Shown here: positions 1-42,272 of the stretch, piece by piece
How the letters are laid out: each line of letters begins with the position of its first letter
Numbering within the stretch: the stretch's first letter is position 1
Assembly: GCA_025060105.1 (NCBI GenBank)
Contig: JANXCS010000001.1
Location: forward strand, 1-42,272
Reading direction: 5' to 3'
Origin: Pseudothermotoga sp.
GTDB lineage: Bacteria; Thermotogota; Thermotogae; Thermotogales; DSM-5069
DNA length: 42,272 nt
The notes under the pieces: generated by a model
What the model was told of the DNA's origin: nothing
The model's input: only the letters and a program-made list of their open reading frames with translations
Database searches by the model: none
Made by a program: the position numbers and the translations under genes

Positions 1-1064
1 GTCTCTACATCAAAAGCATCCTCATCTTCAAAATTGTCTATGTTGAACAGAACTACTAACCGGCCTTCAGCTTCGATTGCAAAGTTGATGTTGCACTTTA
101 TATCGTAAATTCTTCCGAATTTTTCAATGAACTTGAGCCTTTCATCGTCCATTCTTGAGTCTACAGAGACTATGTATTTTTGACGGTTTATAGAGTAAGG
201 TTTATTTTTTGTCCAAGTTCTGACTTCTTCTTCGGTGTAGGTTATCTTGGAAAGGCCTTCCAGTTCGTATCCGACCGCAGCTGTGTAAACATAACGATCG
301 TTCTTCTTCACTAAAACACTCCCACCTTGAGCTTTTGGAATCGCTTCGATCGCCTTTTCAAGTAAAAATTGATACATCTGCTCGATCTTCGTACCTTGAA
401 GGTATCTCTCCGTGATGTCGAGTAATGCTTGCTGAACCTTCCTCAGGTTGGATTCTTTGACGAGAGCTTTCAACCTTCTTCTTGATTCAAATAACAAGCT
501 CAGCAAAAAGACGGTGGCACTGCTTGTTATCGGCACAGCCCAAGAGGGATGATCCATCACTGGTATCGTTCTTGCATATTTCAAACCGAAGACGAAATCT
601 TTGCCACGATCCACTATCTTGATCTGGCTGATTCCCAATTCTTCAAGCAACTTTTGAGCATCCACGATCAAAAGGACTATTCTATCAGTCAAGCACAATG
701 AAGCATCATCGTTGCACACGGCCATGTGAAACACGAGCTTACTCGAAGAAGACGTTATTTTGTACAGTTCAAAATCTATCTTTTCAACTTCGACTATTTC
801 TGCTTTTTCGACCATAGGGTAACTGTGTTTTAAATCTTCGAGCCATTTTTCAAGTTCTTCCGATTTGTTTTCAGAAACACATTCGTACATTGTATCCCAT
901 TGAAAATAACTAGCGCTCACGTTGCTGGCCGTTCTCTTTACAAATTTTTCGTAAGTGCTTCTGATCTGTCGAACTTGAAATTCAAGATGGTTCAGCCTGA
1001 GCATGTATAGAGCAACGAAGAGCCAGAGAAAGACTGTCAGTGCTATGATGAAAGATCTGCGCAC
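1..1064 (-). CDS. Membrane GAF-domain signalling protein, 3' end outside window
   Basis: The minus strand is open from a GTG at 1064 to the window edge (354 codons, no stop), so the C-terminus is missing. A GGGGG tract about 8 bases upstream supports this start; an in-frame GTG at 1079 is possible. The visible protein has a membrane segment at about residues 6-22, an extracytoplasmic stretch of roughly 150 residues, a second membrane segment near 175-195, and then a region with the length and pattern of a GAF sensor domain (from about 215). The layout matches the HD-GYP protein encoded divergently to its right (two membrane segments then GAF). The missing output domain could be HD-GYP, GGDEF or a kinase; the sequence shown does not decide. 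A role in cyclic-di-GMP signalling is inference from layout and neighbours. Confidence 0.75.
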   Translation of the reverse strand, partial: MRRSFIIALTVFLWLFVALYMLRLNHLEFQVRQIRSTYEKFVKRTASNVSASYFQWDTMYECVSENKSEELEKWLEDLKHSYPMVEKAEIVEVEKIDFELYKITSSSSKLVFHMAVCNDDASLCLTDRIVLLIVDAQKLLEELGISQIKIVDRGKDFVFGLKYARTIPVMDHPSWAVPITSSATVFLLSLLFESRRRLKALVKESNLRKVQQALLDITERYLQGTKIEQMYQFLLEKAIEAIPKAQGGSVLVKKNDRYVYTAAVGYELEGLSKITYTEEEVRTWTKNKPYSINRQKYIVSVDSRMDDERLKFIEKFGRIYDIKCNINFAIEAEGRLVVLFNIDNFEDEDAFDVE

Positions 1065-1193
1065 ACCACATTCCCCCACGCTTTCTGAAATGCTTTGCAT
1101 ATTTTCTGCTCACTATAGATTGAACACTTCAAAGTCTTTCCTCACAGCGGTTCGTTTGAAATGGATGTAGACTCAATGCAATTTGTTATTTAT

Positions 1194-1223
1194 ATTATAC
1201 AACTTGTTTCTCACGCTTGACAG
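1194..1223 (-). promoter_or_regulatory. Candidate promoter for the leftward GAF gene
   Basis: On the minus strand CTGTCA (1223-1218, four of six matches to the -35 consensus) is followed after 18 bases by a perfect TATAAT (1199-1194). Transcription would start near 1187, giving a leader of about 120 bases before the GTG at 1064. Only the motif supports this. Confidence 0.45.
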
Positions 1224-1263
1224 ATAGCTGTAAACTTCTTTTGTTTCGATTTCTATGGAGTTT

Positions 1264-1294
1264 TTGAAGAATCGAATGAATCGAATAGTATAAT
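1264..1294 (+). promoter_or_regulatory. Candidate promoter for the HD-GYP gene
   Basis: TTGAAG (1264-1269) and a perfect TATAAT (1289-1294) are separated by 19 bases, slightly long. The leader to the GTG at 1424 would be about 123 bases. A TATAAA at 1387-1392, closer to the gene but without a good -35, is a competing choice. Confidence 0.3.
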
Positions 1295-1423
1295 ATGCGG
1301 TGAAAATGTACAGCGTTTTGCAAAGATTTGAGCTTGCTCGGTCGAAGAAGCTTTCTGTGTCTTATCTTTTGAAAATGATTTTCATGTATAAAATTTGGTC
1401 CTTTCCGAGTGGGTGATTCAGCT

Positions 1424-3112
1424 GTGAAAAGTATCAAGGGAATTTTGAGGAATAACTCTGTATTCATAGCGATGTTGGTGATAACGTTTTCAGCTTTGGT
1501 TGGTGCTTTGAGTGTACGTGAAAGAACATTTCATAAAGAGTATCAAGAAATCAGAAAGGTTTTCAACACGATCAATTCCGTCGTGGCAGGTAGAGAACCT
1601 TTCGATGTTTTACTACCAACCATGGAGAAATTCGGTTTCGATTCTTCCAAATATAAGGAGCTGTTATCGAAATACGAATCGGGTATGAGCAATAGAGAGT
1701 CGGTGATAGCTGAGATCAGAAGTTTCACAACTCACCTCAGAACCTATGAAGCTCGTCTTATTCAAGAATATGAACGGTTTTTATCTGTCTTGATCTGGAT
1801 TTCTTGGTTGAGTCTACCATTGTTAATCATTCTTTTGATCTGGCAGAACTTAAACGTGAGAAGGTTTGTCAACAGGACGATCGAAAAGTTCGTCGAGATC
1901 TCCAATAAGTTTAACTTGTCTCCTATCGATATCGAAGAAGCTGAGTTTGAGGAGGAAAAAAGGATAAACAGTATCCTCAGAGAAATGAATCTAGTTCAAA
2001 GCGTGTACAATGTTTTGAGATCGATTCCACCCCAGTCTTCCATCGAGGATTTCATATACGCCTCTGGACCTTATCTGTGCGATCTTTTCAACTCGCAAAG
2101 GTTTTCAGTGGCGCTAATCGATACAAATTCAGATCAGATCATCGCAGAGACAGCTTATCTATCCGATTCAAAAATTAAGATGCATCTAAAACCAGGTTTT
2201 TCGCAGAGACTTTTTGAAACATCGCTCTCTACGATGTTGAAAGAAAACCAAAGGAGCAGGATCATAAACGATCTGCAGGCTCACTTCAACAAGACCAACT
2301 CGAAATCCACCGATTTGATCTTGAAAGAGGGATTCAGATCCAACATGACCGTTTTGGCTACAGTGAACAATGTTCCGTTTGGCTTTTTCTTCCTTTCATC
2401 GATCAATAAAGATAATTACAAAGAGAGGGACAAGAGATTGTTCGAGTTCGTCTCCGAGATCTTGTCTCAGAGGTTGTATTATTCGTTGACATCGCAGAAA
2501 CTCGTGTCACACTTCGCAGCCAGTCTCACAACTTTGGCGAAATTCAGGGATGCCGAAACGGGCAACCATGTAGAACGAGTTGCTTGGTATTCGAGGATAA
2601 TATCGGAGAGTTTGGAATTGAGCCCGAAGCTCGTCAGAATGATTTTTGAGTTCGCTCCGTTGCACGATATCGGCAAAATAGGTATATCAGATTCCATACT
2701 TTTCAAGCCTGGGCGTCTGGACGCGCGAGAATGGGAGATAATGAAGAGCCATGTGGAGATAGGTGTAGAGTTCGTGAAAAGTTTTACCAGTAGGGTCAAA
2801 GACATCTTGAATGCGGACAGCTTGAAATGTATGTTGAACATAATCTCTGATCATCATGAAAGGTACGATGGAAAAGGTTATCCAAAAGGCAAAAGTGGTG
2901 AGCAAATAAGCATAGAAGGTAGGATCGTGGCGATATCTGACGTTTTCGATGCTTTGACTTCGGTGCGACCTTACAAAAGGGCTCTCTCTTTTGAAGAGTC
3001 GTTACGAATAATCGTTGAAGGAAGAGGCACGCAGTTTGATCCTAAAGTCGTCGATGCCTTTTTGCGTGAAGAGCATAAAATCAGAGAAATATACGAAAAG
3101 TTCAAAGATTGA
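1424..3112 (+). CDS. Membrane HD-GYP cyclic-di-GMP phosphodiesterase with GAF-like domain
   Basis: The protein (562 residues) should hydrolyse cyclic di-GMP at the inner face of the membrane in response to a signal. Two membrane segments (about residues 12-32 and 120-145) flank a short external region. A GAF-like region follows (about 190-350), then a complete HD-GYP domain: HDIGKIG near residue 414, a downstream conserved His, and HHERYDGKGYP near 480-486. All metal-binding and GYP residues appear intact. The GTG at 1424 is chosen because GGGTGA (1411-1416) lies 7 bases upstream; an in-frame GTG at 1409 would overlap that site and has no good ribosome site itself. Its stop is one base from the stop of the convergent diguanylate cyclase. 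The signal sensed is unknown. Confidence 0.9.
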   Translation: MKSIKGILRNNSVFIAMLVITFSALVGALSVRERTFHKEYQEIRKVFNTINSVVAGREPFDVLLPTMEKFGFDSSKYKELLSKYESGMSNRESVIAEIRSFTTHLRTYEARLIQEYERFLSVLIWISWLSLPLLIILLIWQNLNVRRFVNRTIEKFVEISNKFNLSPIDIEEAEFEEEKRINSILREMNLVQSVYNVLRSIPPQSSIEDFIYASGPYLCDLFNSQRFSVALIDTNSDQIIAETAYLSDSKIKMHLKPGFSQRLFETSLSTMLKENQRSRIINDLQAHFNKTNSKSTDLILKEGFRSNMTVLATVNNVPFGFFFLSSINKDNYKERDKRLFEFVSEILSQRLYYSLTSQKLVSHFAASLTTLAKFRDAETGNHVERVAWYSRIISESLELSPKLVRMIFEFAPLHDIGKIGISDSILFKPGRLDAREWEIMKSHVEIGVEFVKSFTSRVKDILNADSLKCMLNIISDHHERYDGKGYPKGKSGEQISIEGRIVAISDVFDALTSVRPYKRALSFEESLRIIVEGRGTQFDPKVVDAFLREEHKIREIYEKFKD

Positions 3113-3113
3113 T

Positions 3114-4445
3114 CTATTGAGTATTTTGGTTCAAATTAGAATTTTCGGTGCGCTTTTTCCTCTTCATTTCGTAGAGCGAGATGTCGGCACTCTGAAGGGC
3201 CGTTTCGTAGTTCGATTTACCAGAGAACTCGGCTACCCCATAACTGATGCTGACAGGGAAGTTGAAAGGATTTTCTGAAGAAAGTATGTTTTTGATCCTC
3301 TGAACTGCCTTGACGGCGTTGTAAGAACTCGATTCGCTCAGAATCAGAATGAACTCGTCCCCGCCATAACGTGCCGCTATGTCTGATGATCTGATAGCTT
3401 TGGCGATGCTCCGACCAACGAATTCTAAAACTCTATCACCAACCTTGTGACCGTAAGTATCGTTTATACTCTTGAAAGCATCCACATCGATGAGAACAAC
3501 CGTGGATGAACTTTTGTTTCGTTCGATGATCTCTAAATGTTTCTTCACGATTTCTTCGAAAAACGATCTGCTGTACAGTTTGGTCAAAGTATCGTAGTAC
3601 GCTATCCTCTCCAATTCTTCCTTTTGAGATTTTATTTCCGTCAACATGGTATTGATGGGATCGATCAGAGATTGTACGATGAGACCGTGCAACAAGACGT
3701 AGTAGGAGAAAAATCTAGACGCATGGCCAAGAAAGTTGAAAAATCCATAGACGTCTGTGTAAAGTGTGAAGAAGAACTCTCCCAGAGCGGTCAGTAACAT
3801 ACTGATCGTTATCTGGGTGCAGAAGCATGGTCTTTGTTCTTTCGCCTTATGATGGAGATGTTGAATGTCGATCACCACAGCCAATGCTAAAGCGATTAAC
3901 ACATATTCCATGGTGATTTTGAAGGGTGTCAATCCCGAACCTTCGATTAGACAATCTGGAAATTTTTTGAAAAAGATCGATAGCAAACCTGCGAAGGTCA
4001 TAGAAGCGGCTATCGAGATGAAATACAAATTACTTTTGTTCCTGAGTCGAAGGGGAAAAAGCAGGAACATTCCAAAAACTTCCAAGGACCTACCTAAGAT
4101 CCACAGTTGTGTAGGTTCATTGGCCGTCCAATTGGGAAATATGTTCATACCCTTGTACCCCAGGGTATGAACGAAATCCACTGTGGAAACGAACAAATAG
4201 AGAAGACCGATCTTTGTAAAAAGTCTGTTTTTTGAAGTGTTGATGGTCGTTATCGATATGAGGGTCAGACTCAGACCGACGAAGATCGCGAAAAATTCTA
4301 TGACGGTATGGTAGAGCAAGTAGTTCACGAGAGAAACCTCATAAAGTACGCCGAAGATGAGTATGAGTGATACTGTTATCAGAACAGAAGGTTTCCAAAT
4401 TGTTCTTTTGGAAAGTTTATCTTCTGACTTCTTCATTAGATCCAT
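3114..4445 (-). CDS. MASE3-like membrane sensor / GGDEF diguanylate cyclase
   Basis: The protein (443 residues) is predicted to make cyclic di-GMP from two GTP. The N-terminal 260 residues hold about seven membrane segments with the pattern of the MASE3 sensor domain (a DFVHTLGYKGM stretch and TQLWILGRSLE stand out). A short linker (SQKEELERIAYYDTLT) leads into a GGDEF domain with an intact YGGDEF near residue 361. An RSSD placed five residues before GGDEF fits the RxxD product-inhibition site, so the enzyme is probably feedback controlled. ATG 4445 is chosen because GGGAGGTT sits 6 bases upstream; the in-frame ATG at 4460 overlaps that site. It converges on the HD-GYP phosphodiesterase, an enzyme of opposite activity. 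Confidence 0.92.
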   Translation of the reverse strand: MDLMKKSEDKLSKRTIWKPSVLITVSLILIFGVLYEVSLVNYLLYHTVIEFFAIFVGLSLTLISITTINTSKNRLFTKIGLLYLFVSTVDFVHTLGYKGMNIFPNWTANEPTQLWILGRSLEVFGMFLLFPLRLRNKSNLYFISIAASMTFAGLLSIFFKKFPDCLIEGSGLTPFKITMEYVLIALALAVVIDIQHLHHKAKEQRPCFCTQITISMLLTALGEFFFTLYTDVYGFFNFLGHASRFFSYYVLLHGLIVQSLIDPINTMLTEIKSQKEELERIAYYDTLTKLYSRSFFEEIVKKHLEIIERNKSSSTVVLIDVDAFKSINDTYGHKVGDRVLEFVGRSIAKAIRSSDIAARYGGDEFILILSESSSYNAVKAVQRIKNILSSENPFNFPVSISYGVAEFSGKSNYETALQSADISLYEMKRKKRTENSNLNQNTQ

Positions 4446-4601
4446 GTTAGAACCTCCCATTTCGCGTTTGGAAAACGTGGAGTTTATCCCTGATCAAAAT
4501 TTATGTTACCACGAGGATCGAAAGGAACTTTTATGTTTCAAAATCCATCGAAAGCTAGGTGGAAGTTTACAACAAGTTTTTTATACCTGACCCATCGGAT
4601 A

Positions 4602-4610
4602 TGGTATAAA
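4602..4610 (+). promoter_or_regulatory. Extended -10 promoter of tRNA-Ser / rimP-nusA-fur
   Basis: TGG directly precedes TATAAA (4605-4610), matching the TGn extended -10 pattern. No good -35 hexamer is seen at 16-18 bases. Initiation near 4617 would give a short tRNA leader. No separate promoter is visible between the tRNA and rimP. Confidence 0.5.
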
Positions 4611-4632
4611 TAAAGTTGCAAGGGTTCAAATC

Positions 4633-4723
4633 GGAGAGGTGGCCGAGCGGACTAAGGCGCACGCCTGGAGAGCGTGTGGTGGTCAAAAGCCACCCGTGGG
4701 TTCAAATCCCACCCTCTCCGCCA
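4633..4723 (+). tRNA. tRNA-Ser (anticodon GGA)
   Basis: A class II tRNA of 91 bases including an encoded CCA. The acceptor arm GGAGAGG (4633-4639) pairs with CCTCTCC (4713-4719), followed by G and CCA (4721-4723). The anticodon stem CACGC/GCGTG (4660-4664, 4672-4676) carries the loop CTGGAGA with anticodon GGA at 4667-4669, reading UCC and UCU. A long variable arm (GGTGG/CCACC) is typical of serine tRNA, and the T arm GTGGG-TTCAAAT-CCCAC is canonical. It is followed at once by an intrinsic terminator and then rimP. Confidence 0.97.
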
Positions 4724-4727
4724 GGTA

Positions 4728-4750
4728 CCGGGACAAATGTCCCGGTTTTT
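4728..4750 (+). terminator. Intrinsic terminator between tRNA-Ser and rimP
   Basis: CCGGGAC (4728-4734) pairs with GTCCCGG (4739-4745) around an AAAT loop, followed by five T. It lies 5 bases after the tRNA CCA end and 22 bases before the rimP ATG, with no room for another promoter between. rimP-nusA-fur expression therefore seems to need read-through. Confidence 0.85.
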
Positions 4751-4772
4751 CGATAGTAGGGAGGCTCTGTAC

Positions 4773-5219
4773 ATGGAGAACGTTTTGATTTCCATAAGAC
4801 CTGAGGTGGAAAAGATTTTGCAAAGTATGGGTCTTGAGTTGTTCGATATTTCTTTTAAAAAAGAACGTGGACGCTGGGTGCTCAGGATCGTGATAGACGA
4901 TCCAAGCGGATATGTGAGTATAGCTCAGTGTGAAAACGTCTCGGTGAAGGTTTCGGATTACTTGGACCGTGAAGATCTCATACCTCACAGTTATGTGCTC
5001 GAAGTGTCTTCGCCTGGCCTCGATAGGCCTTTGCGCGGTTTGAACGATTATAAAAGGTTCACTGGAAAACTCGCAAAGTTTTGGCTTTCAAACGGTAGGG
5101 TACTGATCGGAAGAATAGAGAGTGCGGATGAAGATCAGGTCGTTCTAGATGTGCTTGGAGAGAAGGTCAAGTTCAAGCCAGAAGATGTGAAACGCAGTCG
5201 GCTCGAGGTTGAATTTTAG
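4773..5219 (+). CDS. rimP: Ribosome maturation factor RimP
   Basis: RimP assists maturation of the 30S ribosomal subunit in the cytoplasm. The 148-residue length is normal for the family. The core VLEVSSPGLDRPL motif is present (about residues 74-86), with the C-terminal small barrel after it (GRVLIGRIESADEDQ). ATG 4773 is preceded by AGGGAGG at 4758-4764, an ideal 8-base spacing; a longer reading frame beginning at 4674 would lie inside the tRNA and terminator and is rejected. The stop at 5217-5219 overlaps the nusA ribosome-binding site, so translation of the two is probably coupled. Gene order tRNA-rimP-nusA resembles the Escherichia coli metY-rimP-nusA arrangement. Confidence 0.95.
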   Translation: MENVLISIRPEVEKILQSMGLELFDISFKKERGRWVLRIVIDDPSGYVSIAQCENVSVKVSDYLDREDLIPHSYVLEVSSPGLDRPLRGLNDYKRFTGKLAKFWLSNGRVLIGRIESADEDQVVLDVLGEKVKFKPEDVKRSRLEVEF

Positions 5220-5231
5220 GAGGTGAGATTT

Positions 5232-6266
5232 ATGAATTTGAACCTTCTTGAAGCTTTGGACCAGCTGGAGGAAGAAAAAGGTATATCCAAAGACGAAATC
5301 ATAGAGATATTGGAGAGAGCTCTGGTCAGTGCGTACAAGAAGAATTTTGGTACCAGTAAGAACGTGGAAGTGAAGATAGACAGAATGACTGGCGATATCC
5401 AGTTGTTTCAAGTGTTCGATGTGGTCGAAAAGGTGACGGACGAGTTGACACAGATGAGCCTTGAAGAGGCACGGAAGATAGACCCATTGACGAATATCGG
5501 CAAGAAGGTTTACAAGAAAATAAACGTCAAGGAGTTTGGAAGAATCGCCGCGCAGACGGCCAAGCAAGTGCTCATACAGAGGCTTCGAGAGCTCGAAAAA
5601 GAAAGACAGTACGAACATTATTCGGGTTTGGCTGGTGTGGTCACCACCTGCGAGGTGATACGTGTTACACCTGACTGGGCGGATGTGCGGGTTGGTAAGA
5701 TAGAAACAAGGCTTTTGAGGAGGGATTGGATCGCAGGTGAGACAATCAAACCTGGTGATCTGATAAAAGTCTACGTGGTGGACGTTCTGAAGGACAAGAA
5801 AGGTCCAAAAATCTTGGTTAGCAGGGCTGTTCCAGAGTTCGTCATAGGTCTGCTGAAGCTTGAGGTGCCCGAGGTGGAGAATGGAATTGTTCAAGTGAAG
5901 GCCGTCGCTCGGGAGGCGGGCGTGCGCACGAAGGTCGGCGTGGTTTCGACCAACCCACAGGTGGATCCAGTTGGCGCGTGCATAGGTGAAGGTGGCAGTA
6001 GGATCGCGGCGATACTGAAAGAGTTGAAGGGTGAGAAAGTGGATGTGTTCAAATGGTCAGATGATCCGAAGCAACTCATAGCGAACGCGTTGGCACCGGC
6101 CTCCGTTGTGAGCGTTGAGATACTCGATGCGGAAAGAAAGGCGGCCAGAGTCTTGGTTCCTCCAACGCAGTTGTCTTTGGCCATAGGTAAAGGTGGGCAG
6201 AACGCGAGGCTTGCGGTCAAGGTGACTGGATGGAAGATAGATATAAAACCCGTCATGAACGTTTGA
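5232..6266 (+). CDS. nusA: Transcription termination/antitermination factor NusA
   Basis: NusA binds RNA polymerase and nascent RNA and modulates pausing, intrinsic termination and antitermination. The 344-residue form lacks the C-terminal acidic repeats of proteobacteria, as is usual outside them. Domains in order: N-terminal polymerase-binding domain (to about 120), S1 domain (about 130-200), KH1 with DPVGACIGEGGSRI and KH2 with AIGKGGQNARLA near the end. ATG 5232 is preceded by AGGAGGTGA (5218-5226) at 5 bases; the in-frame GTG at 5223 lies inside that site. It sits between rimP and fur with short gaps. Since NusA affects hairpin termination, it may influence the terminator upstream of its own operon (inference). 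Confidence 0.96.
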   Translation: MNLNLLEALDQLEEEKGISKDEIIEILERALVSAYKKNFGTSKNVEVKIDRMTGDIQLFQVFDVVEKVTDELTQMSLEEARKIDPLTNIGKKVYKKINVKEFGRIAAQTAKQVLIQRLRELEKERQYEHYSGLAGVVTTCEVIRVTPDWADVRVGKIETRLLRRDWIAGETIKPGDLIKVYVVDVLKDKKGPKILVSRAVPEFVIGLLKLEVPEVENGIVQVKAVAREAGVRTKVGVVSTNPQVDPVGACIGEGGSRIAAILKELKGEKVDVFKWSDDPKQLIANALAPASVVSVEILDAERKAARVLVPPTQLSLAIGKGGQNARLAVKVTGWKIDIKPVMNV

Positions 6267-6279
6267 AGGGAGGTAGAGC

Positions 6280-6741
6280 ATGCTCTACGAATCTTTGAGG
6301 AAAGAGTTGAGGTCCAGAAAGTACAGAATGACCGCCCAAAGGGAGATCGTTTTGAAGATTTTTGCCGAATCCGATGAGAGACATCTAGGAGCCGAAGATG
6401 TCTACAGGAAACTCTCTGAAAAGAGATACAGGATAAGCAAAGCTACAGTCTATAGAACTGTGGAACTCCTCAGCAGGCTTGGTTTTCTAAGAAAACTCGA
6501 ATTTGGAGAAGGTGTGTATCGCTACGAGCTCGCCACTCCGAATGCTGAAACGTTGCACCAGCACTTGATATGCAAAAGCTGTGGTGAACTTCTAGAGATA
6601 GACGAACAGATCGTCAAGCAACTGGTTCAGAACGTAGAAAGGCAGACTGGTTACATCGTGAAGGATTACGATGTCAAATTCTTCGGCTTGTGTCCAAAAT
6701 GCCAGAGCAAGAGTAGAAATACTGCTGAAGAAAGTATGTAG
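6280..6741 (+). CDS. fur: Fur-family metal-responsive repressor
   Basis: A Fur-family winged-helix regulator of 153 residues. The DNA-binding domain contains a typical recognition segment (SKATVYRTVELLSRLGF, about residues 49-65). A HQHLICKSCG segment and a final CPKC motif supply the two CxxC pairs of a structural zinc site. His and Glu residues in the hinge and dimerisation part fit the regulatory metal site. Whether it senses iron, zinc, manganese or peroxide cannot be told from sequence. GGGAGGTAGAGC precedes ATG 6280. It follows nusA by 13 bases and is likely cotranscribed. Its last 76 bases overlap, antisense, the end of comEC. It is a natural candidate to control the iron-storage locus at 30078-32222, which is inference. 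Confidence 0.9.
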   Translation: MLYESLRKELRSRKYRMTAQREIVLKIFAESDERHLGAEDVYRKLSEKRYRISKATVYRTVELLSRLGFLRKLEFGEGVYRYELATPNAETLHQHLICKSCGELLEIDEQIVKQLVQNVERQTGYIVKDYDVKFFGLCPKCQSKSRNTAEESM

Positions 6742-7967
6742 AGAGGAAAGCTTTTAGAGACGTTCAAAAGTTTTGAGGAAAATTCGATCAGTCTTTGCAG
6801 AATCCAAGCGAAAGGTGTTGCACCGCGGAGTAGTGTGGCCGCGGTGTTTTGTAATCCTACCATGAGGAGAAACATGGCTAGAACACTCGCCCAGAGCATC
6901 GGTGTTGCGAGCAACACGGCTGGAACACTGACCAATGGAGCAAGCACGTTCACAACCGAGAAGAGAAACAGAAACGGACTCACACTGATGAAGGCTGAAA
7001 GTGATATCAACATGCTTTTGGCAAGATTGTTGGTGTTTTTGATTCCATCTTGGATCGAAATGAGTGTGGCTGCAGCGGCGTAGCTCATCATGAAGGATGG
7101 AGATAAAAGAATGAACGGCTCGACCAGAAGATTCAACGTTGCGACCAACCCGAGCAAGTTCAGCGGTTCTATGGGATAGTCCATCAATTTAAAGGCGTTC
7201 CAGATCGTTAAAAGCAGAACGGCTCTCAAAGCCGATGGAGAAGGACCAGTCATGGTTGCGAACAGAACTGTGAACAGGTTGGATAAGGGCCTTCTTATGA
7301 AAAGGCTGTGTGTGAAGAACGATATCAAGATGTCGAAGAGTGTGTAAACTATGCCAACGTGTAAACCAGAGACAGCGAACAGATGTGCAAGACCGCTCTT
7401 TCTGACTTCTTCGGCTCGGGAAGGATCGAACGTTGGATCTGAGAAAACGAGCGTTGCGAACAGTTCGAAGTGATCTTTCGTATTTTTCGCGAGTAATTCT
7501 GAAAATTTTTCCTTGAACTTTGAGAGTTCGGAATGGACCTTGTCAAAACCTTTGGCTGAGTATGTGTTTCCTGCAGCGAAGAAAGGTTTCATCACTAACG
7601 GAGGATAGGCGAACTGGAACTGGAGTTCTCCGAAAGCATAGAAGGATTCTCCGACTTGGATGTCTTTACTGTGTATCTTAACCTTGTGAAGGCATCTTTT
7701 CCACCTGTTGTTCTGAAAGATCTTCACGTTCGTAGCGATCACGTAGTTTGATCTTTTGATCTGCGCATATCCCACCACTTCGTAGACACCGGAGTATCTA
7801 TGCACCGAAGCGAGGAAACTTCCAAGACAAAAAAAGATCGCAAGGAGTGTTAGATGCTTCTTTTTAAAAAACAAAAGCAACAAGGTCAAGAAAGTGAAAG
7901 GAAAGACTGGGGAGCAGAGCACCCCAGCCGAAAAACCGCAGAAAGATGCCAGCCAGAAAAATCTCAT
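6666..7967 (-). CDS. comEC: ComEC/Rec2-type DNA-uptake channel, short form
   Basis: A polytopic membrane protein of 433 residues with the Competence-family core: the HLFAVSGLHVG signature (about residue 191-201) followed by hydrophobic helices, and an N-terminal part with an OB-fold-like region after the first membrane segments. ComEC forms the inner-membrane channel through which transforming single-stranded DNA enters. The full-length form carries a C-terminal metallo-beta-lactamase domain; here the gene ends after the membrane domain. ATG 7967 overlaps the apgM stop as ATGA, so it is the last gene of the rbgA operon. Its 3' end overlaps fur by 76 bases on the opposite strand. dprA and a prepilin-like gene occur elsewhere in the window. 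Confidence 0.88.
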   Translation of the reverse strand: MRFFWLASFCGFSAGVLCSPVFPFTFLTLLLLFFKKKHLTLLAIFFCLGSFLASVHRYSGVYEVVGYAQIKRSNYVIATNVKIFQNNRWKRCLHKVKIHSKDIQVGESFYAFGELQFQFAYPPLVMKPFFAAGNTYSAKGFDKVHSELSKFKEKFSELLAKNTKDHFELFATLVFSDPTFDPSRAEEVRKSGLAHLFAVSGLHVGIVYTLFDILISFFTHSLFIRRPLSNLFTVLFATMTGPSPSALRAVLLLTIWNAFKLMDYPIEPLNLLGLVATLNLLVEPFILLSPSFMMSYAAAATLISIQDGIKNTNNLAKSMLISLSAFISVSPFLFLFSVVNVLAPLVSVPAVLLATPMLWASVLAMFLLMVGLQNTAATLLRGATPFAWILQRLIEFSSKLLNVSKSFPLYILSSAVFLLLLWHFGHKPKNLTS

Positions 7968-9172
7968 GCACCGAATTTTTCGAGTCTCAGTGCGTGCGCG
8001 AGGATCAGTCCCATCACGTCCACCGCGTAGATGGTTCCCAGACTACCTCTGGCACATTCGAATTCGTCGAACGAGCTGCTCAAACCTCTTCTGGTGTGTT
8101 TTGAGTGGATCATCAGCGGTACTGGATGCCAGCTGTGTGACTTCAAGCTCACGGGTGTGGAATGGTCTCCCGTGACGACGAGAACGTCCGGTTGGAGTTG
8201 TAACAGGATCGGTAATACTCCATCGACTTCTTCGATGACGTGTACTTTTGAATCGAAATCACCATCTTCACCGTAAGAATCGGTCTTCTTCACGTGCACA
8301 TAGAAGAAGTCGAAATCTTTCCACGCCGTTTTCACCGTTTCAAACTCTTCTTTCACCGTGTTGCCAGTTTGAATGACCTCCATGCCCACCAGCTTCGCTA
8401 TACCCCTGTACATGGGATAGGTCGCCACTGCGGCAGCTTTGAGTTTGTAAACTTGAGGAAACTGTGGCAGCTTTGGGTATTTGGAAAATCCACGTATCAA
8501 AGCACAGTTCATCTTCGGCTCGTTGGAAAGTACCTTCCTGATTTCGTCTAGGAGTTTGTTGACGATCCGAGAGGTTTTTTCAGCCTCGGCGACCAACGGT
8601 TGTGTGTAGATGAAAGGTTTACCCTCTTTTTGTGGATCCGCGTCGGACAGTCTGTCGTCCAGTCCGTCCGCTGTGAGTTTCACGACGAATCTGTGCTCTT
8701 TTCCAGGATAAAACGAAATCTTCACATCTTCGATGGATTGGATGGACCTTGCCAATTTTTCAACGACTTTGGAGCTTTCTTCGGTGGAAGGCCTTCCAGC
8801 CCTCCGATCCACCACGATGTTTCCTTGAATTGTGGCGAAGTTCGCCCTAGCCACGACATCTTTTTCGCCCACGGGCACGTCTGAACCGAGCGCTTCGAGT
8901 ATACCGCGTCCAATCTGATACTTCACAGGATCGTAGCCAAAGAGTGCAAGATGTCCCGGTCCACTTCCAGGCGTGACGCCGTGCATGACGGGTATGGTCT
9001 GTCCGAGATCTGACTGCTTCGCAAGTTGATCGAGGTTAGGTTTTTTCGCCACTTGCAAGGGAGTTTTACCCTTCTCGTTGGGTACATCACCGACGCCGTC
9101 CATAACGAGCAGGACGATCTTAGTACTTGCCGGCTGAACCAATTCACTCAGAATGTGCTGTCTGTCGTACAC
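7964..9172 (-). CDS. apgM: 2,3-bisphosphoglycerate-independent phosphoglycerate mutase, archaeal type
   Basis: The enzyme interconverts 3- and 2-phosphoglycerate in glycolysis using two divalent metals and a phosphoserine intermediate. It belongs to the alkaline phosphatase superfamily; the ApgM form is shared by archaea and Thermotogales. Metal-binding VMDGVGD is near the N-terminus, the likely nucleophile serine is in the GVTPGSGPGHLALFGYDP segment, and TGDHSTP and a later histidine complete the site. The protein is 402 residues from GTG 9172, which has GGAGGTGAT just upstream; the in-frame GTG at 9205 precedes that site and is less likely. The start overlaps the TPR gene by 25 bases and the stop overlaps comEC by 4. 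Confidence 0.93.
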   Translation of the reverse strand: MYDRQHILSELVQPASTKIVLLVMDGVGDVPNEKGKTPLQVAKKPNLDQLAKQSDLGQTIPVMHGVTPGSGPGHLALFGYDPVKYQIGRGILEALGSDVPVGEKDVVARANFATIQGNIVVDRRAGRPSTEESSKVVEKLARSIQSIEDVKISFYPGKEHRFVVKLTADGLDDRLSDADPQKEGKPFIYTQPLVAEAEKTSRIVNKLLDEIRKVLSNEPKMNCALIRGFSKYPKLPQFPQVYKLKAAAVATYPMYRGIAKLVGMEVIQTGNTVKEEFETVKTAWKDFDFFYVHVKKTDSYGEDGDFDSKVHVIEEVDGVLPILLQLQPDVLVVTGDHSTPVSLKSHSWHPVPLMIHSKHTRRGLSSSFDEFECARGSLGTIYAVDVMGLILAHALRLEKFGA

Positions 9173-10806
9173 CTTATCACCTCCAAAATGTTCGTACAAA
9201 GACACTTCAGATTTTCATCTTTCATTGCGATCACTTCTTCGAAGGTCGGCTTCACAGAGAGGACCTTCAGCGAAGTGAGGAAAACTTCACTCGCCGAACT
9301 GAAAATTCTGCCCTCAACTTCTTCCATAGAGAAACTCTCATCTTCAACTTGTGACACTTTTTTCGCAAATTCCCAACTGTATTCTTGAAGATCGAAGACC
9401 ACATCGTTCACGTAAGGCTCGAGTTCAAAACCTGCATGTGTCCTCACATGCATCAGCAACCTGGTCAGAGCGATGGCGACGGCGAGCATCGTTCCACTTG
9501 GGCAGAATGCGACGACGGCCTTGGTCACGTTCTTTTCCATCGCGATGGGATCCTCACTGCTCGCCAAGTTCACGGCGAGTAAAAGTTTTATTTGGTTGGC
9601 ATCATCTATCCGTTCATCCTGCATGGGCAGTAGCCCTTCTCTTATCTGTTTCGATCTTTCGTTCTCTGGCAATAAGAAAGCGAGACGTTGAACGTTCAGT
9701 TCTCCTCTGACGAGACACTTTTTGACTTTCAAAACGAGTTCTTCAACACAGTTTGAAACTTTCAATGGCCCTCTCCAATCGTTCAAAAAATCCAACAGTT
9801 CGAAGGCTTTGGGCTGGAAATGCTGTGGAACTTTTTTGAGTAACTCAAGCCCTTCTTTCTTGTCGACAAACACAGTGAGCAAAGCTCTGTTGTAATGAAT
9901 GAAGGCATCTTCGCTCAGTTGGCAAGCTTTGTCTATGTGGATTTTCGCTTCCTCATAAAAGCCGAGTCTTCGAAGACACAGTGCGTACTCGTTCAAAAGG
10001 ATAGGATCGTTCGGCATTCGCTCGGACAACTTTTTTAGAAGGTTCAACGCTTCGAAGTGCTTCCCAAGCCTAGATAGGGTGTGTGTGAGGTTGAACGCAC
10101 TTTCAAAATCTTCTTTGTTCAACTCCAACGCTCTTTTGAGGGCCTTCTCTGCCCTTTCGTATTTCTGCGTCATGTTGCACGCGACACCGAGACGTGCGTG
10201 GGCAAGTTGAAAGTTTGGATCTTTCTGCGTGGCAATTTGATAAAAGTCACACGCGATTCTGACTTCCCCCATCTCCAAGTAGCAGTCACCTATGCGAACC
10301 ACAGGCAAAAGAAAACTCTGATCCAATTCAAAAGCTTTTTGGTATTCTTCAATAGCCTCTTCGAATTCTTTTCTCGCACGCAAGATGTTTCCAAGCTCAT
10401 AATGGGCAAGAGGAAAGTTTGGATTTCTTGAAATGCACGAACGGAAACATATCTCAGCTAGTTCGTATTCTTTCTTTTTGACATAAATGAGACCTTTGAA
10501 AAAATCGTACCGATAATCTTTTTCTATCCTGCCTGCCTTCTCGATGTATTCGTTCGCCGTTTCCAAATCGTCCACGTTCAGAGCGGATTTGACCTTCTCG
10601 TAGTAGAAATAGACCAAGTACGATTCATAGTAAGGATCTTTCGAAACGGAACACTGTGCTTCGAGTCCTCTCAGTATAACGTCGAGTGGGATTTTGTTTT
10701 GATCCACAACCAACGGGAGATCCTCTGCAAGGATCGGCAGTTTCACTGGTAAGTTCAATTGCTTAGCTTTGTCAGGTTTGAGTGGGAGAAAGACTATCGC
10801 TTTTAT
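9148..10806 (-). CDS. TPR-repeat protein of unknown function
   Basis: The protein has at least six consecutive tetratricopeptide-like repeats between about residues 80 and 330 (recurring A-x-Y-x-L-G-x-x-x patterns such as AHYELGNILRARKEFEEAI), used for protein-protein contacts, then about 220 residues with no recognised fold. There is no signal peptide, so it is probably cytoplasmic. The start is unusual: AGGAGGTGG lies 6 bases before ATA AAA GCG (ATA at 10806-10804), and no ATG, GTG or TTG in frame follows within 15 codons. An upstream in-frame TTG at 10848 has only a weak GGGAAAGC. I annotate the ATA but the TTG remains possible (567 codons including stop). It overlaps rbgA by 35 bases and apgM by 25. 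Confidence 0.8.
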   Translation of the reverse strand: MKAIVFLPLKPDKAKQLNLPVKLPILAEDLPLVVDQNKIPLDVILRGLEAQCSVSKDPYYESYLVYFYYEKVKSALNVDDLETANEYIEKAGRIEKDYRYDFFKGLIYVKKKEYELAEICFRSCISRNPNFPLAHYELGNILRARKEFEEAIEEYQKAFELDQSFLLPVVRIGDCYLEMGEVRIACDFYQIATQKDPNFQLAHARLGVACNMTQKYERAEKALKRALELNKEDFESAFNLTHTLSRLGKHFEALNLLKKLSERMPNDPILLNEYALCLRRLGFYEEAKIHIDKACQLSEDAFIHYNRALLTVFVDKKEGLELLKKVPQHFQPKAFELLDFLNDWRGPLKVSNCVEELVLKVKKCLVRGELNVQRLAFLLPENERSKQIREGLLPMQDERIDDANQIKLLLAVNLASSEDPIAMEKNVTKAVVAFCPSGTMLAVAIALTRLLMHVRTHAGFELEPYVNDVVFDLQEYSWEFAKKVSQVEDESFSMEEVEGRIFSSASEVFLTSLKVLSVKPTFEEVIAMKDENLKCLCTNILEVIRCTTDSTF

Positions 10807-11572
10807 CTCGAACCACCTCCTGTGGGGTTTCGAAGCTGAGCTTTCCAAGCTTTCCCTGTGCGATGCTGTTGAAAAAGCTCACTCTCGCTCTGTCTAGATC
10901 AGCCGTTCCACCTTTAGAAAGCATCTTTTTTTCTAGAGCATATTTTTCCAAAAAGGCGTTGAGATCCTGTTCTTCAAGGTTGGAAACCTTCGCATATAGC
11001 TGGAAAGCATGTTGCAACACTTTTTCGTCCACCATGTCGATGCTGAGACCACCTATGAGGAGCAGTTTCGCGCCGAGTTCGACGCTCCAAAGCTCTGGTA
11101 AAAGCAAGCCTGGTGTGTCGAGTACCCTGAACAATCCCTCCACTGAGAACCACTGTAGTGATCTGGTGATACCTGGAACGGCACCAACCTGTGCCGAGCG
11201 TTTACCTTTCAGTTTGTTGATCAAGGTGGATTTCCCAACGTTTGGAACTCCGACCACGGCGACGAGCGAGCCACGATCGATCTTTTTGGCCAAAAAGTCG
11301 ATGAGCTTTTTTCTATCAATGTCTTTTTCGAAGATGAACACTTCCTCGTTTTTGGATCGAAAGTAGTTTTTCCAAAGTTCTGTCACCTTCAAATCGGCGA
11401 GGTCTGATTTACCTAGAAAGATCAGATTCTTTTTCGCTCTGAACGGTTCTCTACTGTAAGATCTTGTGGCCATAGGAGCGCGAGCATCCAAAAGCTCTAT
11501 GACCACATCGATCAATCCGATCATTTTGGATAGCTGTTTCGAAGCCTTGGCCATGTGTCCTGGATACCACAT
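10772..11572 (-). CDS. rbgA: RbgA/YlqF circularly permuted ribosome-assembly GTPase
   Basis: A GTPase needed for late assembly of the 50S subunit in Firmicutes and probably here. The G motifs occur in permuted order: G4 as GKSD (about residues 53-56), then G1 GVPNVGKST (about 107-115), then G3 DTPG (about 151-154). The N-terminal WYPGHMAKA segment is typical of YlqF. The 266-residue length is normal. GAGGAGG lies upstream of ATG 11572. It is the first gene of the operon that continues with the TPR gene, apgM and comEC, and is divergent from glgD across 61 bases. Confidence 0.94.
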   Translation of the reverse strand: MWYPGHMAKASKQLSKMIGLIDVVIELLDARAPMATRSYSREPFRAKKNLIFLGKSDLADLKVTELWKNYFRSKNEEVFIFEKDIDRKKLIDFLAKKIDRGSLVAVVGVPNVGKSTLINKLKGKRSAQVGAVPGITRSLQWFSVEGLFRVLDTPGLLLPELWSVELGAKLLLIGGLSIDMVDEKVLQHAFQLYAKVSNLEEQDLNAFLEKYALEKKMLSKGGTADLDRARVSFFNSIAQGKLGKLSFETPQEVVRDKSDSLSPTQT

Positions 11573-11590
11573 ATCGTTTCCTCCTCAAAG

Positions 11591-11599
11591 ATTGTAGCA
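11591..11599 (-). promoter_or_regulatory. Extended -10 promoter of the rbgA operon
   Basis: On the minus strand TGC precedes TACAAT, fitting an extended -10. No good -35 is seen. The predicted start near 11584 places the GAGGAGG ribosome site almost at the 5' end of the message. Confidence 0.4.
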
Positions 11600-11605
11600 T
11601 CGCGG

Positions 11606-11614
11606 TGGTAGAAT
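11606..11614 (+). promoter_or_regulatory. Extended -10 promoter of the glgD-ackA run
   Basis: TGG precedes TAGAAT (11609-11614), an extended -10 without a clear -35. Predicted initiation near 11621 coincides with the GGAGGG ribosome site of glgD. It lies 6 bases from the opposite-strand -10 of rbgA, so the two polymerase footprints would clash. Confidence 0.4.
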
Positions 11615-11633
11615 AAGGCTGGAGGGTGGTCTT

Positions 11634-12740
11634 TTGAGAGTCCTCGGTTTGATCTTGGCCGGTGGCCACAGTGAATCGCTTGGTCCTTTAGTTTCGAAGC
11701 GTGCAAGTGCTGCTCTTCCCGTCTTCGGAAAGTACCGCGCCATAGATTTCACACTGAGCAACATGGTCAATGCGGGTATCAGAAAGGTCGGTGTGCTGAC
11801 CCAATACAATCCTCGAAGCTTGATGGACCATCTCGGTTCGGGAAAAGAATGGGACTTGGATAGAAAAAATGGTGGTTTGTTCATCTTGCAACCTTACGTG
11901 AGTGCTGAAGGTTCATACTGGTATCAAGGCACGGCGGATGCCATTTTCCAAAATATGACGATCTTGAGGCGCGGAGAAGAAGACTATGTGCTCATAGGCT
12001 CTGGAGATCACATATACAAAATAGACTTCACCAAAGTTTTTGAATTTCATTTCTCAACTGGCGCGGACATCACGCTTTTGGTGAAATATCTCGATGAGAC
12101 TTACGATCTCACGAAGTACGGTATCATGCAGATGGAAGGGCACAGGATCGTTTCGATCGAAGAGAAACCCCAGCATCCCAGAGGCAATCTGGCCTTTTTG
12201 GGGATCTATTTCATGAACAAATATTTGCTGATGGAACTTCTCTATAACTACGTTACAAAAGGTGAGAACGATCTGCTCAACATAATCGTAGCGCAACTTT
12301 CCAAGCTGAAGGTGCACGGTTTCCTCTTCAACGGCTATTGGAGGAACGTTAAGAAGGGTATAGACGAATATTTCAGGATAAACATGGACGTGTTGAAGAA
12401 AGAAATAAGAGAAGAACTTTTCTACAAGTACGGAAAAGTTTACACAAAGCTGAAAGATCTTCCACCACCCAAGATCGGTTCGAGTGCCGTGATCAAGAAC
12501 AGTATCATCTCGGATGGATGTATAGTCAACGGACATGTGGAAAATTCTGTGCTTTTCAGGGGCGTTATCGTGAAGGCAGGAGCGATAGTTGAAAACTCTG
12601 TGGTCATGCAGGATACGGTGATCGAGGAAGGTGCAATAATAAAGAACGCGATTTTGGACAAAGAAGTGTTGATCAGACAACAGAGCAGACTCGTTGGGAA
12701 AGAAAAGTTAGCGGTGTTGGAGAAGAGGGCCGTTCTATGA
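11634..12740 (+). CDS. glgD: GlgD, regulatory subunit-like ADP-glucose pyrophosphorylase homologue
   Basis: This 368-residue protein is a paralogue of GlgC in the next gene. It keeps the nucleotidyltransferase fold ([17 protein letters not shown]) and a C-terminal left-handed beta-helix of hexapeptide repeats. The catalytic loop is altered: GlgC has [15 protein letters not shown] where this one has [15 protein letters not shown], losing the conserved basic residues. That pattern is known from GlgD subunits, which pair with GlgC to form a GlgC/GlgD heteromer in glycogen synthesis. TTG 11634 has GGAGGG upstream with 7 bases spacing. The glgC start follows the stop by 10 bases. Confidence 0.9.
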
Positions 12741-12750
12741 GGTGGTTCGG

Positions 12751-14013
12751 ATGAGACGAGTGCTCGCCTTGATACTCGCTGGAGGCCATGGTAAACGACT
12801 CGGTGTCCTCACCGAAAAGATAGCCAAGCCTGCGGTGCCTTTCGGTGGAAAGTACAGGCTCATAGATTTCACGTTGAGTAATTGTGTCAATTCAGGTATA
12901 TACCACGTGGGGGTACTCACTCAGTACAGACCTCACCTTTTGAACAGCCACATAGGTATTGGAAGGCCTTGGGATTTGGATAGAAAGAAAGGTGGATTGG
13001 TCATACTGCAACCGTATTTGGGTGGAATTGCCGGTTGGTACAGGGGCACCGCTGATGCGGTTTATCAGAACATGGAGTTCGTGGACGAAGCCAATCCAGA
13101 GCAAGTATTGATACTTTCAGGAGATCACGTGTACGCGATGGACTACAACGATATTTTGGATTTTCATATACTCAAGAATGCTGAAGGAACGATCGCTTGC
13201 ATGGAAGTACCGATCGATGAAGCGAGCAGATTCGGCATCATGGTGACAGACGTTGAGTCTCGCATAATCGATTTTGAGGAAAAGCCAAAAAAGCCACGAT
13301 CGAACCTCGCATCGCTCGGTATTTACGTTTTCAATTGGTCCTTCTTGAAGGAATATCTCATCAAAGATGCGGAAAACGAGCAGAGCACGCACGATTTTGG
13401 CAAAGATATCATTCCCAGATTGATAAGGGAAAACAGGCGCATCTTCGCCTTCAAGTTCAACGGTTATTGGCGCGATGTAGGTACCATCAGATCTTATTGG
13501 GAAAGCAACCTTGAACTCGCAAGACCTTTACCACCGTTGAATCTGTACGACAGACATTGGAGATTCTACACACAGACTGAAGAAATGCCACCAGCTTACT
13601 GTGCACCAGAATCGAGGATCTCGAACTCCATCATCAGTGAAGGTTGTGAAATACATGGAATCGTGGAGAACAGCGTGCTGTTTCAAGGAGTGCACATAGG
13701 AGAGGGAAGTACGATCAAAAACAGTGTGATCATGACTGGTACCGTCGTTGGGAAAAATTGTGTAATTGAGAACAGCGTCATCGCTGAACGTGTGATAATA
13801 AAAGATAATGTGCAGATTGGGGTCGGCAACGATGCGCCAAGTCAGCTCGATCCAGAGGTGTACACGGGATTGATCACAGTCGTTGGTATGTATTCGATCA
13901 TTCCCGAAAATGTTCGCATTGGGAAGAACTGTGTCGTGGGCGTTGGAGTTTCTGAGAAAGATTTCACTTCCAGTGAGATTCCATCAGGTGGTTTTGTTCT
14001 GCACGGAGAGTGA
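12751..14013 (+). CDS. glgC: Glucose-1-phosphate adenylyltransferase, catalytic subunit
   Basis: GlgC forms ADP-glucose and pyrophosphate from ATP and glucose-1-phosphate, the committed step of bacterial glycogen synthesis. The catalytic loop [21 protein letters not shown] is intact, [10 protein letters not shown] carries the metal-binding Asp, and FEEKP and GYWRDVGTI match sugar-phosphate contacts. A C-terminal hexapeptide-repeat beta-helix (from about residue 290) supports oligomerisation and allostery. The length is 420 residues from ATG 12751, with GAGGTGG 5 bases upstream; the GTG at 12742 lies in that site. Its stop overlaps the next start as GTGA. Glycogen synthase and branching enzyme are not in this window. 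Confidence 0.95.
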
Positions 14014-15065
14014 TTCTTCTGGACTTTTACTTTGTGGCTTATAAGATTAAAAGCAGAATAACGGCGGAGTTCGGTTTTGGTTTTTTCTTTGGAAAGATCA
14101 ACGATCCTCCAGAGTACGATGTGTTCGTCGTGCCGACCAGACTGGTCAATCAAATCGTTCTCGATTTGAACGCGGACTACGGAAGCTTCGTGAAATCCTT
14201 CAATCAACAGAAAAATAGGCTTTTTGCTCAGTATCCCGAAGTTGACGATATGTCCAGAGAACTTCTCAACTATTTGAAGAGCGCGATCAACATGAGGGGG
14301 CCTCAACTTTTCGGTGCCGAGATAACTGCCGCTGTAAAGGATGGTGATGAAGAGCTCGTCAGATACATAGTTCAAGAGTTGTTCAAAGATTGGGCGCCTA
14401 AAGTTGAAGCCGATGTGGCCTTCAAACAGCTGAGTTATGAGGATATATCTGCCGAAAGTTACATGCAGCTCTGGGAGGAATTCGAAGCTGAAAATCTCAG
14501 TGAAGTGATGAAACGAGCAGATTTGATAGAACTTCCCGAAGTCTTTCCCTTGGTCGATCCCGTGATGGGTAAACCTCTTTCAGAATTCGATCTTGGTGAT
14601 ACAGTGTTCTTTTTGATTTTGAGTGTGAAGGATAAGGAAAAATTTGAAAAGCTCAAACAGTTGTATCCAAAACATTTCTCCCAGACTAGGAACGTGGTCC
14701 CGCTTTCAGGTACGTTGGTCGCGAAAGAACTGGTGAAAGGAAAAAAGGGTGAGTATTATTTGATAAAGGTCGATCTTGGAGAGGGATTGATAGGCAAGGG
14801 AATGGTTCAGAAATCGATCAAGATCATGGCAGACTATACGAGGTTTCAAGAAAAAGTTTCGTCGGCCTCGATCGGTCAACAAGAGTGGGAGAAAAAGCTC
14901 GATCAGATGGTGAGTGCTGAACAACAACCAAAACTGGTGCAAACTGTTCCAACTAAGCCTGAATTTTTCACGAAAGTTGGAAGTGGAGATTTGCTGATGG
15001 CATTTTTGATAACTTTACTCATAATCGGAATACTGCTGATCGTGTCGTATTTCTTTTTGATATGA
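14010..15065 (+). CDS. Tail-anchored protein of unknown function, Thermotogales-type
   Basis: A 351-residue protein without a signal peptide and with a single C-terminal membrane segment (about residues 329-350, [21 protein letters not shown]) ending at the last residue, so the bulk should face the cytoplasm. The soluble part is mixed alpha/beta with an acidic middle ([23 protein letters not shown]) and a Gln-rich linker before the anchor. It may belong to one of the uncharacterised Thermotogae-restricted DUF families (possibly DUF4899), which I cannot confirm. The GTG start overlaps the glgC stop by 4 bases and its stop overlaps the prepilin-like start as ATGA, so it is firmly in the operon. 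No function is proposed. Confidence 0.8.
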
Positions 15066-15352
15066 AAAGAGGTTTTCTACTGCTCGATGCCGTGGTAGGA
15101 ATGTGCATTTTATGCACCGTCGTTGGAATAGCGTTCTCTTGGGTGAAGAACCAAAGGAAGATCGTGGAAAGGTTGTACATCACGGATCTTGCGCATCGTA
15201 CCGTGGTGAACGTGTTGGTGAGGAATTTGACGTCTTCGAAGATCGATAAAGAAATACTCAACGGTTTTGAATTGGTTCGCAATGATGGTAAGATTGTTTT
15301 GAAGTTCAATAACCAGCTTTTCCAGTACGAGGTCGAAGGTGGTCAGCGTTGA
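15062..15352 (+). CDS. Type IV prepilin-like (pseudopilin) small protein
   Basis: The 96-residue protein starts MKRG followed by FLLLD and a hydrophobic stretch to about residue 27, the class III signal of type IV prepilins. Cleavage would be after Gly4. Mature residue 5 is Asp rather than the usual Glu, a conservative change also seen in some minor pilins. The remainder is short for a pilin head (about 65 residues). Its start overlaps the previous stop (ATGA) and its stop overlaps the next start (TTGA). No pilus assembly genes are adjacent, but comEC and dprA are in the window, so a minor pilin of a DNA-uptake or secretion filament is plausible. Confidence 0.75.
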   Translation: MKRGFLLLDAVVGMCILCTVVGIAFSWVKNQRKIVERLYITDLAHRTVVNVLVRNLTSSKIDKEILNGFELVRNDGKIVLKFNNQLFQYEVEGGQR

Positions 15353-16254
15353 CGTTGAGGTCCTCAGTTGGAACACTCTACAGACTCGGTTTGAGGAAAG
15401 GGTCGGTGGAGAGTTTAAAGACGGCGTACCTCATGCTCGATGGTGTGTGCATGTTCAACTGCAGTTATTGCACACACGCTTCAACTGTCAAAAATCTTTC
15501 CTACCTCAGCAGAGTGCTCTGGCCAGAGGTGGAAGATCTTTCGTTTTTTTTCGAGAGATTGGCACACAGTGACTTTGAAAGGGTCTGTGTGCAAGTTGTT
15601 TCTTATCCAAAATTTCAGAAAGATCTGTTTGAACTCATAGAGCGTTTGAAAGCTTCAAACAAAGCCATCTCTGTTTCAGTAAGGGCAGTGAGTTTGGATC
15701 TTGTGAACGAACTGTTCAAGCATGGTGTAGATAGGTTGGGGATAGCGATCGATGTCGTGAATGAGGAACTTTTCAGAAAATTTAGGGGCGGAAATCTACT
15801 CGAATTGAAACGCTTGATAGAAACTTCGGCTCGATCCTATGTGAACAGGATAACGACGCACATCATCGTTGGACTGGGGGAGAGCGATAAGGAACTCTTC
15901 GAGACGATGGTTTGGTTGAGGGACATCAACGTTGAAACTGCTCTGTTTGCTTTCATACCTTTGAAAGGAACCATTTTGGAGAGCCATCCAAGACCTTCAA
16001 TCGAGAGGTATAGAAAGATACAACTTGCACGTTTTCTGATCTACAGAGGTTTAGAGCGAGTCATCGAGTTCGAAGGTGAAACGATCAAAAGCTTCAAATG
16101 GCTCCCTTCAGATTCATACAGAGCCTTCCTGACGAGTGGTTGTCCTGACTGTACTAGACCTTACTACAACGAAAATCCATCCGGTCCACTCTACAACGTT
16201 CACTCTGAAGAGTTGTTGAGAGCGATGTCGAACTCGCTGGAGGTGATAGGGTGA
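15349..16254 (+). CDS. Radical SAM protein, LipS1/biotin-synthase-related
   Basis: A 301-residue radical SAM enzyme with the cluster motif CMFNCSYC (about residues 34-41) and a TIM-barrel pattern (THIIVGLGESDKEL). The C-terminal SGCPDCTRPYYNENPSGPLYN segment carries two further cysteines, which may bind an auxiliary iron-sulphur cluster. This combination resembles the split lipoyl synthase half known from archaea and some anaerobes (LipS1/LipS2) and annotated as biotin synthase-related; that assignment is from memory of the family pattern and is not proven. TTG 15349 has GAAGGTGGT upstream. It is embedded between the pseudopilin gene and rnfC with overlaps. The second LipS half is not in this window. 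Confidence 0.72.
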   Translation: MTLRSSVGTLYRLGLRKGSVESLKTAYLMLDGVCMFNCSYCTHASTVKNLSYLSRVLWPEVEDLSFFFERLAHSDFERVCVQVVSYPKFQKDLFELIERLKASNKAISVSVRAVSLDLVNELFKHGVDRLGIAIDVVNEELFRKFRGGNLLELKRLIETSARSYVNRITTHIIVGLGESDKELFETMVWLRDINVETALFAFIPLKGTILESHPRPSIERYRKIQLARFLIYRGLERVIEFEGETIKSFKWLPSDSYRAFLTSGCPDCTRPYYNENPSGPLYNVHSEELLRAMSNSLEVIG

Positions 16255-17564
16255 AACTTTTGACCTTCAAAGGTGGCACACATCCACCAGAAAAGAAAGA
16301 ATTGGCGAGAGAAAAACCTTTGGTGAAGATGGATCCACCTCAATTCGTGTACGTGTTTTTGTCGAACCATGCGGGCGCACCGTCGCGACTCGTGGTGAAG
16401 GAAGGCGATTCGGTTAAAACAGGTCAAACGATCGGTGAACCGGGCGGATTCATCTCCGCTTACCTCCATTCACCGGTTACAGGTGTGGTACGTAAGATAG
16501 ACAAGCTTTATCATCCGGTGCAGGGTCGTCCCATGGAGGTTGTGGTGATCGAGCGAACCGACGAAGATCGATGGCAGTTGCTCGAACATAACGATTGGGA
16601 AAATCTCAGTAAAGAACAATTGTTGGAGATCATAAAGCGTGCAGGCATCGTTGGTCTCGGCGGAGCCATGTTCCCGACTCACGTGAAGTTGAACCCACCG
16701 GCTGGTAAGACGATAGATACGTTCATAGTGAACGGTGCGGAGTGCGAGCCGTATCTCACGGTGGATCACAGACTCATGCTCGAAAAAGCCGAGGACCTCG
16801 TGCTCGGCATGAAGATAGTGATGAAGATACTCAACGCGAAGAGGGCTTACATAGGTGTAGAGTCCAACAAGGTGGATGCTTATGAGCATCTCAAAAAGGT
16901 CTGTTCTGATGGTTCCATAGAAGTTGTACTTTTAAAAACTAAATATCCACAGGGTGCTGAGAAGCAACTGATCTACGCCATCACGGGGAGAAAGGTACCA
17001 GTCGGAGGTTTACCTATGGATGTTGGAGTCATCGTTCAAAACGTTCAAACTGTGATCGCGATAAAACAGGCTGTGATAGACAGAAAACCTTTGATAGAGA
17101 GAGCTCTGACCATAACGGGTGAAGCTATCAACAACCCGATGAACGTTGTGGCGAGGGTAGGTACCACCATCCAACAGCTCGTCGAGTTTGCAGGTGGATT
17201 GAAGGAAGACGCAGAGAAACTGATCATGGGAGGCCCCATGACTGGCATAGCGGTGAACAGGTTGGACATTCCCATCCTCAAAGGCACTTCTGGGATCACC
17301 GTATTACCACACGAAAAAGAAGCTGTCAAAAAGCCTTGCATCAGGTGCACCAACTGTGTGATATCTTGTCCTATGGGTTTACAACCATATTTGCTCTATC
17401 TGCTCGGTAACAAGAAGAAATACGATCAAGCAGTCGATGAGGGACTCATGGCTTGTATAGAATGCGGTGTCTGTGCTTATGTGTGCCCATCGAAGATCGA
17501 TCATGTGAGAGTTATAAAGCTCACCAAGAGGGTGTATCAGGCATTGAGAGGTGGTAAGAAATGA
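16251..17564 (+). CDS. rnfC: Rnf complex subunit RnfC
   Basis: RnfC is the peripheral NADH-site subunit of the ferredoxin:NAD+ oxidoreductase (Rnf), which couples electron transfer to Na+ or H+ export. The 437-residue protein has the N-terminal RnfC barrel (GGTHPPEKK), a flavin/NADH domain with GLGGAMFPTHVKL and VNGAECEPYLTVDH, an SLBB-like segment, and two [4Fe-4S] motifs, CIRCTNCVISCP (about residues 365-376) and CIECGVCAYVCP (about 404-415). GTG 16251 overlaps the radical SAM stop as GTGA, with GGAGGTGAT upstream. It is first in the rnfCDGEAB order. Confidence 0.96.
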   Translation: MKLLTFKGGTHPPEKKELAREKPLVKMDPPQFVYVFLSNHAGAPSRLVVKEGDSVKTGQTIGEPGGFISAYLHSPVTGVVRKIDKLYHPVQGRPMEVVVIERTDEDRWQLLEHNDWENLSKEQLLEIIKRAGIVGLGGAMFPTHVKLNPPAGKTIDTFIVNGAECEPYLTVDHRLMLEKAEDLVLGMKIVMKILNAKRAYIGVESNKVDAYEHLKKVCSDGSIEVVLLKTKYPQGAEKQLIYAITGRKVPVGGLPMDVGVIVQNVQTVIAIKQAVIDRKPLIERALTITGEAINNPMNVVARVGTTIQQLVEFAGGLKEDAEKLIMGGPMTGIAVNRLDIPILKGTSGITVLPHEKEAVKKPCIRCTNCVISCPMGLQPYLLYLLGNKKKYDQAVDEGLMACIECGVCAYVCPSKIDHVRVIKLTKRVYQALRGGKK

Positions 17565-18535
17565 AACTCTTAGTGAGTGAAGCTCCACACATAAGAACTC
17601 AAGATTCAGTCAGGTCCATAATGTTGGACGTTCTTTTGGCATTGGCACCTGCAGTGGCGATAGCCAGCTTTTTCTTCGGTTGGTATGCGCTCTTTCTCTG
17701 TCTCTTTGGAGCAGTCTCGGGTGAGTTGATCGAATGGTTCATAATGAAGGTACTTCGCAAGCAAAAGGAGTTCAGTTTCGATTTGAGTGCCGCCGTCACT
17801 GGTCTTTTGCTCGCGATGAACCTTCCACCCACAGCGCCGTGGTGGCTCTTACTGATAGGCCTTTTGGTCGCACTCGGTGTTGCGAAGCACGCTTTCGGTG
17901 GTATAGGTCAGAACATCTTCAACCCCGCGCTCGTTGGAAGAGTTTTCCTGTTGATTTCTTTTCCCACACTGATGACCAAATGGACCAATCCAGTGAGAAA
18001 CTTCAGTAAATCCGCTTGGGATGCGATGACTTCGGCGACCGCACTCGGCGTACTGAAGAATGAAGGTTTCTCAGAAGTTGTGAAAAGGTTCAGTTACGTT
18101 GATTTGTTCTTTGGAAATGTGGGTGGATGCATCGGAGAAACCAGCGCTTTTGTCCTCATTCTCGGCTTCATCTATCTTCTGTACAGAAAGAGGGTCAATC
18201 CGATCATACCTGCAGCTTACATCGGCACGGTCTTCGGCTTTGCGAGCATCATGTATTTATTGAACGCAGAAAGATTTGGAACACCGCTGCTACACATCCT
18301 CAGTGGTGGTCTCTTTCTGGGTGCACTGTTCATGGCCACCGACATGGTCACCAGTCCCATGACGTTGAAAGGCCAAGCGGTGTTCGGTGTTGGGTGCGGT
18401 GTGGTGACGATGATCGTCAGATTGTTCGCAGGATATCCTGAGGGTGTGTCGCTCGCAATATTGCTCATGAACGCACTCGTACCTCTCATAGACAGGATCT
18501 TCAAGCCGAAGATCTTTGGGGAGGTCAAGGTATGA
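17561..18535 (+). CDS. rnfD: Rnf complex subunit RnfD
   Basis: RnfD is an integral membrane subunit of 324 residues with about ten hydrophobic segments. It normally carries FMN bound covalently to a threonine. The attachment motif here is TSATAL, with Thr160, in place of the more common SGAT; a similar TSAT form occurs in clostridial RnfD as I recall. The conserved NIFNPALVGRVF and DMVTSPMT segments, which line the ion and electron path, are present. Start and stop overlap the neighbouring rnf genes by 4 bases (ATGA). It should be membrane embedded next to RnfG, RnfE and RnfA. Confidence 0.96.
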   Translation: MKLLVSEAPHIRTQDSVRSIMLDVLLALAPAVAIASFFFGWYALFLCLFGAVSGELIEWFIMKVLRKQKEFSFDLSAAVTGLLLAMNLPPTAPWWLLLIGLLVALGVAKHAFGGIGQNIFNPALVGRVFLLISFPTLMTKWTNPVRNFSKSAWDAMTSATALGVLKNEGFSEVVKRFSYVDLFFGNVGGCIGETSAFVLILGFIYLLYRKRVNPIIPAAYIGTVFGFASIMYLLNAERFGTPLLHILSGGLFLGALFMATDMVTSPMTLKGQAVFGVGCGVVTMIVRLFAGYPEGVSLAILLMNALVPLIDRIFKPKIFGEVKV

Positions 18536-19200
18536 AAGAATACATCAAAACAGGAATCATATTGATGGTTTACTGCACCATCGCTGGTTTTGCGTTGGGA
18601 TTTGTTTACCACATAACGAAGGATAGAATCGCTCTGACCGAGATACAGGAAAAACTCGGCGCCGTCGAGACCGTTTTAAAAGATGAAACAGGAAACTACA
18701 TCGTGCCGTTGGATCAGTTGAAGTCCGTGGTTTCGCAGACAGATCAGGAAGTGAAAGTGATCTTTGAGAACGCCAAGGGAAAGGTTTATTCTCCAATCTA
18801 CGAGTTCGACTCGCCTCAGGGGAAAGTTTATGTGCTCACGGGTTCGAGCCTCGGTTACGGTGGACCCGTGACGGTCGTTGCGTGTTTTGTGAAAAAATCT
18901 GAAGGTTTTTCACTGTTTTCTTTGAAAGTGACGGACTTTTCCCAAGAAACGCCTGGTCTGGGAGCAAAGATCGGCGAAGAAGAGATACAGAGAAGGTTTT
19001 ATCCTATGGAAGCTTCAGCCATAGCCAACGGTGTTAGGGTCGATAAAGACGCAAACTTAACGCATCTGTCGGCCGAAGAAGCCAAAAAACAAGGTGTTGC
19101 AAAGGTGAGCGATGTGATGACCGGAGCAACGATCACACCACGTGCTGTGGCGAACGCACTGAACGCCATGCTTGATTACCTGTCGGAGGTGAAAAAATGA
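18532..19200 (+). CDS. rnfG: Rnf complex subunit RnfG
   Basis: RnfG (222 residues) has one N-terminal membrane helix (about residues 7-28) and an extracytoplasmic FMN-binding domain. The flavinylation motif MTGATITPRAV is intact, with the acceptor Thr at residue 200, close to the C-terminus. Covalent FMN there needs an ApbE-type flavin transferase, which is not in the window. It overlaps rnfD and rnfE by 4 bases each. Confidence 0.95.
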   Translation: MKEYIKTGIILMVYCTIAGFALGFVYHITKDRIALTEIQEKLGAVETVLKDETGNYIVPLDQLKSVVSQTDQEVKVIFENAKGKVYSPIYEFDSPQGKVYVLTGSSLGYGGPVTVVACFVKKSEGFSLFSLKVTDFSQETPGLGAKIGEEEIQRRFYPMEASAIANGVRVDKDANLTHLSAEEAKKQGVAKVSDVMTGATITPRAVANALNAMLDYLSEVKK

Positions 19201-19799
19201 GCCGACTCAAGGAGTTCACCAAAGGCTTTTTCAAAGAGAACGCCACGTACGTTCAGGTGCTTGGTATGTGTCCCACCCTCGCCGTGACCACGAACGCGAT
19301 CAACGGTTTTGGAATGGGGTTGGCAGCAACGGTGGTACTCACACTCTCCAATGTGGCGATATCTTCCGTCAGGAAAGGTGTGCCGAACAAGATCAGAATA
19401 CCTGTGTTCATAACTCTCATAGCGACTTTCGTCACCATAGTCGATCTTTTGATGCATGCGTTCATGTACAGCCTGTGGAAAGCGCTTGGTATATTCATAC
19501 CTTTGATAGTGGTCAACTGTATCATAATGGGACGTGCGGAAGCTTACGCTTCAAAAAACGATGTTTTGAATTCAACGCTCGATGGTCTTGGGGTTGGACT
19601 CGGTTTCACTGGCTCGCTCGTACTTCTGGGTTCGATCAGAGAAATTCTTGGTAATGGAACGGTCTTTGGTTTGAAACTTTGGGAAGGGTTCAACATGTTC
19701 GCTATGATCCTTCCACCTGGTGGTTACATGACTTTGGGATTACTCGCAGCGCTGTTCGGCTGGATCGGTTTGAAACGCAAGAGAGGTGAGCAGAAATGA
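19197..19799 (+). CDS. rnfE: Rnf complex subunit RnfE
   Basis: RnfE (200 residues) is a six-helix membrane subunit homologous to NqrD and related to RnfA. It has the paired cysteines that, with those of RnfA, hold an intramembrane iron-sulphur cluster: Cys25 in GMCPTLAVT and Cys108 in VNCIIMGRAEA. The IREILGNGTVFG segment is typical of RnfE. Start and stop overlap the adjoining rnf genes as ATGA. Confidence 0.95.
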   Translation: MSRLKEFTKGFFKENATYVQVLGMCPTLAVTTNAINGFGMGLAATVVLTLSNVAISSVRKGVPNKIRIPVFITLIATFVTIVDLLMHAFMYSLWKALGIFIPLIVVNCIIMGRAEAYASKNDVLNSTLDGLGVGLGFTGSLVLLGSIREILGNGTVFGLKLWEGFNMFAMILPPGGYMTLGLLAALFGWIGLKRKRGEQK

Positions 19800-20371
19800 G
19801 GGTGTTCTTGATACTCTTTTCTGCTTTGTTGATAAACAACTATGTGTTTATAAGGTTTCTCGGAATATGTCCGTTCCTGGGGGTTTCTAAAAAACTCGAT
19901 ACGGCCATAGGTATGGGCTTTGCTGCCACATTCGTGTTGGTTATGTCTTCTGTGATAACTTGGTTCGTCAACCTGTTGCTCGTCATGGCTGGGTTGGAAT
20001 TCCTCAGAACGGTTTCTTTCATACTCGTCATAGCCACGTTCGTTCAGTTCGTTGAATTCGTGATAAAGAAGAACAGTCCAACTCTGTACGAAGCTCTAGG
20101 GATATACCTTCCACTGATCACGACGAACTGTATCATTCTGGGTGTTGCCATACTCAACGCACAGGCGAAATACAGTCTCTTAGAAGCTGCGTTCCACGCA
20201 CTCGGAGCAGGCTTAGGTTTCTTGGTCGCGCTGGTGATATTCGCGGGTATAAGAGAAAGATTGGAGCTTTATGAACTACCGAAATCGTTCGAAGGTCTTC
20301 CAATAGCTTTGATCTTGGCATCGATCATTTCCATGGCGTTCATGGGTTTCCAAGGGCTCATAAAGCTGTGA
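19796..20371 (+). CDS. rnfA: Rnf complex subunit RnfA
   Basis: RnfA (191 residues) is the six-helix partner of RnfE, inserted in inverted topology. Cys25 (GICPFLGVS) and Cys112 (TTNCIILG) match the cysteines that contribute to the shared intramembrane cluster. The IRERLELYELPKSFEGLPI region near the C-terminus is typical of RnfA. It overlaps rnfE by 4 bases and ends 10 bases before rnfB. Confidence 0.95.
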   Translation: MRVFLILFSALLINNYVFIRFLGICPFLGVSKKLDTAIGMGFAATFVLVMSSVITWFVNLLLVMAGLEFLRTVSFILVIATFVQFVEFVIKKNSPTLYEALGIYLPLITTNCIILGVAILNAQAKYSLLEAAFHALGAGLGFLVALVIFAGIRERLELYELPKSFEGLPIALILASIISMAFMGFQGLIKL

Positions 20372-20381
20372 GGTGGTCGTC

Positions 20382-20669
20382 GTGTTGATCGTCTATTCGA
20401 CTTTGCTCATGTCGATCCTTGGATTCACTTTCGGTACATTCCTCGCTTATTCGGCGAAAAAGTTTGAGGTGAAGGAAGATCCGCGTGTTGAGCTAGTCAA
20501 AGCGGTTTTACCCGGAGCCAACTGCGGTGCTTGTGGCTATGCTGGTTGTGAGGCTTTTGCGAAGGCAATCATAGCCGGTAAAGTGACGCCGGAAATGTGC
20601 ACCCCAGGGAAGGCTTCCGGTGTGGCTGAGAAAATAAAGGAGATTTTGAAACAGAATGCACCCAATTGA
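20382..20669 (+). CDS. rnfB: Rnf complex subunit RnfB, short form
   Basis: RnfB is the ferredoxin-facing subunit of the complex. This version is only 95 residues: one N-terminal membrane helix (about 2-22), then a single [4Fe-4S] domain with Cys48, Cys51, Cys56 and Cys73 (CGACGYAGC...C). The C-terminal ferredoxin domains found in most RnfB proteins (family length roughly 180 to over 300) are missing. The stop is clean, with no remnant of them in any frame before dprA. GTG 20382 is chosen because GAGGTGG precedes it by 5 bases; the GTG at 20373 lies inside that site. Its last 14 bases overlap dprA. Confidence 0.9.
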   Translation: MLIVYSTLLMSILGFTFGTFLAYSAKKFEVKEDPRVELVKAVLPGANCGACGYAGCEAFAKAIIAGKVTPEMCTPGKASGVAEKIKEILKQNAPN

Positions 20670-21675
20670 AATCTTCGCCTTATGGAAGTTCGGCAAGTAC
20701 GATTTGAATACTTTGAAGAACTTCAACGAAGAATTCGAATGTCTCGAAGAAGTTTGTAAATCGAAATTTTTTGAGCTAGAAAGAATCGATTTTGATGCTG
20801 TAAAGAGATTTGCAGACGAGCAGATCGAACAAGCAGAGAAAAAAGGAATCAAGGTGTTGAGTCTTTGGAGTGAGGATTATCCTCCGCTTCTTAAAGAGAT
20901 CGCATCACCTCCCATCGTGCTGTTCTACCTTGGGGATGCAGAGTTGTTAAAGCGTGATTGTATCTCGATAGTTGGTACAAGAAGGATGACAAGCTACGGT
21001 AAGAAAGTCGCGCACCAGATTGCTTTCACGGTAGCACAGGCAGGCATCGTTGTGGTCAGTGGTCTTGCCTTTGGTATCGACAGTTGCGCACACAGTGCGG
21101 CACTCGAAGCCGGAGGAAAAACCATCGCTGTACTTGGAACCGGTGTCGATGTACCGTACCCCGTCTCAAACAGAAAAATCTATGAGAAAATAGTTCAAGA
21201 TGGATGCGTTGTGAGCGAATTTCCCCTTGGAACCAAGGCGATGAAGCAAAATTTTCCCATGCGAAACAGGATCATCGCCGGTCTGAGCAGAGCCACCGTG
21301 GTGGTTGAGGCACCAAAAGACAGTGGAGCACTCATAACCGCACGCTTTGCAGTGGATATGGGACGTGATGTGTTCGCAGTTCCCGCCGACATAGATAGAT
21401 CTTCCAGTGAAGGTTGCAATTGGTTGTTGAAAATGGGAGCAATTCCTTTGACTGATCCGTCGCAGTTGCTCGATCATTATGGGCTGAAGAGTGAATCTAG
21501 TGAAGAGAAAGATGGATTTTTTGATATCTTCTCGAAAGGTCCTCTATATTTCGATGAGATAGTGAACCTTTTGGGGGTTGAACCGTCGCAGGTTTTGATG
21601 CTGTTGACGGAGTACGAACTGTCGGGAAAGATCACCAAGCTCGAAGATGGTCGATATCATAAATTGGGGAGGTAG
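20656..21675 (+). CDS. dprA: DNA-processing protein DprA (Smf)
   Basis: DprA binds incoming single-stranded DNA during transformation and loads RecA. The 339-residue protein has an N-terminal helical region, a Rossmann-like core with [32 protein letters not shown] and [10 protein letters not shown], and a C-terminal winged-helix domain (about 275-335, [19 protein letters not shown]). ATG 20656 lies inside the end of rnfB; an AAGGAG is about 13 bases upstream, rather far, so coupling to rnfB translation may matter. Its place between rnfB and ackA is unrelated to metabolism. A general recombination role is also possible. Confidence 0.93.
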
Positions 21676-21680
21676 ATCGT

Positions 21681-22901
21681 GTGAAGGTGCTCGTCGTGAA
21701 CTGCGGGAGTTCTTCAGTTAAATATCAGTTCATCGACATGAACGGTGAAAAAGTTCTGTGCAAAGGTCTTGCCGAGAGGATAGGAATAGAAGGCGGTAGA
21801 CTGGTGCACCGTGTGAACGCAGATAAACACGTCATCGAGAAGAACATGAAGGACCATGAAGAAGCCCTCAAGTTGGTTCTCGAAATCCTTGTGGATCCAG
21901 AAATAGGCGTCATCAAATCTCTTTCTGAGATCGATGCGGTTGGTCACAGGGTCGTACACGGCGGTGAGAAATTTGCAAGTTCTGTTCTCATCGACGAAGA
22001 GGTGCTGAAGGTTTTGGAGGAAAATATTCACCTCGCGCCGCTGCACAACCCACCGAACATTCTGGGAATAAAGGCCATCCAGAGGTTGTTACCAAACGTT
22101 CCTAACGTCGGCGTTTTCGATACGGCGTTCCACCAGTCCATACCGAAGAAAGCTTATTTGTATGGTTTGCCCTATGAGTTTTATGAAAAGTTCAGGATCA
22201 GAAGGTATGGCTTCCACGGAACCAGTCACAGATACGTTTCGAAGAGGGCGGCAGAGATACTCGGAAGAGATTATTACGATTTCAAAGTGATCACGTGTCA
22301 TCTCGGCAACGGTGCTTCTATAGCCGCGATCAGACACGGAAAGTCCATCGACACTTCCATGGGATTCACACCCCTGGAAGGGTTGGTGATGGGTACCAGG
22401 TGTGGCGACATGGATCCAGCGATCGTTATTTATCTGCAACAGAACCTTGGAATGTCTGTCGATAAGGTCTACGATCTTTTGAACAAAAAGAGCGGTATGC
22501 TGGGTTTGACGAACAATTTGAGTTCAGACATGAGGGACATCGAGGACGCTGCGATGGCTGGAAACGAAATTGCTCAACTCGCACTCGACATATACGTGTA
22601 TCGCATCGCGAAATACATTGGTGCTTACGCAGCGGCGATGAACGGAGTGGATGCGATCGTGTTCACAGCGGGCGTTGGTGAGAACTCGCCCTATGTGAGA
22701 GAGAAAGTGTGTGAATATCTTGGCTTTCTCGGTGTGAAGATCGACAGACAGTTGAACAACGTGAAGGGCGTTGAGAGGATCATAAGCACACCTGACTCCA
22801 AGGTGGCTGTGATCATAGTGCCGACGAACGAAGAACTCATCATCGCCAGAGATACTAAGTACATAGTCGAGAACAAAGTGAAAGAACTCAAGCTCTTTTG
22901 A
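21681..22901 (+). CDS. ackA: Acetate kinase
   Basis: Acetate kinase makes ATP and acetate from acetyl phosphate and ADP, the last step of fermentative acetate formation. The 406-residue length is standard. Motifs present: [12 protein letters not shown] at the N-terminus, [42 protein letters not shown] with the catalytic region, and TAGVGENS near the C-terminus. GTG 21681 has GGGGAGGT 6 bases upstream, overlapping the dprA stop. It ends the long plus-strand run, and its 3' end overlaps the facing methyltransferase by 14 bases. Confidence 0.97.
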
Positions 22902-23574
22902 GCACAACTGGGGGCTCGATTTTCAAACCGATGCCCCCATTTTTCACACCTTTCACGATCATCAAAACGGCGTTCCTCTTTGGTTCACCGTAAACTGGTA
23001 CCAACCATTTGGGTTGCAGTTTCCTTTCTAAGAATTTCTTCGTCCAAAACATCAAATGTTCACAAGATAATACGAAAACGAACTTTCCTCTATTTCTTAG
23101 AAGATAGAACGTTGCTTCAATGAACGTTTCCGCCTCTTTCAAGTTTGAGGATCTGCTCTCGCTACGGAGCTTTGATGGACTTGGAACACCTGTTAAATGA
23201 TGCGGTGGATTACAGATGACTAAATCGAATTTTTCAGCCTCGAAAGCCATTCTGACTTGTTCACAAGATACGTTGTGAACGAACATTCTGCCCTCAAGAG
23301 AATTCAATCTCACCGTTTCGTGCGCGGCATCAGCTAAAAGTGGATTCTTCTCTATCGAGTAAACCACGATATCGTGATTCATCGCAAGATAAGCTGAGAC
23401 GATACCAATTCCACAACCCAATTCGACTACTAGATCACCATCCTTCGGCCTTGCGTACCATGCCAGCAACGTGGAAGCGTGCGTGGGTCGGTGATCCTTA
23501 CCGAGGTCTGGAACACGTACATTTCTCAACAAGTTGGGATCGAAATCATCTTTGAACGATCTCGACGAAGCCAA
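22888..23574 (-). CDS. TrmN6-like N6-adenine methyltransferase
   Basis: A class I SAM-dependent methyltransferase of 228 residues. The SAM motif [16 protein letters not shown] (about residues 48-63) and the catalytic NPPH (about 124-127) are both present. NPPH or NPPY marks amino-group methyltransferases acting on adenine or similar targets. Overall pattern fits the tRNA1(Val) m6A37 methyltransferase family (TrmN6/YfiC), but a different RNA or protein-glutamine substrate cannot be excluded. TTG 23574 lies within the end of the beta-helix gene (29-base overlap) and has only a weak ribosome site, so translation is probably coupled. It is the last gene of the operon. Confidence 0.82.
22909..22944 (+). 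terminator. Intrinsic terminator of ackA, inside the facing gene
   Basis: TGGGGGC (22909-22915) pairs with GCCCCCA (22933-22939), with a further TCG/CGA pairing in the loop and a T tract after it (22940-22944). It starts 8 bases after the ackA stop and lies wholly inside the 3' coding part of the minus-strand methyltransferase. Confidence 0.8.
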
Positions 23575-25120
23575 ACTTCACTATCTCTCCCATGGTTTGA
23601 GTTTTGGAAAGCTTCCACCTAGAGTCTCTCAACTGTAGCGCTTTACTGCCGGTTAGTACAGAAGCGAATGTTTCTATCACAGAATAACCATTGGCTGAAA
23701 CTGCCAAATCGCCGTTGATCTGTGTACTCCTCACACGTAGTACAGAAAAGTTCTGTACATCTATGCCGACCTTGCCACTGACCCAGCTGTCAACAAGTTC
23801 GAGGTTGGAAAGATCCGAGATCGAAACGGCCGCGTTGGACGAATAAAAGGTGCAAGAATACGCTCTCATTTTGGAACTTTGAGACAGCTTGAGCTGAGAC
23901 ATCTTTGAATTCAACATGGTTGCATCACCACAGTTGAGAATCTCCAAGTTTTCGAATTCGCAGGAATCTATCCACAGCTTTCTCACGTTTTCTAGGATCA
24001 ATCTTTCTGCCTTAACGTTTTTGAGAGTCAGTAGCGATGAACGGGTCAAGCGGATGTTCGCTGTTGACAAATTCACATTCGACAACCATACACTCGTGGC
24101 ACCATCTACGAAGACGTTCGATTCTATCTTTGCGCCGTTGACGATCAATTTACCGGATTCCACCACAACCAAATTCCCAGGACCTGTAACCTTCGAATTT
24201 TGTTGTAACACCAACGTCCCTCGCACGATCAGCTCACAATTGCTGTTGATCTTCAAAGTTGCACCTGGTCTCAAAACAACCATCTGTCCTGCAGGAATGA
24301 CTATTTTTCCAAAGACGGCGTGTTCTGATTGCAAGGAGCAACTGTCAGCAAGGCTCATGATGATGGGATTTTGATATTGGACGAGTTTGCCGTCTTTATA
24401 ATAGAGTGCTGGAAAGCTTTCATTGTTCGCACTGTCTAGGTCACACACGAAAACGAACTGGTCTGACAGTTCACTCGCCCTAGTTTCGAAAGCCTCGATG
24501 GCACCATCGCGTACTGTGTAGACTCTATGCACGCGGTTTGAAATTATCTTGCCTTGATTCACCTGTGGCGAACTCGGAAGTGTGGATACGACGATGAACT
24601 TGTAAGTTTGATCGACCGTGTTTCCGTTGCTATCTTTGCAGATGATTCTCAGTCTTCTCTCACCAGAGTTCAAAAAGAACGTGTCGATTTCGAGTTTTCC
24701 ATACTTTGGTGGGTCGATCTTGTTACCATCCACGTAAACGGTGTACTTCAACGTTCTTGGATCATCCCAATCGTCTTCCACAGAGACGTCCATCACGAGT
24801 TTTCCGAGTGAGACATAGCTTGGAACTTTCAATTTCATCTGTGGAGGATTGTCTTTGTTGGCATCGATGCGAAGGATGATGCGCGAACCTTTGACGCCGG
24901 CTTTGATCGGTGTCAAGATCAACGTTGTGTTGTAATTCTTTCGCCAAGGCACAACCAGCTTTGATGAAGGGAGTGTGATCTTGTTCTTCTCGATCTCTAG
25001 TTCGACTTCATCGTAGCTTTCCAACCCCGTGATGATCAGCTGTGAACTTTTGAAATGATATCTCACCGTTGCGAAAGCGAGACAACTCAAAAGGAGAAAT
25101 AGAATTATTGATCTTCTCAT
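23546..25120 (-). CDS. Secreted beta-helix-like protein of unknown function
   Basis: A 524-residue exported protein. A signal peptide is clear (MRRSIILFLLLSCLAFA, cleavage near residue 17). Residues about 20-210 look like beta-rich, Ig-like domains (VSVEDDWDDPRTLKYTVYVDG). From about 265 to 510 short beta-strand repeats dominate, with hydrophobic residues at regular spacing and Asn/Ser turns (LTLKNVKAERLILENVRKL), the pattern of a right-handed parallel beta-helix. No catalytic residues of pectate lyases or other polysaccharide lyases were identified. It starts within the ABC exporter stop (ATGA). Cell-envelope or periplasmic localisation is inferred. A structural or glycan-binding role is possible but not shown. 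Confidence 0.75.
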   Translation of the reverse strand: MRRSIILFLLLSCLAFATVRYHFKSSQLIITGLESYDEVELEIEKNKITLPSSKLVVPWRKNYNTTLILTPIKAGVKGSRIILRIDANKDNPPQMKLKVPSYVSLGKLVMDVSVEDDWDDPRTLKYTVYVDGNKIDPPKYGKLEIDTFFLNSGERRLRIICKDSNGNTVDQTYKFIVVSTLPSSPQVNQGKIISNRVHRVYTVRDGAIEAFETRASELSDQFVFVCDLDSANNESFPALYYKDGKLVQYQNPIIMSLADSCSLQSEHAVFGKIVIPAGQMVVLRPGATLKINSNCELIVRGTLVLQQNSKVTGPGNLVVVESGKLIVNGAKIESNVFVDGATSVWLSNVNLSTANIRLTRSSLLTLKNVKAERLILENVRKLWIDSCEFENLEILNCGDATMLNSKMSQLKLSQSSKMRAYSCTFYSSNAAVSISDLSNLELVDSWVSGKVGIDVQNFSVLRVRSTQINGDLAVSANGYSVIETFASVLTGSKALQLRDSRWKLSKTQTMGEIVKFGFVEIVQR

Positions 25121-26844
25121 CTTGCGAGCTCCTCTTCGATCATCTGACGTCTGAACATGCGCGCGTACAAACCATCCAGATTCATCAATTCTTCATGTGA
25201 CCCTCTTTCAACGATCTTCCCATCGTCCAACACTATGATCAGATCAGCATCCTTCAGTACTTTCAATCTGTGGGTTATGACGATCATCGTCTTTTCCCTG
25301 AATTGACTCCTCAGAGAGTCTATGATCTTTTCCTCCGTCTCAGGATCGACAGCCGAAAGACAATCGTCGAAAACGAGCACGTCTTTGTCGCTGTACAAGG
25401 CGCGTGCGATGGTGACTCTCTGTCTCTGACCACCGGAGAGCGTCACACCCCTTTCCCCCACGACGGTGTCATAGCTTTCTGGGAACCTCACTATCTCGTC
25501 ATGGATCGCAGCCAATTTTGCGCATTCCACCATTCTTTCCGTGTCTATGTTTTCTTGAGCGAAAGCGATGTTCTTTTTTATTTGATCTGAAAAAAGGAAA
25601 GATTCTTGTGGTACAAAAGCGATCAAGCTGCGTATGTTTTCGGAAGTTATATCGTTTATATCCACATCGTTGACAAAGATCCTACCACGCTCAACGGGGT
25701 AAAGCTTTGTGAGTAACTTCACTATCGTTGACTTACCACTACCCACTGTTCCAACTATACCGATCATTTCGCCTTTATTTATTGAAAAGCTCACATTTTT
25801 GAGTACCTCTCTCTCTGTCTCGGGATATCTGTAGGTGAGATTTTCAAACCTTATCGATTCAACACGGTCAATTTTGACGGGCTTGCCTGGTTCTTTTATC
25901 TGTGGTATTTGCTGCATCACTTGCATGATCCTTTTGTAAGACGCTCTACCACTCTGAACCATGTTTAAAACCCATCCGAGGGCCATCATGGGCCACGTGA
26001 GCATACCTAGATAGGAGTTGAAAGCGATGAAGTCACCCAGACTGACTTGACCTTTCACGACCATAGGTCCACCGAAGAACAAGGCGAAAACGTGTGCCAA
26101 GGCAGCCAGAAACGTCATCAGAGGAAAGAAGACGGACGAAACCTTGGCGAGCGATACACCTGCTTTGTAGCTCTTCCAGGAACGTTCTTTGAACATTTCC
26201 CAGAACTTTTCGTTTGCAGCAAAGCTTTTCACTATTCTTATACCTGAGATCGTTTCTTCGGTCAACTCGCTGACTGCTGAGAATTGGTTTTGAACTTCCA
26301 TGAACCTTCTGTGGATGATACGGCCGAAAAAGAGTGCCACCAGTGCCAAGGCAGGTAACGGTATGGACGCGAGCCATGTCAACTTCCAGCTCACGGTCTT
26401 TCCCATGAACAGGACAGTCATCACAGCCATGAACGTGGCATCCACGGTCATGACGACACCTTGAGCGAGCGCCATTCGCACAGCTTGTAAATCGTTGGTG
26501 AACTTCGCCATCAAATCGCCGCTGCGTACCTTATCGAAATAGCCGATTGAAAGCGAAAGGAGCTTATCGAAGAGCGTTTTTCTGGCGAGATATTCAAACC
26601 GTCTCGCGTTACCTATGATGAAGTATCTCCAAAAGAAGCGCAGAATGGTTATAGCTAAAGCTATACCAACGATCCATCCGACAGCGACTGTTACGAAACC
26701 TATATTTGGATTGTCCGATCTCAAGTGATCAACCACGCGTCCGATGAACCTCGGAATATAAAGTTGCAGAAGATCCACAACGATGAGCGTCAAGATACCC
26801 ACAAGATAACTGAACCAATGTTTTTTGACGAAGTCAATGAGCAC
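25117..26844 (-). CDS. ABC exporter half-transporter with degenerate catalytic site
   Basis: A 575-residue fused permease/ATPase of the type IV exporter (multidrug/lipid) class. Six membrane helices occupy about residues 1-310; the nucleotide-binding domain has Walker A GTVGSGKST, signature LSGGQRQRV, and Walker B VLVFDD. The residue after Walker B is Asp where the catalytic Glu is expected (VFDDCLSAVD), the form found in the degenerate half of heterodimeric exporters such as MdlA, YheI and TM287. The usual partner with DEATS is not adjacent. GTG 26844 has AAGGTGAG upstream, 4 bases after the aminotransferase stop. The stop overlaps the beta-helix gene start as ATGA. Substrate unknown. Confidence 0.9.
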   Translation of the reverse strand: MLIDFVKKHWFSYLVGILTLIVVDLLQLYIPRFIGRVVDHLRSDNPNIGFVTVAVGWIVGIALAITILRFFWRYFIIGNARRFEYLARKTLFDKLLSLSIGYFDKVRSGDLMAKFTNDLQAVRMALAQGVVMTVDATFMAVMTVLFMGKTVSWKLTWLASIPLPALALVALFFGRIIHRRFMEVQNQFSAVSELTEETISGIRIVKSFAANEKFWEMFKERSWKSYKAGVSLAKVSSVFFPLMTFLAALAHVFALFFGGPMVVKGQVSLGDFIAFNSYLGMLTWPMMALGWVLNMVQSGRASYKRIMQVMQQIPQIKEPGKPVKIDRVESIRFENLTYRYPETEREVLKNVSFSINKGEMIGIVGTVGSGKSTIVKLLTKLYPVERGRIFVNDVDINDITSENIRSLIAFVPQESFLFSDQIKKNIAFAQENIDTERMVECAKLAAIHDEIVRFPESYDTVVGERGVTLSGGQRQRVTIARALYSDKDVLVFDDCLSAVDPETEEKIIDSLRSQFREKTMIVITHRLKVLKDADLIIVLDDGKIVERGSHEELMNLDGLYARMFRRQMIEEELAR

Positions 26845-26848
26845 AGGC

Positions 26849-27988
26849 TCACCTTCCTACAAATTTTTTCAGCCTCTTTATTCCCTCGACCAAAGCTTCC
26901 TCACTCGTTGCGAAGGACAATCTCACAAATCCCGGCGCGTTGAATGCAGAGCCTGGCACCAACGCCACGTGGGCCTGCTGCAAAAGCTTCGTGCAAAACG
27001 TCACGTCGTCCTTTTCGAACTCGGTCACATCGATGAGTACATAGAACGCTCCGCCAGGCTTGACGAAGCTGAAGCCGGATTCTTCCAACAGCTTGCAGAC
27101 AAGATCGCGTCGCTGTTTGAATTTTTCTTTCATGTAAGTTGTATCGACCTCGAAGGCTTTCAGGGCAGCGTATTGTGCTATGGTGTTTATGTTCGAGGTC
27201 GTGTGAGCTTGGACCTTCGCCGCCGCTTTGGCAATCTCTGCGGGTGCGACCAAATAACCAACCCTCCAACCTGTCATGGAATGGGACTTAGAAAACGCGT
27301 TCACGAGCGCAACGTTTTTTCCCCCGGAGATCGAGTATATGGAAGTGTACTCACCATCGTAAACGAGACAATCGTACACATCGTCGGACACGATGAATAT
27401 GTTTCTTTCAACGGCAAGCGCATGAATTTGTTTGAGTAGTTTCGCATCGTAAACCGTACCGGTGGGATTGTTTGGGCTGTTCAGCACGATCACCTTGGTG
27501 TTCGGTGTGATCGCACGTTCTATTTGTTCCAATGAGGGTTTGAAACCATTCTCAAAGCTCGTCTTCACGTGCACTGGTTTGCCTGCGAGTATTTGTACCA
27601 TAGGTTCATAGCTCACCCAGCACGGATCGATGATTATGACCTCATCGTTCTCTTCGACGAGTGCCGCAAGACAATTGAAGATCGCTTGCTTTCCTCCGTT
27701 GGTCACCACTACTTGCTCTGGCGTGCATGTGACACCGTGTTTTTCAGATACGTATTGTGCTATTTTTTCCCTGAGCTGCGGTATTCCAGAAGAATCAGTG
27801 TACTTGGTCAAGCCAGCTTTCAAAGCTTCTATCGCTGCTTCAACGATGGGTTGTGGTGTTGGAAAGTCCGGCTCGCCAGCCGTGAGGTTCACTACATCGA
27901 TTCCCTTTTGCTTCATAGATTGTGCCAACGCGTTGATCTCTAAAGTTTTCGATCCAGCGATGTTTTTGATTCTTTCTGAAATATTCAT
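26849..27988 (-). CDS. Class I PLP-dependent aminotransferase, aspartate aminotransferase-like
   Basis: A fold-type I aminotransferase of 379 residues, closest in pattern to the bacterial/archaeal aspartate aminotransferase Ib group. The pyridoxal phosphate lysine is Lys234 in SKSHSMTGWRVGY. SPNNPTG (171-177) and SDDVYD (201-206) contact the cofactor. The LTAGEPDFPTP N-terminal signature is present. Substrate range (aspartate, aromatic or alanine) is not decided by sequence. ATG 27988 has GGGAGGACC directly upstream; the ATG at 28006 precedes that site. It lies between a sugar transporter and an ABC exporter in one operon. Confidence 0.9.
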   Translation of the reverse strand: MNISERIKNIAGSKTLEINALAQSMKQKGIDVVNLTAGEPDFPTPQPIVEAAIEALKAGLTKYTDSSGIPQLREKIAQYVSEKHGVTCTPEQVVVTNGGKQAIFNCLAALVEENDEVIIIDPCWVSYEPMVQILAGKPVHVKTSFENGFKPSLEQIERAITPNTKVIVLNSPNNPTGTVYDAKLLKQIHALAVERNIFIVSDDVYDCLVYDGEYTSIYSISGGKNVALVNAFSKSHSMTGWRVGYLVAPAEIAKAAAKVQAHTTSNINTIAQYAALKAFEVDTTYMKEKFKQRRDLVCKLLEESGFSFVKPGGAFYVLIDVTEFEKDDVTFCTKLLQQAHVALVPGSAFNAPGFVRLSFATSEEALVEGIKRLKKFVGR

Positions 27989-28002
27989 AAAAGGTCCTCC
28001 CT

Positions 28003-29259
28003 TCAAATTTCAGCTCGTTCCCCTCTCTTGACGAGACTCACAGTCGTGTAAGAGATGAGCAGGAAAGTGATCGAAAAGATGAACAAAGAACGATACCCCG
28101 TTAGATCGATGAAAGCTCCTGCTAAAGGTGGAGCAACGATGTTGGCGGCCATCGAGAAGAAATAGTAAAGGCCAGTATAACCTCCCACTTTTTCGATCTT
28201 CGTCATGTCGACCACCATGGGTAACGAATTCACGTTGACCAGCGCCCAACCAACGCCACTCACAGCGAACACGATATAGAGTAAATTCAACAGAATCTTT
28301 CCAGTGATTAAACGAGAGAGTAAAACCACCACCAATAAACAAACTACTATGATGGATAGTCCCAATTTTATAGTCTTTCTCCTTCCAAGTCTAGCTCCGA
28401 TGAATCCTGAGGGTAGCGCAAAGATCATGAAAGAGAGTGAGAAAACTCCGAGCACGAGTGCCCCAGTACTTTCACTGATACCTAAGTGGAACTTCGCATA
28501 ACTTGTGAAAAAAGTTTCGATCGCGTTGAAACCTACAAACCAAAAGAATATGGATAGAAGCATCATCATCAAACTCTTTTCGTTGGAAACGAAGACTTCT
28601 TTGAGATTTTCCAGCAATTCCTTGGAGCCTTCTCTGACCGTTTCAGCGATCTTCATTTTTTCACCCTTGATCCTGTACTCTGCGGGTTCTTCTATGAAGA
28701 GAATCACCAACAAATTTGCGATCAACATCAATAGGGCTCCTACCAAGAAAGGATAGGTTTTATTTGAGTCATAGAGAGGTTTACCTGCAAAATAGGCGAG
28801 TAAAGCTCCAAAACCACCCATGAAGTTGATGATCCCGTTGGCTTGACTTCTCTTTTCAGAAGGCGTTATGTCGGGCATCAATGCGATCACGGGTGATCTG
28901 AACAGAGCCATGGAGAAATTCATCAGTATGATCACGAACATCATCAAACCAAGAGAACCGATATCTTTGCAAAATGGGATCAGAGCGAAAAACAGAGCGC
29001 CCAATGGTGCTCCGAAAAGTATGTATGGCTTTCTTCGACCGAGTTTTGTCCTCGTTTGATCGCTCAGTGTACCGATGTAAGGAAGCATCAAGATAGCGAA
29101 GATGTTGTCTATGGTCATGATCAAACCGATGATGAAAGATGATAGGGCGAAATCTTTCAGAAAGATTGGTACATAAGCGTTGTAGAGGGGCCACAGAACG
29201 CTGATCCCGAAAAAACCAAACCCCAGCAAATAGATCCTCCAATAGTTGAACTTCTCCAT
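28003..29259 (-). CDS. MFS sugar transporter, GPH/SLC45-like
   Basis: A 418-residue, twelve-helix major facilitator protein. The loop between helices 2 and 3 reads SDQTRTKLGRRKPYI, the form found in glycoside-pentoside-hexuronide and sucrose-type (SLC45-like) cation symporters. A shorter equivalent (ARLGRRK) recurs in the second half, as expected for the internal duplication. The substrate is probably a sugar or oligosaccharide, uncertain. ATG 29259 is chosen because GGGGGTGAG lies just upstream; the in-frame start at 29292 would overlap the preceding gene. The next gene begins 14 bases after its stop. Confidence 0.88.
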   Translation of the reverse strand: MEKFNYWRIYLLGFGFFGISVLWPLYNAYVPIFLKDFALSSFIIGLIMTIDNIFAILMLPYIGTLSDQTRTKLGRRKPYILFGAPLGALFFALIPFCKDIGSLGLMMFVIILMNFSMALFRSPVIALMPDITPSEKRSQANGIINFMGGFGALLAYFAGKPLYDSNKTYPFLVGALLMLIANLLVILFIEEPAEYRIKGEKMKIAETVREGSKELLENLKEVFVSNEKSLMMMLLSIFFWFVGFNAIETFFTSYAKFHLGISESTGALVLGVFSLSFMIFALPSGFIGARLGRRKTIKLGLSIIVVCLLVVVLLSRLITGKILLNLLYIVFAVSGVGWALVNVNSLPMVVDMTKIEKVGGYTGLYYFFSMAANIVAPPLAGAFIDLTGYRSLFIFSITFLLISYTTVSLVKRGERAEI

Positions 29260-29264
29260 CCACC

Positions 29265-30065
29265 TCACCCCCAAATCTTTTGCCTCAGCCACTGAATTGT
29301 TCTCATCATTGACGGGCCATCATGGATCAAGTTCTTTTCTGGTTCCACCGTTGATTCTATCAGCTTAAATGGCCAGTTCCAACCTCTCCGTTCGATGAGT
29401 TTCTGGGGTTCTATTGGAAAGTCAGGTTCGTAGAAGAAAACAAGGATCTCTGGCTTCATTGAACGAACTTTTTCAAAGTCTGGAATGAAGAAGCTTTCAG
29501 CAACGTCACCGAAGATATTCTTTAACCCTGCGTATTCCACAAGATCGTTCACGAAACTTAAACCCCCGATAGTTCTCACATGTTTACCAAGCCAGAGTTC
29601 CACGTAAACTGAAAGTTTTTCACGCTTGAGCGAAGCGTCACACACGAAAGCTTTTTGCCATTTCAAAACTAAATCTTTCGCCTTTTTCACCTCTTTGAGC
29701 AGACCTCCAAGTGTGAGAACGTTCTCCCACACACCGTTTATGCTCTTCGGCAACGGTAGAACGAAGACGGGGTAATTCTTCCGATGCAGTTTTCTGGCGA
29801 GTTCTCTCTGTACGCCCGTTGTGAGCAACACAACATCAGGTTTCAAAAAGCTGAGTTTAGTTTCGTCCACATTCAAGTAATCACCGACGATTTCGACGTT
29901 CAGGTTTTTCACATAGCGAGGACAGTAACTCGAAACACCAACCACCTTGTCTCCGCATCCCAGCTCGAAGATGGTTTCAGTGAAACCAGCCACCAAACTG
30001 ACAATCCTCTCGATTCGATCTGGCAGTTCGACTTGATAATTCAACGTTTCACAGTGAATCTTCAA
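29265..30065 (-). CDS. BtuF-like helical-backbone metal receptor protein without signal peptide
   Basis: A 266-residue protein of the class III periplasmic-binding fold (BtuF/FhuD/TroA-like helical backbone). The N-terminal RIVSLVAGFTETIFELGCGDKVVGVSSYC pattern (about residues 20-48) is typical of cobalamin or siderophore receptors. It starts directly with MKIHCETLNYQVELP, with no signal peptide or lipobox, so it is predicted to be cytoplasmic. TTG 30065 has GAGGAGGG upstream, and the only sequence upstream before the VIT1 stop is 12 bases, so a hidden signal peptide is excluded. No BtuCD-type permease or ATPase is adjacent. Metal or cofactor handling near the iron genes is possible but unproven. 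Confidence 0.8.
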   Translation of the reverse strand: MKIHCETLNYQVELPDRIERIVSLVAGFTETIFELGCGDKVVGVSSYCPRYVKNLNVEIVGDYLNVDETKLSFLKPDVVLLTTGVQRELARKLHRKNYPVFVLPLPKSINGVWENVLTLGGLLKEVKKAKDLVLKWQKAFVCDASLKREKLSVYVELWLGKHVRTIGGLSFVNDLVEYAGLKNIFGDVAESFFIPDFEKVRSMKPEILVFFYEPDFPIEPQKLIERRGWNWPFKLIESTVEPEKNLIHDGPSMMRTIQWLRQKIWG

Positions 30066-30077
30066 ACTAAACCCTCC

Positions 30078-30944
30078 TCAGATTTCTATGTTGAAGATTT
30101 TTCGCGCAACCAAGCCGATGAGAAACGAAACGGCAGCGACTCCCATGCTTATGCTGAACATTTCAAGGAAGTTCTTCTTGAAGTTCTGTTCTTTCACCAC
30201 CGATACGAAGAAGGTGAACAAGAATATGACCAAAACGGCGTTCAAGATCGTCCAAAAGAGTGAAATCATCGGTCGATCGATGACGATGTAAGGAAAAACA
30301 AGAAATAGCACGGTAATCAAATAAGCCACACCGGTGTACAGAGCGGACCTGAAAGGTTTTTTACTTCCACCTTCCGATTTTCTCGAAAGATAATCTGAGG
30401 CAGACATCGACAAAGCGGCGGCTAAACCTGTGATAACACCAGAGAGTGCAACGATCTTGGAGTTTTGAATTGCCAAAGTCAAGCCAGCCAGTGCGCCTGT
30501 GAGTTCGACCAAGGCATCGTTCAAACCTAGGACCATCGAGCCTATGTATTCTATCCTCTCCTCATCTATCAAACTCAGCAACAATCTTTCATGTTCTTCT
30601 TCATCTTTAAGGAGCTCTTTTTGACCAACTTCACTGTATTTGATCTGCGCTCCTTCTTCTCCTCTTTCCATCAGTTTGAGGGTGAAGGTCAAACCGAAGA
30701 ATCTTGCGAGTAATAGATAAAAGATCACCCTCCACCAATTGGGTGTAACATCGACTTTCGTCAGATTCTTCAATTTTTTGTAGTGGTTCAGTTCATCTTT
30801 TGCTATCCTCATCAAGATTTCGGAATTTTTTTGATCGAGTTTGGAAAGCCTAGAGTAAACGATGTACTCTGTCATTTCGGCCTTCTGCATTTTCATGAGC
30901 AAAAGGTTGGTCGATGAGTACTTTCTCTCACCGTTCGATGTCAT
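30078..30944 (-). CDS. Ferritin-like / VIT1-family membrane iron transporter (MbfA-like)
   Basis: The 288-residue protein joins an N-terminal ferritin-like (rubrerythrin-type) domain to a C-terminal VIT1/CCC1 membrane domain. Candidate di-iron ligands are Glu23/Glu26, Glu51-x-x-His54, Glu93 and Glu115-x-x-His118, an arrangement typical of rubrerythrin-like four-helix proteins. The membrane domain has about five helices (GLNDALVELTGALAGLT to the C-terminus). Proteins of this design export iron or manganese in bacteria (MbfA) or load vacuoles in eukaryotes. ATG 30944 has AAAGGAGGTG upstream; the GTG at 30950 lies in that site. It is divergent from the encapsulin/ferritin pair and heads a seven-gene operon. 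Confidence 0.88.
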   Translation of the reverse strand: MTSNGERKYSSTNLLLMKMQKAEMTEYIVYSRLSKLDQKNSEILMRIAKDELNHYKKLKNLTKVDVTPNWWRVIFYLLLARFFGLTFTLKLMERGEEGAQIKYSEVGQKELLKDEEEHERLLLSLIDEERIEYIGSMVLGLNDALVELTGALAGLTLAIQNSKIVALSGVITGLAAALSMSASDYLSRKSEGGSKKPFRSALYTGVAYLITVLFLVFPYIVIDRPMISLFWTILNAVLVIFLFTFFVSVVKEQNFKKNFLEMFSISMGVAAVSFLIGLVARKIFNIEI

Positions 30945-30966
30945 TTTCACACCTCCTTTCAGTAAA

Positions 30967-30972
30967 ATTCTA
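30967..30972 (-). promoter_or_regulatory. Candidate -10 of the VIT1-led operon
   Basis: TAGAAT on the minus strand (30972-30967) would start transcription near 30960, right at the AAAGGAGG ribosome site. No good -35 is present; the 19-base inverted repeat lies where it would be. Confidence 0.35.
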
Positions 30973-30984
30973 ATCGAACAATTG

Positions 30985-31003
30985 CTTCGTTGAGCGAACG
31001 AAG
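30985..31003. repeat. 19-base inverted repeat, candidate operator
   Basis: CTTCGTT (30985-30991) and its exact complement AACGAAG (30997-31003) flank a 5-base GAGCG centre. It sits in the 146-base divergent space between the VIT1-type gene and the encapsulated ferritin gene, over the expected -35 region of the leftward promoter. A dimeric repressor site is the simplest reading; it does not match a classic Fur box. A hairpin in RNA is also possible but no T tract follows. Confidence 0.5.
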
Positions 31004-31064
31004 TCGCACAGGTGTGTACGAACGGCTGACCTTCGGTATAACAAATGGTTTTGATACATTTTTG

Positions 31065-31073
31065 TGTTAAAAT
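31065..31073 (+). promoter_or_regulatory. Candidate extended -10 of the ferritin-encapsulin operon
   Basis: TGT precedes TAAAAT (31068-31073). Predicted initiation near 31080 falls at the GGGGGTGA ribosome site, the same geometry as at the rbgA, glgD and VIT1 starts. No clear -35. Confidence 0.4.
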
Positions 31074-31090
31074 TCAATGGGGGTGAAAAG

Positions 31091-31432
31091 ATGCCAGAAT
31101 TCGTCAATCCGTTCAGTGGTAAGGTGCCTGAAAGAAAGTTGACTCTCTCAGAGCTCATAAGGGCCATAAGACTCAACATTGCAGCCGAACATGAAGCGGT
31201 CCACCAATACATGGCGCATGCCGATGCGACGGATCATCCTCTGGCGAAAAAGGTGCTCATGGACATTGCCAATGAAGAGAGGGTACACATAGGTGAGTTC
31301 ACACGGTTGCTTGAGATACTCACAAAGGACGAAGCGGATTTCATGAAACAAGGTGCCAAAGAAGTCGAAGAACTCATGTCGGAAGGAGAGGATGAGGAAC
31401 CAACGATCGGTTCACTGAAGGAAGGTGATTGA
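31091..31432 (+). CDS. Encapsulated ferritin-like cargo protein (EncFtn)
   Basis: A 113-residue two-helix ferritin-like protein that oxidises ferrous iron once packed inside an encapsulin shell. Glu33, Tyr40, Glu63 and His66 (NEERVHIGE) match the spacing of the ferroxidase residues of EncFtn (in Rhodospirillum rubrum Glu32, Tyr39, Glu62, His65). After an acidic linker the C-terminus reads PTIGSLKEGD, which fits the encapsulin targeting peptide (consensus around T-V/I-G-S-L-R/K). ATG 31091 is preceded by GGGGGTGA at about 5 bases. The encapsulin ATG follows its stop by one base. Confidence 0.93.
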   Translation: MPEFVNPFSGKVPERKLTLSELIRAIRLNIAAEHEAVHQYMAHADATDHPLAKKVLMDIANEERVHIGEFTRLLEILTKDEADFMKQGAKEVEELMSEGEDEEPTIGSLKEGD

Positions 31433-31433
31433 G

Positions 31434-32222
31434 ATGGCCAACAAGTATCTAATGCAAGAGGATGCTCCGGTGAGCTCTGAAGTTTGGAAATTGTTGAACG
31501 AAGTACTCCTTCAATTGGCGAAGGACAATTTGACCGGTAGAAAATTGTTCCATCTGGTGGGACCAATCGGTTTGGGTGTGAAACAGATATCTCTCTCAGA
31601 CGAAGAGGTCAATCCGGGTGTTTTCGTTTCCAGAGCACTTCCGTTGTTCTATATTCACAGAACCTTTGAACTTTCTATCAGAGATATCGCAGCTTTCGAA
31701 AAAGAGAAAATAACTCTCGATCTTGCGAGTTTCAAAAAAGCCGTCTTGGAATGTCTAGAGCTGGAGGATAAGTTGATCTTTCATGGATTAGCCGATCAAA
31801 AAGGGATTTTGAACTGTGACGGTGTGATTGAAACGAAGATGAAGGATTGGAAGGAGATCGGTCAAGCTGCAGATGATGTTATCGAAGCCGTCACCAAGCT
31901 CGATGAAGCAGGTTTTCATGGCCCCTACTTGCTTGCCCTTTCACCTGATAGATACAACAAGCTGATGAGAAGATACGAGAGCGGTAACCAAACTGAGCTT
32001 GAGCACATCTCCATGATGGTGAAGAAGGTCTACAAAGCTCCCATATTGAAAAATTCAGGTGTTTTGATATGTGACTCACCGTTCTACGTTTCTTTGATCG
32101 TCGGACAAGATCTGTCCATAGGTTTTGTCGGTCCGAAGGATCACACACTGGAGTTCTCTCTGTCTGAAAGCGTAGCGCTTTTGGTGAGAGAGCCAAAATC
32201 TGTGTGCGTTCTGAGGGGCTGA
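31434..32222 (+). CDS. Encapsulin nanocompartment shell protein, family 1
   Basis: Shell protein with the HK97 phage capsid fold, 262 residues, close to the 265 of the Thermotoga maritima encapsulin. Recognisable stretches are GRKLFHLVGPIG (E-loop entry), RALPLFYIHRTFEL, LEDKLIFHG and LIVGQDLSIGFVG. It should self-assemble into a closed shell around the ferritin-like cargo encoded just upstream, keeping iron mineral away from the cytoplasm. ATG 31434 is supported by GGAAGGTGA 6 bases upstream. It differs from the T. maritima protein at many positions, but the family assignment is firm. It converges on csaB with 8 bases between stops. Confidence 0.93.
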   Translation: MANKYLMQEDAPVSSEVWKLLNEVLLQLAKDNLTGRKLFHLVGPIGLGVKQISLSDEEVNPGVFVSRALPLFYIHRTFELSIRDIAAFEKEKITLDLASFKKAVLECLELEDKLIFHGLADQKGILNCDGVIETKMKDWKEIGQAADDVIEAVTKLDEAGFHGPYLLALSPDRYNKLMRRYESGNQTELEHISMMVKKVYKAPILKNSGVLICDSPFYVSLIVGQDLSIGFVGPKDHTLEFSLSESVALLVREPKSVCVLRG

Positions 32223-32231
32223 TCGCCCCTC
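32213..32231. terminator. Hairpin between convergent encapsulin and csaB
   Basis: GAGGGGC (32213-32219) pairs with GCCCCTC (32225-32231) around TGATC, which contains the end of the encapsulin stop. It touches the csaB stop on the other strand. The T content after it is modest (TATTCCCCTTT), so it may act as a weak two-way terminator or a 3'-end stabiliser. Confidence 0.55.
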
Positions 32232-33223
32232 TATTCCCCTTTAAGTGCTTTCAACAGATTCAGAACGTCGTTCCACATCTTTGTGTAATCTTCCACCAAT
32301 TTTTTGGTGTCAAGTTTCGTATCTTTCAATTTCATGATGGTCAGAGCGATCTTTGTGGGATCTTCTTTGGAACAAAAACCTTCATACTTTGGGAAATATC
32401 GCTCGAAGAATCTTTTACTCTTGAGGTTGTTCAAAGATATGAATGGAATACCAGCCAAACATGATATGAGACAACCGTGCATACGTTGAGAGACGACGAA
32501 GGATGAAGAGACCAAATCTCTCAGCGGTTGAGTTGAGATGCGTAAACCGTACTTTTTTGAAACGCGCTCGCACGCAGGTTCATCTTGAGGACTGAGTGGT
32601 ACGAGCAAAATCTCTGAAAAGCCACAGATCTCCGCAACGGTGATGATGGGTTCTAGTTCTATCTCACTCTTCAGGCATAGACTGATCCTTTTCTCTTTCT
32701 CCAACTTCGGCAAGTCTTCAATCATTCCAACTGCCAGGTCCGTTCCAAGCGAGACATGCTTGGCTCCAACGAGTTTGGCGTACTTGAAACTCACCGGGTC
32801 TCGAGCAATGAAATAGAGATTTCTCCTTTTTAAAATGAATCTAACGATGCATCTTGAAATCGTGCGTTTCAGAGGTCCCAAGCTGTTGGCGAGCAACAAC
32901 ACAGGTTTCCCAAGAGCGAGCGAAATCAGGATGAGAGAGGAGTAGTAAAGCAAGCTCTTCAAACTGGTTTGATCTTGAAGAATACCTCCACCACCGCAAA
33001 CGACCACGTCGCTTTTGAAGATCGCCTGAAAAACTTTTATAAGGTCGAACCGATCGATGGGTAGAATACCAGTTTGCAGAAAATCTTTCACTTTTTTTCT
33101 ATTCACCAGCAGATATATTTTGTCGAAGTGTGCTTCTTTGAGCGTTTTGATGCTTTGCCGACACAGCAACTCGTCTCCAAGATTGTCATAACCATAATAA
33201 CCGAACAGTGTAGCTGCTTTCAA
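32231..33223 (-). CDS. csaB: CsaB-type polysaccharide pyruvyl transferase
   Basis: A 330-residue GT-B-like enzyme of the polysaccharide pyruvyl transferase family. The N-terminal GYYGYDNLGDELL motif, the GGGGILQD loop, NSLGPL, ARDPVS and SQRMHGCLISCLAGIPF near residues 240-256 are all typical of CsaB. CsaB adds ketal pyruvate to secondary cell-wall polysaccharide so that SLH-domain proteins can attach; in Thermotogales it may serve anchoring of the outer sheath (toga), which is inference. TTG 33223 has GAGGAG about 10 bases upstream. It faces encapsulin and diverges from the MBL-fold gene. Confidence 0.88.
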   Translation of the reverse strand: MKAATLFGYYGYDNLGDELLCRQSIKTLKEAHFDKIYLLVNRKKVKDFLQTGILPIDRFDLIKVFQAIFKSDVVVCGGGGILQDQTSLKSLLYYSSLILISLALGKPVLLLANSLGPLKRTISRCIVRFILKRRNLYFIARDPVSFKYAKLVGAKHVSLGTDLAVGMIEDLPKLEKEKRISLCLKSEIELEPIITVAEICGFSEILLVPLSPQDEPACERVSKKYGLRISTQPLRDLVSSSFVVSQRMHGCLISCLAGIPFISLNNLKSKRFFERYFPKYEGFCSKEDPTKIALTIMKLKDTKLDTKKLVEDYTKMWNDVLNLLKALKGE

Positions 33224-33258
33224 GGAAAAACATCTCCTCTACGAGAAATATCAACTGA

Positions 33259-33288
33259 ATTATACTGGAGGTGCTTTCACTTTGATAA
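33259..33288 (-). promoter_or_regulatory. Candidate csaB promoter
   Basis: Minus-strand TATAAT (33264-33259) lies 18 bases after TTATCA (33288-33283). Initiation near 33252 leaves about 29 bases to the TTG. The -35 overlaps the start codon of the divergent MBL gene. Confidence 0.45.
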
Positions 33289-34028
33289 AGGCTTTGAACG
33301 ATCGTGTCATCGTTGTAGGGGCTGAAGGTTCGGCGAACATCACGGGTGTGCTCACCAAAGCTGGGGTTGTGATCGTCGATACCTCCCTCTTTCCAGAGAA
33401 AGCTCGCAAGGTTAAGCTGTTGCTGGATGACTTTTTTAAAAAACCGATCGAATTGGTCGTGAACACACACTATCATCCGGACCACACTTTTGGGAATGCA
33501 GCTTTCGAGGGACTCAAAATAGTTTCAAGCGAGATGACCAAATCTTTGATGGAAGCTTTCGATGAACAGTATCTGTCCAAATTGCCACCGGTTGAGAAGA
33601 TCATCACGCCGAGCTTCGTCTTCGACGAGGAGTTCGAAGATAGAGATCTTTTGATCAAACGCTTAGGTGGGCACACTCTGGATTCCTCCATCGTGTTTTT
33701 TAAGCAGGAAAAAGTTTTGATCTCAGGTGATTTGATCTTCAATGGTTTTCATGCGGAGATCGTACCAGACAGCGATTTGAACGAATGGATCGAGGCTTTG
33801 AAATTCATTGAGAAATTAAAACCGATTTGGATTGTCCCCGGACACGGTGAAGTTTCTGGGTTGGAATGTCTCATATCCATGGAGCGGTATCTAATGAAGG
33901 TGAAAAGATTGCTCGAAGGCGCTCTGAATCTTCACGACGTGATGATGGATGAGAATTTCTCGAAGAGGAAATTTCCTGAGCTGTTCGGTTGGAGTTTGGA
34001 GAATTTGCTACATCAACGTGGCGGTTGA
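33282..34028 (+). CDS. MBL-fold metallohydrolase
   Basis: A 248-residue metallo-beta-lactamase-fold hydrolase. The THYHPDH motif (about residues 62-68), a following GHT, SGDLIF (Asp ligand, about 150-155) and PGHGE (about 186-190) provide the full dinuclear metal site. Length and simplicity fit the cyclase/hydrolase or glyoxalase-II-like groups; the substrate is not recognisable, and there is no signal peptide. TTG 33282 has GGAGGTG 8 bases upstream. It is a single gene: csaB diverges on the left, and the LolA-like gene converges and overlaps by 16 bases on the right. Confidence 0.85.
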   Translation: MIKALNDRVIVVGAEGSANITGVLTKAGVVIVDTSLFPEKARKVKLLLDDFFKKPIELVVNTHYHPDHTFGNAAFEGLKIVSSEMTKSLMEAFDEQYLSKLPPVEKIITPSFVFDEEFEDRDLLIKRLGGHTLDSSIVFFKQEKVLISGDLIFNGFHAEIVPDSDLNEWIEALKFIEKLKPIWIVPGHGEVSGLECLISMERYLMKVKRLLEGALNLHDVMMDENFSKRKFPELFGWSLENLLHQRGG

Positions 34029-34612
34029 AAATATTCATCCACCCTCGCGTTGAGGATCAGCTTGTTGATCTTTATAGCTATCTTTTCTTCTCCCGATGGA
34101 CTGATTATCTCTATGGATTTTAGCTGTTTGTCTTTCACTTCAAATCTCACCTTGATCGGTTCTTGTACGCGCTGAGTGATGAACCTGGAGAACGATAGAA
34201 CCACAGAATCACCTTCGTTTTCGACGCTCACCAATGGTGTTTGCAGTATCCTCATCGCAGTTTGAATCGATTGCACTATTGAAGAAATCGGTATTTCCAA
34301 GCTCTCGAAATCAAAACCACTACCAGTGTTGAAGATTAGCCTTTTGATGCGCGATATATAGGTGAAAGACAGATTCGAAATGAAAGCTGGTTCTTTCACC
34401 AAGAAGTAGAAATCCTCCAAATTCCTGATCACCAGCAGACCGCTGGATTGAAGAGTTCTCTTTGTATCTTGCTGTTTCACTTCCGCTTTCAGCTCGAACT
34501 CCACAAGAAAATCCCTAACACCTGCGAACTGTTCCACTAGATCAAATAAAGAAGTCGTTGAAAGACAGAATACAGGCAAAAAAATGAACGTTAAGAAAAT
34601 GAACTTTCTCAT
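34013..34612 (-). CDS. LolA-like exported protein
   Basis: A 199-residue exported protein: signal peptide at residues 1-18 (FIFLTFIFLPVFCLS), then a single beta-rich domain with the strand pattern of LolA/LolB-like lipoprotein carriers (FELKAEVKQQ, FYFLVKEPAF, KVRFEVKDKQLKSIEI). A cysteine at position 16 lies inside the hydrophobic part and is not a good lipobox. It starts at the fliY stop (ATGA), so it is the last gene of the flagellar operon in this window. Whether it aids flagellar parts or envelope lipoproteins is not known. Confidence 0.7.
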   Translation of the reverse strand: MRKFIFLTFIFLPVFCLSTTSLFDLVEQFAGVRDFLVEFELKAEVKQQDTKRTLQSSGLLVIRNLEDFYFLVKEPAFISNLSFTYISRIKRLIFNTGSGFDFESLEIPISSIVQSIQTAMRILQTPLVSVENEGDSVVLSFSRFITQRVQEPIKVRFEVKDKQLKSIEIISPSGEEKIAIKINKLILNARVDEYFQPPR

Positions 34613-35607
34613 ACCCCGTTCGTTTCCCTCAATGAATAGAGTCGTTGCTTTGGACTGACGATCTCAGTTATTCTCACACCAAAATTTTCATCTATGACCA
34701 CCACTTCGCCACGTGCGATCAACCGACCGTTGACCAACACATCCACAGGCTCACCCGTCAGTTTGTCCAACTCTATCAGTGAACCTACAGTCAGATCCAT
34801 CACTTGCTTCAGAGTCATGCGTGCTCGACCCAATTCCACAACGACCTTCAAGGGCACATCGAAGAGTAGTTCGAGCTTCTGTTGGATCTCAGACGGTTGA
34901 ACAGGTACTTGTGTCTCGGTCGGTGTGAATTCTTCAAACTTCGCAGGTTGGACCTTGACCTTCTCCTCTTTCTTTTTCGGGAACAGTTTATCATGCATCT
35001 CTCTCAGTGCGCTCAACTGTGAAAACATCCACAAGCTCGATCTGGCAGAGTTTTCCATGTCCACTTGGAGCTCGACACAGACGAGCAGTTCCGTCGGATT
35101 GAACAAGATGCTCACCTTTTCACTCTCTTCTGCAACCCTCACATCGAGTTTTCCAAGTGAAACTTTACCCTTGACCTTCTCAGCCAGCAGTGTGATGCTC
35201 GCTCCAACCATCTGATTCAGCGCTTCAGTCAGGGCACTCAACTTTATATCGTCTATTTTTTGATCAGTTGGTTCGCCTGAACCACCCATCATCAGGTCAG
35301 CTATCCTCAGCACTAACGGTGCAGGCATGGCTATGGCTAGATTCACCTGCAAAGCCTCAGTCAGCTTGATCTCAGCGAGTACGATCTTTTCCGAGGACTT
35401 CCCAACGAAATCCTTCAAAGATGTTTGCAGGATTTGAACGGGTTTCATGTGCGTTTCTCTCCCGATTATCATACCCAGCGCAGAAGAAGCAGGTTCGAAG
35501 ATCAAAGACGCGATCGTTTCTATTTTTTTCTTATCTTCTTCCGGCAAGCTATCGGCAAGGCTTTTCAAAAGAGCATCCAATTCATCCTGCGAGAGAAAAT
35601 CGCTCAT
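34609..35607 (-). CDS. fliY: Flagellar motor switch phosphatase FliY
   Basis: FliY (332 residues) is the switch-complex component of Bacillus and Thermotoga type, a CheC-like CheY-phosphatase fused to FliN. The N-terminus MSDFLSQDELDALL resembles the CheY-binding peptide of FliM. The central part (about 25-200) is the CheC/FliM-middle fold, a Pro/Lys-rich linker follows, and the SpoA/FliN domain (about 245-325, LELLFDVPLKVVVELGRARMTL, GEVVVIDENFGVRI) ends the protein. Its start overlaps the fliM stop by 4 bases. It forms the C-ring with FliM and FliG. Confidence 0.94.
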   Translation of the reverse strand: MSDFLSQDELDALLKSLADSLPEEDKKKIETIASLIFEPASSALGMIIGRETHMKPVQILQTSLKDFVGKSSEKIVLAEIKLTEALQVNLAIAMPAPLVLRIADLMMGGSGEPTDQKIDDIKLSALTEALNQMVGASITLLAEKVKGKVSLGKLDVRVAEESEKVSILFNPTELLVCVELQVDMENSARSSLWMFSQLSALREMHDKLFPKKKEEKVKVQPAKFEEFTPTETQVPVQPSEIQQKLELLFDVPLKVVVELGRARMTLKQVMDLTVGSLIELDKLTGEPVDVLVNGRLIARGEVVVIDENFGVRITEIVSPKQRLYSLRETNGV

Positions 35608-36587
35608 TCTTCCACCTCCGGTTCAACGATCTTGGTGATCTTGACTGCTCTGTAGCCTTTGTAAGTTCCAGGTTTCGCAAGGAATTTGGTTCTTCCTTGA
35701 ACCTGTACTGCAACGTCCTCATCTTTGTGAGATTTCAATCTGATCACGTCTCCCACTTCCAGTTCCAAAATTTCCCTCACGGTCAATACGGCTTCACCAA
35801 GGATGGTGCTCAAAACAACGTTCATCTGGCTCAAGTTATCCGTCAAATCTTTTTGAAGCTTTTCAGACACCTGCTCCTTTTTTGCGGTCTTGAACCAGTT
35901 TCTGGAACTCAATCGATCCATGAATGGCTCCATCAAGGAAGAAGGCCAGCAAATGTTCATGAAACCTTCAGTTTTTCCGATCGTGAGGAACATCGATATG
36001 AGCAGTATCATTTCGGTTGGCGGTGCGATCTGAACGAACTGAGGATTGTTCTCTATACTCTCTATGGTTGGTGAGAAACCGTACACATCGCTCCAAGCTT
36101 GAGCCAAGTTCGCTAGAACGTTCATCACTTCTTTTCTCATGATACTGATTTCTATCTCGGAAGGTGGACGTTTCACGTTCGGTATGCCAGGTCCACCGAG
36201 TATCAAGTCGAGGATCGTGTAGAACAACTCGAGGTTCATCTCCAAGATCGCACTTCCAACGAATTCAGGTGCCGAGAAAACGACGATGAACGCGGGTGCA
36301 GGTAGAGATCTGATGAATTCTTCATAAGTGATCTGATCTATGCTTGCAAGATTTATGCTCACGAATGTCCTAACCCTGCCAGACAGGTACGTAGAGACAG
36401 AACGGGCGAAATTTTCGTGTATCATATCGAAAACGCGTATGTGTTCCTTTGAGAACTTGCTCGGTCTTTTGAAATCGTACGGTTTTACACGCTTCTCCTC
36501 GCGCTTGATCTCCTCAACCGACAGTTCCCCAGATTTGAGCGCTTGTAACAGTTTATCTATTTCATCTTGGCTGAGCACATCAGACAA
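35604..36587 (-). CDS. fliM: Flagellar motor switch protein FliM
   Basis: FliM (327 residues) couples phosphorylated CheY binding to rotor switching. The N-terminal MSDVLSQDEIDKLL peptide is the CheY-P site. The middle domain includes LILGGPGIP (GGPG loop, contact with FliG), and the C-terminal SpoA domain (about 250-325) pairs with FliN/FliY. TTG 36587 with GGTGGTGG upstream; the gap to fliL is 13 bases and the stop overlaps fliY. Confidence 0.95.
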   Translation of the reverse strand: MSDVLSQDEIDKLLQALKSGELSVEEIKREEKRVKPYDFKRPSKFSKEHIRVFDMIHENFARSVSTYLSGRVRTFVSINLASIDQITYEEFIRSLPAPAFIVVFSAPEFVGSAILEMNLELFYTILDLILGGPGIPNVKRPPSEIEISIMRKEVMNVLANLAQAWSDVYGFSPTIESIENNPQFVQIAPPTEMILLISMFLTIGKTEGFMNICWPSSLMEPFMDRLSSRNWFKTAKKEQVSEKLQKDLTDNLSQMNVVLSTILGEAVLTVREILELEVGDVIRLKSHKDEDVAVQVQGRTKFLAKPGTYKGYRAVKITKIVEPEVEE

Positions 36588-36600
36588 GCGCCACCACCCC

Positions 36601-37095
36601 TCATTCCACAGAGCTGATGGCTTTTATGTACAAATAAACTCCGATCACACCGAGCCTTTCCCTCTCCCCAGTGAATCCAGTCACCTCGTTCACCATCGCT
36701 CGGATTTGCTTCTTCAACAGCTCGATACCGGCTGCCGTGTTCAGTTCAGACCTTTCCTTGCTCAAAAAGATCAACATGAGTCCATCCATCACCATGTCCC
36801 TGCGCTCGGCAACTGCCGCGCGGCACGCATCGCTGGCCACCGTGAGAGTGAGTGAATCTATCACTGCAACTTCTTTTCCACCTTTGAGCATGAACGTTGT
36901 GTAGGTACCAGGTTGAATGACCACAGCTTTGATCTCCGTTGGTGCAGGTTGTGTTTCTTCCTTCTTCGGTTGGGTCAAGTTCGTGCCAAGCAACACAATA
37001 GTGAGTGCAGTCGCTCCCACCGCCACGACTGCGGGTACGATGATCGACATCAATAAACCGCCTATACCCTTCTTTTTGACTTCTTCGTCCGCCAT
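36601..37095 (-). CDS. fliL: Flagellar basal-body-associated protein FliL
   Basis: FliL (164 residues) has one N-terminal membrane helix (about residues 15-36) and an extracytoplasmic stomatin-like domain. It surrounds and stabilises the MotAB stator. ATG 37095 is chosen because AGGTGATC sits just upstream; the GTG at 37104 lies in that site. It lies 9 bases after motB and before fliM, the usual order. Confidence 0.9.
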   Translation of the reverse strand: MADEEVKKKGIGGLLMSIIVPAVVAVGATALTIVLLGTNLTQPKKEETQPAPTEIKAVVIQPGTYTTFMLKGGKEVAVIDSLTLTVASDACRAAVAERRDMVMDGLMLIFLSKERSELNTAAGIELLKKQIRAMVNEVTGFTGERERLGVIGVYLYIKAISSVE

Positions 37096-37104
37096 GAAGA
37101 TCAC

Positions 37105-37974
37105 CTACTTGGCTCTTTCCCTCTTGATGAGCACGTCTATCCTCCGATAAAGATTCCTCAGTTGGTTCAGGCGAATTTCGTATCTTCTATCGAGCTCAGC
37201 GAGGGAAGTGTTGTACAGTTCTCTTGAGATCTCCCCAGCTCTGAGCTTTTCGATAAGTAAGTTTCTTTCGATTTCGATCTCCTTCTGCAACGATTCTATC
37301 TCTTTCTTTATCGGCCAATCTCCCATTCCTATAGGGTAGAACCTCTGTGGATCGTAAAAATAGTCTGGATCGAACCTTCCTGCTCTCACATCTGCGAGCC
37401 TTTCAACGGATCTACGACGCTTGAGCTCGTCTGTGAAAAACTGTATGACGCTTGCCGCTCTCGCGCTACTCAGATGCCAGTTGGAGACGTAGATGGAATC
37501 TGCAGGCACAGGTCGATCGTCCGCATAACCGTAGACTTGAATAACGTTCATCGTATGTTCTATAACGATCGAACCGATCTTTCCGAGCAATTCTTTCGCT
37601 TCAACCGTGAGTTTGGCGCTTGCCGGTTCGAAGAAGGCCATATCCTGCATTATTATAACTGTTCCTTCGTCTCTTTCTTGAATAGTGACTTTTCCTTTGT
37701 ACTCTTCCACGATTCTCATCAATTCTTCATAGACACCACGCTTCGAAGTGATGAGAGGCTCTTCCGCCAAACTCTTGCCACCCGTCAACACGCTCGGTGG
37801 CAGACCGGTCAGGGGTGATCTGAGCCCGACAACTATCTGTTGAAACTTTCCAGGACTTATGGTGGACATCGAAAACAAGAGTACGAAGAACGTCAACAGC
37901 AACGTCACCATGTCTCCGTATGTAGTGAGCCAGCTAGCCTTTGGAGCCTCATAGCTCTTTTTCTTTCGAGGCAT
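37105..37974 (-). CDS. motB: Flagellar stator protein MotB with C-terminal insertion
   Basis: MotB (289 residues) anchors the stator to peptidoglycan and carries the ion-binding residue: Asp21 in SWLTTYGDM at the start of the only membrane helix. An OmpA-like domain follows (about 110-285), but it is unusual. The peptidoglycan-binding GHTDN is replaced by GYADD, and after IGMGDWPI a stretch of about 50 charged residues (helical, likely coiled-coil) separates the domain from the closing NLYRRIDVLI strand. The LSSARA segment is kept. The start overlaps the motA stop by one base. Confidence 0.92.
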   Translation of the reverse strand: MPRKKKSYEAPKASWLTTYGDMVTLLLTFFVLLFSMSTISPGKFQQIVVGLRSPLTGLPPSVLTGGKSLAEEPLITSKRGVYEELMRIVEEYKGKVTIQERDEGTVIIMQDMAFFEPASAKLTVEAKELLGKIGSIVIEHTMNVIQVYGYADDRPVPADSIYVSNWHLSSARAASVIQFFTDELKRRRSVERLADVRAGRFDPDYFYDPQRFYPIGMGDWPIKKEIESLQKEIEIERNLLIEKLRAGEISRELYNTSLAELDRRYEIRLNQLRNLYRRIDVLIKRERAK

Positions 37975-38762
37975 TAAGCCTCCTCCCTACCGAGCGAAGC
38001 CTCATAAGCAGCCTTTTCTTCAGTGGTGAGGAAGGATTTGAGCTTTTCCTCCAAAACCCTTGGGTTCTCTCCAGCCTGTATGGAGAGCACTCCCTCAAGG
38101 ATCATTTGCTTTTGTCTCAATATTTTTATAGCCCTTCTTCCAAGTTTTTCTCCCATGGGTAAAAACACCGCGTTCGAGAGTATCGAGCCGTAGAAAGTCG
38201 TCACCAGAGCGACCGACATGTTCGGGCCAATCGTTTCGGGGTTGTTCAGCGTTCTCAACATGCCTATCAGTCCGATCAGCGTTCCCACCATTCCGTAGGC
38301 TGGTGCGAACGCACCAGCTGAATCCATCATAGCCTTGTTAGCCATGAGGTCTTCTTCTATGAGGTCCATTTCTGCATCCATCATACTTTTAAGTAGTTCT
38401 GGATCGGTACCGTCTATGACCAACTGGAGTGCCTTTTTCATGAACGGATCATCGATTTCGTTTAGGTTCTCCTCGAGCGACAAAAGTCCTTCTCTCCTTG
38501 CTTTCTCAGAGAATGAAACCAGCGTTCTCACCAAACCTATGTTGTCGATCTTCGGTTCCTTGAACGTCGACATGATAACTTGGATGATTCGAAAACTTCT
38601 TTCTTTCGGGTGCGAAGCGATCGTGGAGGCCAACGCGCCACCGATCGTGATGAACACCGATGGAAGATCGAGAAAGGCTGAAGGCGCAGACTTTCCGACG
38701 AATATTCCAAAGAAGATCATACCGAAAGCCATCAGCACACCAAGGATCGTGGATATATCCAC
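37974..38762 (-). CDS. motA: Flagellar stator protein MotA
   Basis: MotA (262 residues) forms the ion channel pentamer around MotB. Four membrane helices are visible: two near the N-terminus (about 3-22 and 30-50) and two in the C-terminal half (about 152-172 and 184-204), with a large cytoplasmic loop holding the charged residues that contact FliG (SEKARREGLLSLEE). The PAYGMVGTLIGL segment is the family signature. GTG 38762 with GGAGGGGTGA upstream. It follows flbD by 3 bases. Confidence 0.96.
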   Translation of the reverse strand: MDISTILGVLMAFGMIFFGIFVGKSAPSAFLDLPSVFITIGGALASTIASHPKERSFRIIQVIMSTFKEPKIDNIGLVRTLVSFSEKARREGLLSLEENLNEIDDPFMKKALQLVIDGTDPELLKSMMDAEMDLIEEDLMANKAMMDSAGAFAPAYGMVGTLIGLIGMLRTLNNPETIGPNMSVALVTTFYGSILSNAVFLPMGEKLGRRAIKILRQKQMILEGVLSIQAGENPRVLEEKLKSFLTTEEKAAYEASLGREEA

Positions 38763-38765
38763 ACT

Positions 38766-38990
38766 TCACCCCTCCTTTTCATGAGGGATGTATTTGAGTA
38801 GATCGATCACTGGGTACGCTTGTCTTTTGTATTCTATCACTCGTTTGATCACTTCTTCGACGCTTTCTTGAACGATGTATTTTTTTCCGTTGAAAAGGGT
38901 GATCGTTGTGTCAGGCAAAGCCTCAACCATCTCGATCATCTCAGCGTTCAATACGAACCGTTGTCCTTTAAGGCGCGTCAGCCAGATCAT
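38766..38990 (-). CDS. flbD: FlbD-family flagellar small protein
   Basis: A 74-residue FlbD-type protein (MIWLTRLKGQ, LNAEMIEMVEALPDT, GKKYIVQESVEEVI), found between flgE and motA/fliL in many Gram-positive-like flagellar operons. Its role is unclear; it is not the Caulobacter response regulator of the same name. AAGGTGAC precedes ATG 38990. Confidence 0.92.
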   Translation of the reverse strand: MIWLTRLKGQRFVLNAEMIEMVEALPDTTITLFNGKKYIVQESVEEVIKRVIEYKRQAYPVIDLLKYIPHEKEG

Positions 38991-39001
38991 GGATGGTCAC
39001 C

Positions 39002-40672
39002 TTATCTTCTCAACGCCACGAGTTCACCCAAGATGGTATCGGCCGTTGTGATGACCCTCGCGTTCGCTTGAAAACCTCTCTGAGCGATGATCATTCTGGT
39101 GAACTCCTCAGCCAAGTCCACATTCGACATTTCGAGAGCTCCAGGGATCAACGTTCCTCTGCCTCCACTCCCAGCTGAACCTATTTGAGCGAGACCGCTG
39201 TTGGAAGATGGCACATATAGTGAATTACCAACTTCCACCAAACCAGCAGGATTGTTGAAAACGGCCAAAGCCACTTGACCAAGAATGTCTGTAAGACCAT
39301 TGCTGAACGTTCCTATGATTTGTCCAGCCTCGTTGATCGCAAAAGATTCGAGCGTTCCAAGTGCATTACCGTTTTGCCATGTGAAGGTGGCACTGTTCGC
39401 ACCCGCAAACTGCGTGAGAGAAGTTAGATCCAAATCGATAGTCACAGTGCCATCACCCATGTGAGAAGCGTTGAACTGAATCTTTCTAAGTTCAGTGTTA
39501 CCAACCGTCAAGTTAGTACCATCCCAGTTGATACCATACATAGATGTGAGTCTTCCAGACTCATTGAAGTCTATGATTCCACCCACATAGTTTGTGTTGT
39601 TGTTAGCATCCACGTAAGTGATCGGTTCACCGCTGGCCGTGTAAACCCTCCAGATCCAAGCGTTTTTCAGGTTCCCAAACTGGCCAAGTCTTGTGAGTTC
39701 GATGTACAGTGAGTACGGATTTCCGAGTGTGTCGTACACCTGTACGGCCGTCACATAACGTGGACTTTCAAACTTTGCGATCACAAAATTCGATGGACTA
39801 TCTGATTCGTAGAATCTCAATTCACCAGCCGTCGGAATGGTTATGTAGGCACCATTTCCTAAAGCTGTTATCTCACTATCTGTACCGCCGTTAGTTATCC
39901 CAGATTCGACAACTCTTCCGAACTGATTCACAACGACATAACCATCAGCGATTTGATTGTTAGCTTCATCGTAGGCTTGCCAAGTGTAACTTTGGTTCGT
40001 TGCGAATGGTCCATTTTGCCTAGCAAAATCTGCGTTCGTTTTTGAGAAAACGAACCTCACGGTACGTTGCTGTCCATTACTGTCTGTAACTGTCATTGAA
40101 AATGGAAGTATTCCAGAAGCTGAGTTAAGGTTACCTTCCATCTTCGCCGCAGTGGTCGCACTTGCTGGCATCGTCATACCAGCACTTATGACAATGTTTC
40201 CTATGGGCTGGTTCGTATCGATATAGCGCTCACCCGTGGCAGGATCCATCACGGCAGACCAACCTTGCACCTTCAGACCCGTTGAAGAATGAATCAATGT
40301 TCCGTTCATATCTACATCGAGCGCACCGGCACGTGTGTAGTAATAACCTTGTCCATCGCTCAGAACGAAGAAACCATCTCCCTGTATGGCAAGATCGAGC
40401 TTTCTTCCTGTGTTTTGGAAGGAACCTTGTGTCATGATCTTGTCAACTGTGGCAAGCTGTGAACCTAGACCTATCTGGATCGGGTTCGTGCCTCCCGCGT
40501 TGTCCTGTGGAGCACGAGCAGCTTTGAGTGTTTGGAGCAAAGCAGTTTGAAAGGTCACACGTGAGCCTTTGAATCCAACGGTGTTCACGTTGGAAATGTT
40601 GTTACCTATCACGTCCAGCTCGTACTGAAAATTCTTCATCCCAGAAACTCCACTGAACATCGAACGCATCAT
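39002..40672 (-). CDS. flgE: Flagellar hook protein FlgE
   Basis: FlgE (556 residues) builds the hook, the universal joint of the flagellum. Both ends have the axial-protein coiled-coil signatures: MMRSMFSGVSGMKNFQ and LDVIGNNISNVNTVGFK at the N-terminus, and EMSNVDLAEEFTRMI, RGFQANARV at the C-terminus. The variable middle (about 150-480) is larger than the 400-residue enterobacterial FlgE and should form surface domains. GGGGTGAG precedes ATG 40672; a second ATG follows at once and either could be used. flgD is 6 bases upstream. Confidence 0.96.
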   Translation of the reverse strand: MMRSMFSGVSGMKNFQYELDVIGNNISNVNTVGFKGSRVTFQTALLQTLKAARAPQDNAGGTNPIQIGLGSQLATVDKIMTQGSFQNTGRKLDLAIQGDGFFVLSDGQGYYYTRAGALDVDMNGTLIHSSTGLKVQGWSAVMDPATGERYIDTNQPIGNIVISAGMTMPASATTAAKMEGNLNSASGILPFSMTVTDSNGQQRTVRFVFSKTNADFARQNGPFATNQSYTWQAYDEANNQIADGYVVVNQFGRVVESGITNGGTDSEITALGNGAYITIPTAGELRFYESDSPSNFVIAKFESPRYVTAVQVYDTLGNPYSLYIELTRLGQFGNLKNAWIWRVYTASGEPITYVDANNNTNYVGGIIDFNESGRLTSMYGINWDGTNLTVGNTELRKIQFNASHMGDGTVTIDLDLTSLTQFAGANSATFTWQNGNALGTLESFAINEAGQIIGTFSNGLTDILGQVALAVFNNPAGLVEVGNSLYVPSSNSGLAQIGSAGSGGRGTLIPGALEMSNVDLAEEFTRMIIAQRGFQANARVITTADTILGELVALRR

Positions 40673-40678
40673 GGTAGC

Positions 40679-41335
40679 TCACCCCTTCTGTGAAATTTCG
40701 ATGACGGATGTCAGTGGATATTCTCTTCCGTTCACATAGATGTAGATCTGATTGTTCTTGAACTTGACCGACTCTACAGTGCCAGTCTGGACTCCACCGA
40801 TCAGAACTTCCCCACTCGATGTGATCTTGCTAACAGTGTAGGTGTAAGTACCATCGGCTACGGGAAGGCCAGAATCGTCTCTAGCGTCCCACACGTAAGC
40901 GTGAACTCCTTGATCTAAAACGCCGCTGGTGGCTTGCTTAACTAGATTACCGTTAGAATCGTAAATTCTTACCACAACTGGTGCCTTCTCGTCAAGTTCG
41001 AAGACGATGCTTTCAGCCTTTTGGTTTGAAACTGAGATTTGGTTGGACTGAACTACCACGTGTTTACCTATCAAAGAAGCTGCTTGAGCTTGGAGCGCTC
41101 CTTGTTGCAATTTGAGAAAGTCCTGAATGGATTTGGTCATGTTGGTGATCTGTTCTAACGTTGAGAACTGTGTGAGCTGTGCGATGAACTCTCTGTTTTC
41201 CATAGGTTCGAGTGGATTTTGATTTTTCAGTTGTGTCACAAGTAACAGTAAGAATGCGTTCTTATCGAGCTCTTTGCTCGCCGTTCTCTGTGAGGAAGTG
41301 TACAAGGTCGAATAAGAATTAATCGCGTTGATCAT
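40679..41335 (-). CDS. flgD: Flagellar hook-cap/assembly protein FlgD
   Basis: FlgD (218 residues) caps the growing hook. The N-terminal DKNAFLLLLVTQLKNQNPLEPMENREFIAQL region is the family signature, and a C-terminal FlgD Ig-like/Tudor part contains VVRIYDSNGNLVK and VWDARDDSGLPVADG. ATG 41335 (MINAINS) is preceded by GGAGGG at 8 bases; an in-frame ATG two codons upstream is possible. Longer upstream extensions lie within fliK and are rejected. It overlaps the end of fliK by 17 bases. Confidence 0.92.
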   Translation of the reverse strand: MINAINSYSTLYTSSQRTASKELDKNAFLLLLVTQLKNQNPLEPMENREFIAQLTQFSTLEQITNMTKSIQDFLKLQQGALQAQAASLIGKHVVVQSNQISVSNQKAESIVFELDEKAPVVVRIYDSNGNLVKQATSGVLDQGVHAYVWDARDDSGLPVADGTYTYTVSKITSSGEVLIGGVQTGTVESVKFKNNQIYIYVNGREYPLTSVIEISQKG

Positions 41336-42272
41336 CTTCATCACCCTCCTGTTTCTTTCGCTGTTGCTCATGATGTTCAAACTGTTGACCGTGTTCTCTT
41401 TCTTCATCTGCTTTTTCTTGCTCAAATTTTGGGTTGAACCTCACTTCGATTTGTTCAACCTTGAACCCGAGATTTGAAAGCCTTGAGGCGAGCTCTTTGG
41501 AGCTGTTCTCCAAAAGTTCTTTTGCTTCTGGTGTAGAAACCCTCATAAGAACAGTCAGCTTGTCTTGCTGTTTCACAAGTTCTATTTCGAGTTTTCCAAG
41601 CGAAGGTGGTGAGAGGGACACTTCTGCCTTTTCTGTGAGAGTTTCTCTCATCTGTTTGATCGTCTCAGCGATCGTTTGTAAATTGTCAGCTCTTTGCTGT
41701 TGTTCTACTCGTACAATCACTTGGTCGATGTCTCTGTGTTCAATTCGAACATGTTGAACGATTGGTTGCTCTTGTTCATACACTCTCTTTGCTGCCTTGA
41801 TGTTCAGAGTTTCTCTCATTCGTTCTGTTTTCTCGAGTCCCTCAACTTTCTCTTGAATTTGTTCCTGGACAGTTTGTTTGAGTTCTCGCGCCACCGTCAA
41901 CTTGAAAGTCTCTATTTTGATGGGTTCTCTGATCTTGATAGTCTCCGGAAGCTCTTGTTTGACGTGTTTGAACTGTGTTGTTTCGTTCGTTAGATGTTGA
42001 ACGTAACGTGAAAGGTTTTCAAGGATCAATCTCACCTGTGTGACGTTCAAAACGACTGAAGGTTGATTCGACGTCTGCATCGTTGCGACACGTTCAGGAT
42101 TTGTCTGAATATCTTTCTTGTTTGAACCGTTCACAAAAAGCTCTACTTTTTGAGCGAGCAGGCCGATCTGTTGTGTGACAGTTTCGTTTGTTGCGTGATT
42201 TTCGGTGTTGAAGGTGGTTGTTTTCATTTTGGTTTGCAGGATATCTTTCTGGAGTTGATCGTTCGATGGTTC
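41319..42272 (-). CDS. fliK: Flagellar hook-length control protein FliK, 5' end outside window
   Basis: The C-terminal part (about 90 residues before the acidic tail) has the Flg_hook domain pattern: SPPSLGKLEIELVKQQDKLTV, STPEAKELLENS and LASRLSNLGFKVEQIEV. The upstream stretch is rich in Gln, Glu and Thr and poor in structure, as in FliK rulers. The tail ends in Gln/His/Asp-rich sequence. The reading frame stays open to base 42272. The first internal ATG (42227) has no ribosome site, so the gene very probably begins beyond the window. Identity is supported by position before flgD and flgE. Confidence 0.86.
   Translation of the reverse strand, partial: EPSNDQLQKDILQTKMKTTTFNTENHATNETVTQQIGLLAQKVELFVNGSNKKDIQTNPERVATMQTSNQPSVVLNVTQVRLILENLSRYVQHLTNETTQFKHVKQELPETIKIREPIKIETFKLTVARELKQTVQEQIQEKVEGLEKTERMRETLNIKAAKRVYEQEQPIVQHVRIEHRDIDQVIVRVEQQQRADNLQTIAETIKQMRETLTEKAEVSLSPPSLGKLEIELVKQQDKLTVLMRVSTPEAKELLENSSKELASRLSNLGFKVEQIEVRFNPKFEQEKADEEREHGQQFEHHEQQRKKQEGDEDDQRD

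What the first reader, a model, noticed from the sequence alone, without database searches (positions are those of the whole stretch)
30078..32222. Divergent iron locus: encapsulin nanocompartment with ferritin-like cargo opposite a ferritin-VIT1 membrane transporter
The cargo (residues matching the EncFtn ferroxidase site plus a C-terminal targeting peptide) and shell gene are back to back with a rubrerythrin/VIT1 fusion that could move iron across the membrane. A shared 146-base intergenic region suggests joint control of storage and export. A signal-less metal-receptor-like protein follows in the transporter operon. Encapsulated ferritins and MbfA-like proteins are each known; the paired divergent layout is the notable part.
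Basis: partly seen in the sequence, partly recalled or inferred. Interest (0 to 1): 0.65.

Follow-up and report, generated by a model that had tools for sequence, protein, structure and literature searches.

The report
Encapsulin iron store beside iron exporter
A heat-loving bacterium keeps a protein-shell iron store and a membrane protein that probably pumps iron out in back-to-back genes; each part is of a known kind, and the pairing is real but confined to a small group of relatives and can be broken.

Summary
Window 31091-31432 (+) encodes a ferritin-like encapsulin cargo (EncB family) with a C-terminal targeting peptide. 31434-32222 (+) is its family 1 shell. 30078-30944 (-) is a fused ferritin-like/VIT1 membrane protein, divergent across exactly 146 bases. 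Best reading: iron storage plus iron export, as with bacterioferritin and MbfA. Function is inferred from family membership, invariant metal-ligand residues and a fold match to VIT1.

The pairing was tested in Thermotogota genomes. It is kept in the window's genus, in one related genome (G009) and in another family (f8), in at least three different surroundings. A sugar-acid gene cassette split it in three species, it is absent in G006, and it was not seen in Thermotoga-like or other families. A shared promoter region is therefore not required, and joint control is unproven. The solute-binding gene follows only in the window's genus.

Two further results. Cargo and shell are not the T. maritima type; their closest relatives are in Chloroflexota and Atribacterota. 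Across the phylum, encapsulin and a close peptide-less free homologue of the cargo never occur together (0 of 44 shell genomes, 36 of 59 others).

The parts
30078..30944 (-). Fused ferritin-like / VIT1 (CCC1-type) membrane protein, 288 aa, probable Fe2+ exporter (MbfA-like)
   Evidence: PF01988 63.7 bits; AlphaFold pLDDT 86, five-helix membrane domain; Foldseek best hit VIT1 6iu4/6iu3, probability 1.00; D143 and M180 align without gaps to EgVIT1 D43/M80 and are invariant
30570..30914 (-). Ferritin-like di-iron domain of the transporter (residues 11-125), cytosolic by analogy with MbfA
   Evidence: Helices 11-36, 41-62, 85-106, 109-125; E23/E26, E51xxH54, E93/E96, E115xxH118 invariant in 14 homologues; weak Foldseek matches to di-iron ferritin-like folds
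30945..31090 (.). 146-base divergent intergenic region with both Shine-Dalgarno sites and, by inspection, an extended -10-like block (31065-31073) before the cargo
   Evidence: Sequence; block CATTTTTGTG(T/C)TA(A/C)AAT kept in the four species of the genus; the consensus promoter scan gave nothing above chance
30985..31003 (.). 19-bp inverted repeat CTTCGTT-N5-AACGAAG, candidate operator of unknown regulator
   Evidence: Inner pattern TTCGTTN5AACGAA: two exact sites in the genome; only partly conserved in the genus and not seen in G009 or f8; function not shown
31091..31432 (+). Encapsulated ferritin-like cargo (EncB/EncFtn family), 113 aa
   Evidence: NF058679 118.5 bits > 90; PDB relatives 7s8t EncC and 5n5e P. 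furiosus; E33, E63, H66 kept
31394..31429 (+). C-terminal encapsulin targeting peptide EEPTIGSLKEGD
   Evidence: Kept in every window-type relative with an adjacent shell gene, as EEP(T/S)(I/V)GS(L/M)(K/R)(E/D)G; absent from free homologues; matches published consensus SDGSLGIGSLKRS (PMC8346489)
31434..32222 (+). Family 1 encapsulin shell protein, 262 aa, HK97-type
   Evidence: PF04454 5.7e-67, NF041155 4.6e-61; PDB best hit M. xanthus EncA 1.8e-32, T. maritima 3dkt 1.8e-19; R83 at the flavin-stacking W87 position of T. maritima
29265..30065 (-). Helical-backbone metal-receptor-like protein without signal peptide; neighbour, not a conserved part
   Evidence: NF038402 48.3 bits > 30; adjacent to VIT only in G000, G001, G002, G004

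Best explanation
This is a two-branch iron-detoxification locus. On the + strand, a ferritin-like ferroxidase is drawn into an encapsulin shell by its C-terminal IGSLK peptide and oxidises Fe2+ so that ferric iron is stored in the shell. On the - strand, an MbfA-like protein binds Fe2+ with its cytosolic ferritin-like domain and passes it to its VIT1 domain, which exports it. The two branches act on the same cytosolic iron pool, one storing and one expelling. Shown by computation here: the families, the conserved candidate metal ligands, the VIT1 fold, the peptide-shell correlation, and the persistence of the pairing in several surroundings. Inferred: iron as substrate, export direction, ferroxidase activity and cargo loading. 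Joint transcriptional control is possible but not shown, and it is not needed in relatives. The neighbouring metal-receptor-like gene is not part of the unit.
For: Family and PDB matches. Invariant di-iron candidate residues and VIT1 pore residues D143/M180. AlphaFold/Foldseek match to VIT1. Targeting peptide kept where a shell gene is adjacent and absent in the homologues of shell-less genomes. Divergent pairing kept in G000, G001, G002, G004, G009 and both f8 copies of G049, with different flanks: FliM/CsaB, purE/pyrE, valS or proAB; the f8 VIT branches with G009 (support 91), as expected if the unit moved together. Precedent: MbfA has a cytosolic ferritin-like domain required for iron transport (PMC7762939); in Bradyrhizobium mbfA and bfr are synthetically lethal under iron stress, both controlled by Irr, and evidence for interaction of Bfr with the MbfA ferritin-like domain is reported (PMC4902296).
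Against: No experiment. The VIT-fold match has Foldseek E 3e-3 and 16-17% identity. The protein lacks the cytosolic metal-binding region between TM2 and TM3 of EgVIT1, though the N-terminal ferritin-like domain could replace it. G000 also has one classical ferritin, so the encapsulin is not its only ferritin. The pairing is absent in G006 and interrupted in G007, G008 and G010.
Confidence: 0.75

Rival explanations
1. The adjacency is historical accident: an encapsulin operon of foreign origin landed beside the resident ferritin-VIT1 gene and the pair is simply inherited; the two share no regulation. (This rivals the linkage part of the best explanation, not the protein functions.)
For: VIT without adjacent encapsulin is common in Thermotogota; VIT lies beside pyrE in both G006 (no encapsulin there) and G009; cargo and shell group with other phyla; the intergenic region was split by a Kdu-type cassette with no visible damage to the genes; within the genus the whole neighbourhood is conserved, so adjacency there carries no extra information.
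Against: The pair persists in at least three different surroundings and appears twice in the f8 genome as one unit; in the f8 copies, by inspection, the -10-like elements of the two genes lie within about 20 bases of each other.
Confidence: 0.4
2. The encapsulin branch serves mainly oxygen or peroxide detoxification, rubrerythrin-like, with iron binding secondary.
For: The cargo falls in Pfam Rubrerythrin (36.6 bits) and weakly in Mn catalase; the host lineage is anaerobic (established knowledge of Thermotogota); a review notes that encapsulated ferritins may mainly buffer reactive iron during oxidative stress because most hosts also have ferritins (PMC11202242), as does G000.
Against: The cargo lies in the EncB/EncFtn family, whose R. 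rubrum member is a demonstrated ferroxidase (PMC5012862), and the neighbouring gene is an iron-transporter homologue.
Confidence: 0.3
3. The VIT1-type protein moves manganese or another divalent metal, or acts as importer, so the pair is not an iron store/export couple.
For: VIT/CCC1 relatives can carry Mn2+ and other divalent metals (own knowledge); substrate not testable here.
Against: Invariant E/ExxH di-iron-type residues in the N-terminal domain, as expected of an MbfA-like iron exporter, and pairing with a ferroxidase-type cargo.
Confidence: 0.12

Closest known systems
Family 1 (classical) encapsulin with Flp/EncFtn cargo (M. xanthus EncA/EncB/EncC, R. rubrum and H. ochraceum EncFtn)
   Same: Cargo directly upstream of shell (the general family 1 layout), targeting peptide, conserved Glu/Glu/His, PF04454 shell with best PDB hit M. 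xanthus EncA.
   Different: Single cargo gene; divergent ferritin-VIT1 neighbour.
T. maritima encapsulin and its ferritin-like cargo (3dkt/7kq5)
   Same: Same phylum, same overall system type.
   Different: Thermotoga-type shell about 25% identical; flavin-stacking W87 is R83 here (PMC8086157); cargo of another subfamily with peptide ending GDLGIRK(L/I); VIT over 250 kb away or on another contig in the genomes checked.
MbfA (membrane-bound ferritin, Bradyrhizobium/Agrobacterium)
   Same: N-terminal ferritin-like domain fused to VIT/CCC1 membrane domain; known iron exporter working with bacterioferritin (PMC4902296, PMC7762939).
   Different: No sequence comparison with MbfA itself was made here; paired with an encapsulin rather than bacterioferritin; regulator unknown.
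IMEF encapsulin operons of Firmicutes
   Same: Iron-storing encapsulin with linked iron-handling accessory genes.
   Different: Different cargo family and accessory genes (Bfd-like ferredoxin, ferrochelatase-like proteins; PMC6668986).

Membership tests
Family 1 encapsulin (Linocin_M18 shell) | HK97-type shell protein over the curated cut-off | tested here: met
   PF04454 226.1 bits > 24.3; NF041155 206.5 > 100
Family 1 encapsulin (Linocin_M18 shell) | Cargo gene directly upstream with C-terminal targeting peptide | tested here: met
   EEPTIGSLKEGD, 1 base between cargo stop and shell start; peptide kept in orthologues with an adjacent shell gene
Family 1 encapsulin (Linocin_M18 shell) | Self-assembly into icosahedral loaded shells | not testable with these tools
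   Needs expression and microscopy
Encapsulated ferritin (EncFtn/EncB family) | Family model over cut-off | tested here: met
   NF058679 118.5 > 90; the narrower TIGR04535 (84.7 of 125) and EncB exception model NF058678 (29.7 of 210) are not met
Encapsulated ferritin (EncFtn/EncB family) | Glu/Glu/His ferroxidase residues | tested here: met
   E33, E63, H66 align with EncC 7s8t and P. furiosus 5n5e; the R. rubrum E32/E62/H65 correspondence (PMC5012862) is by spacing, not a direct alignment
Encapsulated ferritin (EncFtn/EncB family) | Ferroxidase activity | not testable with these tools
   Needs a biochemical assay
VIT1/CCC1 transporter | VIT1 domain with conserved pore residues and five TM helices | tested here: met
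   PF01988 63.7 > 28.1; D143/M180 = EgVIT1 D43/M80; five helices 128-284; Foldseek 6iu4 probability 1.00
VIT1/CCC1 transporter | Cytosolic metal-binding region between TM2 and TM3 as in EgVIT1 | tested here: not met
   Loop is short (about residues 189-197); the N-terminal ferritin-like domain may stand in, so it is placed as ferritin-VIT1/MbfA-like, not plant-type VIT1
MbfA-like membrane-bound ferritin | N-terminal ferritin-like domain with di-iron residues fused to VIT | tested here: met
   Candidate E/ExxH residues in four helices invariant; no Pfam ferritin domain call
MbfA-like membrane-bound ferritin | Iron export | not testable with these tools
   Needs a transport assay

The most novel reading that the evidence does not exclude
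In Thermotogota the encapsulated ferritin and a free, peptide-less close homologue are alternative solutions to one iron-handling task. Genomes hold either an encapsulin (of either lineage) or the free protein, never both, and lineages have switched state at least four times. The targeting peptide has also arisen or been lost more than once: some methanogen cargos with the peptide group with the free forms. The ferritin-VIT1 exporter accompanies either state, and in this clade it became physically linked to the encapsulated one.
Probability: 0.5. Interest if true: 0.6.

Novelty: new member of a known kind. Interest (0 to 1): 0.42.

Why it matters
Iron storage and iron export are known to work together in Bradyrhizobium, but I found no paper describing an iron-exporter homologue linked to an encapsulin. 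This locus gives a compact pair from a thermophile in which to test whether a ferritin-like transporter domain and an encapsulin share one iron pool. The mutual exclusion of encapsulin and free homologue across the phylum turns the question 'what does the shell add?' into a direct comparison of natural alternatives.

Tried and rejected
Viral contigs: no relative of the shell. A Fur box (TGATAATNATTATCA, 3 mismatches) gives three window sites, at chance level, none near the locus. Consensus promoter/terminator scan of 30880-32300 at chance level. The palindrome TTCGTTN5AACGAA is rare, but the count with one mismatch is only twice that of the reversed control (18 vs 9) and it is not conserved outside the genus, so no regulator is claimed. 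VIT linkage to encapsulin outside Thermotogota: no VIT homologue within the fetched flanks of any non-Thermotogota shell locus, though VIT1-family genes exist elsewhere in 7 of 16 of those genomes. Idea that the encapsulin is the sole ferritin: rejected, a classical ferritin is present. Idea that the shell is the T. maritima type: rejected. Recurrent neighbour genes of the related shells in other phyla: the cargo is the only one shared by most loci.

Full report
What is there. The window belongs to a genome of about 1.92 Mb in 21 contigs; a same-family relative is a public Pseudothermotoga MAG. Four genes were checked. 31091-31432 (+) is a 113-aa ferritin-like protein of the NCBIfam EncB family (118.5 bits against 90), with structural relatives EncC of Myxococcus (7s8t) and the P. 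furiosus domain (5n5e). It ends EEPTIGSLKEGD, which fits the published family 1 consensus SDGSLGIGSLKRS (PMC8346489). 31434-32222 (+) is a family 1 shell. 29265-30065 (-) is a helical-backbone metal-receptor-like protein with no signal peptide.

The transporter. AlphaFold (14-sequence alignment, mean pLDDT 86) gives an N-terminal helical bundle (helices 11-36, 41-62, 85-106, 109-125) and five long helices at 128-284. Foldseek against the PDB ranks VIT1 (6iu4, 6iu3) first with probability 1.00 and modest E-values of 3e-3 to 4e-3; weaker hits include di-iron ferritin-like enzymes. The pore residues D43 and M80 of Eucalyptus VIT1 (residue roles from my own knowledge of that structure) correspond without gaps to D143 and M180. 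They and all eight candidate di-iron residues (E23, E26, E51, H54, E93, E96, E115, H118) are invariant in 14 homologues. The plant-type metal-binding region between TM2 and TM3 is missing; the ferritin-like domain is the likely replacement. This is the architecture described for MbfA, whose ferritin-like domain is cytosolic and required for iron transport (PMC7762939).

Is the pairing conserved? The VIT, shell and cargo were searched in 81 genomes, and shell and cargo relatives in all 103 held genomes of the phylum. In the window's genus (G000, G001, G002, G004) the whole neighbourhood from the ABC transporter to FliM is conserved, so the adjacency there carries no extra information. In G009 the pair stands between purE and pyrE; in family f8 genome G049 it occurs twice, once before valS and once after proAB, the second copy with a truncated shell. 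In the three-species clade G007, G008 and G010 a KduI/KduD-type sugar-acid cassette lies between VIT and cargo; the flanking purE shows that it entered the ancestral intergenic region, and G010 retains only KduD. In G006 VIT is beside pyrE, as in G009, but the encapsulin is elsewhere. In the Thermotoga-like and Petrotoga-like genomes whose coordinates could be compared, VIT and shell are more than 250 kb apart or on other contigs. In f8 genome G059 the locus is decaying: the VIT frame has three stops, the cargo frame stops just before the targeting peptide, and no shell was found. The pairing is therefore real and has survived or moved through several surroundings, but it is lineage-limited and can be broken. 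A shared promoter region cannot be essential.

Control region. In the genus the block CATTTTTGTG(T/C)TA(A/C)AAT before the cargo is kept, and an imperfect TTCGTT...CGAA element lies nearer the transporter. In the window the latter is a 19-bp inverted repeat at 30985-31003, with two exact genomic copies of its inner pattern. It is not seen in G009 or f8, no Fur box is present, and the promoter scan is at chance level. Two Fur-family genes exist, one at window 6280-6741. Joint control remains open.

Origin. The cargo is 73-78% identical to encapsulated cargos of five Chloroflexota MAGs (Thermoflexus, Anaerolineae and others), whereas the window-type cargos are only 54-59% identical to the free homologue of Thermotogota used as query. 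In the cargo tree the window clade and most encapsulated cargos are separated from the free forms at 100/100. The shell groups with Atribacterota shells (98/98) and is only about 25% identical to the Thermotoga type. The flavin-stacking W87 of T. maritima is R83 here (W87R is predicted to weaken flavin binding, PMC8086157). The VIT gene by contrast is widespread in the phylum, and the window family's VIT sequences form one group that also holds f8, next to G009 (supports 96 and 91). The simplest history is a resident VIT joined by an incoming cargo-shell operon; this is inference.

A wider pattern. Shell-less Thermotogota carry a close homologue of the cargo that lacks the targeting peptide, ending for example EVEEEIEKLK. 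Across the 103 genomes, 44 have a shell and 36 have this free form, and none has both (0/44 against 36/59; Fisher p = 3.3e-12; first seen in 81 genomes). Genomes are not independent, so the p-value overstates the case, but both states occur within families f2, f3 and f9 and even within one genus (G040 has a shell and no free form; its well-sequenced congeners the reverse), so at least four switches are needed. Two methanogen cargos with the TIGSLKE peptide group with the free forms, so the peptide has been gained or lost more than once. Non-encapsulated Flp proteins are already known (PMC6668986, PMC11202242); I did not find the phylum-wide exclusion described.

Mechanism and verdict. The best-supported mechanism is storage plus export of cytosolic iron, with Bradyrhizobium as precedent: mbfA and bfr are synthetically lethal under iron stress and work in concert (PMC4902296). 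A classical ferritin is also present, so the encapsulin adds capacity or stress protection rather than being the only ferritin. All parts are members of known kinds; the linked layout is a modest novelty. Only one paper in the searched library mentions both encapsulin and VIT1, a review that treats them separately. That library is limited, so absence of a report is weak evidence.

Noticed in passing
L101-L128 and window 31091-31432: Encapsulin shell and the free, peptide-less EncB-family homologue never co-occur in 103 Thermotogota genomes (0/44 shell genomes vs 36/59 others).
   Followed up: partly
L150:2825-3187, L151:9619-9987: Methanogen cargos with a TIGSLKE targeting peptide branch with the free Thermotogota forms, suggesting repeated gain or loss of the peptide.
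   Followed up: partly
L085, L086, L087 (G008, G007, G010): A KduI/KduD/IclR (plus TRAP in G008) sugar-acid cassette sits inside the ancestral VIT-cargo intergenic region; only KduD is left in G010.
   Followed up: yes
L091:4243-4500 (G049): Second copy of the VIT-cargo-shell unit with a truncated shell gene, beside an intact copy on another contig (L090).
   Followed up: partly
L092:5929-7033 (G059): Decaying locus: stops in the VIT frame, a stop in the cargo frame just before the targeting peptide, and no shell found.
   Followed up: partly
window 6280-6741: Fur-family regulator gene just downstream of nusA, about 24 kb from the locus; a second Fur-family gene lies on contig C8.
   Followed up: no
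window 15349-16254: LipS2-type lipoyl synthase (302.6 bits, over cut-off 270).
   Followed up: no
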